From positions 27,098,762 through 27,162,761 of the forward strand of contig OX453279.1 of NCBI GenBank assembly GCA_949710005.1: 64,000 nt of DNA, read 5' to 3'. Position numbers and translations under genes: made by a program. The DNA is from Ricordea florida. Taxonomy: Eukaryota > Cnidaria > Anthozoa > Corallimorpharia > Ricordeidae. Under the pieces are notes generated by a model that was not told where the DNA came from, made no database searches, and saw only the letters and a program-made list of their open reading frames with translations. Positions 1-64,000 of the stretch are shown piece after piece (within the stretch, counting starts at the first letter, position 1; each line of letters begins with the position of its first letter).

Positions 1-904
1 TGGGATCTAGCATCAGTCGCAGAGTAGCAAATAACAGTCGATCATCGCTCATTGGCCGACTAAAATTAGCTCATGTCTGACGTAATCCCAACTGTGGTCG
101 GACACGATGTCCAGACAATTTTTTATTCATGTATTGTTTAATAATGAAGATGAATAAAATTCAGCCTTCTTGTTTTTGGTGATGTCTGACTACATGTTTG
201 TTTTGTCCGACCAAAATGGTCACTTTGTCGGACACATCTTCTTTAAAATATATATATATATATTTGCAGCTCTGCAGTCGCGTCCTACATCACAGCTTAT
301 TTGTGACGAATAACACCCGACCACCCCTCCCCCCTTAGTATACTGACGTATACTATTCCTGTGTTGCATTACTTGAGTGAAACTCAGTCATTAAGCATGC
401 GTACAGGTATTTATTCGGTACAACAAAACATTACCAATTTGGACTGCTCTAAGAACTAGAAAGTAATTCTTTTAGACTTGAAGGCATTGTGCGCAAACGT
501 ATTTGATAAATAACCTACAACAACGGGGTTCTGTAAAATAAATTAATTCACCTGACGATAATCGCCATATGAAAAAAATTGTTTGGGAGGCTATTTAATT
601 GCTCAATTCTTTGACGTGTATTGTTCGACTATACGACCACTAAAATATATAATGTACCTGACAAAAATACCACAGCTAAAAGCATAAGATTGTATTCCAC
701 GTGGCATGAGGTTGCACGACCCCGCTCTCACTGCCAGTCCATTCCTGTCACTACAAAGTACCTTACAAATTTAAAATATTTTGACGGGATCAAACTTGAT
801 TGTAATCGGGTGATACACCCAGCAAATTTTCCACTAATCTTTACCACCGCAGTGTGCTTTCTTGATTATCTTTCGAGAGCCAGCTTTTGTCATGAAAACT
901 TTTC

Positions 905-1067
905 CTAGGACCTGACGGTGGCAAACTTAGGAAAGCAAAGACCGAACTTGGTCTCTATGCCTGCAAACGAGGCCACGGCCAGCCGCATTCCCCCGATGTG
1001 ATCTGGGTGAAGTGAAATGTCTGGGTTCAACGCTCTCCTCTCCGTCCATGGATCGTGAACAACAACT
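905..1067 (-). CDS. SLC25A12/13: AGC gene A terminal exon e17
   Basis: Begins after TTAACAG and ends TCC TAG. Encodes [16 protein letters not shown] and [20 protein letters not shown] then KFGLCFPKF, matching the human tail [20 protein letters not shown]. Confidence 0.93.
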
Positions 1068-3799
1068 CTGTTAAAAGAATGAACAAAAATTCTTTAAATA
1101 AGAAAAATTAACAAGATAAGAATCTAGTGTAGCTTTTAAAAGAATGGCCACACTGCATGTTTTGATCAACAAATGAAAAAGTTAGAACCACGCCGTATAT
1201 TAAAACCAACAGCACCGCAGTACAGTACTGTTCAGTAGCTTTCCAAAGAGTGGTCACACTGCATGGATCGATCTACGGATGAAAAAGTTAGAGCAACACT
1301 GTATAGTAAAACAAACAGTACTACAGTATAGTACTGTTCAGTAGCTTTCAAAGGAAGAGGCCGCAATGTCTGATTTGATCAACAAACTTCAGATTCAAAA
1401 CTAGGTGCAGTAGCTTACCCTTTACCGCTGAAATCTACTTTGAAGAGTCGTTGAAGGAGCTCGTAGGTGAGCAGTGTTACTCCAAATTGTGGTGAAGACC
1501 TAAAAACACGAGCTAAAGAAGAAAATGATTTCAGCCACATTCTCCAAGAAATGGAGGTAGCATCTGACAGAGCTAATTGAAAGCCTGGTTACCTAAATGC
1601 GAGCGTTTTCACAGGTTTTCCCATTCACAAACTACTACTTGGATATTTCCTGACTCAAGTTTGATCAGGAAAGATACTCCGGTTCTTACTGCAAATCACC
1701 GTATCTTGTTTTCCATAAACGTGAGTGGAAACCCTCCCCCCCCCCCCCCTCAGTCTGTACCGCATGGACCGAAAACCAGAGGTAAGCAAGGGCGTGGCGT
1801 CCATATACGCACATACGGTCGTGCGTACAGCCGAAATCTGGAAAAATATTTTCTTCCCTGAAACACTTTTATCATCAAATCGGGAAGACTGATAAATTTT
1901 TTTGCATTATATTGATGTCTTTAGTTAGTATTTCCTTTATCTTTTTATTAGTCCATAAACGGAAGTAAACGTTTCTTTCCAAGTGTACTCCTTTTAAATC
2001 TCACGTTACGCCCCAGGTTAGTAAAGGTATTTTTACTTTTTAGTGACAGAACATTCACCTCCAGCTCCTTTCCAGAAAGCTCGACCTCCTTCTTCTTTCC
2101 AGATTTTTCTTGCACAGTCAATTACTCCACGGTAGATTTGTTGCCCTTGGCGCGCTTTAACCTATGACGACAATAAAGTCAAAATACAATTTTTTAAATC
2201 CACATACAAACACACAAAAACAAAACAAACAATCAACAAAAAAAAAAACAATTCCGATGAAAGTTTCACCAGTGGAAACACTTTTTTCCCCACAGCAAAG
2301 TTTCCTTTCAAACTATGAGGGCACTATTCAAATTCGCGCATGGATGTGAGCAAGGTAACAGATAACCTTCTGTGGAGCCCGTTTACCTAATTCGCGGAGC
2401 GATGGCCGCGTAACAATAGGTTCTATTTAACATTTAGACAAGGAGTAAAAAAATTATAGGTTAATAGTCGAAGAGGCGCCAAGCGGCGAATCGAGTACAT
2501 GATACATAGAAAAGAGCACGAGTAGCTTTTATATTTTAGTATAAAACAGGGATTTACCAGACGCAAATTAATATGTCCTATATGCATAAAGTTTGTCAAT
2601 GGACGCAAAAATATTTACATGTGCGTCTGAGAGGACGCAACAAAAATCAGTGTTCTCGCTGGCTTTAAGAACTGTCAGTCATTACGATTGACACTGTTTG
2701 AAATTACCGGTCCCATGGAAACTTTGCAAGTACCAGAATTTGTCAGAAATCTGAAAATACCTCGAAGACGCTGCCATTGTAGCGTTAGCAATGTGCGCAA
2801 AACAGAAAAAAATAATTGTAATTCTCTGCAGAGCTCCAATATTTAACACACAACTGTAATAGATTGCAAACTCGGCACTCTGTTTGGTAAAGTTATAGTA
2901 TTTCATCACAATACGCTTCCTTGTTGATGGAAGGAGTCTCGTTACGTGCTAGAATGGGACCCCTAAAATTCCAGGTTGCGAGTACTAGGAACTCAAATTT
3001 GTTAACTAACTAGCACACTACATTCCATTTTACCCACACGTGTTTTATTACACATTTAAGTATATTGTTTGATACCGAAAGAGTAAGTGATGGATTGACG
3101 CCAAATATTCCCAATAAGGTAGTAGAGATATTCCTATAGCGAGTGTCAAGTCGCGAGATTATCGTCAAGTGCAAACAAGCGGGGAACCGTGGTTGTCCGT
3201 GTCCCGCGAGCACACGCATCTTTTGCCACCCACCCACGCACACACTCTACCACGCACCTGTAATCTGGTCTTGATAACATCTGCTGGAGTGCAGAGACCT
3301 GCTGGCGGCACGCCTAAGCACAGATACGAAAATTATTACACACAGACACAGGCAGTTTTCTCTTAAAAGTAACAAAAAGTAAAAGAATAGCTGTTAAACG
3401 GTGCACCATGGAGAAATAAGAACGAGCAGGAGCCCATGGGCTCCTGGAACGAGCTTATGTCGAGAACGGCACCGATGCAAAAGTAAGTATAGTAGTTTGA
3501 TTCTCAGCTTTACCGTTGACGGCAGGGTTGTTTGAATTTCCTTCTCATAATTGCAGACTCTTTGAATTATAACTCTTCGTATTTCAAATAACGTATGGCG
3601 CGAAGGTCACCAATTGGAAAACGACGCACGTTAGTGGTGTACAGATAAAGGCAAAGAGAGATGCCAAAGTGCACTTTGCACGTGCGGTTTCCTTTTTGTC
3701 ATCAATAACGCTTATTTATTACACGTAACACGATAATTTTATTCCATAAAGATGATTTGTAGAATTCTATACGCTTTATTTTCACATGTGAAAAGAGCG

Positions 3800-3832
<33 letters not shown>

Positions 3833-6800
3833 CACGTGTGAAAGTAATCGTGAAAGTATAACGAATCAACGATAGTGCAATGTCTTTCTGAGCCAATCAG
3901 AATCGTGCATCGTTACATTCAAATTGCTTTTCAGATTTGGCGCCTTTTTTTGCGGCGCGCCTCCTCCAGATTTGTTTTGCGAAAATGGCGAAGGCGGAGG
4001 AAAGCTCTAGGTTTGTGTCGGTTGGTTGCTCCGTAGACGAGTTTGTACAGCATCAAGAAAACAATTTGTGAAGTATTGTACACCTTCTTACCAGCGATCA
4101 TGGCAGACGCAAAGAGCCCTCCTGCGCCTGTGTGACCAGAATCATCGGCAAAATGGGTTTTCAAATGGGCGTAAGCTGGGAAATACATCCCAGAAAATGG
4201 AATGTCTCGTAATAAGCAAGCTCTTACGCCCTATAAAAAACCAACACACAGCACGTTTAATCAAGCATATTTATTACGTAATGACTTCCTCCTTAAAATG
4301 TGCACATTGCATTCAGGCGTACGACATAGTGTGATGCTACGCTGATTAAGTACCAAATGAATTCTGAGATTGTTTACAGTTTGCAAAAATGTCGTCGGTA
4401 ATTTTGATACGCCATACAAGTCATTGAATAGTTCAAGTGAAAATATAACAGAGATCAACGGCATTCTTGAAGATTTCTCACTAGTAATGTAAAAAAGTAA
4501 TTTGTGCACCACTTTTTCCGGCAAAAATCGTATAATAGCATTTCCCGAAACACTCTTTAAATTAGGAGCCATTTGTGCATGTAACAAATGCTTGTAGCAA
4601 GATATTTGTGACCTCTATGAGAGGAAAGACTTATTACGTCATGATTGGCCAATAGTAGGCGCTGTAATATACCTTAGTATTTGATCGAAGCCTATGGGCT
4701 GAAATAGAACCTATCTTGCTATTGGGTATATCGTTATATGACGTGTCAGGGTCACAGCTGTCTCGGAGGTCCCACCCTGCAAACGCCAACTCCAAATGGT
4801 ATTTGGTAATCTGGAAGTCTGTACCATTTATCCCCTGAACCCGGGATCTGAAGCCCAGCACAGCCCTCAACACTCACTGGTAAGATCAATGTCAGTATCT
4901 GGGCAAATGTGCACCTACCCCTCCCCTAATCCAATATTAACACTAACTTTTTAACTTATTATAACTTGTTGGGTTAGGGGAGGGGTAGGTGCAGAGTTGC
5001 CTAGATATTTAAATTGAGCCCATAAGTCAGTACTTACCCTGTACAGTCCAGTCAGACCAAGCTCTTTCATCACTTTCAATGCCGTCACCTTGTGTTTACC
5101 AACAGCTCCAACCTCACCAGCAACTTGCAACCTAATTTTCACGATTTCCAGAGGATTGGTTAAGAGAATCTGGGCTGCTCCCCCCTGAAACAAAGAAAGT
5201 AAATAAGAAGATCGGAGGGGAACACTCGGCCGTTTAAAAAGAAAGGTTAGAAATACGTATTTATTTTTTTCAAATTGGCTCTTTGGGCCAGCCTTTTGTT
5301 TACTTAATCAAATGACTTTTCATGCAATTTGCAATAAATAAACGAAGGCAAAAAACTAAAAAACTTCAACGAGCACATGGGGTGAGTGCAATTTGTTGTC
5401 ACTGAAAACTTGACAAGTGCTTATTTATTCCAAATTGCCCTTAAAACATTTGATTATTTGTAAATATGGTAATACACATGCAAAAATTTAATTTCAAATT
5501 TCCGCATTCAATTCCAATGGTTTGCACTCAATTTCAAATTTCTGAATTGTTTGGGATTAATTGGCCCTATGCAACAACTTGTCACGTGACCCTTTTTCAT
5601 AAAGGTGATGATACCGATGGTTTCGTGAAATTATTTTGACAGAAATAAAAAGAGCAGCTCAAAATATGCTAGGGACGGACCATTAGAAAAGTGATGGGGG
5701 GGGGGGTGGGGAATTTTCAGCTTGCACGAATTTTTTTTTTTTTGCTCACTGCTTGTGCAGGAATTTTTTTTCAGGTGAACCCCTCTGCACGAATTTTTTT
5801 TACTACGTGTGAAAAAGTCACAATTGGACCTTCCTTCTGCATGAATTTTTTTTTTACCTTCTTCTTTGCATGAATGTTTTTTTGGCATTTTCCCTTGCAT
5901 GAATTTTTTTTTGTTTTTTTCCCCACCCCCCCCCCCCCTCCCATCCCCCAGCACTTTTCTAATGGTCTGTCCCTTACCATGCCAATATTCGTTGGTATAT
6001 TGCTTAAACTGGTGTTGTTACAGTTGAAATCATCAGTGGTGGTAATTCCGTCTCTGTACAATGTCGCGATTAGTTCGTGATTTTATTGGCTGCATTTTGC
6101 TCTTGTTCTGTAATAACACTTTCAAATTTAAAAATCAAAGGTATCCAATGGTGAGCACGTGATAAGTGCGATGACTGTGATTGGCTATCGACAGAACGAA
6201 ACTTAAAGACGATCATTAATTACGTGGGAAATCCGAGGTTATTAATGGCTCCGATGTTTCTTTTGTTACCCGTTATCCGTGACATTTGTGACCCAACATC
6301 CCAATACGACTGAATACACGAGATCCACGAGCCGTGTGAATCCATGAGATCCACGAGCCGCGTGAATACACGAGATCCACGAGCTGCGTGAATCCACGAG
6401 ATCCACGAGCCGCGTGAATCCACGAGATCCACGAGCCGCGTGAATCCATTAGATCCACGAGCCAAAAAAGAAAATACCGTACAAAAAATGACGGAGTCGC
6501 GTCCTACTTACACATCCTCCTGCCACGATCTCGAAAGGCAAACTGATGAATCCGTCTTTGTCACGGAAAATATCTCGCACAAGGTCGTTCGTCTAAAAGA
6601 AATAACGTCAACGTTAACCAAAAATTCTAAAAGTGTGCTGTTGAAGGACGCAAGTTACAAAGCATCGTGCGACAGCAACTTGGAGCCTCACTTCATGTAC
6701 AAGATCTTGGATCAATGTCAGTATCTGGGCAAGTGTGCACCTACCCCCCCCCCCCCCAACCCAACAAGTTATAATAAGTTAAAAAGTAATGACATTAATT

Positions 6801-9800
6801 GATAATCGCAGTTATGTACACAACTTAAGCAGCTGTGAAATTAAAGCCTGAAAAAAACTCAGGCCTGAACGGGATTCGAACCCATGACCTCTGCGATACC
6901 GGAGCCGTGCTCTACCAACTGAGCTATCAAGCCATTTGGGAGCTGGTCATATTGTGAGTTCGTAATATACCCGTAGATGGAGAAGAATGATGCAAATGAA
7001 TATATATGAAAGACCATATATTTGAACTGCGGAGTAATATGTAATGACATGATGCAAATATCCGTGACATTTGTGACCCACCAACACAATACGATTGAAT
7101 ACACGAGATACACGAGCCGCATGAATCCACGAGATCCACGAGCCAGAAAAGAAAATACAGTACAGAAATGACAGAGTCGCGTCCTACTTACACATCTTCC
7201 TGGTCTTTCATATATTCATTTTCATCATTCTTCTCCATTTCTCTTGATAGCTCAGTTGGTAGAGCACTGCTCCGGTATCGAGAGGTCATGGGTTCGAATC
7301 CCGTTCAGGCCTGAGTTTTTTTCAGGCTTTAATTTCACAGCTGCTTAAGTTGTGTACAAAACTGCGATGATCAACTAATGTCATTACATATTACTCTGCA
7401 GTTCAAATATAAAGTCTTTCATGTATTCATTTGCATCAATAAATTAAACAGTTAGCGTTAATGTTGGGTTAGGGGAGGAGTAGGTGCACAGTTGTCCAGA
7501 TTCTGACTTAGTTCCCGGTCACCAAGAGAAAGCAGGCAAAAAATGAATATCTTACCGTTAGCTTGATAGCCTTTTCTGGCGCAACAGCAACAATTTGAGG
7601 CAATAAACCTGAAAATAATGACACATTCTGGTATAAACCTTAAAGATAAACATGGTTAAACGCATCTAGCCCAACAGGCTTTACAATAAATTCTCAAACT
7701 CATTAATAATGCAACGGGGAAAGACAAAGGAAATCAGGCACAGTGACGTGTTTGGATATCTGATGAGACAAGACTCGTTTTTACATCGAATTTCTCCTTC
7801 TAAACCATTTAACTTTACTGCCCTACCAAGCAAGGTAGCGTAGTTTAAGTTATAGATCAAACACTCGATATATGTGTTTCATCACAAATCAAACTCCTCG
7901 ACTTACTCAAAAAATACTCCGCTGCGCGTCGTATTTTCAGTTCTCTTCTCGCTGTTTGATATGTGATGAAACACTGTATCTCGTGTTTGATATATAACTT
8001 AAACTACGCTACCTCGCTAGGTAGGGCAGTTAAGTTTATAGAGATTATTTCATGGTTACTGAGCGCGGACGATTTTTCTTCACGAGCTGTGAAGAATCGA
8101 AAACGAACGAGTGAGCGCAGCGAACGAGTGAGTTTACTTTTCTTCACAACGAGTGAAGAAAAATGGTACGGGCGAACTAACCATGAGGTAATTTTTTTAT
8201 TTTTTTAGGTACTGAGATTTACTCCTTACAAAATATTACTCACTGATCATGAATCACGCTGGACTAGAAAAATCAAGATACCGCAACAGGGTGCAAAACG
8301 CTCTTAGCAGACTTTATTTTGGAGCATAATGAATAAACATTACAGTGGAGTTAAAAATGCGTTCAACATTTACTTCTCTAAAATGATACAAACATTGCAC
8401 GAACTGGAAAATTCTAGTTTAAACCCTGTTGGAAATGTCGCTAGAAGTATAAGAACCAAAGACAGTTAAACTTTTTTAAACGACTCGTGAATGACTCAGG
8501 AATGTCTTATGTACGAGAAATTCAAATGTAAAATTACCTTTTTGTTTTGATTTTAATGCGGCTCTTGCTTTTTCAAACGCTACGTCTTTATGATGCTTAA
8601 TCCGTAGTTTTTCTTTCTCAAATAACCGTTCAAAACTGCAAAGAGAGAACGGAGCAAACTTGGCTCGTAATCTTTGTTTTCTTTCTTTCCCACTGCTACG
8701 GCAAATTTACTCAAGAATGAATTGAGCTCGTTTGAAGGAATTTCTTCTACGGACCTTGATTCGCCTTTCAACGTCAAAAATTCTCTCAGTGAAGCGACGT
8801 GCTGTTTGGATTTCTTTTTCGTATTTTTATTTTCTTGATCTTGGATGATGTCCTCGACTGAAGCTGTATCTGCAAACGTAGAATTGCCCAAAGAAGAAGC
8901 TGAGGAAGAAGCCGTTATTGCTCACTTTTTGCTGAGTTGATGGCGCCAAAACTGATACCACTTCTATGACCAGTGAAAAAAGTCGTCTCCGGCCCGTGAT
9001 TGGTCGGACCATTTTTTTTCACTAGTGAAGAAAATGGTCCAACCAATCAAATTGCTTCTAGTTTTTTTACAGACTATTTTTCTCTCACTAATTTGTAAGG
9101 AGTAAATCTCAGTACCTATGGAATAAAAACAAGTTTGAACTAGACGTAGTTTAATGCTAAGCTGGTTAGATAAATGAATGTAACCTTAAAATAAGATCTT
9201 CTTCTAACTAGGTTTGTTGGTTTGAACACAGCGACTGAGCTGCGAGGCCAGACGGGATCAAGGTCGTCATTAAAAGAGCCTCGTAAAGTTGGCGGTTTCT
9301 CGCTCTATCGTCCACCACCATACATGTATTCTTCTTACCTCTGTACAGACCAAGTGGTCCTTCATTTCTGATGACTTTTAAAAAGCAATCAAAGCTGTTG
9401 GTATACATTCGTTCCTGAGCCAGTACTGCACGCTGGTTTTGCATCTTTGTCTTCACGAGATCAATTGGATACACGGCTGTGGCGCCAGCGACTGTACAGA
9501 TAAAGGACAACAACGTCATATTAGCAGATGACAAACAATGGCACAAAAAACCTATAAACTCAAGCTTCTCGCTTTTCAACAATCTCACTTTAGTGAACAC
9601 TTTAGATCATAGAGGGACGCCATAAAATTATACAGAACGATAGATGAACCACAGCCACACGCAACGTGCAACTGAAAATTTTCGAGATTCTATTCTCGGG
9701 TGATACTGGCGTACATTGGCCATATGGGTATGGTTTCTAAGTAGTTTGGTCTAGGATAAGGTGTAGAAATCAGAGGGTCTGGGTCTACAATAGGGTAAAA

Positions 9801-12800
9801 TTTTCCGGGAAACTGATCAATTAGTTGAATATTTTACTCTAGACAAGGGAAACCTGGATTAGCCATGCCAAAACCATTTGGCAGTTTAGTCCAGTGTTGT
9901 GTAAGATAACAAAATTCAGCTGAACACGGTTTGGTATAGGCTAAGGTTTCCAGGGTCCCCACCCTAAAATTTCTAAAGTTCCCCTCCCCCCACCCCCGGG
10001 ATTTTATAGCATCGCTCTCATGATCTATGGGTATGTGGGTAAATGGTCATTTTTATTCTTCCAAACTGTAACAGAAAAATGTATCACTAAACGAAACGAA
10101 AAGCGCAAATTGGGAAAGATTGTTATTCTGGAGCTGTCAGAGGTTTCAAATGCTAAACGCGAGGACAAAAAACCTAAAGAAACGGATTCAGGTAAACTAC
10201 GTACCACCAGCGACAGATCCCAGGCCAAAATGAGAAACCTGCTCAACTACGTTCATAAGAACAGATGGTTCCACTTTCTTTGGTTCCACAATCATCTAAA
10301 AACAGAAACATTATTGGTTCTGATTCATAGCCAGCAAAATGACCATAATGATCACATGATCAGAATACTACTATTTTACTTACAGATCAAAAGTTAAATC
10401 ACTAGTTGATACTGTGATCATCATGGACACCATGCAACAACAGCTAGTCAATATTTTTATTGGACTTTCATAGAATATAAAATTAGGCAGACCTCAGAGA
10501 ATAACAATCTGCATAACTTTTCATAACATCTGGATTGGGCACCTGGGCATACAATACTCACACTTGACGAAAACTTAAGGTCGGCACCCACGAGGGACCA
10601 GTCTCTGCGGCCAGTCCCTGCAACTAGCCTCTTGATGAGTTTACACGAGAGGACTGGTCGCAGGGACTAGTCCCTAGTAGTGTTTACACGCGGGGACCAA
10701 TTGCACAGCCGGGAAAGTAGCAAAAACTGGGGGCAAACAAATTCGTGGGAATAGTCGCAGGGACCACATTTTGATCTCTGCGACTAGATTTTGTGGCAAA
10801 CATGGCTAGTTCACACGTTGGGACTTGTCCCCGCGACTTGTTGCAGAGACCAGTCCCCTCGTGTGTGCGGACCTTTACGTCTTGTTCTTTTGGTTGCGAT
10901 GTTGAAAGTAGGCAGGCAAATTTGTCTTCACAGCTGGTCAATTTGCCCAATTCCCAGTCCTTAATGAAACCACTCCATACTCGGTATCATCCAATTAATT
11001 TTAATCATAAATTCAAATAAAAACAAGAGGCTCTAGAAGCCCCCATTGGGCTGCCTGTGTGAAGCCTTGATACGCAAACGGCTCAATTTTTTTAAACTAT
11101 TTTATCAGACCATTCAAATTTGTGTCACTTGCATTCATTAGACGTGTATAAGGATCTCACTATGATAAGTTCAAGTTTATCGGCTGACCGAGTCAAATGA
11201 GAGCCTGTCTTAAAGAGTGTTAAAACAGCGTAACTATCTCCTAACTAGACGCTCTCGGGAGCGCTCACTCGGGCTACACTATATAATACGTCTTCCAACA
11301 AACTTGAATGTCAGTTTACGCCTGAGAATGGTGCATTATATGGCTGGTTCCACGACGGCAAAAAACCTACCAGGCCGTATATCGCAACGCAGTTCCTGTC
11401 GACGTCGTATTTTAAGGCGCTGTTACACTGTAATAATCTTCGTCCATCGGGTTCGATGATGACCAGGACATCAATTTGTTTTGCGATGGACACGACTGTG
11501 CCCGATGAGACCAATGCGGGCTAGAAAACACTTTCCACACTGGGGGCAATTAAAGTCTTCGTTTTGAGGAAGAGCTGCGCTTCTGGCTTTTCTCGCGGCA
11601 CGTTTTATTCGCGCGTTCTCTATCTTCTTGAACTCGAATGTAACTGCTCCGGTAGCGGTAGTGGCTCTCCAGGAATTCCGATTTAGGGCCAGAGATTCCC
11701 AGGATGGCACATCGATTTCGAAAGATTTGAGTGACGCTTTAAGAACATCTTTCAAGCGCTTTTTCTGTCCACCTTGGGTGCGCTTACCACTGGCCAGTTC
11801 CCCATAAAACAAGCGTTTTGGAAGTCTAGAGTCAGGCATTCGGACAAGGTGACCCGCCCATCTAATCTGGTTCTTCTTCAGTATTGTGAAGATACTCGGG
11901 ATGTTACAGCGAGAGAGAACTTCGGTGTCAGGGATCTTGTCCTTCCATGTGATTCCAAGTAGCTTCCTTAGGCATTGTAAATGGAAGCGGTTGAGGACTT
12001 AAGCGTGGCGCTCGTACACTGTCCATGTCTCGCTGCAGTAGAGAAGAGTGGATAAAACCACTGCCTTATAGACTTTCAGCTTGGTATCAAGTCGTATACC
12101 TCTTCTGGTCCAAACTGACTTCCGAAGACGGCCAAAAGCAGAGCTAGCTTTAGCGATACGCAGATTGATCTCATCATCTATATTTGCTGATCTGGATAGA
12201 GTGCTCCCGAGATAGGTGAACTTGTCAACTGCCTTGAGAGCTTCTCCTTGGACTTTGATCGCTGGCTCAACATAGGCCTTTTGAGGAGCTGGTTGGTGTA
12301 GGACCTCGGTCTTTTTTATGTTGATAGAGAGGCCGTGGGCGTTACAGGATGCTGAGAAGAAGTCCATTGTTTGCTGCATTTGGAGTTCGGATCCAGCATT
12401 GAGGGTCCAGTCATCTGCAAACAATAGCTCACACACAGTGTCGTAGGCTACCTTTGTTTTTGCCTGTAGGCGGCGCAGGTTGAATGCGTTCCCGTCCGTT
12501 CTGTACTTGATTTGGATGCCATTTCCATCGTTCTTAAGGGTGTCCGAGAGCATGGCTGTGAACACCATGCTGAACAGCGTGGGTGCTAGAACACAGCCTT
12601 GTTTGACCCCATTGTTTACTGGGAATGCTGCAGAGGTGTCGTTATTATCGATTACGCTAGCTTGCATGCCTTCGTGAAGTTGGCGAACCATAGTGATGAA
12701 TTTATCAGGGCAGCCGAATTTGGCCATTATCAGCCAGAGACCACCACGATTGACGGTGTCAAACGCCTTCGTTAGGTCTACAAAGGTCATGTAAAGGTCT

Positions 12801-15800
12801 TGGTATTGCTCTTGACATTTCTCCTGCATTTGGCGGGCAGCAAACACCATGTCTGATGTGCTACGACCCGCTTTGAAGCCACACTGCGATTCGGGTAAGT
12901 ATTGACCGTTCTCCAGGTGTTGAATTAAACGGTTCAGAAGTACTCTCCCCAGTATTTTCCCAGCAATGGCAAGGAGTGAGATTTCGCGATGACAATCACA
13001 GGAACGTCTATCGCCCTTTCTCTTATAGAGGTGTACTATTAGTGCGTCTTTCAGTTCTTGGGGTACAGTTTCCTCTTGCCACATATTCTGGAAGAGATCT
13101 GTAAGCTTTTGGGTCAGATTGGGTCCACCTGCTTTGAATATTTCTGCCGGTATGGAGTCAGAGCCGGGAGCTTTTCCGTTTGAGAGTTGCTGGATTGCTT
13201 TCAGGACTTCAGCGTCTGTTGGAGCTGCAGCCAAGGAGTAGTTGATAGGTACCTGGGGCAGACGGGCGATTGCTTCAAAGTTGACGGATGATGGCCTGTT
13301 TAGGACGCTGCTGAAGAGTTCGGCCCAGCGTTTAAGGATGTCTTCCTTTTCTGTTATCAGCTTTGACCCATCAGCACTTAGTACAGGTGATGTTCCGTGG
13401 GACTGTGGGCCATAGACGGCCTTCAGTGCGTCGTAAAAGCGCTTTGGGTTGTTGTTGTCTGCAAAGTGCTGTATTTCCTCTGCTTTTTTACTAAGCCAGG
13501 AGTCGTGCATCTCTCTAAGTTTGGCTTGCAGCTTGTGCTTGGTAGTAGTGTAGGCTGTTTTCTTTGAGACAGAGTTGATATCTTGCTGGTGGATTATAAA
13601 TCGTAAACGCTTCTCCTCGAGTAGAGTACGGATTTCCGGATCGTTTTCGTCAAACCAATCCTGGTGTCTACGCTCGACAACTCCCACGTGGGTTAATGCT
13701 GTTTCGTAGATAACATCTCTGAGTGCTGCCCATTGCTCCTCTATTCCTTGATCGCTATTGTTGTGAAGATGACGTAACTTATGATCCAGATCTTTGCGGA
13801 AGCCCTCGCGCACTGATTGCTTTTCCAGTTTTCTGACATTTAGGCGTCGGCGAGGTTTGTTTCCCTGAGGGCGTCTTTGGGAACGGATGCGGATATTGAG
13901 TTTGGTGAGGATGAGCCTGTGGTCCGTCCAGCACTCTGCGCCACACATTGCTTTGGTCACCCGGACATCCTGTTACACTGTACAATGTTTCATGCAGCTT
14001 GTCTCGCAACGACTGCAAGGTATGAATGAACATCAATGAATTCGGGGAGTCCATTGGGTAGTCCATGCACTGGGGGCAGTGTTTTGTCCATCGCCCTCGC
14101 AATGGCATTGCGAGACAAGTTGTACGAAACATTGCACAGTGTAACGTATCTTGCAACGGCCAAAATCGTTGCGAGACAAGTTGCACGAACCGTTGCAGAA
14201 CGTAGAACTCGATTCTACTTTCATATATAGAGGATATTACACGGTGGCGAGAAGATATGAATTTTATGTTCGAGTGGCAAGAACAATATTGTTCTTGCCA
14301 CTCGAACATAAAATTCATATCTTCGAGCCAACGTGTAATGTTCTTTTTATTGTATGGAGACTAAAGCAAAAGGCGGGAACCGTGACGTCATTGAACGATA
14401 CGACACTCACAAAGGTGACATACGGAAAATACGCCACTCGGGTCCCGGATGAAGTGGCGTATGGAATCTACGAGTGGCTTAGTTCCCAGTAAAACACTCT
14501 TCTCCATATAATAATTTGTCATATTTTGTTTGAAGATCGAATAAAACACTTTTTGTGTTGCATCTATTTTACCGCCGTTAAAACCAATTAAATATTCTAC
14601 TTGAGTCTCCACAGCCCGTGGGTGACGTCATTGTTAAACATTATATAGGCAATCTTACGCAAGAATGCAATTTTCTCACTTGAGAAAACAGGAAAAAACC
14701 AACCCCATTTAAAGACTGGGATTGCCACAGGCATCCCAGTAATAATATTACATGTATTATTATTCCTATAGGGCGTATGCACGTTACTCACCATTCCGGA
14801 ACCGTCACGAAAACGAGGCTTCCGGCATATTGGTGTTCGATATCTACAACTGCGGTCTTATCTGTTATGACCAAATGTCCGAATAAAATGTTCCACTTTC
14901 TGACTATGCAAAAGCTTTGGAGTCGCATGCACTGAAGTACTACCATGAAAAAAATTCTGTAGTAGGAATCGATCCCTTCTGGGTTCCTGAAAAATATTTT
15001 GATCCGGAATGCCTTCGTACCAGATGCTTCAGAACTAAATGACTTATTTGCTAAACTCAATCTGTGCAAAAATAAACCAGTTTTAAGCATCATCCACCCG
15101 TATTCAAAGACGTTTGTACCCAGGGGCAGCAACATTCAGGTAATTCCTGACTAATAATTGGATCTGGAATATCATGAGCTGTTGAAGGCTTGCTCTGAAT
15201 CAAGCTTGAAATTTCCAAAGAGGACTTGCAAATGATATAGGAGGAGACTTCAAACCAAGCAAGTGGCTCACAATTTTTTCGTCACCGAGCTGGGAGGATT
15301 GGAGCTTCTGTTAGTAAACAAGCTTGCCATACCAACCCTTCGCAGCCTTCACAGACTTTCATTAAAACAATCTGTTACCCACAGCTGCCACAGAACATAG
15401 GTGCAAGCATGAGAGCCTTGCCATCAAGACTTATGAAGACATAATGAAATTGAAGCATATCAATTTCAGAGTTGAACAGTGTGGGTTGTTTGTCCATGCT
15501 CAGTACCCCTGGATCCATGCCACCCCAGATTTTCTTTGTTGCTGGGATTGCTGTGGTTCAGGATGTGCTGAGGTGAAGTGTCCCCTTTGCCTCAAGTTAG
15601 ATGACTTTGCCAGCTACACATTAAAAAAGGGCTCATGTTTGCTTTCTGAGGAAGACAAGTTTGAGCTCAGGAGAGATCACAACTGTACCAGGTACAATAA
15701 CAATTATTTACCATTCATCGTTGCTACAATGATTTCATTGTTTGTCGTGTGAGCAATAAAAATGTGGAGCTAGTTTCAGAAAGGATTTATTTTGACATTG

Positions 15801-18800
15801 AGCACTGGAACAGTGTCTTACCTAGGCTCACTCACTTTTGGAGGTATTGTATATTACCTGAAATCTTTGGAAGGTGGGATGCCCAAAAGAGAGACTTAAA
15901 TCTGAACTACGTTGATCCTAAAGGGATCTGTTTCTGCCGCAAAAGTACACCAGGGTCATCAGTTATGTCTTGCAGCAATCAATCATGCCCTATTTCTGAG
16001 TTCCACCTACCCTGCTTAAAAATTGCTAACATTCCCCCAAACTGGCTTTGCATACTTTGTCAGACATCTTCCTGTGCTATCAGGAGACATGATAAATCCA
16101 GTAAAGTGAAGCACAAAAATATTGTGCATGAAGCTTTGTAACAGAAGAACATTTGTATTTGCAAGCAAAGAGCAATGAAAACAGATAAACTTCTTGAATG
16201 CCATGGTGATTCATGTCAAAATGGGAAATATTTTCACCTGCAGTGTATTAATAAACGGATGCCCAACAATGCAATCACGTGGCAATGCTCCCATTGCAAA
16301 TCTAAACCCAAACGAAGTGAGAAGGTATATTCCCTTATAGAAAGGTACCTAACTTCTAGTGAGGTTACTAGTGAGGGGAAAAAAACAAAAAAATAATTCA
16401 TGCAAGGGAAAACGCCAAGAAAAAAAATTCATGCAAGGAAGAAGGAAAAAAAAAAATTCATGCAGAAGGAAGGTCCAATTTTGACTTTTTCACACGTACT
16501 AAAAAAAATTCGTGCGGAGGGGTTCACCCGAAAAAAAAAATTCCTGCACAAGCAGTGAGCGAAAAACAAAAGCTGAAAATTCCCCCCCATCATTTTTCTA
16601 ATGGTCCATCCCTTACTGGAACCAGTACTGGAAACACAGTGATTGAGCAGTTTGCAAAATTATGTGACTTAAATGAGCAACAATTTCAGTTAGTTTTATG
16701 ACCAAACGGTTGACTGGACTGCAACATCATACATACTTCCTATGTTCTATTGAGGGACATTGACCCCGCCATGGAAAGGTTGCAGAGACCCACCCTTGGC
16801 CCACGTAGGAATTTCAGAACAGTGACAGGACAGTTGATTCAAATCCTACATACAGGACATAGACCCTGGATTTGTGTAAGCACAGTTGGCAGTGATGATG
16901 GAATGGTGCACCTGCATGATAGTATGTTTCACAATGTCATTGAAAACGAAGCGGAGGAAAAAGTAAAAAAACTAGTTGGCTCTGCAAATATCTCTTGAAT
17001 TAAAGTGGTTGCCGTTCAGCAACAGAGAAATGGAAGTGACTGTGGAGTGTTTTGCATTGCTTTTGCCACGTGCCTTACATTCATGGAATACTTCCACAAA
17101 CTGTCCAGTTTGACGCCACAGGAATGAGGACATGTTTAGATAACTGTTTAAAAAACAAACTAGAACTATTTCCTGTGCATTAAGTGTTTTAGTCTTATGT
17201 ATACACATGGACAAAAGAGGTGGATTTGGGGGCTGCAAAAAAAAAATTAAATATACCAATTTTTTCCCGTTGAACTTTTCAGGTCTCTCGATATTGTCCA
17301 ATTTCCAAAGCTTACAGCAGGCCTTCTGACAGGGAGCGGGAAAAAAAGAAAATTGTGCGGGTTTTGGGAGGCAAATTGTGCGGTAAAAAACGGCGATTGT
17401 GCGGGAATTGTGCGGGATTGCGCAATCGTGTAAACAAACAAATATTCGATCACCGGGCCCAAAAAAAACCCGACATGGAGGAACGTCTGGATAAATGAAA
17501 AGTACAACAATTGTGCTCTTAGTCTGGCAATTAAACATAAACCAAATTTCTATTTTGCTACAACTTTGGCCCAAGTTTGTATCAACAAAATCATGCAATC
17601 ACGATCGATTAAGTTTATTCAAAACCGTAATTCCCGGCGTAATTCCGCTTCGAAATAAAATGTTTTCGACCAGAATAAGTTACTTTATGAAAAATCCCGA
17701 CATTTTTGCACTTTCTAGATACGTAGAGTGAATATTATCCCGTTAAGGTTTAAAACTCTTCACGCTTGAAATTGCTGCAAAAAACCACAACATCGAGACA
17801 AATCCAATTGCGGCCTAATTTGATTTGATATAATTTTATTTTAAACTTAGAAATAAGGGCGTGAAACTTGTATTTCCTGAATGAAAACGTCCTTCACTTG
17901 AATAACAAAAATATACCCAGTTTCTTGACGAGAATTATTGATTTTCTGTCGCCCACAGGCGGCCCAAGCTCACAATGCGAGGAGTTTTTTTTTAAATCTT
18001 TATGCGAACGTTGAGCGCGCGAAACGCGACACGGTTACCGCCGACATCTACTAATTAGTATAAATCTACTAGCGTTCTATCACAAATGCCACGCTCTGAT
18101 TGGCTACGCTACCCATCTATTCTGTGATAGATAGTGAGTAGCGTAATGGCGGCCGCTTCTTCACGTTTTCGAAGTGTCCGTGAAGAAGACTTAGACAGTC
18201 AACTGGTCGAGGCTGTTCCAGAAAAGACAAAGTTTTGAACGACTAGTAGATTTATACTTAAACAATTAGATTATTCGCTCTCGATTTCTATGCGTGATAG
18301 TTGACTCGGGCTGCGCCCTCGTCAACTATCACGCGATAGAAATCTCGAGCTCATAATCTAATTGTTTATTATATTACATAGCGACCGAGTTTGGTTACGC
18401 GAAACGTGACCTTCGCCTTGCAGTATGTGGTGGTGTTGTGTTACAACGGTTTGAATTTATAAAGGTTTGTATGGGAAAAACGGTAATCGACGTTATAGCT
18501 GAAATTTTGGTATTTTTGCAATAAAAATGACTCACCTCAATGCCTTGTTGTCTTTTCTATTGTCATCTCGCTTCTCAGCTCGATCCGAAGCCTTTTAAGC
18601 AAGTTGTCGCTTTTTGGTTTTCCTCTAAGTTCCCCATACAAACCTTTATAAATTCAAACCGTTGTAACACAACACCACCACATACTGCAAGGCGAAGGTC
18701 ACGTTTCGCGTAACCAAACTCGGTCGCTATGTAATAGTAGATGTCGGCGGTAACCGTGTCACGTTTCGCGCGCTCAACGTTCGCATAAAGATTTTTAAAA

Positions 18801-21800
18801 AAACTCCTCGCATTGTGAGCTTGGGCCGCCTGCTCGGGCTGTTCAATCGCGGAAAGCGGCGGATTTATCGATTGTTTTGCAATGTAAATAGCCTAAATAT
18901 AGCCTAAAAAGCTTCTTAAACCTTGGCAATCGATGGGAATACCGATTTCATTAGATTTTTAACCAATTAAGTCTTTCCATATTGTGCGGGATTGTGCGAC
19001 TTTGATCGAATTGTGCGGTCCCGCACCCGCGCACCCTGTCAGAAGGCCTGTTACAGTGCGTCTGGTAGGATAGCACTGATTGCAAGTTCTTTAAAGGCCA
19101 AGCATAGTGTTAATTCACTGATTGTGCACAAAGAAAGCCAAACTTTTTCTGGCAAATACGGCATCAATGTGCCTGCTGTGAAAACCAAATGCTTCTCAAA
19201 ACCTTAATGAATCTAGGCAACATCAGCAAATGTTAAAATTGTACAATGGCGACAGACTGGCTGGTAAATAGTACGTAGAAGTGTACAGTTAAATCCCCGA
19301 ATGTGTATATATAACCGTTTTCCAAGAACAAGTCAATATAAAAGTTCCTAACCATCACATACAGTTATCAGTTTAGTACAAAAGTATCAATACATATTTT
19401 TAATATTTTACCAGCAGATTTTAATCCTTTGACTCCCAAGACCTAAGTAGAATTTCTCCTTAGCAAGTGATAGCCACTTTCTCATATGTTAGTTTGGAGA
19501 ATTTAGTAGTAAACTCAGATTCAATATTTATGAGTTGATGATTTTCTCAATGCTAATCAGCTGTCTGCTTGAAAATACATTAATAATTTAATGATATTGG
19601 TCACCTCCAAGGCTGAAAGGCTTTAAAGATGCAAAGCTTCAATACACACAGCAGAAACTTTTACCAAAACTGTAAATTGCTGGATAGATGCTGGATAAAG
19701 TCATTATTAAATAAATAACTACTGCTGACTGTAACCCTAACCTAATCAAATGGTACAATTGGAGGAGTCAAGTTTGTGAAAGCAAAACACACCCTTCTAA
19801 TTTTGTCCACCATTGGGCACTTTGATTCAGACTTGTCTGAGCAAATAAGGTAATCAATGGAAACAATACTTTGTAAAATAGTATACCTGTGCCTCAACAG
19901 TCCAATTACTCTTTCTACGTGTATTCTCACATTTGCGATACCTCGTGTCCTTTCAATGTCAACAGGATCAAGCTATTAACCGAGAGTGAGGTCATTAAAG
20001 GGAATATTCGACCGAGACCTTGATGTATTGACCGAGCGATAGCAAGGTCAATACAGTCAAGGCCGAGGTCTAAGATTTCCTTGTAATGACCGAACAGACG
20101 AGGTTAATAAGTTATTTATTACATGACCTTTTTAGCACTGGAAAAAAGAAAAACGGAAGGGTTTTTCAATATGTGCTTGCGCGTGCAAGAGGTCATTTAA
20201 GGTCACGTTCACTGAACCGAAACACGCATGGCCATGCGAGCGAGACCAGAAGTGACAGAAGAAACAGTTTCTTTGAAAATGAGACGTTTGCCCAAATCAA
20301 AGGAAAAAAAATTGTTTTTTGAAAAATGTTCATAATGCCCGGTCATTACAAGAAAATCTTGCCCACTCAGCAGCCAATCAGAGCGTGCATACTATTCTGG
20401 CCATATAATAATTACGACAGGTGATGGGCTCCTGATTAGGATTATTATTATTACATGACTATAAATAGTGACTGCTATCATCAGAATAATATTTAAATTC
20501 TTTACACAGATGTCCCATCTAGTGTTTACAAAAGTCAGATATGGACATTAAAGCTGAGAAAATAACGAGAAATGAAATCCAGAAGGTAAAGAAATGTAAA
20601 GTAAGAAGCACTCTCATTGCAATGTTAACCATGCCACTCCCAGACATAATCAATATACAAATTCTTATTTAAATAACAATACAATACCAAGAATATGTGG
20701 GTGAGAATTGGGCACAAGATCACCCTGAGGTTTATGAGTTGATTTACAGTGCGTTTCAGAAAACTTTTGACAAACGGGTTCCGGAGTTCGTTTGAAATTC
20801 CCGACGTTCGCTACGAACTTGGAAATTTAATGACATAGTTGTCAATCAAATCGCGAACTTCGAAACGAAGTTTCGAATTTCAAGCCGAACTTCGTTGGGA
20901 AGTTACCAAAGGGTTAATTCTAAAGCAAAAAGGAACAAGGACAGTAGAAGGAGGGTAGCTTACCCTTTTCCCCAGACCATAAAGCGTTCATTGCTAATAG
21001 TTCGTTTTGTGCACTCTTGCTACGGCTGATCGATTACTCGTCGTCCAAACTGGAGACATCGTCACTTTTAAGACTTTAAAACCCATTTCTTTCCACTCGA
21101 GCGTTATTGAACACATTTCCTGTTCGTTCGAAAGATCTTCAGAAGTGTCTTTTGATCAAAGATGGAGCGAAAGGAATGAAAACCCACCTTGACAATCTTT
21201 GCGTCGGGCTCAACACAACGGACGCCATTTTATAAACATGTGCTGCCTCTTTGTCTCAACCCCTCCCCCCATATATGTGAACATAAAACAATTGCACGAC
21301 TTTGTGGACAAAACCAAACCTAGTAGAGGAGACAGGGAAAAACCTGTTTAATTCACATTTAATGCTGATTTAATGCATAAATTAATTGTCTAACGGGAAT
21401 GGAGTGACCAATCAAACCATCACTATACCTCATGGTATGACGTACATACCATGAGGTAAAAAGGGGAAACAAACGTAGCCATCCAATTCGACGAGTCTGC
21501 CATAATCGAAGAAAAAACAAATTAAGAACTGGAATAACGACAATAATAGCGCTGCGGCTGTCAAGCAATTCGAACTTCCTCTGCCAAATTTCGAACTTCG
21601 CTGCAGGTGAAATTCAAAACTTCGTTTCGAAGTTTGCGATTTGATTGACAACAACGTCATAAAATTTCCAAGTTCGTAACGAACTTCGGGAATTTCAAAC
21701 GAACTCCGGAACCTGTTTGTCAAAAGTTTTGTGAAACGCCCTGTAACACCAAATTCTCTCTATTGGTAAATAAGGAAATGTATGGCTTTGGTTAAGAGAA

Positions 21801-24800
21801 TTAATGGTCAGATCAAAAGAGTGAAACGGTTAAAGGATTATTGTATACATATACATGTATAAGTAAATTACACTATTTAAACACAAATTATTGAATAGAT
21901 TCCAGCCAAAAATTCACCGATCTGCAATGATCTTTCTTTTGTTAAAAAATTCCTTTCTCCTCTTACCTCTTCCTCTATCGTCTCTGTTGAAAATACTTTG
22001 AACACATCTTGCCGTGGAATAATCTGATGAACATCAGACACTGTGACACGCCTTCTTCTATGTTCCAAGTCGCACAAATGAAAAAGTATGTCTATAACAA
22101 GAGGGGTGATCTGACAGAAAAAAACGTCCAGCCAAGTTGTCATTTTACAAGCATCTTAAGGTTAGCAAAATTTTAACAGCAGCTCAACGAGAACAATAAC
22201 TTACCTCTGAATTTACTTTGGCCTCACGTAGAATGTCCCCTGAAATGCGACAAAAATAATCATTGGTGGGAAGTATTTCAGAGACTAAGTCTTTCTTCCC
22301 AATATTGGAGAAGTCATGTATCCTCTTTGAGTTTTCTGCATTTTTTTGATTCCTGGAAGAATGGGTGTTTTTGCTACTCAGTATATGTCACAGAATTGAA
22401 AGTATGCATGTTAGCCCATCAGGTTGCAGGATTTGTAATGCAATGCAAGTTAGCTTTAACAAAATAAATAAATGGTCAGTGAAAATTGATTTATACCTTT
22501 ATTGATTTCTTTGAATCTGTTTCCTTTAGCAACTCTGAGGGTCATGTCATGAAGTGCTTGCATGTGGTCCAACATTGTATTAAAAGCTCGAAAGTAACCA
22601 TAGCTTACACGATGCCGTGCTTCCCCACTGGCCACCTGCAATGAATTTATCATACACATGGACTGAAAAGCATAAAAGAAACTGGTGAGTAACATTGGTT
22701 CGATAATTAAAACTAACAGCATTGATGACAGGCTATTGTTGGCCATTCAATGACATACTATTTCCACAGCTAAAGGTTTTCTTTTTTTGTGCACTGACTT
22801 AAAAATGATATTTAATACATATGCACCAGTTATTCCAGATTCCTTTTTTCTTTTTCTAATACAGGACAAATTCTAGGAAATTTTCCCTCAGATTCCAAGA
22901 CCCTTCATAATAATTAATCAAGAACATTTTTTTCCATTTCTGCATTAATTCATAGACTAAACAATTTCCTCTCTAGCTAGCCTAATATTCATGTCATCCC
23001 TTTTTCCTTGACTTGTTATTTACACTTAGCATGTTTATCCTATCCAATAACATTATTTCAATGATGGTTTTGAATATGTAAATTTGTTTACCAGAATTGA
23101 TGTCCTCATATTATTATGATTAAATCTAAATTTTAAACGCAGAGAATTAACAGAGACCAAACCATACTGAACTGCAATCAAAACTCAAGAAATTGGGTAA
23201 ATCAAACGAGTAAGTTATACCACCGTAAGGTAAAAGGGAGGTGCTGACGTTTCGAGCGTTAGCCCTTCGTCGGAGCAAAGGGGAAAGGGCTAACGCTCGA
23301 AACGTCAGCACCTCCCTTTTACCTTACGGCGGTATAACTTACTTAATCAACTCGTTTGATTTACCCAGTTTCTTGTGTTTCAATTTCCCACCGACGCAGC
23401 ACCAGTTTCTTTAGAAACTATCCCCACAATACTTGCAATCAAAACTGTTTGCTCACCATGAGGAGATATTCTCTAAGAAACGGTGACAATTTGTGGCCAC
23501 GTAGAAGTTTTATGATCTCAGCAAATCTTGCTGCAGTTATTTCACCATCCACCAACTTACTCTGGAAGAATGCCTGTCGCTGATACTCTTTTTCTAAGTC
23601 CTGAAGAAAAAAAATACTATTGCAAGAAATTGCATGAAAAGCTATTAAAGTACCTTCTTAAGACTTGGCTTGATTGAAAACTATGCTAAGGAAACTTTTC
23701 TATCATGAACAAAAATATAGCTGCTACACCAAAATAGCACCCTCAACTGCACCCACTTACCCCTCATCACCTTAATACATACTTTTAGCTACACTATAGA
23801 ATTTCAGGATCAATGTCAGTATCTGGGCAACTGTGCACCTACCCCTTCCCTAACCCAACATTAATGCTAACGTTTTAACTTGAGTTAGGGGAGGGGTAGG
23901 TGCACAGTTGCCCAGATACTACCGAAACAGGTAGACTGTGAATTCAAAGGCAAGCGTGACAGTTGACTTTGGCGCCAAACGTCGAAGATTTTGGTCACGT
24001 GGCTTAGTTTGTCAAATCCAAAAGGTGAACGCACGTGCACACATTCCTTTCTCCTTTGCTGACTTCGTCGGTTCAGTTGTTGTTTGCACTTCGGGGTAAA
24101 CCAATGATGGGAGCCTACAATGTTGCAAATTACAGTTTTCTATAACATTCCGCAAGACGACAGATGTGAGGTGATCTTCACGGAACAGCCTATAGAAACT
24201 TTTGAGGATCTCATGCAAGTCATTAGAGCTAAAATTCAAAGGGTGCAGTATACAAATGATGAGAACACGTTAATAACTCTACACGCCAACGACTCTTAAG
24301 CTTTTATCTATGGATTTCCCACGAATTAGAGTTCGCCCTTTGCTATTCACAGAATACGCCATAGTTCAATCACACACAGGAATGTGACCAGATGCGTTCA
24401 CCTTTTTGGTTTCACAAACAAAGCCACGTGACCAAAATCGTTGCCGTTTGGCGCCGAAGTCAGCCGCCACCCTTGTCTTTGAATTCGCGGTCTAACTGTT
24501 TCGGTAGTATTGACATTGATCCAAATTAGGCACTTTGTAGTGAACAGATTAAAATGAAACATCAGCCAGCATGAATGCAGTTTCTGGGATGGCATGTACC
24601 ACATAAATATCACATCTCTTTTCACGTTAAGAATTAGTGATTGGTTGGTCTAATCTTCTGTAGATTCCTTTCTTGAACACAGGCCTGGAATCAGTATCAC
24701 ATTGCTGTTTGCCAAAAGATGACACAGAAGCGTACATTTTGTATTTTGCAAGTGTAGTTTCATTGCTTTATTAGACTAAAGTGTGATTGTTTAATGGCAT

Positions 24801-27800
24801 ACCCTGCACCAGCTGATAGTTCGGTTTTGGTTAAGGTTACTGTACACCTTCAGGGGTGTCTTCCTAAGAATCATTCGTATGCGCGCCTCTTATATCATAA
24901 CCATGGAAAAGTATATATGATCGTAAAGCTAATAAAAGGTAGAATCAGAACAAATAATTTTTTTTAAGATTTGATTTAATGGTAAGCGCGCGCAAGCTTT
25001 TAAGTACGACCAAACAAACTGCACTATGTAGAGCAGACTACAAAAGGGTGAGAGGCTTTTTCGATATTCCGATTGGTTGCCGAGAAAATATATTTTGAAG
25101 TTTTGCCGATCTTCGTCACATGAGAGCGCGTAAAAGGAGAAGCATTTGGAATATCACAAAAGTCCTAAACCCTTTTTCTCATTGATAACCAAGGAACATT
25201 TTGGCCAAATTTCATAAGAATCCGTCAAATCTATATACCCTATTAATTCGCTTGAAGCAAGGAAATCCACGCAAAAATAAAGCCCGAGTTTTAGACTCCT
25301 AAAGCTTATCACACCTCATCAAAGCGGCTGTCAACTGGGTCATGCCGCCGGCCAATGAAACACGAGCTTCGGAGCCCCCGAGCGCCCGCAACAAAAATAG
25401 CCCATTGAATTCGCGGGAAGTTTTGCAGTCGCAGTCGAAGACCGTCGAGTGACTGCGGCGAAAAAACGGGTAAAGTTAAATCAACGAGAAAAGCTTCTGG
25501 AAAAACAGCAAAGGGAAAAGGCACTAATCAGCGAAAGAGAAGAAAAGTTGTGGCGACCTCCAAAGAACCAAACATCCCGTCAACCAAGCGCGATCCAAAA
25601 CAAAACGTGGTCACACTCCAATTCCTCCGATTCTGTGCTTGCGTTCGATTCCTCGCCACTGGTCGAGTTAGATTCTGCCAAACCAGGGGTAGCAGCTTTC
25701 GAAGCCATCCGCCATGCAAGACTCCGGACCTGAAAGATCGCTTGAAGGCTGGTCAAACCAGGAACCTTTGTCACTGGCGGCGAGTTTCTCCCTCCCGCTT
25801 CCATCAAATAAATCGCCTTTCTCCTTTTTCTCCTTTTTCTCCGGGTTTCTTACGAGATTTTTTCCAAGGCCTTTTCTCTCTTTTCGATGAATTCATAATG
25901 TACGTTTTCACGGATTCTACATTAAAAAATTCACTGATACCAACAGCCAAAACGACGCGACACAGCGCAACCTATAATTTAAACAAAATATGCAAATGTT
26001 TGTAATTTAAGTTCCCGAGATAAGATTTGCCGCGAAAAATCCATAGGCGCTAGATGTGTTTTTTGCAATGCGAATTACAACGCCTTTAGTTCTTTATTCA
26101 CTCTTCTCCAAAATAGTTTTCCCCGAAATCTCGCGATCATTGAATGATTTCAAATAACTTTTTTCACCAAACTTTAAATTGATGTTTTAGCTATATCAGG
26201 AGCACAGAAAAAAAATTCGCAAAATTCGCCCTTTGAAGGTCTACAGTAACCTTAAGATCCATAAAACCGAAATGGGGACAGTCTCAGGTAAATCCACCGG
26301 CAAGTTTAACAGGCAAAAATGAGTTTTTACTTATATACCTGCAGGAGATGGGAAAAGTCTTTATAACGTACTCCCCTGTTTTTGTCCTTTCCAAAGTACG
26401 TTGAAACAAACTCACTGTCAAAGTCAAACTTAATTCTATTGAAAAAGGTTGTTTTCTTGATGACAGATTCAAATTCATCTGAAAAAAAGATAAACCATGA
26501 TAAATACATTGTTGTCACTAATCTACACCATTTTAAAACTTACCCAGTTTTTGACATAATATAAAGCTGCTTGTGTCCAACATATTAGGCTCTTTATTGG
26601 ATGCAAAATTGTCGGTTCATATTTCTTTACTTAAATGGTTTGTTTAAATGTATTTTGTTCTTCATCAAAGGTGAGCCCATGTATGTTGCTTGCTATTGAC
26701 ATCAAAAACTGTTGGAATTCTAATGCAAAGTTCACCTTTCTCATTAAAGATAACGTTTTGCCTACACTACCCGTTAAATACAGACAGCAATGTAGATACA
26801 GGTCAGCAAAGACCTTGTATATCAGTTTATTTTAAGTCAGAATGACAGTCATCCTAAATATCCGATATAATGTTAGTGAAGATACAGACTTCCCTCTCTG
26901 TACAATCTAATTGGTCCTAATTCACACTACATTAATGCGACACTGCCAGATACCAAAAACCCAAAACCAGTATGTGGAAAAAAGGGAACATATAACCTTA
27001 TTTACCGCAGTATCGCTAATTAACTCTGGGGGTTGAGTTACAATAACAAATCATGCAATCCTGAGAATACATACTTAAGGTTACTGTCAACCTTGGGAGG
27101 GCAAATTTTTCAAAATCTGACTTTTCCGCTGTTTGATTAGAAGAGCAATTAATCTTGCAATTAATATATGTGGGCGTGAGGGTTGAGTGGAAATTTACTA
27201 AGTGGAAACTCGTGGTAAATAAAAGTGCACCACGCTTGACGCTTCAAGTGAAATCAATTTCCTTCGAACGAATGATGTATTAGCCACGTTCAGGGGGTTC
27301 CTGTTTTGTCCGCTATTGGTCGGCAGTATGACTGCGTTGACAGCAATTTTAGTGAGGGGTTAAAACTATTAAAATCTTTAGAGGCCAAAATCTCGGGATT
27401 TATTTTTGTGCTTAATCCCTTAATTCATTCAAACGAATTAATCTCAAGCTAGATTTATCGGATTTTGACGAAAACTGGCCAAAATGTTCGTTACACAATA
27501 ACTATTCAAAGTGTGTGAGGCTTTTAAGGAACTCGAGATATTTTTCCTGTGGCACCCAAGCGTGTGACAAGCAAGGTAAAAGTGAATTTTCTCAGGAACT
27601 AATCGGAATATCAAAAAAGCCTCACACACTTTGTTAGCCAATTTTCTCCCGAGAGATATATTCCAGTTTGTTTGGCCATTCCTGGTAACACAAGGGCTAT
27701 TAATTTGGTCAAGTGATCATGGTTACACTGTAGTTTCTCGTTTGAATGCTTGTACTATCCAACCAAAACAAAAATCTTTCACTTTGAAGTTATGTTCAGA

Positions 27801-30134
27801 ATCTAAGTTTAATTAGCTTTCCAGTGATACATAGTTTCCTGGGCTTTCTTTATTTAAAAACAATGCGCAACGGAACACTTTGACCCTAAATTCTGAAAAC
27901 TCTAAATTCTGAAATGTGTAAATTAACACAATGGTGTCGAGCTAATTTTTATTGTTTTCGACCACGCCAAAGCAAACACTTGATCTATCTATTCAAATTG
28001 ACAACAATAAGACTGATTGGGTGAAAGAAACAGTATTTCTAGGTGTTATCCTTGATGAACATTTGTCATGGAAGCCTCATATTCTTAGCGTCTCTAGAAA
28101 AATATCAAAATATACAGGCATTATTTGTAAGTCACGTTTTTGCCTTCCCAAAACTTCCTTAAACTGTTTGTACTATAGTCTAGTTTACCGTTACTTAATA
28201 TATTTTATTATATAGACACGAGTGTTTTACTGGAAAATATACCACTCGTAAAATTCATAAAAACTACATCCGGGACCCGAGTGGTTTATTTTCCATAATC
28301 TCACACGTGAGTTTATCGATGACGTAATTTCGGTAATTTCCCTCCGAAATTTGTATCGATGTCTTTTTGTCTATATAATAAAAAGAACATTACACGGCGG
28401 CTTGAAGATATGAATTTTATTTTCTCGTGGCAAAAACAATATTTTACTCACTCGCTGCGCTCGTTCGTAAAATATCGTTTTGCCACTCGAAAATAAAATT
28501 CATATCTTCACGCCACCGTGTAATATCCTCTATGTATTTCAGTGTGGGGATCGACACATCAGAGTAATTTAAGTCGTGTTATTATTCTGAAAAAGAAGAT
28601 AATAAGAAAAATTTTTAAAGTTTCTTTCGATTCTAACATTAATGTTCTTTTTAAAGAACAGGAGATTTTGAAATTCTCTGACATTTATTTATACCGGATA
28701 GGTAAATTCAAAGAGGTTTATTTCCTAATTATTTTCGTGATATGTTTATTATTGTAAGCCAGTTACATTCGCATTATACTAGAAATTGCAACCTTTTTTA
28801 CAAACCTCCATGTCGAACTAATACCCGAAACTTCTCAATTCGGTTTCAAGGACCTAAGTTTTTCAATTCGGTAAGTCCTGAAATTCAAAACAGTGAAAGC
28901 ATCTGTTTGTTTGGCAAGAGACTTAAAAAATTCCTTTTTTCTTAGTCAAATATACTCTTTGTTAAGCTACATACATCTTCTTTCCTCTTCTTTTCTTTTG
29001 TTTTTAAAATAATACATTTTATATTTTATGCTGTCCCCATAATTTGTATGCTGTACACTATATTGTCAGGATGCTTATAGTTCATAAGCCCCCGGCTTCT
29101 AGATAGGCTTCCTTGTCATTACCTCCTTAAACATTGGAAGTCTATCGTCTTTTAGTTAATAAATTTCAAGCGTATTGTGTTATTATTATCTTTTTTTTTT
29201 TCGTTTGCGATTAATGGAAAAGTAAATGAATACTGAACACTAAATTTTTTGAGGAGCACCAATGAAGGTTGGCAGTAACCTTAATTCACGCTTAAAATGT
29301 TAGGAGCTGAATGCATGCTGACCTAGATTCAGTGATTTTCAAATCGTAATGGCCTACTATACATATCTTAAACTCATACCCATAATTCCTCCAGCACAGC
29401 ACCATTCCTCTTCTCAGTGCCAGCAAAATAACTATTTCTGTCTATTTCGCTTTGCTTCACTGTCAGAAACACTATGTGTTATAACATACTGTAGTATGTG
29501 ATTTGCCTTTGAGGCCAGCAGCCAGTCCACTCTTCCCTCCCCCTTATGCCTTTTATTGGATGCATATTATCAATATTATTAAAAACTCACCAAACGTAAT
29601 GGTTCCCTTGCCATCCAGATCAAACAGCTGGAAGACAATCTTATGCTGTGCATCTGGATTGCAAAGAAAAGCCTCAAAATCCACAAATTCACCAAACGAT
29701 ATGAGTCTAAAAAAAGAAGGTGTCAAGTATTTGTATATATATTTTAAATTAGTGAAGATTCATCTAAAGAATTAACTTATCTCATTCAAATCAATCCAAA
29801 AAGGGTCCTAAACACAAAGCATTATGGCCTTAGCTTGTGACTATACGGGTATTTAGTACCCCAGGTGCAAAAAGTTTTCAGTTTATCGTTTCATGCAAAA
29901 GACACTCAAAAAGCAGGCAAAAAGCAAAACCTGCAAGCTTCTGGTTACAGCAAATTATTATACACTATATGCATTGAATACCAGAACTTACCCATTCTTT
30001 GCTTGGTTCACCACACCAGCCAGAAGATTTAAAGTTGTCTCATTATATTCTTCAACCTTTTGCATTCCTAGGTATTCTCTTATGAAATTTACAGGGGTCA
30101 TGTACTTTTCTCCATCCTTCTCAACAGTTGCATA
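905..30134 (-). CDS. SLC25A12/13: Gene A: mitochondrial aspartate/glutamate carrier (aralar/citrin-like), 17 exons
   Basis: Calcium-regulated exchanger of matrix aspartate for cytosolic glutamate plus a proton in the inner mitochondrial membrane (family knowledge). Exons in transcript order: 29992-30134, 29591-29706, 26339-26478, 23457-23600, 22497-22635, 22205-22239, 21967-22110, 10205-10295, 9339-9491, 7556-7608, 6512-6592, 5038-5184, 4092-4230, 3258-3313, 2059-2161, 1419-1512, 905-1067. All junctions are GT-AG, phases chain without a stop, and the sum is 646 codons plus TAG (human paralogues are about 675 aa). The order is EF-hand region, amphipathic linker, three carrier repeats with signatures [16 protein letters not shown] and PADVIKTR, then a C-terminal tail. 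The short first exon with the start codon was not found. The nearly 12 kb intron before 10295 is full of transposons. Several conserved carrier residues are replaced compared with gene B, so function may be reduced. Confidence 0.88.
1419..1512 (-). CDS. SLC25A12/13: AGC gene A exon e16: last transmembrane helix
   Basis: Encodes [20 protein letters not shown] then [10 protein letters not shown]. Acceptor TTTTAG... donor GTAAGC. Near-identical to the human [13 protein letters not shown] segment. Confidence 0.95.
2059..2161 (-). CDS. SLC25A12/13: AGC gene A exon e15
   Basis: Encodes [20 protein letters not shown] through GRAFWKGAG. Matches human TTYSGVIDCFRKILREEG. Donor GTGAAT here, GTAAAT in gene B. 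Confidence 0.92.
3258..3313 (-). CDS. SLC25A12/13: AGC gene A exon e14: carrier repeat 3 signature
   Basis: 56 bp encoding (G)[18 protein letters not shown] with the third signature PADVIKTR. Gene B and human have an alanine where this copy has the second proline, inside a transmembrane helix. Confidence 0.92.
4092..4230 (-). CDS. SLC25A12/13: AGC gene A exon e13
   Basis: Encodes [20 protein letters not shown] through FASAMIAG. Gene B reads [18 protein letters not shown], closer to human [18 protein letters not shown]. Acceptor TTATAG, donor GTAAGA. Confidence 0.93.
4884..5010. repeat. Foldback element beside exon e12 (gene A)
   Basis: GATCAATGTCAGTATCTGGG-CAAATGTGCACCTACCCCTC and the inverse ending GTTGCCTAGATA. 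Same family at 59699-59822 (homologous place in gene B), 6713-7505 (split by SINEs), 61308-61412 and 23812-24525. Confidence 0.85.
5038..5184 (-). CDS. SLC25A12/13: AGC gene A exon e12: carrier repeat 2
   Basis: 49 codons, [20 protein letters not shown] through GLTGLYR, with the second carrier signature PLEIVKIR. Donor GTAAGT. A foldback element sits just downstream in the intron (about 4884-5010). Confidence 0.95.
5671..5974. mobile_element. Short TIR element with repeated poly-T/GCATGAA modules (copy 1)
   Basis: Starts AGGGACGGACCATTAGAAAA and ends with the inverse form CTTTTCTAATGGTCTGTCCCT. Between the ends are several modules of GCA[T/C]GAATT followed by 8-12 T. Absent from the corresponding intron of unit B. 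A reverse-complement copy is at about 16376-16613. Confidence 0.7.
6312..6463. repeat. 26-bp intronic minisatellite, about six units
   Basis: Unit GAATCCACGAGATCCACGAG plus CCGCGT, tandem about 5.8 times, starting about 45 bp downstream of the e11 donor. Unit B has about 2.9 units (61036-61109); two more units occur at 7092-7144. Confidence 0.85.
6512..6592 (-). CDS. SLC25A12/13: AGC gene A exon e11
   Basis: 27 codons from TTTTAG to GTAAGT, encoding [15 protein letters not shown] and ending EIVAGGC (human VNDFVRDKF... AGGC). Protein identical to gene B. A 26-bp minisatellite (6312-6463) lies about 45 bp past the donor. Confidence 0.93.
6786..7060 (-). mobile_element. tRNA-derived SINE, minus copy
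   Basis: Has a Pol III B box (GGTTCGAATCC, plus-strand 6872-6882) and A box (TAGCTCAGTTGG, plus-strand 6915-6926), then a non-tRNA tail with CTGAGTTTTTTTCAGGC. The anticodon arm does not pair as in a functional tRNA and the tail is SINE-like. Forms an inverted pair with 7195-7445. Confidence 0.72.
7080..7205. repeat. Local duplicate of intron 11 with a 3' fragment of exon e11
   Basis: Repeats the minisatellite and flank at 6279-6521 (CCGTGACATTTGTGACCCA... AGTCGCGTCCTACTTACACA), then stops 11 bp into the exon where the SINE begins. It carries a working-looking e11 donor but no acceptor. Confidence 0.75.
7195..7445 (+). mobile_element. tRNA-derived SINE, plus copy
   Basis: A box TAGCTCAGTTGG at 7248-7259, B box GGTTCGAATCC at 7291-7301, then the same tail (poly-T, AGCTGCTTAAGTTGTGTACA). 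The 5' flank repeats sequence found in the tail, suggesting a partial dimer. Together with the minus copy it interrupts a foldback element that is uninterrupted in unit B (61308-61412). Confidence 0.72.
7556..7608 (-). CDS. SLC25A12/13: AGC gene A exon e10
   Basis: 53 bp encoding [18 protein letters not shown], matching human [18 protein letters not shown]. The conserved glycine of VGVAPEK is alanine here; gene B keeps it. Confidence 0.93.
7818..8036. repeat. Inverted repeat
   Basis: Arms of about 47 bp: CTGCCCTACCAAGCAAGGTA... at the left and the inverse ...TACCTCGCTAGGTAGGGCAG at the right. The right arm is preserved in unit B near 62350-62392. Confidence 0.75.
8208..9117. mobile_element. 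TIR element carrying a DUF3504 gene fragment
   Basis: Terminal inverted repeats of about 26 bp: AGGTACTGAGATTTACTCCT at the left, its inverse AGGAGTAAATCTCAGTACCT at the right. The whole block (about 8039-9131) is missing from unit B, which reads straight from GGCAGTTAAG to TTTGAACTAG. The outer part (8039-8200) is a separate palindromic unit. Confidence 0.75.
8538..8891 (-). pseudogene. DUF3504 (Crypton-type recombinase derived) protein fragment
   Basis: Encodes [20 protein letters not shown] and [20 protein letters not shown], the N-terminal pattern of the DUF3504 family (QRICH1/KIAA1958-like, from Crypton tyrosine recombinases). After GLSII a one-base shift is needed to continue as [20 protein letters not shown], followed by a donor-like GTAATT. 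The C-terminal catalytic part is absent. Lies inside the 8208-9117 element. Confidence 0.72.
9339..9491 (-). CDS. SLC25A12/13: AGC gene A exon e9: carrier repeat 1
   Basis: Encodes [20 protein letters not shown] through EGPLGLYR, including signature PIDLVKTK of the first mitochondrial-carrier repeat. Acceptor CTGTACAG, donor GTAAGA. Confidence 0.95.
10205..10295 (-). CDS. SLC25A12/13: AGC gene A exon e8: linker and start of TM helix 1
   Basis: 30 codons plus G between TTTTAG and GTACGT. Encodes [15 protein letters not shown] and then [11 protein letters not shown]. The family-typical YRF before LGSVAG reads SHF here; gene B keeps YRF at 63529-63619. Confidence 0.85.
10577..10875. mobile_element. 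Foldback element (GGTC-GCAC-CGAGGGAC ends)
   Basis: Left end AAGGTCGGCACCCACGAGGG, right end the inverse CCCCTCGTGTGTGCGGACCT; internal repeats of AGGGACTAGTCCC type. The partner in unit B starts at about 63908 and runs off the window. No coding content. Confidence 0.6.
11430..13972 (-). mobile_element. 5'-truncated non-LTR retrotransposon (LINE) with nearly open RT
   Basis: Reads from the end of an APE-type endonuclease ([16 protein letters not shown]) through the reverse transcriptase ([48 protein letters not shown], catalytic FADD) to a C-terminal C2H2 zinc finger ([20 protein letters not shown]) and the tail [16 protein letters not shown]. The frame is open from 13960 to 11471 except for one TAA at 11999-12001, where relatives have a lysine codon. 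It is cut off inside the endonuclease domain at about 13972. Sits in the large intron of gene A. The clade cannot be assigned securely by eye. Confidence 0.9.
14234..14340. repeat. Near-perfect palindrome (GAAGATATGAATTTTAT family)
   Basis: Arms of about 50 bp meeting at AACAATATTGTT (14283-14292). The same arm sequence, with a longer loop, occurs at about 28375-28530, so this is a dispersed element end. Confidence 0.8.
15260..17127 (+). pseudogene. ISL2EU-type YqaJ exonuclease with PHD fingers and Ulp1-like protease (decayed)
   Basis: Successive fragments on one strand. YqaJ-type exonuclease domain: [42 protein letters not shown] (about 15300-15760). Two PHD fingers: [15 protein letters not shown] with WLCILC (15920-16070), and [20 protein letters not shown] with WQCSHC (16150-16310). 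Ulp1/C48-like protease end: [38 protein letters not shown] (16840-17110). Breaks: frameshifts near 15385 and 15700, TAA at 16139, TGA at 16996, and a poly-A element inserted at 16376-16613. The protease histidine before the Trp is Pro, so it is inactive. YqaJ partners transposases in ISL2EU elements; the DDE remnant at 19742-19975 is probably its mate. Confidence 0.72.
16376..16613. mobile_element. Poly-A/TTCATGCA module element (copy 2, reverse of 5671-5974)
   Basis: Reverse complement of the 5671 element: five AAAAAATTC[A/G]TGCA modules, ending TCTAATGGTCCATCCCTTA. The opposite end is truncated. Inserted between the PHD and Ulp1 parts of the decayed gene. Confidence 0.68.
17318..19050. mobile_element. 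1.73 kb non-autonomous TIR transposon with 6-bp TSD
   Basis: TIRs CAGGCCTTCTGACAGGG and inverse CCCTGTCAGAAGGCCTG, flanked by TTACAG on both sides (17312-17317 and 19051-19056). Contains a very long internal palindrome (17961-18056 and 18374-18476 with 18633-18830) and no transposase. Several GTGCGGGATTGTGCG motifs repeat near both ends. Inserted in the remains of an ISL2EU-type element. Confidence 0.82.
17961..18830. repeat. Nested palindrome, combined arms about 200 bp
   Basis: Outer arm 17961-18056 pairs with 18735-18830; inner arm 18374-18476 pairs with 18633-18735. On the right the two arms abut; on the left they are separated by a 317-bp insertion (18057-18373) with its own inverted ends (ATAAATCTACTAG / CTAGTAGATTTAT) and an internal hairpin (TGATAGTTGACTCGGGC...). 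Confidence 0.8.
19742..19975 (-). pseudogene. C-terminal fragment of DDE_Tnp_4 transposase
   Basis: Encodes [20 protein letters not shown] to [12 protein letters not shown] and a stop, the catalytic-Glu end (HVERxxG) of PIF/Harbinger/ISL2EU-class transposases. Extends upstream as [13 protein letters not shown] before the frame is cut by a repeat starting near 19975. It faces the YqaJ/PHD/Ulp1 gene, the convergent arrangement of ISL2EU elements. Confidence 0.75.
19975..20405. repeat. Foldback repeat truncating the DDE gene
   Basis: Starts TTAACCGAGAGTGAGGTCAT; contains GGTCATTACAAG in inverted copies and GAGGTTAATAAGTTATTTAT, the latter also in the arms at 36140 and 36760. No gene. Confidence 0.5.
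20747..21743. mobile_element. Foldback element with about 150-bp inverted ends
   Basis: CAGTGCGTTTCAGAAAACTT at the left; inverse AAGTTTTGTGAAACGCCCTG at the right. Homology runs inward through GACAAACGGGTTCCGGAGTT and CGAACTTCGAAACGAAGTT. The centre holds no recognisable gene. Lies in the 12 kb intron of gene A, just before exon e7. Confidence 0.75.
21967..22110 (-). CDS. SLC25A12/13: AGC gene A exon e7: last EF-domain exon
   Basis: 48 codons, acceptor TGTCAG, donor GTAAGA. Encodes [20 protein letters not shown], matching human VTPLEIDILYQLADLY. Ends phase 0, joining the linker exon e8 almost 12 kb away. Confidence 0.9.
22205..22239 (-). CDS. SLC25A12/13: AGC gene A micro-exon e6
   Basis: Only 35 bp, encoding (G)[11 protein letters not shown] between TTTCAG and GTAAGT. 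It keeps the frame between e5 and e7 and lies where human has DVEVTKEEFAQSA. Too short to find without its neighbours. Confidence 0.78.
22497..22635 (-). CDS. SLC25A12/13: AGC gene A exon e5: regulatory-domain exon
   Basis: Acceptor TTGCAG, donor GTATAA. Encodes [20 protein letters not shown], matching human QVSFSYFNAFNSLLNNMEL. It ends with one base (G) of a split codon completed by the 35-bp exon e6. Confidence 0.87.
23207..23346. repeat. Near-perfect palindrome beside exon e4
   Basis: Arms of about 65 bp around CGTCGGAGCAAAGGGGAAAG; arm contains GGTGCTGACGTTTCGAGCGT. Located 110 bp downstream of the e4 donor in the intron of gene A. Confidence 0.85.
23457..23600 (-). CDS. SLC25A12/13: AGC gene A exon e4: regulatory-domain exon
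   Basis: 48 codons, acceptor CTTCAG, donor GTGAGC. Encodes [16 protein letters not shown] and ends FLREYLLM. Corresponds to the human segment starting ELQLEHARQAF. Phase 0 at both ends. Confidence 0.85.
23812..24525. mobile_element. Foldback element split by a second inverted-repeat element
   Basis: The outer element is the GATCAATGTCAGTATCTGGG / inverse family also at 4884-5010, 59699-59822 and 61308-61412. It is interrupted at 23932-24508 by an element beginning ACCGAAACAG and ending CTGTTTCGGT, with inverted arms of about 100 bp (GGTCACGTGGCTTAGTTTGT / inverse). Confidence 0.72.
24835..26251. mobile_element. TTAA-flanked TIR element, copy 1
   Basis: TIRs GGTTACTGTACACCTTCA and inverse TGAAGGTCTACAGTAACC, each bounded by TTAA (24831-24834, 26252-26255). 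TTAA target duplication is typical of Kolobok and piggyBac types. It contains a 94-codon ORF at 25449-25733 rich in Lys/Glu/Gln with no recognised transposase. Confidence 0.78.
26339..26478 (-). CDS. SLC25A12/13: AGC gene A exon e3: EF-hand 4 region
   Basis: Acceptor TTTCAG, donor GTATAT (weak). Encodes [14 protein letters not shown] and ends FSHLLQ, aligning with the human FTQFLQ end of the same segment. The terminal arm of a TTAA-type element lies about 90 bp downstream in the next intron. Confidence 0.88.
27930..28945 (+). pseudogene. LINE reverse transcriptase C-terminal fragment, interrupted
   Basis: Three pieces of one RT tail: 27952-28210 ([19 protein letters not shown]), 28541-28740 ([38 protein letters not shown]) and 28742-28945 ([38 protein letters not shown]). 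The first gap is the 28208-28540 insertion; the second is a frameshift. CR1/L2-like by general appearance. Confidence 0.78.
28208..28540. mobile_element. Inverted-repeat element splitting the LINE fragment
   Basis: Contains ACACGAGTGTTTTACTGGAA, the stretch CACTCGAAAATAAAATTCAT and its inverse, and ends ACGCCACCGTGTAATA. Related to 14234-14500. Its removal joins LIYF to VWGSTHQSN. Confidence 0.6.
29591..29706 (-). CDS. SLC25A12/13: AGC gene A exon e2: end of EF-hand 2 and EF-hand 3
   Basis: Acceptor TTTTAG, donor GTGAGT. Encodes [20 protein letters not shown] and then [14 protein letters not shown]. The loop [12 protein letters not shown] (last residues from the next exon) has D1, D3, G6 and E12 of a canonical calcium loop, whereas human EF-hand 3 is degenerate at position 12. 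Confidence 0.9.
29992..30134 (-). CDS. SLC25A12/13: AGC gene A exon e1: EF-hand 1 region
   Basis: Acceptor TTTCAG before TAT, donor GGTAAGT. Encodes [14 protein letters not shown] and on to NQAKNG, aligning with the human segment YASTEVDGERYMTP. It starts in phase 0, so one short upstream exon carrying the start codon must exist. It leads into the EF-hand 2 loop, which here begins N-Q-A-K-N-G instead of the D-x-T-x-D ligands of human AGC1/2. Confidence 0.9.
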
Positions 30135-31330
30135 CTGAAATCAGTGATTATTTGAGAAACATTATTCATATATTGTGTTTGTACAGACATACACAAACCT
30201 AGGTGCATTTTGGAAAATTTCAGGCAGATCATAGAAACGCAAGATAGAATGTCAAGGGTTTGTACCGCCTCAAGAATTCTTCCAAGCCCAGCGAGATTGC
30301 ACAGGCCTACACAGTAGATGACTTTTTTTTCTTCGTAATATAATTAACAATTAGATTATGAGCCCAAGATTTCTTCTAGATTTCAAATGTCACCTCACTC
30401 ATAGAAATCAACACCAAAATAATACATTTTCCTATGAAATATTTTTTTCAGAAATTTTTCTCAGAAATCAAAGTGAAAAATGGCAGAATATAACCGAGCT
30501 GCGAGGCAGCAAGCTAAATATTCCTAACGCCACCATTCAGCGAGATATTGCTTTCGTATATACCAATGAACCAACCTCAGTAGAGAGCTTAAACAAACAC
30601 AACAACGATACCGAGGATAACACAATCGGTGAAAAATTCAATTTTTGCAGCGTACATTGTACGACAACACACTTACCAGACTTTATTTTGCACATGCGGT
30701 TTTGTTGTGCCGTTCATTTGTTCTATTTTTTGGTCCTGCCCTGGTCAATTTTTATCATGGTAGTGTTTTGTGTAATTTCCATAGTTTATTACACCCATTT
30801 TGAAATCACAGGTGATCCCTGCAATTTGATTGGCTCATAGCAGTGTGATTTATTCATAAATTGCACCATTTTTTGCTCTAAATCGCATCATTTTTAAAAA
30901 GTTACTTTTCTTCAAAAACCGGGCCTCCTGAAGTAGATAAATATATCAAAATGAGTGTAATAAAGTGGTAATTGAACTTCGTGTCGTGCAATTTTGGTCT
31001 GAAATCATACTTGTGATTTCATATCGAACTCGCGCCATGCGCTTGTTCGATATTTGAAATCACGCGTATGATTTCAGACTAAATTGCACTCCACTCAGTT
31101 CAATTACCATTATAAATCTCTTCAAGAAAGCTGTGAAGCGAGAATAGAAGAGACCATACTTCGGTAGCTTGACACCATTTTTGTTTATCTCCCGACAAAA
31201 ACTCACTGGCACAAAGATTATACCTTATTACATGAAATTTTCTTGACAAGTTAATTTCGCGAATTTCGCGATACAAAAAAAATTGCGAAATTAAAGTGAT
31301 GCGAACAATAAGTGTCACAAACATAACTTG
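30135..31330. other. Upstream region of gene A; first exon not found
   Basis: The short exon with the start codon should lie upstream of 30134 on the minus strand, but no convincing M-...-FLQ exon with a phase-0 donor is visible here. The region holds repeat-like sequence, including an inverted repeat at about 30955-31110 (GGTAATTGAACTTCGTG... / inverse), and no other recognisable gene. Confidence 0.5.
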
Positions 31331-31943
31331 ACGCAAAAATTACCGGTAAGTGACTTACATAATGTCAAAATTTTATTGTAAAGGGTTGTGGTGGTCAATT
31401 GACTCAAGAACAATAATTCACGCGCAAGCATGAACTGCTTGTGGACATCGTGAGAACTGTTTTGTTGTTACTGTTGACATCTAGTCCCGAAGTTTGACGT
31501 TACTCTTCCCTTCATAACAACGTTTTATTAAATTCAAGGACACTTAAATAAGATTGCCAGTGAACTGAAAATTGTGTCCTACTCAAAAATGGGAAATTGA
31601 AGTGATTCAAAATATAAAATTTCTGCAAAATCGCGAAATTTAAGTGTCGCGAAATATGCGCACAGCAAAATCGTGAAATAAACATGTCGCGAAAATTTCC
31701 TGGAATAAGGTATCCAGACGCTCCTACATTATTCACCTCCTAGGAGGTGGATAGTGTTGAATATCCCGAGGTGGATCAGAGCCAAGCAGATTGCTCAAAA
31801 TGCCAAGGTTGCTGGTGTAATGATTATTTCCGGTCTGTGACCACTTCCGGTCATGTGACGCGTGGTGTGATTTCACTCTTGGCATGTTTTTATTTTCCCG
31901 CATATTTTCTAATGTTGTATTTCTCGCTCTTCGAGTCGACATT

Positions 31944-33115
31944 AGGGACCTTAAGATACGAGGACGGGGCGAGCTAGGACGGCTACCGGAAGTAAATTTA
32001 CCCAACAGGGCATGCGCACGAGAACTCTCAACTGGTGTGCTTGCCGTCCTGCCCTCGTCGAGGAAGTCATTTAGTCAAGTTTGCCGTGAGTAGTTTTGCC
32101 TTGCTTTTACATAAAAAGCGTTGCAGTAGATTCTGTTTTCAAATATCCTGACAAAAATGTTTTCGTAGGTCATATTTTTCGTGTCTGTATCGTACATTAC
32201 TTGAATTAGAGGAAATTATTTGAATATAAATTCACTGTGTATTTGTTTAAGGTCCGCCATGAACGTCCCCGAGAAATCTTCCGACAAGAAAAGTAAATCG
32301 GTGTAAGTAAACATTGAAGAAGTTTGTTTGGAATGATGTGTCAGTTGTTATAAGGAGACGGCCTTCTAGAACCTGGGGTCCACCCGTCAGTGGTGACGAA
32401 AGTCATTTAGCTTTAAACTTGAGATAGCTAAAAAGCGTACATTTAAGTTTAGCGATCGCTCACTTTGTAGACTACTCGAATTTCAATTGTCTGTTTCAAA
32501 TAAATAGATGAGTTCGTAGCGAAGTACGTTTGTCGTTCTTTTCTGTACGGACAGAGAACATGCTTACTTATTTATATTTGTTGTCTCGTAAACACAGTCG
32601 ATTAACTAAAGCACCATTGACGAATAATTCGATATTTACTTGTATTCGGTATCCTCCACCGTGCCTCAATCAAATATTTCGTACCATTCATATGGAAATT
32701 CTGGATTCTTGGAAAAGGCCTCTTCATCCCAGCAAAAGAAATGGCCATCTATCACACAATCCTCGTAGCTTTCTAAAAGAAGATTCGGTAAGATTTCCGC
32801 ACAGGTCCCTACTTCGTTATGCATGCTGTAGTTGAACTGTCTTGGGAAGTGCGCGTGCAAGCATTTCTGAGAACGAAACCGTATGGCTACAGCATGCATA
32901 ATGAAGGAGGGACCTGACAGGAAATCTTACCGAAGATTCTTAGCATCTTTAAAGGATGCCATTGCTGTCAGTAAGCGAAAAAATCGACGTCGCCGTCCCA
33001 CACGATTATATACACCCTCAAGCATTTTGTCAAGCACAACGGGACTTGCCCTAGTCTTACTCGTTCGGTGCCGTCCCCGTCCTGGCCTCCCGTCCTCGTA
33101 CCTTAAGGTCCCTAT
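31944..33115. mobile_element. TIR element, 1.17 kb, with possible small exons
   Basis: Ends GGGACCTTAAGATACGAGGA and inverse TCCTCGTACCTTAAGGTCCC. Plus-strand content resembles a gene start: CG-rich leader ending in GTGAGTAG (about 32088), then an acceptor TTTAAG before a Kozak-like ATG (32258) reading MNVPEKSSDKKSKS to a GTAAGT-type donor (about 32303). The protein family is unrecognised. A clean target duplication was not identified. Confidence 0.5.
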
Positions 33116-33223
33116 TATATATACATGGCGTTTGAGTTAGACAAAAATAGAACAAACCGAAGCGCTTCGAAACCTTCAACTTCCAATCGGTTTTGGCACA
33201 CCGAGTGACAGGAGTGAGCGAGC

Positions 33224-33752
33224 ATGGCTTCAGCGACTGGATTCAAAACCCCAGAGATGAACTGAGACACATCAGATTTACAAGACGAATTGGCGAAGTT
33301 CAAGCAATACTGTGATCTAATTTTAAGCGGCGACCCATACTCAAGAAAGTCGGAAAAGGAACAAACCTCGTTCATTTTAATATGGATTGGCAGGCAAGGG
33401 TTAGAAACCTACAACAGTTGGACCTGGGAAAATGACAAAGACCCGTACAAAACCAGTCGCAATTTGGGAGCGATTTGAGAAGCACCTGGCACCGAAAGTA
33501 AACCACCGATTTGCCAGATATCAGCTGCTGCAGCTTAAACAGAAGAATGAAGAATTAATCGATTTGTTGACGCTTAGCCGCAATCAAGCAACAAAGTGCA
33601 GGTTTACAGACAAGACCGAGTTGGACGAGTGCCTGATCCAGCAATTTATCATGGAAACTAAGCACAAGAAGGTTCACGAGAGACTATTGCAAAACGGCGA
33701 ACAGCTTTCCGATTTGTCAGAAGACCACCAAGTGAGGTTGAAAAGTACCTAG
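33224..33752 (+). pseudogene. Gag-like fragment of an LTR retroelement
   Basis: Reads MASATGFKTPEMN, a TGA stop, then LAKFKQYCDLILSG, FILIWIGRQGLETYNSWTWE, a frameshift, and IWERFEKHLAPKVNHRFARY, CLIQQFIMETKHKKVHERLL. This is the pattern of Ty3/gypsy-type Gag in invertebrate genomes. No protease, RT or LTRs were seen; the fragment ends directly at the minisatellite. Broken and non-functional. Confidence 0.7.
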
Positions 33753-33769
33753 GCTACGACTAAACCCAG

Positions 33770-34230
33770 TTTGGCTTTCTCTTGTTCATCCAGGTTTGGT
33801 TTTCCATTGTTCATCCAGTTTTGGTTATCCATTGCTCATCCAGTTTTAGTTATCCATTGTTCATCCAGTTTGGGTTTTCCATGGCTCATCCAGTTTTTAG
33901 TTATCCATTAATTTTATAATCTAGTTTTTGGTTATCCATTATCATCCAGTTTTGGTTTTCCATTGTTCATCCAAGTTTTCAGTTATCCATAGTTCATCCA
34001 GTTTTGGTTATCCATTGTTCATCCAGTTTTGGTTTCCATTGTTCATCCAGTTTTGGTTATCCATTGTTCATCCCGCTTTGGTTTCCATTGTTCATCCCGC
34101 TTTGGTTATCCATTGTTCATCCAGTTGTGGTTTTCCATTGTTCATCCAGTATTTTAGTTCTCCATTATTCATCCAGCTTTGGTATTTCATTGTCATCCAG
34201 TTTTGGTTTTCCATTGCTCATCCAGTTTAA
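33770..34230. repeat. Minisatellite family 1, 25-bp period
   Basis: About 18 units close to CATCCAGTTTTGGTTATCCA plus TTGTT, with length variants of 24-27 bp. It abuts the Gag fragment at the left and passes directly into family 2 at the right. Confidence 0.9.
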
Positions 34231-35885
34231 CTCAATCCATCAGTAATCCACGTTCACTCAATCAATCCCTCATCCAGCGTTCACTCAATACATCAGTAAT
34301 CCACGTTCACTCAATTCATCCCTCATCCACTTTCACTCAATTCATCCCTCATCCACGTTCACTCAGTCCATCTCTTATCCACGTTCACGCGATCCATCAG
34401 TAATCCACGTTCACTCAATTCATCAGTAATCCACGTTCACTCAATTCATCCCTCATCCACGTTCACTCAATCCATCCCTAATCCATGTTCACTCAGTCCA
34501 TCTCTCATCCCCGTTCACGCAATCCAACAGTAATCCACGTTCACTCAATTCATCAGTAATCCACGTTCACTCAATTCATCACTCATCCACGTTCACTCAG
34601 TCCATCTCTCATCCACATTCACGCAATCCATCAGCAATCCACGTTCACTCAATTCATCGGTAATCCACGTTTACTCAATTCATCCCTCATCCACGTTCAC
34701 TCAGTCCATCTCTTATCCACGTTCACGCAATCCATCACTAATCCACGTTCACTCAATTCATCAGTAATCCACGTTCACTCAATTCATCAGTAATCCACGT
34801 TCACTCAATTCATCCCTCATCAACGTTCACTCAGTCCATCTCTCATCCACGTTCACGCAACCATCAGTAATCCATGTTCACGCAATCCATCAGTAATCCA
34901 CGTTCACTCAATTCATCAGTAATCCACGTTCACTCAATTCATCCCTCATCCACTTTCACTCAGTCCATCTCTCATCTACGTTCACGCAACCCATCAGTAA
35001 TCCACGTTCACTCAATTCATCAGTAATCCACGTTCCCTCAATTCATCCCTCATCCACGTTCACTCAGTCCATCTCTTATCCACGTTCATGCAATCCATCA
35101 GTAATCCCCGTTCACTCAATTCATCAGTAATCCACGCTCACGCAATTCATCAGTAATCCACGTTCACTCAATTCATCAGTAATCCACGTTCACTCAATTC
35201 ATCCCTCATCCACGTTCACTCAATCCATCCCTCATCCACGTTCACTCAGTCCATCTCTCATCCACGTTCACGCAACCATCAGTAATCCACGTTCACGCAA
35301 TTCATCAGTAATCCACGTTCACTCAATTCATCAGTAATCCACGTTCACTCAATTCATCCTTCATCCACGTTCACTCAGTCCATCTCTTATCCACGTTCAC
35401 GCAATCCATCAGTAATTCACGTTCACTCAATTCATCAGTAATCAACGTTCACTCAATTCATCAGTAATCCACGTTCACTCAATTCATCCCTCATCCACGT
35501 TCATTCAATTCATCCCTCATCGACGTTCACTCAATTCATCCCTCATCCATGTTCATTCAATTCATCCCTCATCGACGTTCACTTAATCCATCAGTAATCC
35601 ACGTTCAATCAATCCATTCCTCATCCACGTTCACTCAATTGATTCCTCATCCACGTTCACTCAACCATCAGTAATCCACGTTCACTCCATTCATTCCTCA
35701 TCCACTTTCACTCAATTGATTCCTTATCCACGTTCACTTAATCCATCAGTAATCCACGTTCACTCAACCATCAGTAATCCACGTTCACTCAACCATCAAT
35801 AATCCACGTTCACTCAATCCCATCAGTAATCCACGTTCACTCAACCATCAGTAATCCACGTTCACTCAATCCATTAGTAATCACG
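34231..35885. repeat. Minisatellite family 2, 26-bp period with higher-order pattern
   Basis: About 63 units close to ATCCACGTTCACTCAATTCA plus TCAGTA. Unit variants alternate in a repeating order (TCAGTA one to three times, TCCCTC, TCTCTC/TCTCTT with CGCAATCCA), a higher-order structure of roughly 100-130 bp that decays after about 35500. Confidence 0.92.
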
Positions 35886-36069
35886 TAAAATTAAGAACGG
35901 AGATGATAGATCTTAGAGTTTATCAAATTTTAATAACCTAGATTGTTCTGGAGCAGGGAAGGTCACGCTCTACTGTGCCTTCACTTTCCTTTTTGTATAA
36001 AAAGTGAGTGTTGATTTTAATATTATATGGAGGAAACAAAACAATGTACTAGGTGCTTTAAATATAAAG

Positions 36070-36849
36070 AAGCGCGAAGCGCGCGGGCCATAAATCGACG
36101 GGAAAAAAACGAGGATCCGTATTTTACAGTACGGACCGAGAAGACGAGGTTAATAAGATATTTATTATATCTCTGGAGTCATTTTGGCGACCAAAACAAA
36201 CTTTAGCGGGCCGTACAGTGAAGTACGGCCCGCTAAATTGACCAATCACAGCGCGCGTACTAACTGAAAGATATAATAAATATATATAAATATATATACA
36301 TATATAAAAACTCTCGGCTCGATTTCCTCGGGCTTGCGAGCCATGTGGTCTGACCGAAGGCGACACGATTAGTAACCTCGCTACGCTCGGCCTTCGGCCT
36401 CGCTTCGCGAGGAATGAATTTTAACCATGTTTTTCGCTTTGTCAACCTGTGTTATCTCCACTGGATAAATATTTCTGTCCGTAGCTTTTAACTTCTTGTA
36501 ATTCTTGGGTTTAGCTTCTGCGAATTCGTCAATAAATCTCTTCGGAATCTTGCATTCCCGTTTCGCTCTATTGGCCGCCATTTTGAACATTGGCGTTCTT
36601 TGCATATTTAACTCCATGCGCATGTCAGGTGGGTAATATGGAGGCTTGGAGGCTCTCAGTTAGTATGCGGGCTGTGATTGGTCAATTTAGCGGGCCGTAC
36701 TTCACTGTACGGCCCGCTAAAGTTTGTTTTGGTCGCCAAAATGACTCCAGAGATATAATAAATATCTTATTAACCTCGTTTTCTCGGTCCGTACTGTAAA
36801 ATACGGATCCTCGTTTTTTCCCGTCGATTTATGGCCCAAGCGCGAAGCG
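36070..36849. repeat. Inverted repeat, about 200-bp arms, enclosing a Tudor-knot-like exon
   Basis: Left arm about 36070-36269 and right arm about 36651-36849 are near-perfect inverses: GCGCGAAGCGCGCGGGCCAT..., GAGGTTAATAAGATATTTAT..., TAGCGGGCCGTAC.... Each arm also contains a short internal hairpin (TTTAGCGGGCCGTAC / inverse). A partial third copy of the outer end follows at 36850-36920. Confidence 0.88.
36413..36581 (-). pseudogene. Tudor-knot/chromo-barrel-like first exon fragment
   Basis: Starts at an ATG in AAAATGGCGGCC and encodes MAANRAKRECKIPKRFIDEF, then NIYPVEITQVDKAKNMVKIH. The last part is the first half of a Tudor-knot-like domain (usually followed by Y-x-G-[YW]-x-x-x-x-D-E-W). 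The frame runs into a palindrome (36383-36412) with no donor. The expected second half, GYTEKFDEWRP, is encoded at about 39250 on the opposite strand. Confidence 0.55.
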
Positions 36850-36969
36850 CGCGGGCCATAAATCGACGGGAAAAAACTCGGTCCGTATTTTACAGTACGG
36901 ACCTCGAACTCGATTAATAAGAGGTATATATCTATATTTTAGAGGGTCCGTTCGCAGGCCAGGTTACCT

Positions 36970-37621
36970 GGCAACATTAATTCATGTGAATTTCCGCCAT
37001 TTCGAATTCCGTGAATGATGTTTTGAAAATAATGTGAATTTTGTGGAAACCGATTTCACTAATCCTGGAAATACATCTCAGCAAGAAGATCTCCGAGATA
37101 TACAAGAAAGAGCGGCGAGGGATCGTCGTCGAGTAGGTTTGAATGCCGCAAAAATCAGCGCACGGGAAGCGGCGACTCAAAGAATAGATTAAGAAACTAC
37201 GGTAGGGACGATAACAAGAGACATCGCAGCAGAGACAACAACTGCTCGCTAAAAAAAGGGAAAGGAAACAGCAAGGAAAAGGACCAGGAAGGCAATCAAG
37301 TTAGATGGGAAATTGAATTTGTTATAGATAGTAACAAAGACTCGTTTTAGCTATACAGGACATGAGAGACTTCGAACGGAAACCGAGTAGGAACGACTTC
37401 AAAAAGATTGAGATACACTGGAAAATATGATAATCACAAGGCAAACTGCAATGAAAACAGAATTTAAGGAAATTCATGGCAACAGCGTACAGACAGAATC
37501 AGAGGACGAACGAGGAAACACATTACCATATCGTCGTGAAAAAAGTTTCAGGAAAGGGGAAACAGAAACAAACCGCAAAGAAATGAAAGATGACAGTCAC
37601 GTAGTATTTATACTGCAATGA
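36970..37621 (+). other. Hydrophilic ORF remnants, no family recognised
   Basis: A plus-strand frame reads QQEDLRDIQERAARDRRRVG then AREAATQRID and a stop (37044-37193), followed by other Lys/Glu/Arg-rich open stretches to 37621. Composition suggests former coding sequence of a charged protein, but there is no domain I can name and no clear splice structure. Confidence 0.25.
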
Positions 37622-39200
37622 GAATGCAAGTAGGTATTTTTCGTAGTGAAACGATTGCCTTCCATTTTAAAGCAATTCCCAATACAGAGGTTGCAGTTGT
37701 GATAGCAATTATTTGTAATTATGTGATCTGATATCATTGCAACTGTGAAAATATATTGTAGATTTGTTTGATGTAGCAGTTATGTTCAGCATTTTCAACA
37801 GAAAACATACCAAACAATAAGTGACTGGTTCTGCAGTATTATCAGTGACCAGTGCAAGTATTTGTAAATAAAGCAGTTGTCATTACTGACTTCTGAGTAG
37901 TATTTCTCTTTGCTATATTTCTTTCCTACATATATGTATTAAGTAATTACAAGGTTTCGTGGGGACAAACAATTTCCAGACCCATTTCAAAATGGGTTTT
38001 TACCTTTGAGTTCCAAGTATCCCTGGGAGTTACTCTCTTAGCCCCCACCCTTTTCCCATAAATCAAAAGTTAATTTAAGCCCTACATTGCAAAATTAGGC
38101 GTAAAATCTTAACCTTTTTCCTTAATGCTGTTTAAATCATTTATATGATGTCAAATACAAATATTTAATGACAACCACAATACACAGTTGACCTTTTTCA
38201 TTAGAAAAACTCTATAAGGGAGAAACTAAAGTTTGTAATGCTAAAATTTTTAGTGATCTTTCTTATATATTCATTGCAAGGGTGCTGTATGTAATAACAA
38301 GTCTTTGAAGTTTCCTAAATGGCCTATACTTTCAATCATGATTTTCCACACTAACTGTATGGACAAATAACTGCACTAGCCTGATTGCCACAGGTAAGTA
38401 AAGAAAATGGTAAGGAAAAAAATTCTTCAAGGTCAGTGAAAAGTCTGGGAATTTCAAATCAAGTAAGGGAAAGTTTAAGTCTTTGAGAGAATTAAGAGAA
38501 AAGTGAAATTTAAGACTACTAATTTATTTCTTGCCAATTTAGTGATGGTTTGGTGTGGTCAAGAATGTGACATGAAATGTGTTGGATTGGTAGAATTAAA
38601 TGGCTGATTACCTGATTTTGGGTATCCAAGAAAATCAATCCTTCTTCCATAACCTTGTTATTTTAAGAAACTATAAATCCATGTACACTGTATGTGAATT
38701 TCGGAAAGCATATTAAATAAATGGGTGGAGAGGTAGGCTGTTTGGAGAGGTTGGAGGCCATTACCAGGACTAATTTTCGACTTTTCTTATTTAGTTGGAA
38801 AGGGAAATTTTACATTTGTCAGGGAAATGTAAGGGAATTTCAAGATCCTGTGGCTGTGCAACCATGACTTGATTATAAGTCTAAAAGAATAAATGGTATT
38901 TTTCATAGTTGACTAATTTTTACCACCTCTGATACAAACCCTATTCAGAATAAAACTGTATTGCTTGTAGTAGCAGAGGAACCTTTTCTCAGAATAGGAC
39001 ATACACCCCCACCCCGTAACAGTATATTATGTTTAACATAAAAAATAACAATACCAGAAATTATAATAATAATAATCATAATGCAAGAATAATAATAATC
39101 ATAATAAAAACAAGAAATGAGAAAATACAAAAAGTGATAATAATTTAGTAACCGAAGTAAATACATAAATTGGGGTCTTATCCCTCATGAAAAACTATTA
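37622..39200. other. No recognisable gene
   Basis: AT-rich sequence with simple repeats (an ATAATAATAATC-type run near 39061-39110). No exon with family similarity and no long inverted repeat noticed. Confidence 0.5.
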
Positions 39201-39239
39201 CGAGTTCTTTAAAAACTAGCTTCGCGAGGTTTTGCGGGA

Positions 39240-39805
39240 GTCGTATTTCTAGTTTTAAAGGGTACACTGAGAAATTTGACGAATGGAGGCCGTGCGATGA
39301 AAATAACTTGCCAGTGATACGATTAGAACCGATGTCACAACCAACCGATGATTCCCTTAGCGATCGCCTGCAAGCTTTTTGTGAACGTGTTTACAGGGAA
39401 ATCAAGCGAAAGTTGTACTCAGGGCGCAAAGAGGATCCCCAAGTACGTATTGAAATTCAAGTCGATGTTGACGTTTTCAATGCAAGTCTCGGAAGGATTA
39501 CGTCCAAACGATATCAGAGGAATAAACTCATATATGAGGTTCTTTCTAATGAAACTTTGGATTTTTTTATCGGCACAAAGTGGAATGAGCGGATCATGAA
39601 TGAAAACGGTGATTTTGCCTATGTTGTACCAGGAACTTTGAGATTTTGGCTGACAAAAAGAAACCCCATCGTGGAATTTAAATTAATTGGCGATAAATAT
39701 GTGAGATCTGAAATCGAAGACGGGCATCAAGTCGTTATTACATTTGTCCGTGGAGATGGCAACAGATGTGGATACAAAGAAAAGGTCCATCATAAATATA
39801 TTTGA
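39240..39805 (+). CDS. Partial gene: Tudor-knot-like second half and long alpha/beta C-terminal region
   Basis: The frame opens after an acceptor-like TTTTAAAG with GYTEKFDEWRPCDENNLPVI and continues about 180 residues to TGA via RLEPMSQPTDDSL, RKEDPQVRIEIQVDVDVFNA, DFAYVVPGTLRFWLTKRNP and VITFVRGDGNR. The first part matches the D-E-W-R half of a Tudor-knot-like domain; the remainder resembles multi-copy uncharacterised cnidarian proteins (recalled, not searched). An internal ATG at 39332 could start translation, but the homology begins upstream, so this is more likely a downstream exon. The matching first half is at 36413-36581 in opposite orientation. Confidence 0.5.
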
Positions 39806-40268
39806 TTTAACACTTGCACATTAATTTTTCTGTATCTATGAATAGTTGATTATTTTACTTGCTTGTGAGTTATTTACATGCAATTGTAACATGTGGGTAT
39901 AAATTACCCATATATTTCAGTCTGTGATTCTGTTGTAATCAATACGTTAGTATTGTGAAAAAGACTACCAGAATACTGTATTCAACTAACAAATTTCATA
40001 GATATAGCAAAATTATTCAGACACAAGCCACTTTGGAAAGAAGTTAAATTTATTGATTGTGATAACCACTGGTACATAAGGAAGGTGAAAGAGCAATCGA
40101 AATGTTGCAATCAACATCCAGTGACTACATCATGTGACAAAAGAAGAATTTATATTATCATCAAATTTTCCATGATAAACAACAACCCATTCCATAAAAA
40201 AATTATTGTACACAACTTCTACTGTTATTAGGAAATACACTCCTTTAATACATTGACATATCACATAA

Positions 40269-42817
40269 TTACTGATTGATTAATTCACATCTTGGCTTCC
40301 ATTTACCATCTATTTTAACAAGATGTGCACAGAAAGTAGGAGCATCACATTTCCTGCATTTTGCAGTACATGTTTTGATGGTATGGCCAGAAGTTGAACA
40401 GTGTCCACAACTGTAGCTTTCCTTCACCCTTTCCATACCAGCTGCTTCCAAAAGCTGTATTCTGTGTTTTTTCAAGAAAAGTTGCCTTAGTGCAGAAACC
40501 CCTCTATGGTTTGCTGATCTAAAGTAGTCCTTCGATACAGTGTCATTGTACTTCTCCATACCTTGCTGGGTGTAATAAGCTAAATTTTGGTAAAGCTTTA
40601 AAAATTCAGGCACATGAGCATACAAAGCATGCATATAAGGTGTCACATCTTTTGCTTGGTATAGGTCAAGGAATTTTTGAAACCAGTTTTTTATCTTGTC
40701 TTCAAGGCTAGAGATAGCATCATCTGTTGTGTAGTCTAGTTTAAGATCACCTATAATATCCATGAAACTACTCCAAAGGGCTTGCAGCTTATCCGTGCCT
40801 TGACATTCTGATAATAGTGAATGAAAATTTATGTGCTGAAAAGCCAAGAGTTTTTCAGGTCCTGTAAGATCTCTGTACTCCAGCTTCTTGGTGTCCCTAT
40901 TGACTTTCCATTCAAAACTAATTCCAAGGTCTTTTACAAATTTTTCATACCCAGCCATGTGTCTATAACTGTTTTGACAAAACCCATTTGAAAAAGTAGA
41001 TACCTTTTCGATGGCATCTTTTCTGCGAAGTTCCCTGATAAGAAGTTCAATTAAATTATCAGATATTCTCAAAAACAAATGTAGTGTATCAATTATTACA
41101 TGGTCAATGGGAATAAAGTTAAATAATGGATTGGTTTTACAATTATATTGTTTAGATTTTGCATGCTTACCTATTTCTTGTGAGTCTCTTGCCCCAAGGC
41201 ATTTGTCAGTTAAAGACCACTTTTTGCTGATGTCAAATCTCTCATGTCTTGGGCACTTACACCAAATACAGGCAAAATTTTGATTTGCAGCTCCTAGACC
41301 ACAGACACAGGCTAGAAACTTCCAGTCTCCTCCCAAAAAATACTCGATGCTATACTTATGATTATTTACAGTTATCTCTTTTAAATTTGACATTTCATTG
41401 TTTAGATCAGCAAGGCTTTCTTTAAGATTGCAATAGTTCTCTGTTGTCTTGATTATTGCTAAAACATAGTTCCCTTTTTCGTTCATTGCTGCATCCTTTT
41501 CATTCAAGATTGTATATGTGACATTTTCAAGTTTAAGTCTTTTTCCAATGTTAGTACCATCACCACTGATCTTTACTTTAATAGTAGTAGCCTTGTCCAA
41601 GACTCCATTTTTCTGCAGCCTTTTTATCTGTTCCTCAAGACTCTCCTTGAAAGAAATCTGTATTCCCTCTGCCTCCCCTGGTGTACTTTTCAGATTCCAA
41701 TTGGCATTAAGCTTATCTAGGTGTTTGCACATTTTATATTTTGTGGGCATGTCTTTACACTTCATGGCCAACTCGTGCCAGGCTTCGTTAGATATATTGA
41801 ATTTGTCCTTTAAGTAAACCCACATATTGATGTCATCAATATCATTGTCATTCAGTTCTTTTAGATCAGTTTCCCGTAGTTTCAATTCTCCATCTTCTAC
41901 CAATGACATGGTTTCGTACTGCTGAGTCTCATTATTAAATACTTCAACCCTGGTGGCAACAAAATCGTACAGGCCTAAAAATGACAGTGCTGAAAGGCAG
42001 TCTTCTTTAAATCCTCGCCTTATCCTTGCCTGGTGCTGTTTGGTGTAATCAGTGAATTTTTTACTTTTGTTTGGACCTCTTTGTCCCCTTTTTTGCATAC
42101 TTGCTGCTTTTTTCACTAATCTCCTGAATTTTTCTTTGTACTGTTTTTTTCTGTTTTCTGAATCCCTAATGACATCTTCAAGCTTCTGCTCAATTTTTAG
42201 TCTCTTTGCCTGCTCTGCAGCTAAATCCAGTTCAGCTTTCCTTTTCTGCCCACGGAGCTGTTGGTTTTCCTCAATCAATGAACTATTTTGAAGCTCATGA
42301 TAGAAAATTTTGAAAGAGTAGTTTTTAGCCTTCCACGAGTCAACAAGCTTACTTATACTCTTCCCCCCACCTCGTGAACATTTCTTGAATGCTGAATGGA
42401 GGAGAGAAATCTTTTTCCTGAAGACATTGATAATTCTGGAATTTATGACAACTCCGCGAATCCCAGATTCCCTCAAGATTTTTTCCACTATTCCTGCAAT
42501 TACAGAATCGGCACTTTCGTCGTTGGGTTCCTCAACAGGCTTCTTCGACAGGGAATATATGAGATAGCTGATTAAAAAATGAAAAAGAAATAAAAAAAAT
42601 AAAAAATCGTTTTGATGAAAAAAACAAAACATTAACAAAATGAAACGTGTTTGAATTAACGCATTTTTACTTACTTGTTTATTTCGTAAGTAAACCAAGG
42701 CAATTGATCCCCTTTTGGACCACTTGTTTCCTCGCCAAAATCGTTTTGTGCATCTACCGCCACCGCGAAAAGAACCAGCGAGGACAAAATCACCAGCGCG
42801 TAAACTTCGAATCCCAT
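40269..42817 (-). CDS. RAG1/Transib-type DDE transposase-like protein, two exons, 813 aa
   Basis: Exon 1 42675-42817, exon 2 40269-42567; the intron is GTAAGT...ATCAG and phase-compatible. Residues 1-23 look like a signal peptide, then a coiled-coil Lys/Glu region (about 145-215). The catalytic core follows: D384 (KISGDGTNIG), D462 (FLGGDWKF), zinc cysteines C481 and C484 (FACIWC), histidines H694 and H699 (MHALYAHVPEF), E719 (GMEKYN). In mouse RAG1 the second Asp is 19 and 22 residues before C727/C730, H937 and H942 are five apart in HxxxxHVPE, and E962 is 20 after H942; all these spacings are identical here, and C-to-H is 210 against 207. The tail CGHCSTSGHTIKTC is CX2CX3GHX4C, the motif of RAG1-like transposases. 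Likely activity: DNA cleavage and strand transfer. No RAG2-like kelch gene or paired ends were found. The coding exon is fully open, so it may be recent or domesticated. Confidence 0.78.
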
Positions 42818-42848
42818 TTCCCGAACCCAAACAATATTCAAACCTCAT

Positions 42849-43298
42849 CAGGGACGGCGGAGCCGGGGGGGCTGGGGGGGGCTTTAGCCCCCCCACTTTT
42901 GAGGAGGATGACATTTTATTTTTTTTAAGCTACAACTTTATACAAACCTCGTCGGAAACTTTTCGCGTTTACGTATTTTTAACATTTTCTCAGTGTGTGC
43001 TTCCTTCCCAGAGACGGGAAGCTTGTGTCAAAAAAACCGCAGGTTAGCGTTGGAGACGGGAAGGCTGAGAAATAACCTCCAAAATATTGCTGTAAGCATT
43101 AAAAGTACCTTTCATTTTACGCTTTATCCAGGCTAATTATTTCAAGAAGTATGTCGCGGAGAATGTTGGAAATACGATTTCCGAGACTCTAGATTTCAAA
43201 ATTTTCTGGGGGACGATGCCCCCAGACCCCCTTACCAACTCGCGCCTCCGGCGCTCGTTTCCAGCCCCCCCACTTCAAAATACGCTTCGCCGTCCCTG
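42849..43298. mobile_element. hAT5-like MITE, copy 1, 5-bp TSD CTCAT
   Basis: Ends CAGGGACGGCG and CGCCGTCCCTG with CTCAT on both sides (42844-42848, 43299-43303). 450 bp, non-coding, G/C homopolymer runs near both ends. Inserted 31 bp upstream of the start codon of the RAG1-like gene. A 5-bp duplication with CAGGG ends fits the hAT5 group (family knowledge). Confidence 0.85.
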
Positions 43299-43303
43299 CT
43301 CAT

Positions 43304-45090
43304 GTATTATACATCAAATTGCGCCAAATTTATTCCTCTTTTCGTATTTCGCGGTAATAACCCGTTTTGTGCATGCGCCTTAGAGTTCTAGCCCCAGACT
43401 GTACGGCCGGTGCTTGCATGTGGGATGAACGTCTCTTCGATATGTCTTAAGCGCTAACCAAAAGTCTGGAAAACCCGAACGAAATATTTTAATGATTGCC
43501 TTCAGATGCAGTGATGTAAAAAGCTTATACATGTTAGTTTTATAAACTGAAGGTAAGAAAGATAGCAATTCAAATGGAATACACGAAAAAGAAGAAAATG
43601 TTCGAAAATTAGCGTGTTTTTGACTGACCTCAGACTGCGTGACATGTCACGAAAATCTGTAGAGGCAGATGTTAAGCGTAAGTTTGATATGTCCTGTCGC
43701 CATCGTGGTTTAGGTTTCTCCTGACACCATGTAACGTTTTATGTCTTTCGTTAAAAGTAGAATATGGAGAGAGACGCGAACGATAGAAAACTCCGGTTTT
43801 TAATGTCGGCTTGTCTTCTCAGAATTACAGGGAATCTCTAAAGTGTAATCGTAATCACGCGATATGCGTGGAGTAATGAAAGGGGTCAATTATATTATTA
43901 ATTAAAGTGTATTGACATAACGCAAGTTATTGTCATAGCAACTTTCACGATGGGGTATCGGTAAAAACTTCTCACTGGAATGCCGTATAGTTTTCCATAA
44001 TGATAATGATAAGAATTTATATAGCGCTAAAACTATAAACAATATTCAGAAGCGCTTTACATAAGTTGAGGTTCTATACTAATTAAAACAAACTTTAGAA
44101 CTATTGAATATGCATGGTTAATGAGGCGGAAGTATACAGTTATAAAGAAATCTAGCAAAATCGATCACTATTTTGAGCTTATTTTGAAACAGATGGTTAC
44201 AAATTCTCAATAATTTAGTCATATCTTCTTTTGACATTTACCGACTTTTTTAAGACTGCAAACACCGCTTAACTTTCTTTCGTTTTTGACCCTAGTTCTG
44301 TTCATTAAACCCGATGGCTCTTGTAAACTTCGTCAACATATTTATGAGTCGGATGTGCGTACAGTACAAAACTTGTCTCATCGATCGTTGACACATCGGG
44401 GTCCAACAGCTTCCAACACAACGGGAAGAGTCTTACCATTTTAATAAAGCTATTGTTATCTAATGCTAGTCAAACAACCCGTAATTCATTCACGGCGTCA
44501 TTAATTAATTTGCGACGAATATAGTGTAGCGTAAACGTGTACAAATGAAGCACTAACCTTATTAAATACTTTCCTTAGTTGCGTAGGATCGGCCGGTCTG
44601 ACGGAATACTAAATTTCACAAAAAGAAATCGTGTTAATGTACGATTAACAAAGAATGTAAAGCATTCATTTTACCCGAACACCAGATGAACCGGTACGGT
44701 ACGTAACAGCTACACCACACCAAGTGCGACTCTTACGTTTACCAAGAGAGATTCATATTTCGCTTTCGGAAAGACAGACCAAAACCACGATCGAACTCCT
44801 CTTGACCCCTCCATGTTGATAACAAACAAATTCCCTAGTGAATAGGTTCATACTCTAGAAGAGAATTTGTTGGACTAGTTGAGAAAGATTCCAAACTTTT
44901 CCAAACCCTGATGACCATTTTAAACCAAAGGGGGGAGGGCTTCGTTACGATTTTACCGCCTTGAGTTTGCCATTGCCATATTTGGAGAAGATCTCCTTAT
45001 TTAACACTAAACACGTGGAGTTCACATGTTTGCCTTCCGAAGTCTGCCTTCTATTCATATCCTTAGAAATCGAGGACTATTCACGAAGAA
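43304..45090. other. No recognisable gene
   Basis: No exon, domain or long inverted repeat identified on either strand. A short ATAATGATAATGATAAGAATTTATATAGCGC-type stretch near 44000 looks repeat-derived. Confidence 0.45.
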
Positions 45091-45092
45091 TT

Positions 45093-45168
45093 CCACGCAG
45101 ACGGTCTTTGGGGTTCGTCACTCGTTGGAGCCAGTGACTAACCCCAAAGAACGTCTGCGTGGGAGGCT
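45093..45168. repeat. Short foldback (CCACGCAGACG)
   Basis: Arms CCACGCAGACGGTCTTTGGG and the inverse CCCCAAAGAACGTCTGCGTGG around a short loop. Confidence 0.8.
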
Positions 45169-45264
45169 ACTATTCACCGAGCTTGAAGAGAATAATTTTT
45201 AAGAGATGATCAAGGCTTCACATTTCTTTGTGTGTATAGTTCAAGCCTATTTAATTCACACCAT

Positions 45265-45470
45265 TCAAAGAACATTCAGAAATCGAATAATCTTGTCAAT
45301 TGCATCGCCAGTCACAAAAGCGACGGTGTCATCTGCATAAACATCTAGTTCACCCATTAAAACATCGTCAGTAAAATCGTTAACATAAATTGAAAAACGT
45401 CTTTGCCCTAAAAGAGATCCCTGACGGACCGACATAAGACAATTCACTGCATTTTCTTCGAGTAGTGGTG
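45265..45470 (-). pseudogene. LINE reverse transcriptase palm fragment
   Basis: Encodes VRQGSLLGQRRFSIYVNDFT and LDVYADDTVAFVTGD: the RT (V/R)QGSLLGP and YADD motifs. Only about 60 codons remain, bounded by unrelated repeats. Confidence 0.7.
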
Positions 45471-45569
45471 AAATGCCGATCTCAAGAAAACTGGACTAAA
45501 AAATGATTTAAGGTTGCTGTAGACATTCAAAGGCCGAATTTTGCGAAATTTTTTTTCTGTGCTCCGGAT

Positions 45570-47304
45570 TATGGGGTGCCGTTTGTAAATTTATTATTTA
45601 CACCGAATTCAAGCCATTATTTCCTTATATGTAAATAACTGAAAATGTCAGACAATTTATTTAGAAATAAGACACAAGAACTTGTCGGATGATATGTAAA
45701 TAATTATTTCAGGGACGTTCTGATTTATAAATATTCTTTTCCGATAAAGTAATTATATATAAATAATTATTGAAACAACTCCAATTATTTATAAATCAGG
45801 CTATCTCTAAAATATGTATTTACATATCATAATATGTACAAACTTATTATTTATAAATCATGAAATTTCGTCTCTTCGAATGCAAAAGTATTATTTATAA
45901 ATAATCCACTCACTTGGTGCTTGATTTCATTATTTACAAATCATGCATTTTCATAACACCCCTGTTAAACCATTATTTATAAATAATGAAATTTCACTTC
46001 CCCAAGTGTAAATTTATTATGTCTACAAGAACAATGTACGGGGTGCAACTATGAGCCCTCGAGACCCCCTCTGAACAGGGACGGCGGAGCGTATTTTGAA
46101 GTGGGGGGGGGGGGGGGGGCTGAAAACGAGCACCGGAGGCGCGAGTTGGTAGGGGGGTCTTGGGGCATCCTCCCCCAGAAAATTGTGAAATCTAGAGTCT
46201 CGGAAATCGTATTTACAACATTCTCCGCGACATACTTCTTGAAATAATTAGCCTGGATAAAGCGTAAAGTGAAAGGTACTTTTAATGCTTACAGCAATAT
46301 TTTGGAGGTTATTTCTCAGCCTTCCGGTCTCCAACGCTAACCTGCGGGAAATTTTGACACAAGCTTCCCGTCTGTGGGAAGGAAGCACACGCTGAGAAAA
46401 TGTTAAAAATACGTAAACGAGAAAAGTTTCCGACGAGGCTTGTATAAAGTTGTAGCTTAAACAAAATAAAATGTCATCCGTCCCTGCTGAAATATTTCTG
46501 AGAAGCTGTGAGTTTTGTTCCGACATCACTCCGGCTTTAAAGGGTTAATCGAGGTTAGCTTCGAGCAAAGACTGAAAGCGTTACACGGTCAGTGTCCTGT
46601 CTAGGAATATTCCGAATAATTAGGCTCTCCCGCGCTGCTTTTTGCGAAGATCGGAAAGATAACTTTGCAAGTTGCGTAAATACCCCGACCTCGGCTAAAA
46701 TTTTCCCGCCATTTTTAAGATCGGCGAGAGTAGCAAAGTTCCAGGTTGTGCAATGCTATGCAAAATTGATATGTAAATCATAAAATTCCCTAAAAACATC
46801 TTAGATTACAACCATTTTTTATAAATAATAAATTTGGGCACGTAGTGAGATAAATAATAAATTTACACTTGGCGAAGTGAAATTTCATTATTTATAAATA
46901 ATGGTTTAACAGGGGTGTTATGAAAATGCATGATTTGTAAATAATGAAATCAAGCACCAAGTGAGTGGATTATTTATAAATAATACCTTTGCATTTGAAG
47001 AGACGAAATTTCATGATTTATAAATAATAAGTTTGTACATATTATGATATGTAAATACATATTTTAGAGATAGCCTGATTTATAAATAATTGGAGTTGTT
47101 TCAATAATTATTTATATATAATTACTTTATCGGAAAAGAATATTTATAAATCAGAACGTCCCTGAAATAATTATGTACATATCATCCGACAAGTTCTTGT
47201 GTCTTATTTCTAAATAAATTGTCTGACATTTTCAATTATTTACATATAAGGAAATAATGGCTTGAATTCGGTGTAAATAATAAATTTACAAACGGCACCC
47301 CATA
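45570..47304. mobile_element. 1735-bp AT-rich foldback element, about 450-bp arms, TSD CCGGAT
   Basis: Left arm about 45570-46020 and right arm about 46855-47304 are near-perfect inverses, from TATGGGGTGCCGTTTGTAAA to the inverse ending GGCACCCCATA. CCGGAT flanks both sides (45564-45569, 47305-47310). The arms are full of ATTTATAAATAAT motifs. The loop holds a hAT5-like MITE. No coding capacity. Confidence 0.9.
46076..46486. mobile_element. hAT5-like MITE, copy 2, 5-bp TSD CTGAA
   Basis: Reverse orientation to 42849-43298, ends CAGGGACGGCG and CGTCCCTG, flanked by CTGAA (46071-46075, 46487-46491). Lies in the loop of the large foldback. Confidence 0.85.
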
Positions 47305-47560
47305 CCGGATATGACTAAAACATCGATTTAAAGTTTGCTGAAAAAAGTTATTCTAAAATCATTTAATTGATTGATGATTGGAGAAGAGTTAGTAAACAAC
47401 TAAAGGCGTTGTAATCCCTTTAAATACATCTAGCGCCTACGGATTTTTGTGGGCAAATCTTATCCGGGACTTAAATTACAAACATTTGCACATTTGTTAG
47501 CAAAAGCATACATGCAGCCAGGCCTTCAAACTTAGCATCCAGGCTTTTACTGGACTCAGC

Positions 47561-48188
47561 CTACCTCGGAATTTTTTAGCACGACCGACTGACGAAGTCT
47601 TAACGAAAGGGGATGGGCTTACAGAAAAACCAGGGAGTCACAAAATCAGAATTGCGCTTGATGAAACTGTCACAAGCCAGGTGGAAACCAACAGGGCGGA
47701 CCACAGTGCGTTTCCCAAAAGTCCTGAACACTTTTCGGGCCCGAGAAGCTGATAGAAAAAATCTGAAGCACTCACTCAGCAGCCTTTTTTAAAAATGTTT
47801 TTAAAAGGATAACAGTCGTCTTCTCTGGCAAAGTTTGGTCGTCGGAAATGCCTTTGTTATCAGACTACAAAGTGACTTATTCCGCCCGAAAGCGTCCCGA
47901 AACATCTCGGAACATTCGAGAGCCGCTCGTCAGGTCACTTCCGTCAGTTCCCCTCTAAACAAGATGACGTCAGACTGTTATATGAGAATACAGTTTTATT
48001 TATTCGTGAAAGATCGTGCAAGTGTTTGACCGCACAAGTTTACAGCCATGAAATTATTCCGAATAAAGGTTGAAACTGAGAAGTAATTGAAGGAGAAAGA
48101 TAAATATCATGAACACAGAGCAACACGGCGCGACTCTTTAAATCGCTTTCCTTTTTTTTTTCTAGCTTTAATGGGGCCAGCATCTCGC
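47561..48188. other. No recognisable gene
   Basis: No domain, exon or strong repeat seen on either strand before the start of unit B homology at 48189. Confidence 0.4.
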
Positions 48189-48325
48189 TGGGATCTAGCA
48201 TCAGTCGGAGGGTAGCAAATAACAGTCGGCCATCGGTCATTGGCCGACTAAAATTATCTCATGTCTGACGAAATCCCAACTGTGGTCGGACATGATGTCC
48301 GGACAATTTTTTATTCATGTATTGT

Positions 48326-48711
48326 CAGGAGCCCATTACCCGGAGCGTGCAACTCCCATACAAGGTCTGTGAAACGGCGTTTTCACAAGTAAGGTTATTT
48401 TTAGATCGTCTCTCCCGCGAATTTGTTTGCGAGAACCAATCACAAGCTAGTGCATGATTGATATGTAGCATGATAACCGCCTGTAGCGACAACGAACATA
48501 GCCGACATACACGAGTCTTCATCGGAGTGTTCGGACAGCATTTCTGACGATAGTCAAGGTATTTACACAGAGAATAGTAGCTCCGATGAGATAACTGAGA
48601 CAGCGGAAACAACTTTTTTTCGCGGGAGAAGCCGCTCTAAAAATAACCTTACTTGTGAAAACGCCGTTGCATGAACCTATAGCAGTTGCACGCTCCGGGT
48701 AAGGGGTCCTG
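48326..48711. mobile_element. 386-bp TIR element with 7-bp TSD GTATTGT
   Basis: Ends CAGGAGCCCATTACCCGGAGC and inverse CTCCGGGTAAGGGGTCCTG; GTATTGT on both sides (48319-48325, 48712-48718). Unit A at 132-145 has the uninterrupted site with a single GTATTGT. Internal inverted arms TTTCACAAGTAAGGTTATTT / inverse. Confidence 0.88.
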
Positions 48712-49480
48712 GTATTGTTTAATAGTAAAGAGGAATAAAATTCAGCCTTCTTGTTTTTGGTGATGTCTGACTACATTTTTGTTTTGTCCGACCAAAATGG
48801 TCAATTAGTCGGACATATCTTCTTTAAAAAAAAAAATTATTTGCAGCTCTGCAGTCGCGTCCTACCTCACAGCTTATTTGTGACGAATAACACCCGACCA
48901 CCCCTCCCCCCTTATACTGACGTATACTATTCCTGTGTTGCATTATTTGAGTCAAACTCAGTCATTAAGCATGCGTGCAGGTATTTATTCGGTACAATAA
49001 AACATAACCAGTTTAGACTGCTCTAAGAACTCCAAAGTAATTCTTTTAGACTTGAAGGCATTGTGCGCAAACGTATTTGATAAATAACCTACAACAACGG
49101 GGTTCTGTAAAATAAATTAATTCACCTGACGATAATCGCCATATGAAAAAAAAATTATTTGGGAGGCTATTTAATTGCTCAATTCTTTGACGTGTATTGT
49201 TCGACTATACGACCACTAAGATATATAATGTACCTGACAAAAATACCACAGCTAAAAGCAAAAGATTGTATTCCACGTGGCATGAGGTTGCACGACCCCG
49301 CTCTCACTGCCAGTCCATTCCTGTCACTACAAAGTACCTTACAAATTTAAAATATTTTGACGGGATCAAACTTGATTGTAATCGGGTGATACACCCAGCA
49401 AATTTTCCACTAATCTTTACCACCGCAGTGTGCTTTCTTGATTATTTTTCGAGAGCCAGTTATTGTTATGAAAACTTTTC

Positions 49481-49643
49481 CTAGGACCTGACGGTGGCAA
49501 ACTTAGGAAAGCACAGACCGAACTTGGTCTCTATGCCTGAAAACGAGGCCACGGCCAGCCGCATTCCACCGATGTGATCTGGGTGAAGTGAAATGTCTGG
49601 GTTCAACGCTCTCCTCTCCGTCCATGGATCGTGAACAACAACT
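49481..49643 (-). CDS. SLC25A12/13: AGC gene B terminal exon
   Basis: Tail exon ending TCC TAG; differs from A mainly by serine for alanine in SFSGIET. Homologue of 905-1067. Confidence 0.93.
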
Positions 49644-52600
49644 CTGTTAAAAGAATGAACAAAAATCCTTTAAATAAGAAAAAGTAACAACATAAGAATC
49701 TAATGTAGCTTTTAAAAGAATGGCCACACTGCATGTTGTGATCAACAGATGAAAAAGTTAGAACCACGCCGTATATTAAAACCAACAGCACCACAGTACA
49801 GTACTGTTCAGTAGCTTTCCAAAGAGTGGTCACACTGCATGGATTGATCCACAGATGAAAAAGGTAGAGCAACACTGTATAGTAAAACAAACAGTACTAC
49901 AGTATAGTACTGTTCAGTAGCTTTCAAAGGAAGAGGCCGCGTTGCCTGATTTGATCAACAAACTCGGGATTCAAAACTAGGTGGAGTAGCTTACCCTTTA
50001 CCGCTGAAATCTACTTTGAAGACTCGTTGAAGGAGCTCGTAGGTGAGCAGTGTTACTCCAAATTGTGGTGAAGACCTAAAAACACGAGCTAAAGAAGAAA
50101 ATGATTTCAGCCACATTCTCCAAGAAATGGAGGTAGCATCTGACAGAGCTAATTGAAAGCCTGGTTACCTAAATGCGAGCGTTTTCACAGGTTTTCCCGT
50201 TCACAAACTACCACTTGGATATTTCCTGACTTAAGCTTGATCAGGAAAGATACTCCGGTTCGTACTGCAAGTTACGGTATCTTGTTTTCCATAAACGTGA
50301 GTGGACCCCCCCCCCCCCCACCCAGTCTGTACCGTATGGAAGGAAAACCAGAGGTAAGCAAGGGCGTGGCATCCATATACGCACATACGCTCGTGCGTAC
50401 AGCCGAAATCTGGAAAAACATGTTCTTCCCTGAAAGCATTTTTATCATCAAATCGGGAAGACTGAAAAATTTTTTCCATTATATTGGTGTCTTTTAGTAT
50501 TTAGTTAGTATTTCCTTTATCCTTTTATTAGTCCATAAACAGACGGAAACAAACGTTAAACGTTTCTTCCTGTGCGTACCCCTTCTAAATCTCACGTTAC
50601 GCCCCTAGTCAGTAAAGGTAATTTTACTTTTTAGTGACAGAACATTTACCTCCAGCTCCTTTCCAGAAAGCTCGACCTCCTTCTTCTTTCCAGATTTTTC
50701 TTGTACAATCAATTACTCCACGGTAGATTTGTTGCCCTTGGCGCGCTTTTACCTATAACGACAATAAAAAGTCAAAATGCAATACTTTTTAATCCACATA
50801 CAAACAAACAAACACACAAAAACAAGACAAAACAAACAATCAACAAAAAAACAAACAAACAAACAATTCCGATGAAATTTTCACCAGTGGAAACACTTTT
50901 TTCCCCACAGCAAAGTTTTCTTTCAAACTATGGGGGCACTATTCAAATTCACGCATGGATGTGAGCAAGGTAACAGATAACCTTCTGTGGAGCCGTTTTC
51001 CTACTTCGCGGAGCAATGGCACGTAACAACAGGTTCTATTTAACAGTTACACAAGGAGTAAAAAATTATAGGTTAATAGTCGAAGAAGCGCCAAGCGGCA
51101 AATCGAGTACATGATACATAGAAAAGAGCACGAGTAGCTTTTATGTTTTAGTATAAAACAGGGATTTAACAGACGCAAAGTGATGCGTCCTATATGCATA
51201 AAGTTTGTCAATGGACGCAAAAATATTTACATGTGCGTCTGAGGGGACGAACAAAAATCAGTGTTCTCGCTGGCCTTAAGAACTGTCAGTCATATGGATT
51301 GACACTGTTTGAAATTTCCGGTCCCATGGAAACTTTGCAAGTACTTGAAATTTGTCAGAAATCTAAAAATACCTCGAAGAAGCTGCCATTGTAGCATTAG
51401 CAATGTGCGCAAAACAGAAAAAATAATTTTAATTTTCTGTATAGCTCCAATATTTAACACACAACTGTAATAGGTTAAAAAACTCGGCACTCTGTTTGAT
51501 AAAGTTACAGTATTTCATCACAATACGCTTCCTTGTTGATGGAAGGAGTCTCGTTATGTGCCAGAGTGGGCGCGCGCTTAACTCGTATTTTTCTACCCAC
51601 CCACGCACCTGTAATCTGGTCTTGATAACATCCGCTGGAGTGCAGAGACCTGCTGCCGGCACGCCTAAGAGATCACAGATACAAATATTATTACACACAG
51701 ACACGGGCAGTATCTCTTAAAAGTAATAAAAGTAAAAGAATAGCTGTTGAAACGATGCGCCCTGGAGAAATAAGAACGAGCTTATGTCGAGAACGGCACC
51801 GGTGCAAAAGTAAGTATAGTAGTTTGATTCTCAGCTTTACCATTGACGGCAGGATTATTTCAATTTGCTTTTATATTCCTTTTCATAATTGCAGACTCTT
51901 TTAATTATTACCCTTCGTACTTAAAATAACGTAAGGCGCGAAGGTCACGAATTGAAAAACGACGCACGTTAGTGTTGTACAGATGAAGGCAAAGAGAGAT
52001 GCCAAAGTGCACTTTGCACGTGCGGTTTCATTTTGTCATTCCATATTTTAGCATCAATTCAATAACTGCTGATTTGTTCTTGACATTTTAATGTGGAGGT
52101 TCCAAGCTTGTGAAAATCGTGTGGGGTAGGGGTGAATCTTTCCGGAACGAATAAATAGATTGGAAATATTGGGTGGAGCACGTCGATTAGCAGCATCATG
52201 TACCAAAGAGGCAACCGATTTAAAATAAAGCAATTTCACTGGTAAGATTCGGGAACTATCAAAAAGAGAAACAGTGTGAGATTTGTAGTTTGAAAAATGC
52301 ATTCAACAAAGAACTTGCTTTTGTAAAATGACAGTTTTGTTTAGGTAAGTATTTGCGGCTTGACCCCAAGGAACGAGACCATAAGAAATATAGGGTTCAA
52401 TTAGCGAGCGGTAACTATTTAAAAGTGTAGTAAACGGCACTAAGCCTAGCAATAATACCAATTCCTTTGCTTATTTTCGTCGAGATATAATCAATGTGGT
52501 GCTTCCAAGAGAGAGCACCATCAATAAGAGATATATGGTACTTCACATATGTGTTACGCTCGAGAGATACTAATTGTTTAGAATTGTTATCAAATATTTT

Positions 52601-55600
52601 AAGGTTGACTTCGTAGCGTAGTTTGCGTTGATAAGAATGGAAAATAACAAAGTTATATTGAGCCGTATTGAGAGATAGTTTGTTTGAATTTAGCCACTCA
52701 TACAAGTTAAACAATTCCTCATTAGCAATGATCTCCAGATTGTTTAGTAACAAGTTTGTGTCATCAGCAAATAAATAGAACTCAAATTCATTAGATGAGC
52801 GATACATGTCATTTACATAGATAAAGAAAAGAAGAGGTCCAAGTACAGAGCCTTGAGGGACACCACAGACTATTCTTTCTTTATGAGAAACAGAAGAACC
52901 AATTTGCGTTGATTGTGTTCTCCCTAACAAATATGATGCGAACCAGTTATTGATTATTCCTAAATCCATAATGTTGCAGCTTGTGTAACAATATAGTGTG
53001 ATCCACCGTGTCAAAGGCCTTTTTTAGGTCAATAAAAATACCGCAAGAATATAATCCTTTATCCATATTATTTTGAATTTTGCTAAGAATATCTAAGATT
53101 GCATGTCGAGTAGAATGCTTCTCTCTAAAGCCATATTGCGAATTAAAGAATATGTCATGTCTATAAATGGCTTAAGACGTTTATATATTAACTTTTCGAA
53201 TATTCGGGTAAAAACGGATAATAACGAGATAGGGCGATAATTGCATGGATCAGTTTCGTCATTCGCTTTGTAAATCGGAGTTACTTTAGCATGTTTCAAC
53301 TGACAGGGATAGATACCATACGAAACAGACATATCCACTAGACCAGCTAAGACTTGACATATGATTTAACGAAAAGATTTTAGCAGACGCACTGGACAAG
53401 AGTAAAGTCGATTTCAAAAGCGGTGACAGTGTTAAAGTAAAAAGAATTGGGAAAATTTGAATTCCCTAGATAATCTTCAAAATCTCTAGTGGATGGTGGT
53501 ATGTTATTTGCAAGCTTAGGTCCTACAGATGCGAAGTAATTGTTCATTATATTCGCCATTTCAGGCAGATTTTGTGTTGTACCTGAACTATTAGGAAGCT
53601 GGAGTTTTGATGCCATCTTTGTCTTTCTCTTTTGGTTAATCAGAGTATTAATACCCTCCCATGTCTTTTTCATGTCATTTAGGTTCCTACTAAAATAGGC
53701 TTGGTAGTAAAGTTTTTTACTAAGGCGAGAAAGGCTTAGAATTTTGTTCCAATACAACTTATATTTCGCCGTTATCAGCAGAATGGTAAAGATCATTTTT
53801 AATTTTTTTTGACTTTCGTAATCCCCTACATATCCATGGCTTAGAAAGTTGCTTGGCCTTACGTTTCGACACGGCTTTGATGGGAGCAAGTTTTACTGTT
53901 GTTTATCTCTTTCGTGTTTGGTACCACACTCTGGCAACATACGCACTCATTACAATACTCAAACGTGCCCTGTATTTATTCTCACAAAGTTCCTTGCCTA
54001 AATTTCAAACACAGTACAGTAACTTCTTGAAAGATCAAGGTTAATGACAACAACGTACTCCTAGCCTGCACATGTACCCCATGGGTACCTATTTTTATGC
54101 AAGGTTGTCGCTAAGCGCCGGCAGCCGACGAATTGGCGATCGCCCACTGAATTTATGCCGTCGTTCGACTTACTGCGGCGACTTAAGTCTATCTAGATCT
54201 ATTGTCTGCCGGCTGAATGACTACCTCAAGCGGAAGCCAAATTTCGTAGCTACAACTCTATTGGTGCAGTAACAGCAGAGGTCACCGGCCATCGAAGATC
54301 CGGCTTAAGACCAGACAGAGATCTCAACCCCCACTGGGGTGCGATGTTACTGTCACTTGCTCGCCGTGCTTATATCCTCAGTGGGTTTTTATCAGAATCA
54401 AATATAAAGCAACAAAATTAAGTCAAATCCGCGTCAGAATTTCAAATTTGTGAAGTATTGTACACCTTCTTACCAGCGATCATGGCAGACGCAAACAGCC
54501 CTCCTGCGCCTGTGTGACCAGAATCATCGGCAAAATGAGTTTTCAAATGGGCGTAAGCTGGGAAATATATCCCAGAAAATGGAATGTCTCGTAAAAAGCA
54601 AGCTCTTGCGCCCTATAAAAAACGAACACACAGCAAGTTTAATCAGGCATATTAATTACGTAATGACTTCCTCCTTAAAATGTCCACATTGCAGCCGGGC
54701 GTACGACCAGACAGAGTTGATTAAGTACTAAATGAATGTCAAGATTGTTCACTTTTGCAAAAATGTCGTCGGTAATTTTGATAAGCCATACAACTCATTG
54801 AATCGTTCAAGTGAAAATAACAGAGATCTACGGCAATCTTGAAGATTTCTCATTACGTCATGATTGGCCAATAGGAGGCGTTGTATTTCATTGAAGCCTA
54901 TGGGCTGAAATAGAACCTCTCTTGCTATTGGCTATTTAACAAATCGAATGTGGTTTAGCGTTGTCTGTACTCTTATCGACAACGAGTACGCGACATCACA
55001 ATGGTCAAAATGTAGTCCACAATAACGTTTTGACAACTGTGATGACGCGTACTCGTTGTCGATAAGAGAACAGACAACGCTAAACCACATTCGATTTGTT
55101 TTTTACCACAATAGCCACGTTAAAAAGCGTCAAAGAAAATGTTTTTTTTTTCAGAGCATGAGCAAAATCGTGACACAAAGAAAGAGCAAGCGTTGTCTAT
55201 AACTTTCTCGCAATCTGATTGGTTTATTCTCCAAAATGAGCGTTTCTGATTGGCTATTGCTTTGCGTGACACACTGACGCGAGCAGCGTTGTCTAGACTC
55301 TTATCGAGATTAGTAGCAATTGTGGTAAAAATCGTTCTACAACGTGTTAGGGTCACAGCTATCAGGGAGGTCTCAACCATGTCGCTGGAAACGCCAACTC
55401 CAAATAGACCGATTGCAAATATGGCGACGACCGCACCAAAGTGAGGCTGTTCAGTAGTAACCGTTGCTAAGGGCTGAGCGGTTCTATTAGTACCTTTCAA
55501 GTGCATCTTGCAGCGTGTACTTAGCTCTGAAGACATCCAGAGAAAATACGTTTTGCGAAAAATTAGGGCCCAGATATTCTAAATACACAGCTGAAGTGCT

Positions 55601-58600
55601 TCGAAGGTCAGTGCTTTTACTATAGTAGGGTTTGCTTTTCCATTGTTATGTAAATGTTGTCGCGGCGATAAACGGGATCGTGACGAAGTACTTCACTGAA
55701 ATTCCTCGTTGATCTCCACTGTATGTTTTCTATTCCTGAAACCTGAAAATGTTCAGACCAGTGAAAAGCATGGAAAGGCCAGTAGAGAAGATGCATGTGG
55801 GGGAACTCAGGCAACTTCTTCGAACGAATAATGTCAGCCTCGAAGGGTTAAAAGTCAAGGCACAGCTCGTTGCAAAGAAAGGGCCTCGTGTTTCTAAAAT
55901 AAAATGTTATGTATGTTTGCCGTTCGTTTCACTTTATTCTCGACTTTCCGATTGCAAATTGAACATGCGGCGTCGTTTGTTTATGTCCTTTTCTAGAGTA
56001 AGGAGGTCTTAGAAAAGAAATCCTTGCCAACAGACGATCGTCAAACTGCAAACAATGTTGTAAATGACGATTGAGCGGAAGCCGTGTATCTTGCTCAAAT
56101 AAAAAAAAACCGACGTGGATCTTCTTAGGGAGAACGAAGAAAAGTCCCGACTCTGTCCCACGGAGGATAATATGAGCAAATGTCTGGAAGACCTTCCCCC
56201 GTTATCTTATAACAACATAGTGAGATATGTTCAAACCTCGGGTAAGAACATTCAACGTTCCCCTGACTACATGGTCATGAAACCGTTTGAACGTGGTGTC
56301 AGTTTCTTTATCGAAGGATATCTGCACAACGTTTTGGCTATGCATCACCAAGAAAGCAAGCCTTTCTATTTTAGAGCCCGTTGCTACCGAAGTCTTCGAA
56401 AAAGTGAAGCCCCGAATAAAATAAGATTAGCCATTGCAACTGAGCACCCTCAGGATGGCCACGCAGCATCTTGTAGCTGTGTAGCTGAGTCGCTAGGGTT
56501 CTGCAACCATGCCATAGGCCTGATGTGCCTTGTTTCCCACTATTATATCACAAAAACTAAATTGCTTCCTCGTGATTTGGTTTGCACCTCCCTTTCCCAA
56601 CAGTGGCACAAGCCCCGGGGGAGAAATATTTCCTCAGAGCCATTAATGGATATGATTTTTAAGAAGCCTAAATTAGATATGCCAGGTGGGGATAGTATTT
56701 TACATCAAACTTCACCTGGTATTACCTGTTCATTGTATCCTGCGCTCAAGGCAGTCCCCAGCAGCACCGAAATTTAAAATTTTAAGGCCCATTTGTAGCA
56801 GGTAAACAAAAAGTTTGGTATCAGTTTGTACATGACTGCTGGAGATCAAAAGGTATACCTACTAAGGTTGGGCCAACCCCCTTGGGAGGCTATTTAAGCT
56901 ATCAGCTTGCACCCACTGAAGGGAACTTCAAAGTGGTATGTAATATTGACCTTTTCAAGCAACGTAACATTAATGAAATACCAAGAACAATTTTTCCTCC
57001 TTTCCCAATATCTTTAGTTTTCCCCCTTTTTACCTTAACTCAGTGCCCCATTGAACACCGTCAATTTTATGACTCCCTGAGACTGCTGTTGCCACACTTG
57101 AGGCTGAGACACAATCACAGCGCAGCAGTAGCAGATGGTGGTCTGAAAGGAGACTCAGACTTACAGCTTCTACATTTGGAGACATCCTGAGTCGGAAATC
57201 TATAAACTGTGCTTTTCTCAAGGGCCTAGTTGGAGACCAGAATACCTCTACTAACCCAAGAAATTTACCAGAGCCCTTAAAGCATGGCATTGAACATGAA
57301 GGTAAAGCCCTTGAACAGTACCACAATTACCTGAAACACAGTGGCCACCCTGTGAAGACCTTTCCATCGGGCTTTGTTGTAAACCCTGCATACCCATTCA
57401 GGGGCAGATGGGAATACCAGGGGCAAAGTGGTGTGATTTTGTCACCTATATACATTTAATGGGATGGTGATTCAACGTATTTATTTTGATGGTGATTTTT
57501 TTGCTAGTATGTTGTTGAAATTAGAACAGTTTTCTTTAAACATTATGCTAAATATTTAAAAGCACAAGAAGTGCCAGCTGGCGCATGTGCTGTAACAACA
57601 TGTACAATAACTTCTGCAACAGCAAGTAACATCATAGCATGACATGTTTTATTTTTATAGAGTATGTCAAACATATTGTATCATAATAGTATTGTTTACA
57701 TTGAACTGACTCAGGAGAAAAAATTGAGCAAAGAAATAATGGGGTTTTGCATGTTTGTTAACATAGCACAAACAGTCAACATTTGATTCAGACTGCCAGC
57801 CAAAGAAAGTGGAATTACTTGATTAAAAATCTGGAAGTTATTTACTTTGTTTATGGCTCTTTCTACATGTACTCTCTCTGAAGCAATTTCCTGGGTTGCA
57901 ATGACTTCTGAAGGGGTGTGTTGACTTCTTGATCCAAGAAAGGGTGGGATATTCAGGCCAACACCAATAGGCTCAAGAAGGTCAGAAATGGTGAACCCTT
58001 TGTCAGCCATCACCACATCACCATGGGAAAAGGGCATGTTTAGTAGACCTGATTTTACTGTTAGCTCCCTGTCAGATATACTACCAGCATACAGTTGGGA
58101 AATAAAAGTTAAATGACTGCTGGGAGCAATACCAATCAGTCCTTTGAGCGTCGTGTTGCTCTTGTAGGTAGAGAAAGTTTCACTATGCAATACCAGAGAG
58201 GAAGGGGTTTGACACTTAATCTCTGTACCGTCAATAATGACCCTTGTGTTAGGGTACTTATCCCGAAATGACTGGGGCATTGCTTTGTTTACAGCCTCTC
58301 TGTCTGGCCAAATATTAAGGTTCCCAAATTTTAGATACATAACATTGATCCACGAAATACAAATCCTATTAACTGTGGAAATATGCACCCGGAATCTATG
58401 TGCCAAATCAAGTTCAAATAACCCAAGCCTCATTCTGACAAGGACCACGAAAAACGCATCTATAGTACCAAGTTTCCTACGTCTTCCAGGCTTATTTCCC
58501 CGGGTTCCATCAAGATCGCTTGAAAGTCGTCGTTTAAGCTAGTTACGTAAACAATATTTTCACCACCTTCACCTGGGTTTAAAAAATGGTAGCAAGCTAT

Positions 58601-61600
58601 GAGAGTTTGATCATTTGGGAAACCGACGTAGAAATTGACGTCTGAGTCTGAGTCTTTAAATTTTGTTATGCCAAACTGGCCATCGAGGAGTTCATTGACG
58701 GTTTCTAGGAGACGTTTAGTCTCTACTTGAAGAGTAGTTGTCTCTTGTTCTAGCCTCGCAATGTGCGCGCGTAAGTCGCTGAGTTGATTTGCATTTGTGA
58801 TATCTACATGAGTAGAGTCGATTTCTCTGGACCTATCACTACTGCAGGAAGGCTTGTGAGCATTGGGAGGGTTGAATAGCCTCTTACGAGGCGATTTCCG
58901 TTTAGGGAAAATCGGTGAGCTTGAAATGCAACGAGCAGATCTTAGTTCGCTCGGTAATTTGAAATGCTGAATACACCTCGTCGAATTTTCACAAGCCAAG
59001 TCTGAAAAATTGTTTTTTTCGAGAATTGTTATAAGAAGGGTATAACTGTAAAATAATCAAAACCGAAGGACTTCAGCTATTTAAAAGATGTACCTTTAGT
59101 CTCACAGGATCTTTTATTGGAAGGTTGTGAAAGGTCACCTTTCTCCCATCCGCCCCGACGCGATAGCCGCTCTTGCAACACAAAGACACGCAACAGTTAT
59201 CGGGCATATTTCACCAGTTAACCAGAGTTAACACACCAGAACTAAAATTCTAAACAGGTGAGAGAACCATTAACAAAAATGAGACTTTTAAGCCACTTTT
59301 AATGCAATAAATATTCCGGCTACGGTTTCGGCAAACAGTGCACAAAACTACCTTCTCATATCAGCTTGGCAAAACATGAATAAAAGCGTACATACCAAAC
59401 TGAAACCGCTTTCGTAGTAGAGAATCGTGTTATTTTCGTAGTATTTCACGTATTTATACTCCTTTCCGATAAGTAACAAAGGAAAGCGGCGTGAAAGCTG
59501 TGTACTCGAACACGCACTGACTTACAAAAACAGAAAATGCTTCGCCTTAGCAACGGTTACTACTGAACAGCCTCACTATGGTGCGCTCGCCGCCATATTT
59601 GCAATCGGTCTATGGTATTTGGTAATCTGGAAGTCTGTACCATTTATCCCCCGAACCCCGGATCTACAGCCCGGCACAGCCCTCTACACTCATTAGTAGG
59701 ATCAATGTCAGTATCTGGGCAAATGTGCACCTACCCCTCCCCTGACCCAACATTAACACTAACTTTTTAACTTATTATAAATTGTTGAGTAAGGGGAGGG
59801 GTAGGTGCAGAGTTGCCTAGATACTTAAACTGAGCCCATAAGTCAGTACTGACCCTGTACAGTCCAGTCAGACCAAGCTCTTTCATCACTCTCCATGCCG
59901 TCACCTTGTGTTTACCAACAGCTCCAACCTCACCAGCAACTTGCAATCTAATCTTCACGATTTCCAGAGGATTGGTGAACAGAACCTGGGCTGCTCCCCC
60001 CTGAAACAAAGAAAGTACATAAGAAGATCGGAGGGAAACACTCGGCCGTTTAAAAAGAAAGATTAGAAAGACGTATTTTTTTATCAAATGACTTTTCATG
60101 TAATTTGGAAAAAAATAAACCAAGGTAAATTTTCAAACACCGAAAAAATTGAAGGAGCCCATGAGGCGAGTGCAATTTGTTGTCACTGAAAACTTGGCAC
60201 GTGCTTATTTATTCCAAATTGCCCTTAAAACATTTGATTATTTGTTAATACAGTAATATACATGCAAAAATTTAATTTCAAATTTCCGCACTCAATTCCA
60301 ATAGTTTACACTCAATTTCAAATTTCTGAATTGCTTGGGATTAATTGTTGTGTTCTCAGCCAATCAGCGCGTTGAAAGTTTTACTTGTACATTATCAAGA
60401 TGGAAATCGGTAATAGAGGCCTAGGGCTTCCCTCAAGAAATCTGTACAATTACAGATTATTTTTAAACTCGACACTCCCTAATTTCATAAAAAATCAAAA
60501 ATATCTCAAGTAATATTTCGAAGGATTATGCATACATTTTTATCAAGGTTCTACCATTGTATAGTTCTCTTTAAAATTGCAAATGGTTTCAACCCAGACG
60601 ATTTCGTATACGTAGTTGTTTATCGTGTTCGATCGTCCCGCTGCAATAAGTTCTAAAAAGAACTGTCGTTCGGTTGATTGACGTTTCGACAAATGAAGCG
60701 GAAGTCACCATCAAAGTTGAGTGAGCAATTTTCTTTTGAGATACAAATCGTCACTTGGTGGTAATTCTGCCTCTGTACAACGTCGCGATTAGTCGTTTAA
60801 TTCGTGATGTTATCGGCTGCATTTTGCTCTTGTTCTATAATAACACTTTCAAATTAAATCAAAGGTACCCAATGGTGAGCACGTGATAAGTGCGGTGACT
60901 GTGCTTATCTACCGACAGAACGAAACTTCAACACGATCATTAATTACATGGGAAATCCAAGGTTACTATTGGCTCCGATGTTTCTTTTGTTACTCAATAT
61001 CCGTGACATTTCTGACCTACCATCCCAATACGAGTGAATCCACGAGATCCATGAGCCGCGGGAATCCACGAGATCTACGAGCCGCGTGAGTCCATGAGAT
61101 CCACGAGCCAGAAAAGACAATACAGTACAGAAAATGACAGAGTCGCGTCCTACTTACACATCCTCCTGCCACGATCTCGAAAGGCAAACTGATGAATCCG
61201 TCTTTGTCACGGAAAATATCCCGAACAAGGTCGTTCGTCTAAAAGAAATAAAGTTAACGTTAACCCAAAATTCTGAAAGTGTGCTATTGAAGGACGCAAG
61301 TTTCAATGTGCGCCTACCCCTCCCCTAACCCAACAAGTTATAATAAGGTAAAAAGTTAGCGTTTATTGTTGGGTTAGGGGAGGGGTAGGTGCACAGTTGT
61401 CCAGATACTGACATTGTTCCCGATCACCAATTGAAAGCAGGCAAAAAATGAATATCTTACCGTTAGCTTGATAGCCTTTTCTGGCGCAACACCAACGATT
61501 TGAGGCAATAAACCTGAAAATAATAAGGACACACTCTGGTATCAGGGTTCGTGCTGGGGTGAGCAAACAGAATTTAAGGACTTTTAAAGGAGTTTTTAAG

Positions 61601-63619
61601 GACCAAAATACAATTTTTAAGGAGTATTTTGTTTGTTTGTTTCTTTGAAAAAAAAAAAAAGAAATAACTGCCATTGTTTCTATTTATTATTCATGCACAA
61701 TATGCGACTGTTGCCTAATTTAATAATAATGATGAAACAGCAGAAATATTGTGAATAATGTGAACATAACATCATAACACGACATGGAACTTCCCCCAAA
61801 AATGTATAATGTCAATGAAGGTATTAACACCATCTAACATGTGAAATGTTTTCTGCTAAAATTTAATGTTTGAGCTTTGTTAGACAAGAAATAAGGAGTT
61901 CTTAAGGAGTTTTTGCTGAATTTTGTAAATTTAAGGAGTTTTTAAGCGCCCTTTAGAACGTAAACCAAATCTAAGGAGTTTTTAAGGAGTTTAAGGAGTA
62001 GCACGAACCCTGTGGTATAAACCTTAAGACAAACATGGTTAAACCATGGTGTTTATTTCTGCAGTGACACCGCGTGCGCATCTAGCCCAACAGCCTTTAC
62101 AATAAAGGGAAAGACAAAGGAATTCAGGCACTGTGACGTGTTAGGATGCCTGATGAGACATGGCTCGTTTTTGCAACGAATTTCTCCTTCTAAATCATTT
62201 CTTTCGAGAAGCTATATCAAACACTCGATACATGGGTTTCATTACAAATCAAACACCTCGACTTTCGCCAAACATACTCCGCTGCGCGTCGTGTTTTCAA
62301 CTCTCTTCTCGGTGTTTGATATGTGACGAAACACTGTATCTCGTATTTGATCTATAACTTAAACTACGCTACCTCGCTAGGTAGGGCAGTTAAGTCTAAA
62401 CATGTTTGAACTAGACGTAGTTTAATGCTACGCTGGTTAAGTAAATGAATGTAACCTTAAAATAAGATCTTCTTCTAACTAGGTTAGTTTGTGTGAACAC
62501 AGCGACTGAGCTACCAGGCCACACGGGATCAAGGTCGTCATCTAAAGAGCCTCGTCAAGTTGGTGGTTTGGCCAGAAATTAAACCCTCCCTTTCTCGCTC
62601 TATCGTCCAACGCCTTACTAAGTAATCTGACAACACATGTCCACCACCACACATGTATTCTTTTTACCTCTGTACAGACCAAGCGGTCCTTCATTTCTGA
62701 CGACTTTCAAAAAGCAGTCAAAGCTGTTAGCATACATTCGTTCTTGAGCCAGCACTGCACGTTGGTTCTGCATTCTTGTCTTAACGAGATCAATTGGATA
62801 CACGGCTGTGGCGCCAGCGGCTGTACAGATAAAAGACAACAACGTCAAATTAGCAGATGGCACAAAAAGCCCATAAACTCAAGCTTCTCACTTTTCAACA
62901 ATCTCACTTAAGTGTACACTTTGGATCATAGAGGGACGCTGTAAAATTATGCAGAACGATACATGAAGCACAGCCGCCCGCCAAAGGTTCAACTTAAAAT
63001 TTTCGAGATTTTATTCTCGGGGGATACTGGCGTACATTGGCCATATGGGTATGGTTTCCAAGTGGTTTGGTCTAGGATAAGGTGTAGAAATCAGAGGGTC
63101 TGGATCTACAATAGGGTGACGTTTTCCAGGAAACTGATCAATTGGTTGAATATTTTAGTCTAGACTAGGGAAACCTGGATTAGCGACGCCAAAACTATTT
63201 GGCAGTTTAGTCCAGTGTTGCGTAAGATACCAAAATTCAGCTGAACAGGGTTTCGTTTTGTTTAAGGGTTCCAGGCTCCCCACCCCAAAATTCTTAAAGT
63301 TACCCTCCCCCCACCCCTGGGGATTTTATAGCATCGTTCTCATGGTCTATGGGTATGTGGGAAAGTTGGTCAATTTTATTGTTCCAAATTGTAACAGAAA
63401 AATGTATCACTAAAAAAAAGGAAAAGCGCAAATAGGAAAACATTGTTATTCTGGAGCTGCCAGAAGTTTCTAAAGCTAAACAAGAGGACAAGAAAACCGA
63501 CAGTAACGGATTCAGGTAAACAACGTACCACCAGCGACAGATCCCAAGCCAAAACGGTAGACTTGCTCAACAACTTTCCATATAACAAATGGTTCCTCTT
63601 CCTTTGGTTCCACAATCAT
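49481..63619 (-). CDS. SLC25A12/13: Gene B: second aspartate/glutamate carrier copy, carrier half (10 exons)
   Basis: Paralogue of gene A's last ten exons: 63529-63619, 62668-62820, 61461-61513, 61158-61238, 59854-60000, 54474-54612, 51609-51664, 50650-50752, 49995-50088, 49481-49643. Total 359 codons plus TAG with no frame break. It encodes the linker, three carrier repeats ([24 protein letters not shown]) and the tail. Upstream EF-hand exons must lie beyond 64000, because the exons between the copies belong to gene A. Conserved residues changed in A are intact here: YRF before LGSVAG, VGVAPEK, GARACFL and VPAAG. Introns carry a private ISL2EU transposon and a LINE. The donor after 59854 is GTCAGT instead of A's GTAAGT. 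Probably the more functional copy (inference). Confidence 0.87.
49995..50088 (-). CDS. SLC25A12/13: AGC gene B exon
   Basis: Encodes [20 protein letters not shown] then [10 protein letters not shown]; homologue of 1419-1512. Confidence 0.94.
50650..50752 (-). CDS. SLC25A12/13: AGC gene B exon
   Basis: Encodes [20 protein letters not shown] to GRAFWKGAG; homologue of 2059-2161. Confidence 0.92.
51609..51664 (-). CDS. SLC25A12/13: AGC gene B exon: carrier repeat 3 signature
   Basis: Encodes (G)[18 protein letters not shown]; acceptor CTTAG, donor GTGCGT. Homologue of 3258-3313. Confidence 0.92.
52045..54050 (-). mobile_element. Frameshifted LINE (RT) in an intron of gene B
   Basis: RT pieces on the minus strand: upstream region 53889-53380 ([36 protein letters not shown]), fingers 53338-53093 ([31 protein letters not shown]), palm 53014-52415 ([31 protein letters not shown]), thumb [19 protein letters not shown]. 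At least two frameshifts separate the parts and the 5' end is truncated. Absent from unit A, so it arrived after the duplication or was lost there. Confidence 0.85.
54474..54612 (-). CDS. SLC25A12/13: AGC gene B exon
   Basis: Encodes [20 protein letters not shown] to MIAG; homologue of 4092-4230. Confidence 0.93.
54949..55105. repeat. Inverted repeat (CGAATGTGGTTTAGCGTTGTC arms)
   Basis: Arms of about 55 bp, including CTCTTATCGACAACGAGTACGC and its inverse, around a 40-bp loop. A shorter related piece recurs near 55281 (GCGTTGTCTAGACTCTTATC). Not present in unit A. Confidence 0.8.
55749..57560 (+). pseudogene. ISL2EU YqaJ-nuclease gene with SAP-like and SWIM zinc-finger domains (broken)
   Basis: Exon 1 (from 55749) encodes a SAP-like segment [20 protein letters not shown] and [20 protein letters not shown]. 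After 55995 a second stretch has TGA at about 56072. The region 56115-56777 holds a SWIM zinc finger ([16 protein letters not shown]-x-C-x8-C-N-H). From about 57090 the YqaJ-type exonuclease starts ([51 protein letters not shown]). An internal deletion then joins to [28 protein letters not shown]. Central catalytic part missing, so inactive. Confidence 0.75.
57711..59207 (-). pseudogene. ISL2EU THAP-domain DDE_Tnp_4 transposase (one main frameshift)
   Basis: Exon 1 59094-59207 encodes [20 protein letters not shown] and KVTFHNLP, the THAP zinc-finger start; donor GTACAT. Exon 2 begins at 59001 with TWLVKIRR, then changes frame inside the THAP region and reads [23 protein letters not shown], a coiled coil, and [14 protein letters not shown]. 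Near 58540 a frameshift leads to [39 protein letters not shown] (helix-turn-helix), then the DDE domain: [10 protein letters not shown] (Asp), [10 protein letters not shown] (Asp) and ERVHVERAI (Glu). The 245-codon DDE part is fully open to the stop at 57711. Confidence 0.82.
59699..59822. repeat. Foldback element beside exon e12 (gene B)
   Basis: Homologue of 4884-5010; was present before the segmental duplication. Ends about 30 bp from the exon donor. Confidence 0.85.
59854..60000 (-). CDS. SLC25A12/13: AGC gene B exon: carrier repeat 2
   Basis: 49 codons, [20 protein letters not shown] to GLYR. The donor is GTCAGT; the A copy has GTAAGT, so this 5' splice site is weakened. A foldback element is adjacent at about 59699-59822. 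Confidence 0.92.
61036..61109. repeat. 26-bp intronic minisatellite, about three units
   Basis: Same unit as 6312-6463 at the homologous intron position in gene B, with fewer copies. Confidence 0.85.
61158..61238 (-). CDS. SLC25A12/13: AGC gene B exon
   Basis: 27 codons, [15 protein letters not shown] to AGGC, protein identical to 6512-6592. Its flanking 26-bp minisatellite has about three units (61036-61109), against about six in A. Confidence 0.93.
61308..61412. repeat. Foldback element, intact copy between two gene B exons
   Basis: CACCTACCCCTCCCCTAACC-type arm with inverse, 50 bp from the donor of 61461-61513. The homologous copy in unit A (6713-6784 plus 7455-7505) is interrupted by the SINE pair. 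Confidence 0.82.
61461..61513 (-). CDS. SLC25A12/13: AGC gene B exon
   Basis: 53 bp encoding [18 protein letters not shown] with the conserved glycine. Homologue of 7556-7608. Confidence 0.93.
62668..62820 (-). CDS. SLC25A12/13: AGC gene B exon: carrier repeat 1
   Basis: 153 bp with [13 protein letters not shown] and GPLGLYR; donor GTAAAA. Homologue of 9339-9491. Confidence 0.94.
63529..63619 (-). CDS. SLC25A12/13: AGC gene B exon: linker and TM1
   Basis: Encodes [20 protein letters not shown] then [10 protein letters not shown]. Same length and splice signals as 10205-10295, but the protein differs at about nine of thirty positions, the most divergent exon of the pair. Confidence 0.88.
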
Positions 63620-64000
63620 CTAAAAACAGAAACAATACTGGTTCTGATTCATAGCCAGCAAAATGACCACAATGATCACATCATCAGAATACTATTTTAC
63701 TTACAGATCAAAAGTTAAATCACTAGTTGATTTTGTGATCATCATGGACACCACGTAACAACAGCTAAACAATATTTTTATTGGACTTTTCTTTCATAGG
63801 ATATGACAAAATTAGGCAGACCTCAGAGAATAACAATCTGCATAACTTTTCATAACATCTGGATTGGGCACCTGGGCATACAATACTCACACTTGACGAA
63901 AACTTAAGGTCGGCACCCACGAGGGACCAGTCTCTGCAACTCGCCCCCTGACGAATTTACACGAGAGGACTGGCCGCAGGGACTAGACCCTAGTAGTGTT

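Follow-up and report, generated by a model that had tools for sequence, protein, structure and literature searches.

The window, a stretch of 64,000 nucleotides from contig OX453279.1 of Ricordea florida, was found to hold a RAG1-core transposase gene and a convergent partner gene, ORF2, as seen in Table 1. The open transposase frame claimed in the preliminary description is real and lies on the minus strand, where the ORF translation gave 886 codons from stop to stop (40269-42929). The main exon encodes, in this order, an N-terminal coiled coil, a RAG1-like core from DDBD to CTD, and a C-terminal zinc knuckle of the form CX2CX3GHX4C. Joined to a putative exon 1, it gives the previously described spliced product of 813 aa in a phase that was compatible when read by eye. 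Exon 1 is a prediction, unproven as a real coding exon, and it was not found in the relatives of alignment A1 (see below). It encodes a signal-peptide-like hydrophobic stretch, which is odd in a nuclear enzyme. In the window, a Helitron-like element interrupts ORF2 at profile position 55/56, and a separate transposable element (TE) with CAGGGACGGCG ends lies some 30 bp upstream of where the transposase is predicted to start. Elsewhere in the window, two adjoining minisatellites occupy 33766-35886, with a 26-bp unit repeated about 64 times in the larger of them (34230-35886), and the GC skew of the 34-36 kb bin is -0.58.

Table 1. Features at the transposase locus, in window coordinates (a slash marks an element boundary).
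Feature	Position	Strand	Remarks
Foldback-type repeat	36070-36930		Surrounds the inverted ORF2 fragment
ORF2, N-terminal part	36411-36659	-	Inverted relative to the rest; profile positions 2-56 at 36411-36575, E 1.7e-12
Helitron-like insertion in ORF2	36931-39252	+	Ends A/TC...CTAG/T; type read from the ends
ORF2, C-terminal three quarters	39253-39805	+	Profile positions 55-233, E 2.5e-94; convergent to the transposase
RAG1-core transposase, main exon	40269-42567	-	765 aa from YLIY plus stop; sequence, alignments, fold and profile searches
Putative exon 1	42675-42817	-	ATG at 42817; GT-AG intron 42568-42674; splice phase compatible by eye
Separate TE with CAGGGACGGCG ends	42849-43298		5-bp TSD CTCAT at 42844-42848 and 43299-43303
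Left TIR CATATCAAACTTA	43679-43691	read on -	Outer end 43691; identical in L009-L013

Residues are numbered here from YLIY, so that the number used in the preliminary description is ours plus 48. D336, D414, C433, C436, H646, H651, and E671 are therefore the residues formerly given as D384, D462, C481, C484, H694, H699, and E719, and both the residues and their spacings (78 between the aspartates, +19 and +22 to the cysteines, 210 from cysteine to histidine, and 20 to the glutamate) were confirmed. Conservation was scored in two alignments: A1, with the window protein and 51 of 114 database matches (52 sequences), and the broader A3, with the window protein, 35 matches, and two loci (38 sequences). 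Both aspartates and both cysteines were kept in 52/52 sequences of A1, both histidines in 49/52 (three gaps), and the glutamate in 48/52 (three gaps, one R); in A3, each named residue was kept in 38/38 except the glutamate, at 37/38. This conservation is far beyond chance. The DDE triad and the CxxC and HxxxxH ligands of a single zinc site match the RAG1 spacing, with the first Asp lying outside the HMM alignment seen; the mouse RAG1 positions are those of the preliminary description, and RAG1 was compared through stretches of the best-scoring chains, not residue by residue. The CX2CX3GHX4C tail pointed out earlier holds for the window sequence and for 41 of the 52 sequences of A1, yet for just 17 of the 38 in A3. 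A further invariant D-x-x-H, at 493 and 496, was present in 52/52 sequences of A1. It may be the counterpart of H795, which is named as an active-site residue of RAG1 in the excerpted text of PMC7204232.

When the predicted structure was compared with known folds, a RAG1-like fold was seen to span DDBD to CTD, with about 14% identity to vertebrate RAG1 over the aligned core. The best RAG1 chain led P by 14.7 Z units and hAT Hermes by 18.9. With family profiles, RAG1/RAG1L were the sole transposase-type chains recognised in the PDB lists; RAG1 was matched by family profiles only, and a single-sequence PDB search returned no RAG1 at E<=10. The profile searches listed no Transib chain at E<=10 or, in the second search, at E<=1, and no Pfam family of Chapaev, EnSpm, P, or hAT was among the 25 matches listed of 103 (A1) and of 67 (A3). 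The RAG1 core was the best match by fold and by profile, in keeping with the preliminary description. As to the N-terminal zinc region and NBD of RAG1, transposase residues 1-237 were modelled largely as helices, were barely covered by fold matches, and had no Pfam match. Scans of viral and prokaryote contigs confirmed no relative. Also, a SAP domain was matched by 6/38 members of A3 (E<=0.1, best 1.3e-4), and one of the distant families described below, that with an 895-codon frame, has by eye a SAP-like tail (L058, 1657-4341) where the window's group has the zinc knuckle; perhaps DNA-binding tails were swapped. A few members matched Pfam DUF1280 (2/52 in A1, best E 1.9e-4, and 3/38 in A3), which suggests a possible transposase origin for this uncharacterised family.

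The transposase belongs to a multicopy family, with at least 66 matches in the host genome (538 Mb), a lower bound for which 59 of 523 candidates were scored. Group A, which includes the window copy, has two more full-length copies at 99-100% identity and two interrupted ones. Subfamily B, at 61% identity to the window, has three copies, one with a stop; one further copy lies at 59%, and the others include two distant families at 31-33% identity with frames of 867 and 895 codons. Main aligned pieces were 98.6-99.9% identical within subfamilies. Since an inverted-repeat scan of the locus gave none recognised as element terminal inverted repeats (TIRs) among the best 25 of 130 pairs, with no chance control, the ends were taken from copy comparison, with three copies fetched each for B and for both distant families. 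The B element measures 3881 bp with the TIR CATATCAAAATCA, the 867 family element 4745 bp with CATTRCCAGAAATCATGGACA, and the 895 family element about 5438 bp with CATGGCCAGAAATCCGTGACAG. The group A TIR is CATATCAAACTTA, both ends of which are known only from an internally deleted sixth copy, L026, whose left end differs at base 1. The TIRs start with CAT in 4/4 subfamilies, including the left end in the window; position 1 is altered in one B end and in the left end of L026. The preliminary description had raised the possibility of CACAGTG-like ends around the element. The window has 35 CACWRTG heptamers where 29.9 would be expected, and RSS-like ends of this type were rejected because no CACWRTG lies between 32.3 and 47.7 kb.

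ORF2 is convergent to the transposase in group A, subfamily B, and L017, and likewise in the 867 and 895 families. It has 84 database homologs, 52 of which were aligned (A2). The product, of about 230 aa, has a histone-reader-type domain and a conserved domain of about 140 aa. The reader domain is MBT/Tudor-like, with matches to L3MBTL3/1, PHF20, MOF, and MRG15, and the ORF2 of two families has a canonical Chromo domain (Pfam Chromo, 1.3e-13 and 1.6e-11). No kelch family was among the ORF2 domain and profile matches listed. An identity of ORF2 as a kelch/RAG2L gene was rejected, given the Chromo or MBT/Tudor-like domains found instead.

The element apparently inserts without the usual target-site duplication (TSD). 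TSDs were counted in nine copies complete from TIR to TIR; this count leaves aside the copy in the window and L010-L013, in which the right TIR is missing or has been rearranged, L017, for which no ends were fixed, and L019, whose sequence as compared stops short of the right end. An exact TSD of more than 2 bp was found in 0/9 complete copies, the longest exact flank matches being 2 bp (L020) and then 1 bp (E2), and the E1 flanks had no match. The flanks of the B copy L016 nearly match, at 6 of 7 bases; the other two B copies have no such match. L020 is the only insertion event for which an empty site was recovered, and the 3/3 unoccupied paralogs fetched (of 39 other flank matches) read straight across the junction with 0 bp. 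Since all three carry the same bases there, nothing was duplicated or lost. The 5-bp duplications anticipated in the preliminary description were thus seen neither in the complete copies nor at the empty site. As a positive control, the same flank comparison gave a perfect 5-bp TSD for the CAGGGACGGCG-ended TE in the window, which is absent from L010. The L020 target is TTAG/AGGT, in what we take to resemble a Polinton-type DNA polymerase gene, and the host flank (L020, 2-1068) has 40 scored of 1049 candidate genome matches.

The window copy is probably not autonomous, because its ORF2 is split and no right TIR like that expected was found; it could at most supply transposase. This weakens the earlier suggestion that a fully open copy may be active, although the transposase is open and the left TIR intact. 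The main pieces of L010-L013, two of them interrupted copies, are about 99% identical, and all four, at different sites, carry the same left end. In L010-L012, as in the window (36931-43691), the left TIR is exact and the Helitron-like insertion is present. These three copies diverge from the window past the end of the Helitron-like insertion, in L010 once about 280 more bases have matched, and they have spread without a right TIR that could be recognised. Several copies share the Helitron-like interval, which was rejected as the right part of the element because it is a very abundant repeat (40 scored of 1935 candidate genome matches). Most of its 22 other flanks listed end in TATATA-like tracts, and some adjoin another copy. 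Synonymous and non-synonymous differences between the window and L010, L011, L012, and L013 were 2/2, 2/3, 3/4, and 4/9 over 455 and 1840 sites, counts that are too small for firm inference.

Among known systems, the RAGL transposons (ProtoRAG, TransibSU) are alike in having a RAG1-core transposase, two tail-to-tail genes, and short TIRs starting with CA. The RAGL CTT* motif CX2CX3GHX4C, reported for invertebrate RAG1L (PMC7204232, excerpt), is also present in the window's group, and CATATCAAACTTA resembles the protostome RAGL TIR consensus CACTWMCAAACKTYKBB of the same excerpt, with CAAAC shifted by one base. However, that text gives RAGL and Transib mostly 5-bp TSDs and CAC ends and describes the CAC start of TIRs as invariant, whereas the TIRs here start with CAT and no TSD was seen. 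The RAGL partner is a kelch RAG2L with or without PHD, in contrast to the Chromo or MBT/Tudor-like ORF2, and the coiled-coil N-terminus appears unlike that of RAGL. Transib, a single-gene element with CAC ends and TSDs of 5 bp (PMC7204232, excerpt), differs from the two genes, CAT ends, and missing TSD found here. For these reasons the element was not filed under RAGL or Transib, and the ProtoRAG- or Transib-like membership indicated by the preliminary description was not upheld. Complete, probably active RAGL occur in Fungia corals (PMC9435367, in part), so true RAGL may coexist with the present family in corals. Eukaryotic cut-and-paste transposons without TSD are represented by Spy of the PHIS superfamily (PMC4482050, in part). 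Spy targets AAATTT, which is not the sequence entered by L020, and its transposase is of the PIF/ISL2EU type, unlike the RAG1-like enzyme of the present element. Parts of PMC4411706 and PMC4455052 were further comparison sources. In the literature titles and abstracts searched, Repbase not being among the sources, no such element was described, and it may still be in print elsewhere.

Vertebrate RAG1 is the best fold and profile match, and ORF2 may parallel the histone reading of RAG2; unlike the vertebrate pair, the element is mobile, multicopy, and without RAG2. In vertebrates, RAG1 cuts, and RAG2 assists and reads H3K4me3. The PHD finger of RAG2 is a histone-methyl reader that tethers RAG to methylated chromatin.

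We take the element to be a new variant of the RAG1-core transposons, one with two genes, set apart from RAGL and Transib by the features described. The window very probably holds one copy of a cut-and-paste DNA transposon with two genes, a RAG1-core transposase and a tail-to-tail reader-type ORF2 (probability roughly 0.8), as judged from near-identical multiple copies, matched TIRs, convergent ORF2, the lack of a clear TSD, and one seamless empty site. Descent from a common DDE ancestor might have given the C/H zinc motifs to a member of another known superfamily, such as Chapaev/EnSpm, P, hAT, or Kolobok. These superfamilies make TSDs of 2-8 bp, and Chapaev/EnSpm has a Chapaev- or CACTA-type transposase with a 2-4 bp TSD. 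The absence of a clear TSD, the margins of the RAG1 chain over P and Hermes, the RAG1/RAG1L chains in the PDB profile lists, and the Pfam matches listed all make such a membership quite unlikely. An ordinary RAGL/ProtoRAG or Transib whose RAG2L partner and 5-bp TSDs merely went unrecognised would account for the RAG1-core fold, the CX2CX3GHX4C tail, the convergent layout, and the closeness of CATATCAAACTTA to the protostome consensus, but it is very improbable and largely refuted by TIRs with CAT instead of the invariant CAC, by the want of a 5-bp TSD in 9/9 copies with 0 bp at the empty site, and by an ORF2 with no kelch match listed.

A domesticated host gene, as opposed to a transposon copy, would explain why the window frame is open despite a split ORF2 and a right TIR that was not found, and few changes separate the copies. 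Yet L010-L013 share their left end at different sites, and difference counts like 2/2 and 2/3 give no proof of constraint because they are so small, which leaves domestication highly improbable. The missing TSDs could also be secondary or partial, through end-joining capture into breaks, rearranged flanks, or TSDs that decayed, as in L016. The single empty site, the near-match of the L016 flanks, and the rearranged right ends of group A copies are compatible with this; however, neither deletion nor filler was seen at the L020 empty site in the 3/3 paralogs fetched, copies of the young subfamilies lack TSDs, the two other B copies included, and the control TE shows a perfect 5-bp TSD. We therefore regard a secondary or partial lack of TSDs as unlikely.

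If the window indeed holds a copy of a two-gene transposon, a transposase dimer would bind the TIRs of about 13-25 bp, and excision would proceed by nick-and-hairpin chemistry as in RAG/Transib. The element would then be joined to its target with no net stagger. ORF2 would work with the transposase, most likely as a tether between the complex and methylated chromatin, in the manner of the RAG2 PHD. More tentatively, and at a little under even odds, we propose an undescribed RAG1-core superfamily in which the transposase and a convergent methyl-histone reader form a working complex, a functional counterpart of RAG1-RAG2, with blunt zero-TSD integration.

RAGL transposons are taken as the explanation of V(D)J recombination. 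Here, a RAG1-core transposase is paired tail to tail with a different, reader-like gene and seemingly leaves no TSD. Two questions can thereby be put to the test: whether enzymes of the RAG1 type repeatedly require a partner that reads chromatin, and how the 5-bp stagger made by RAG and Transib is fixed. If the proposed superfamily is real, the RAG1 active site would be capable of zero-stagger integration, and the pairing of RAG1 with a chromatin reader would have arisen more than once or be ancestral. The near-identical copies suggest recent mobility of the family and, therefore, a system that can be assayed may exist.
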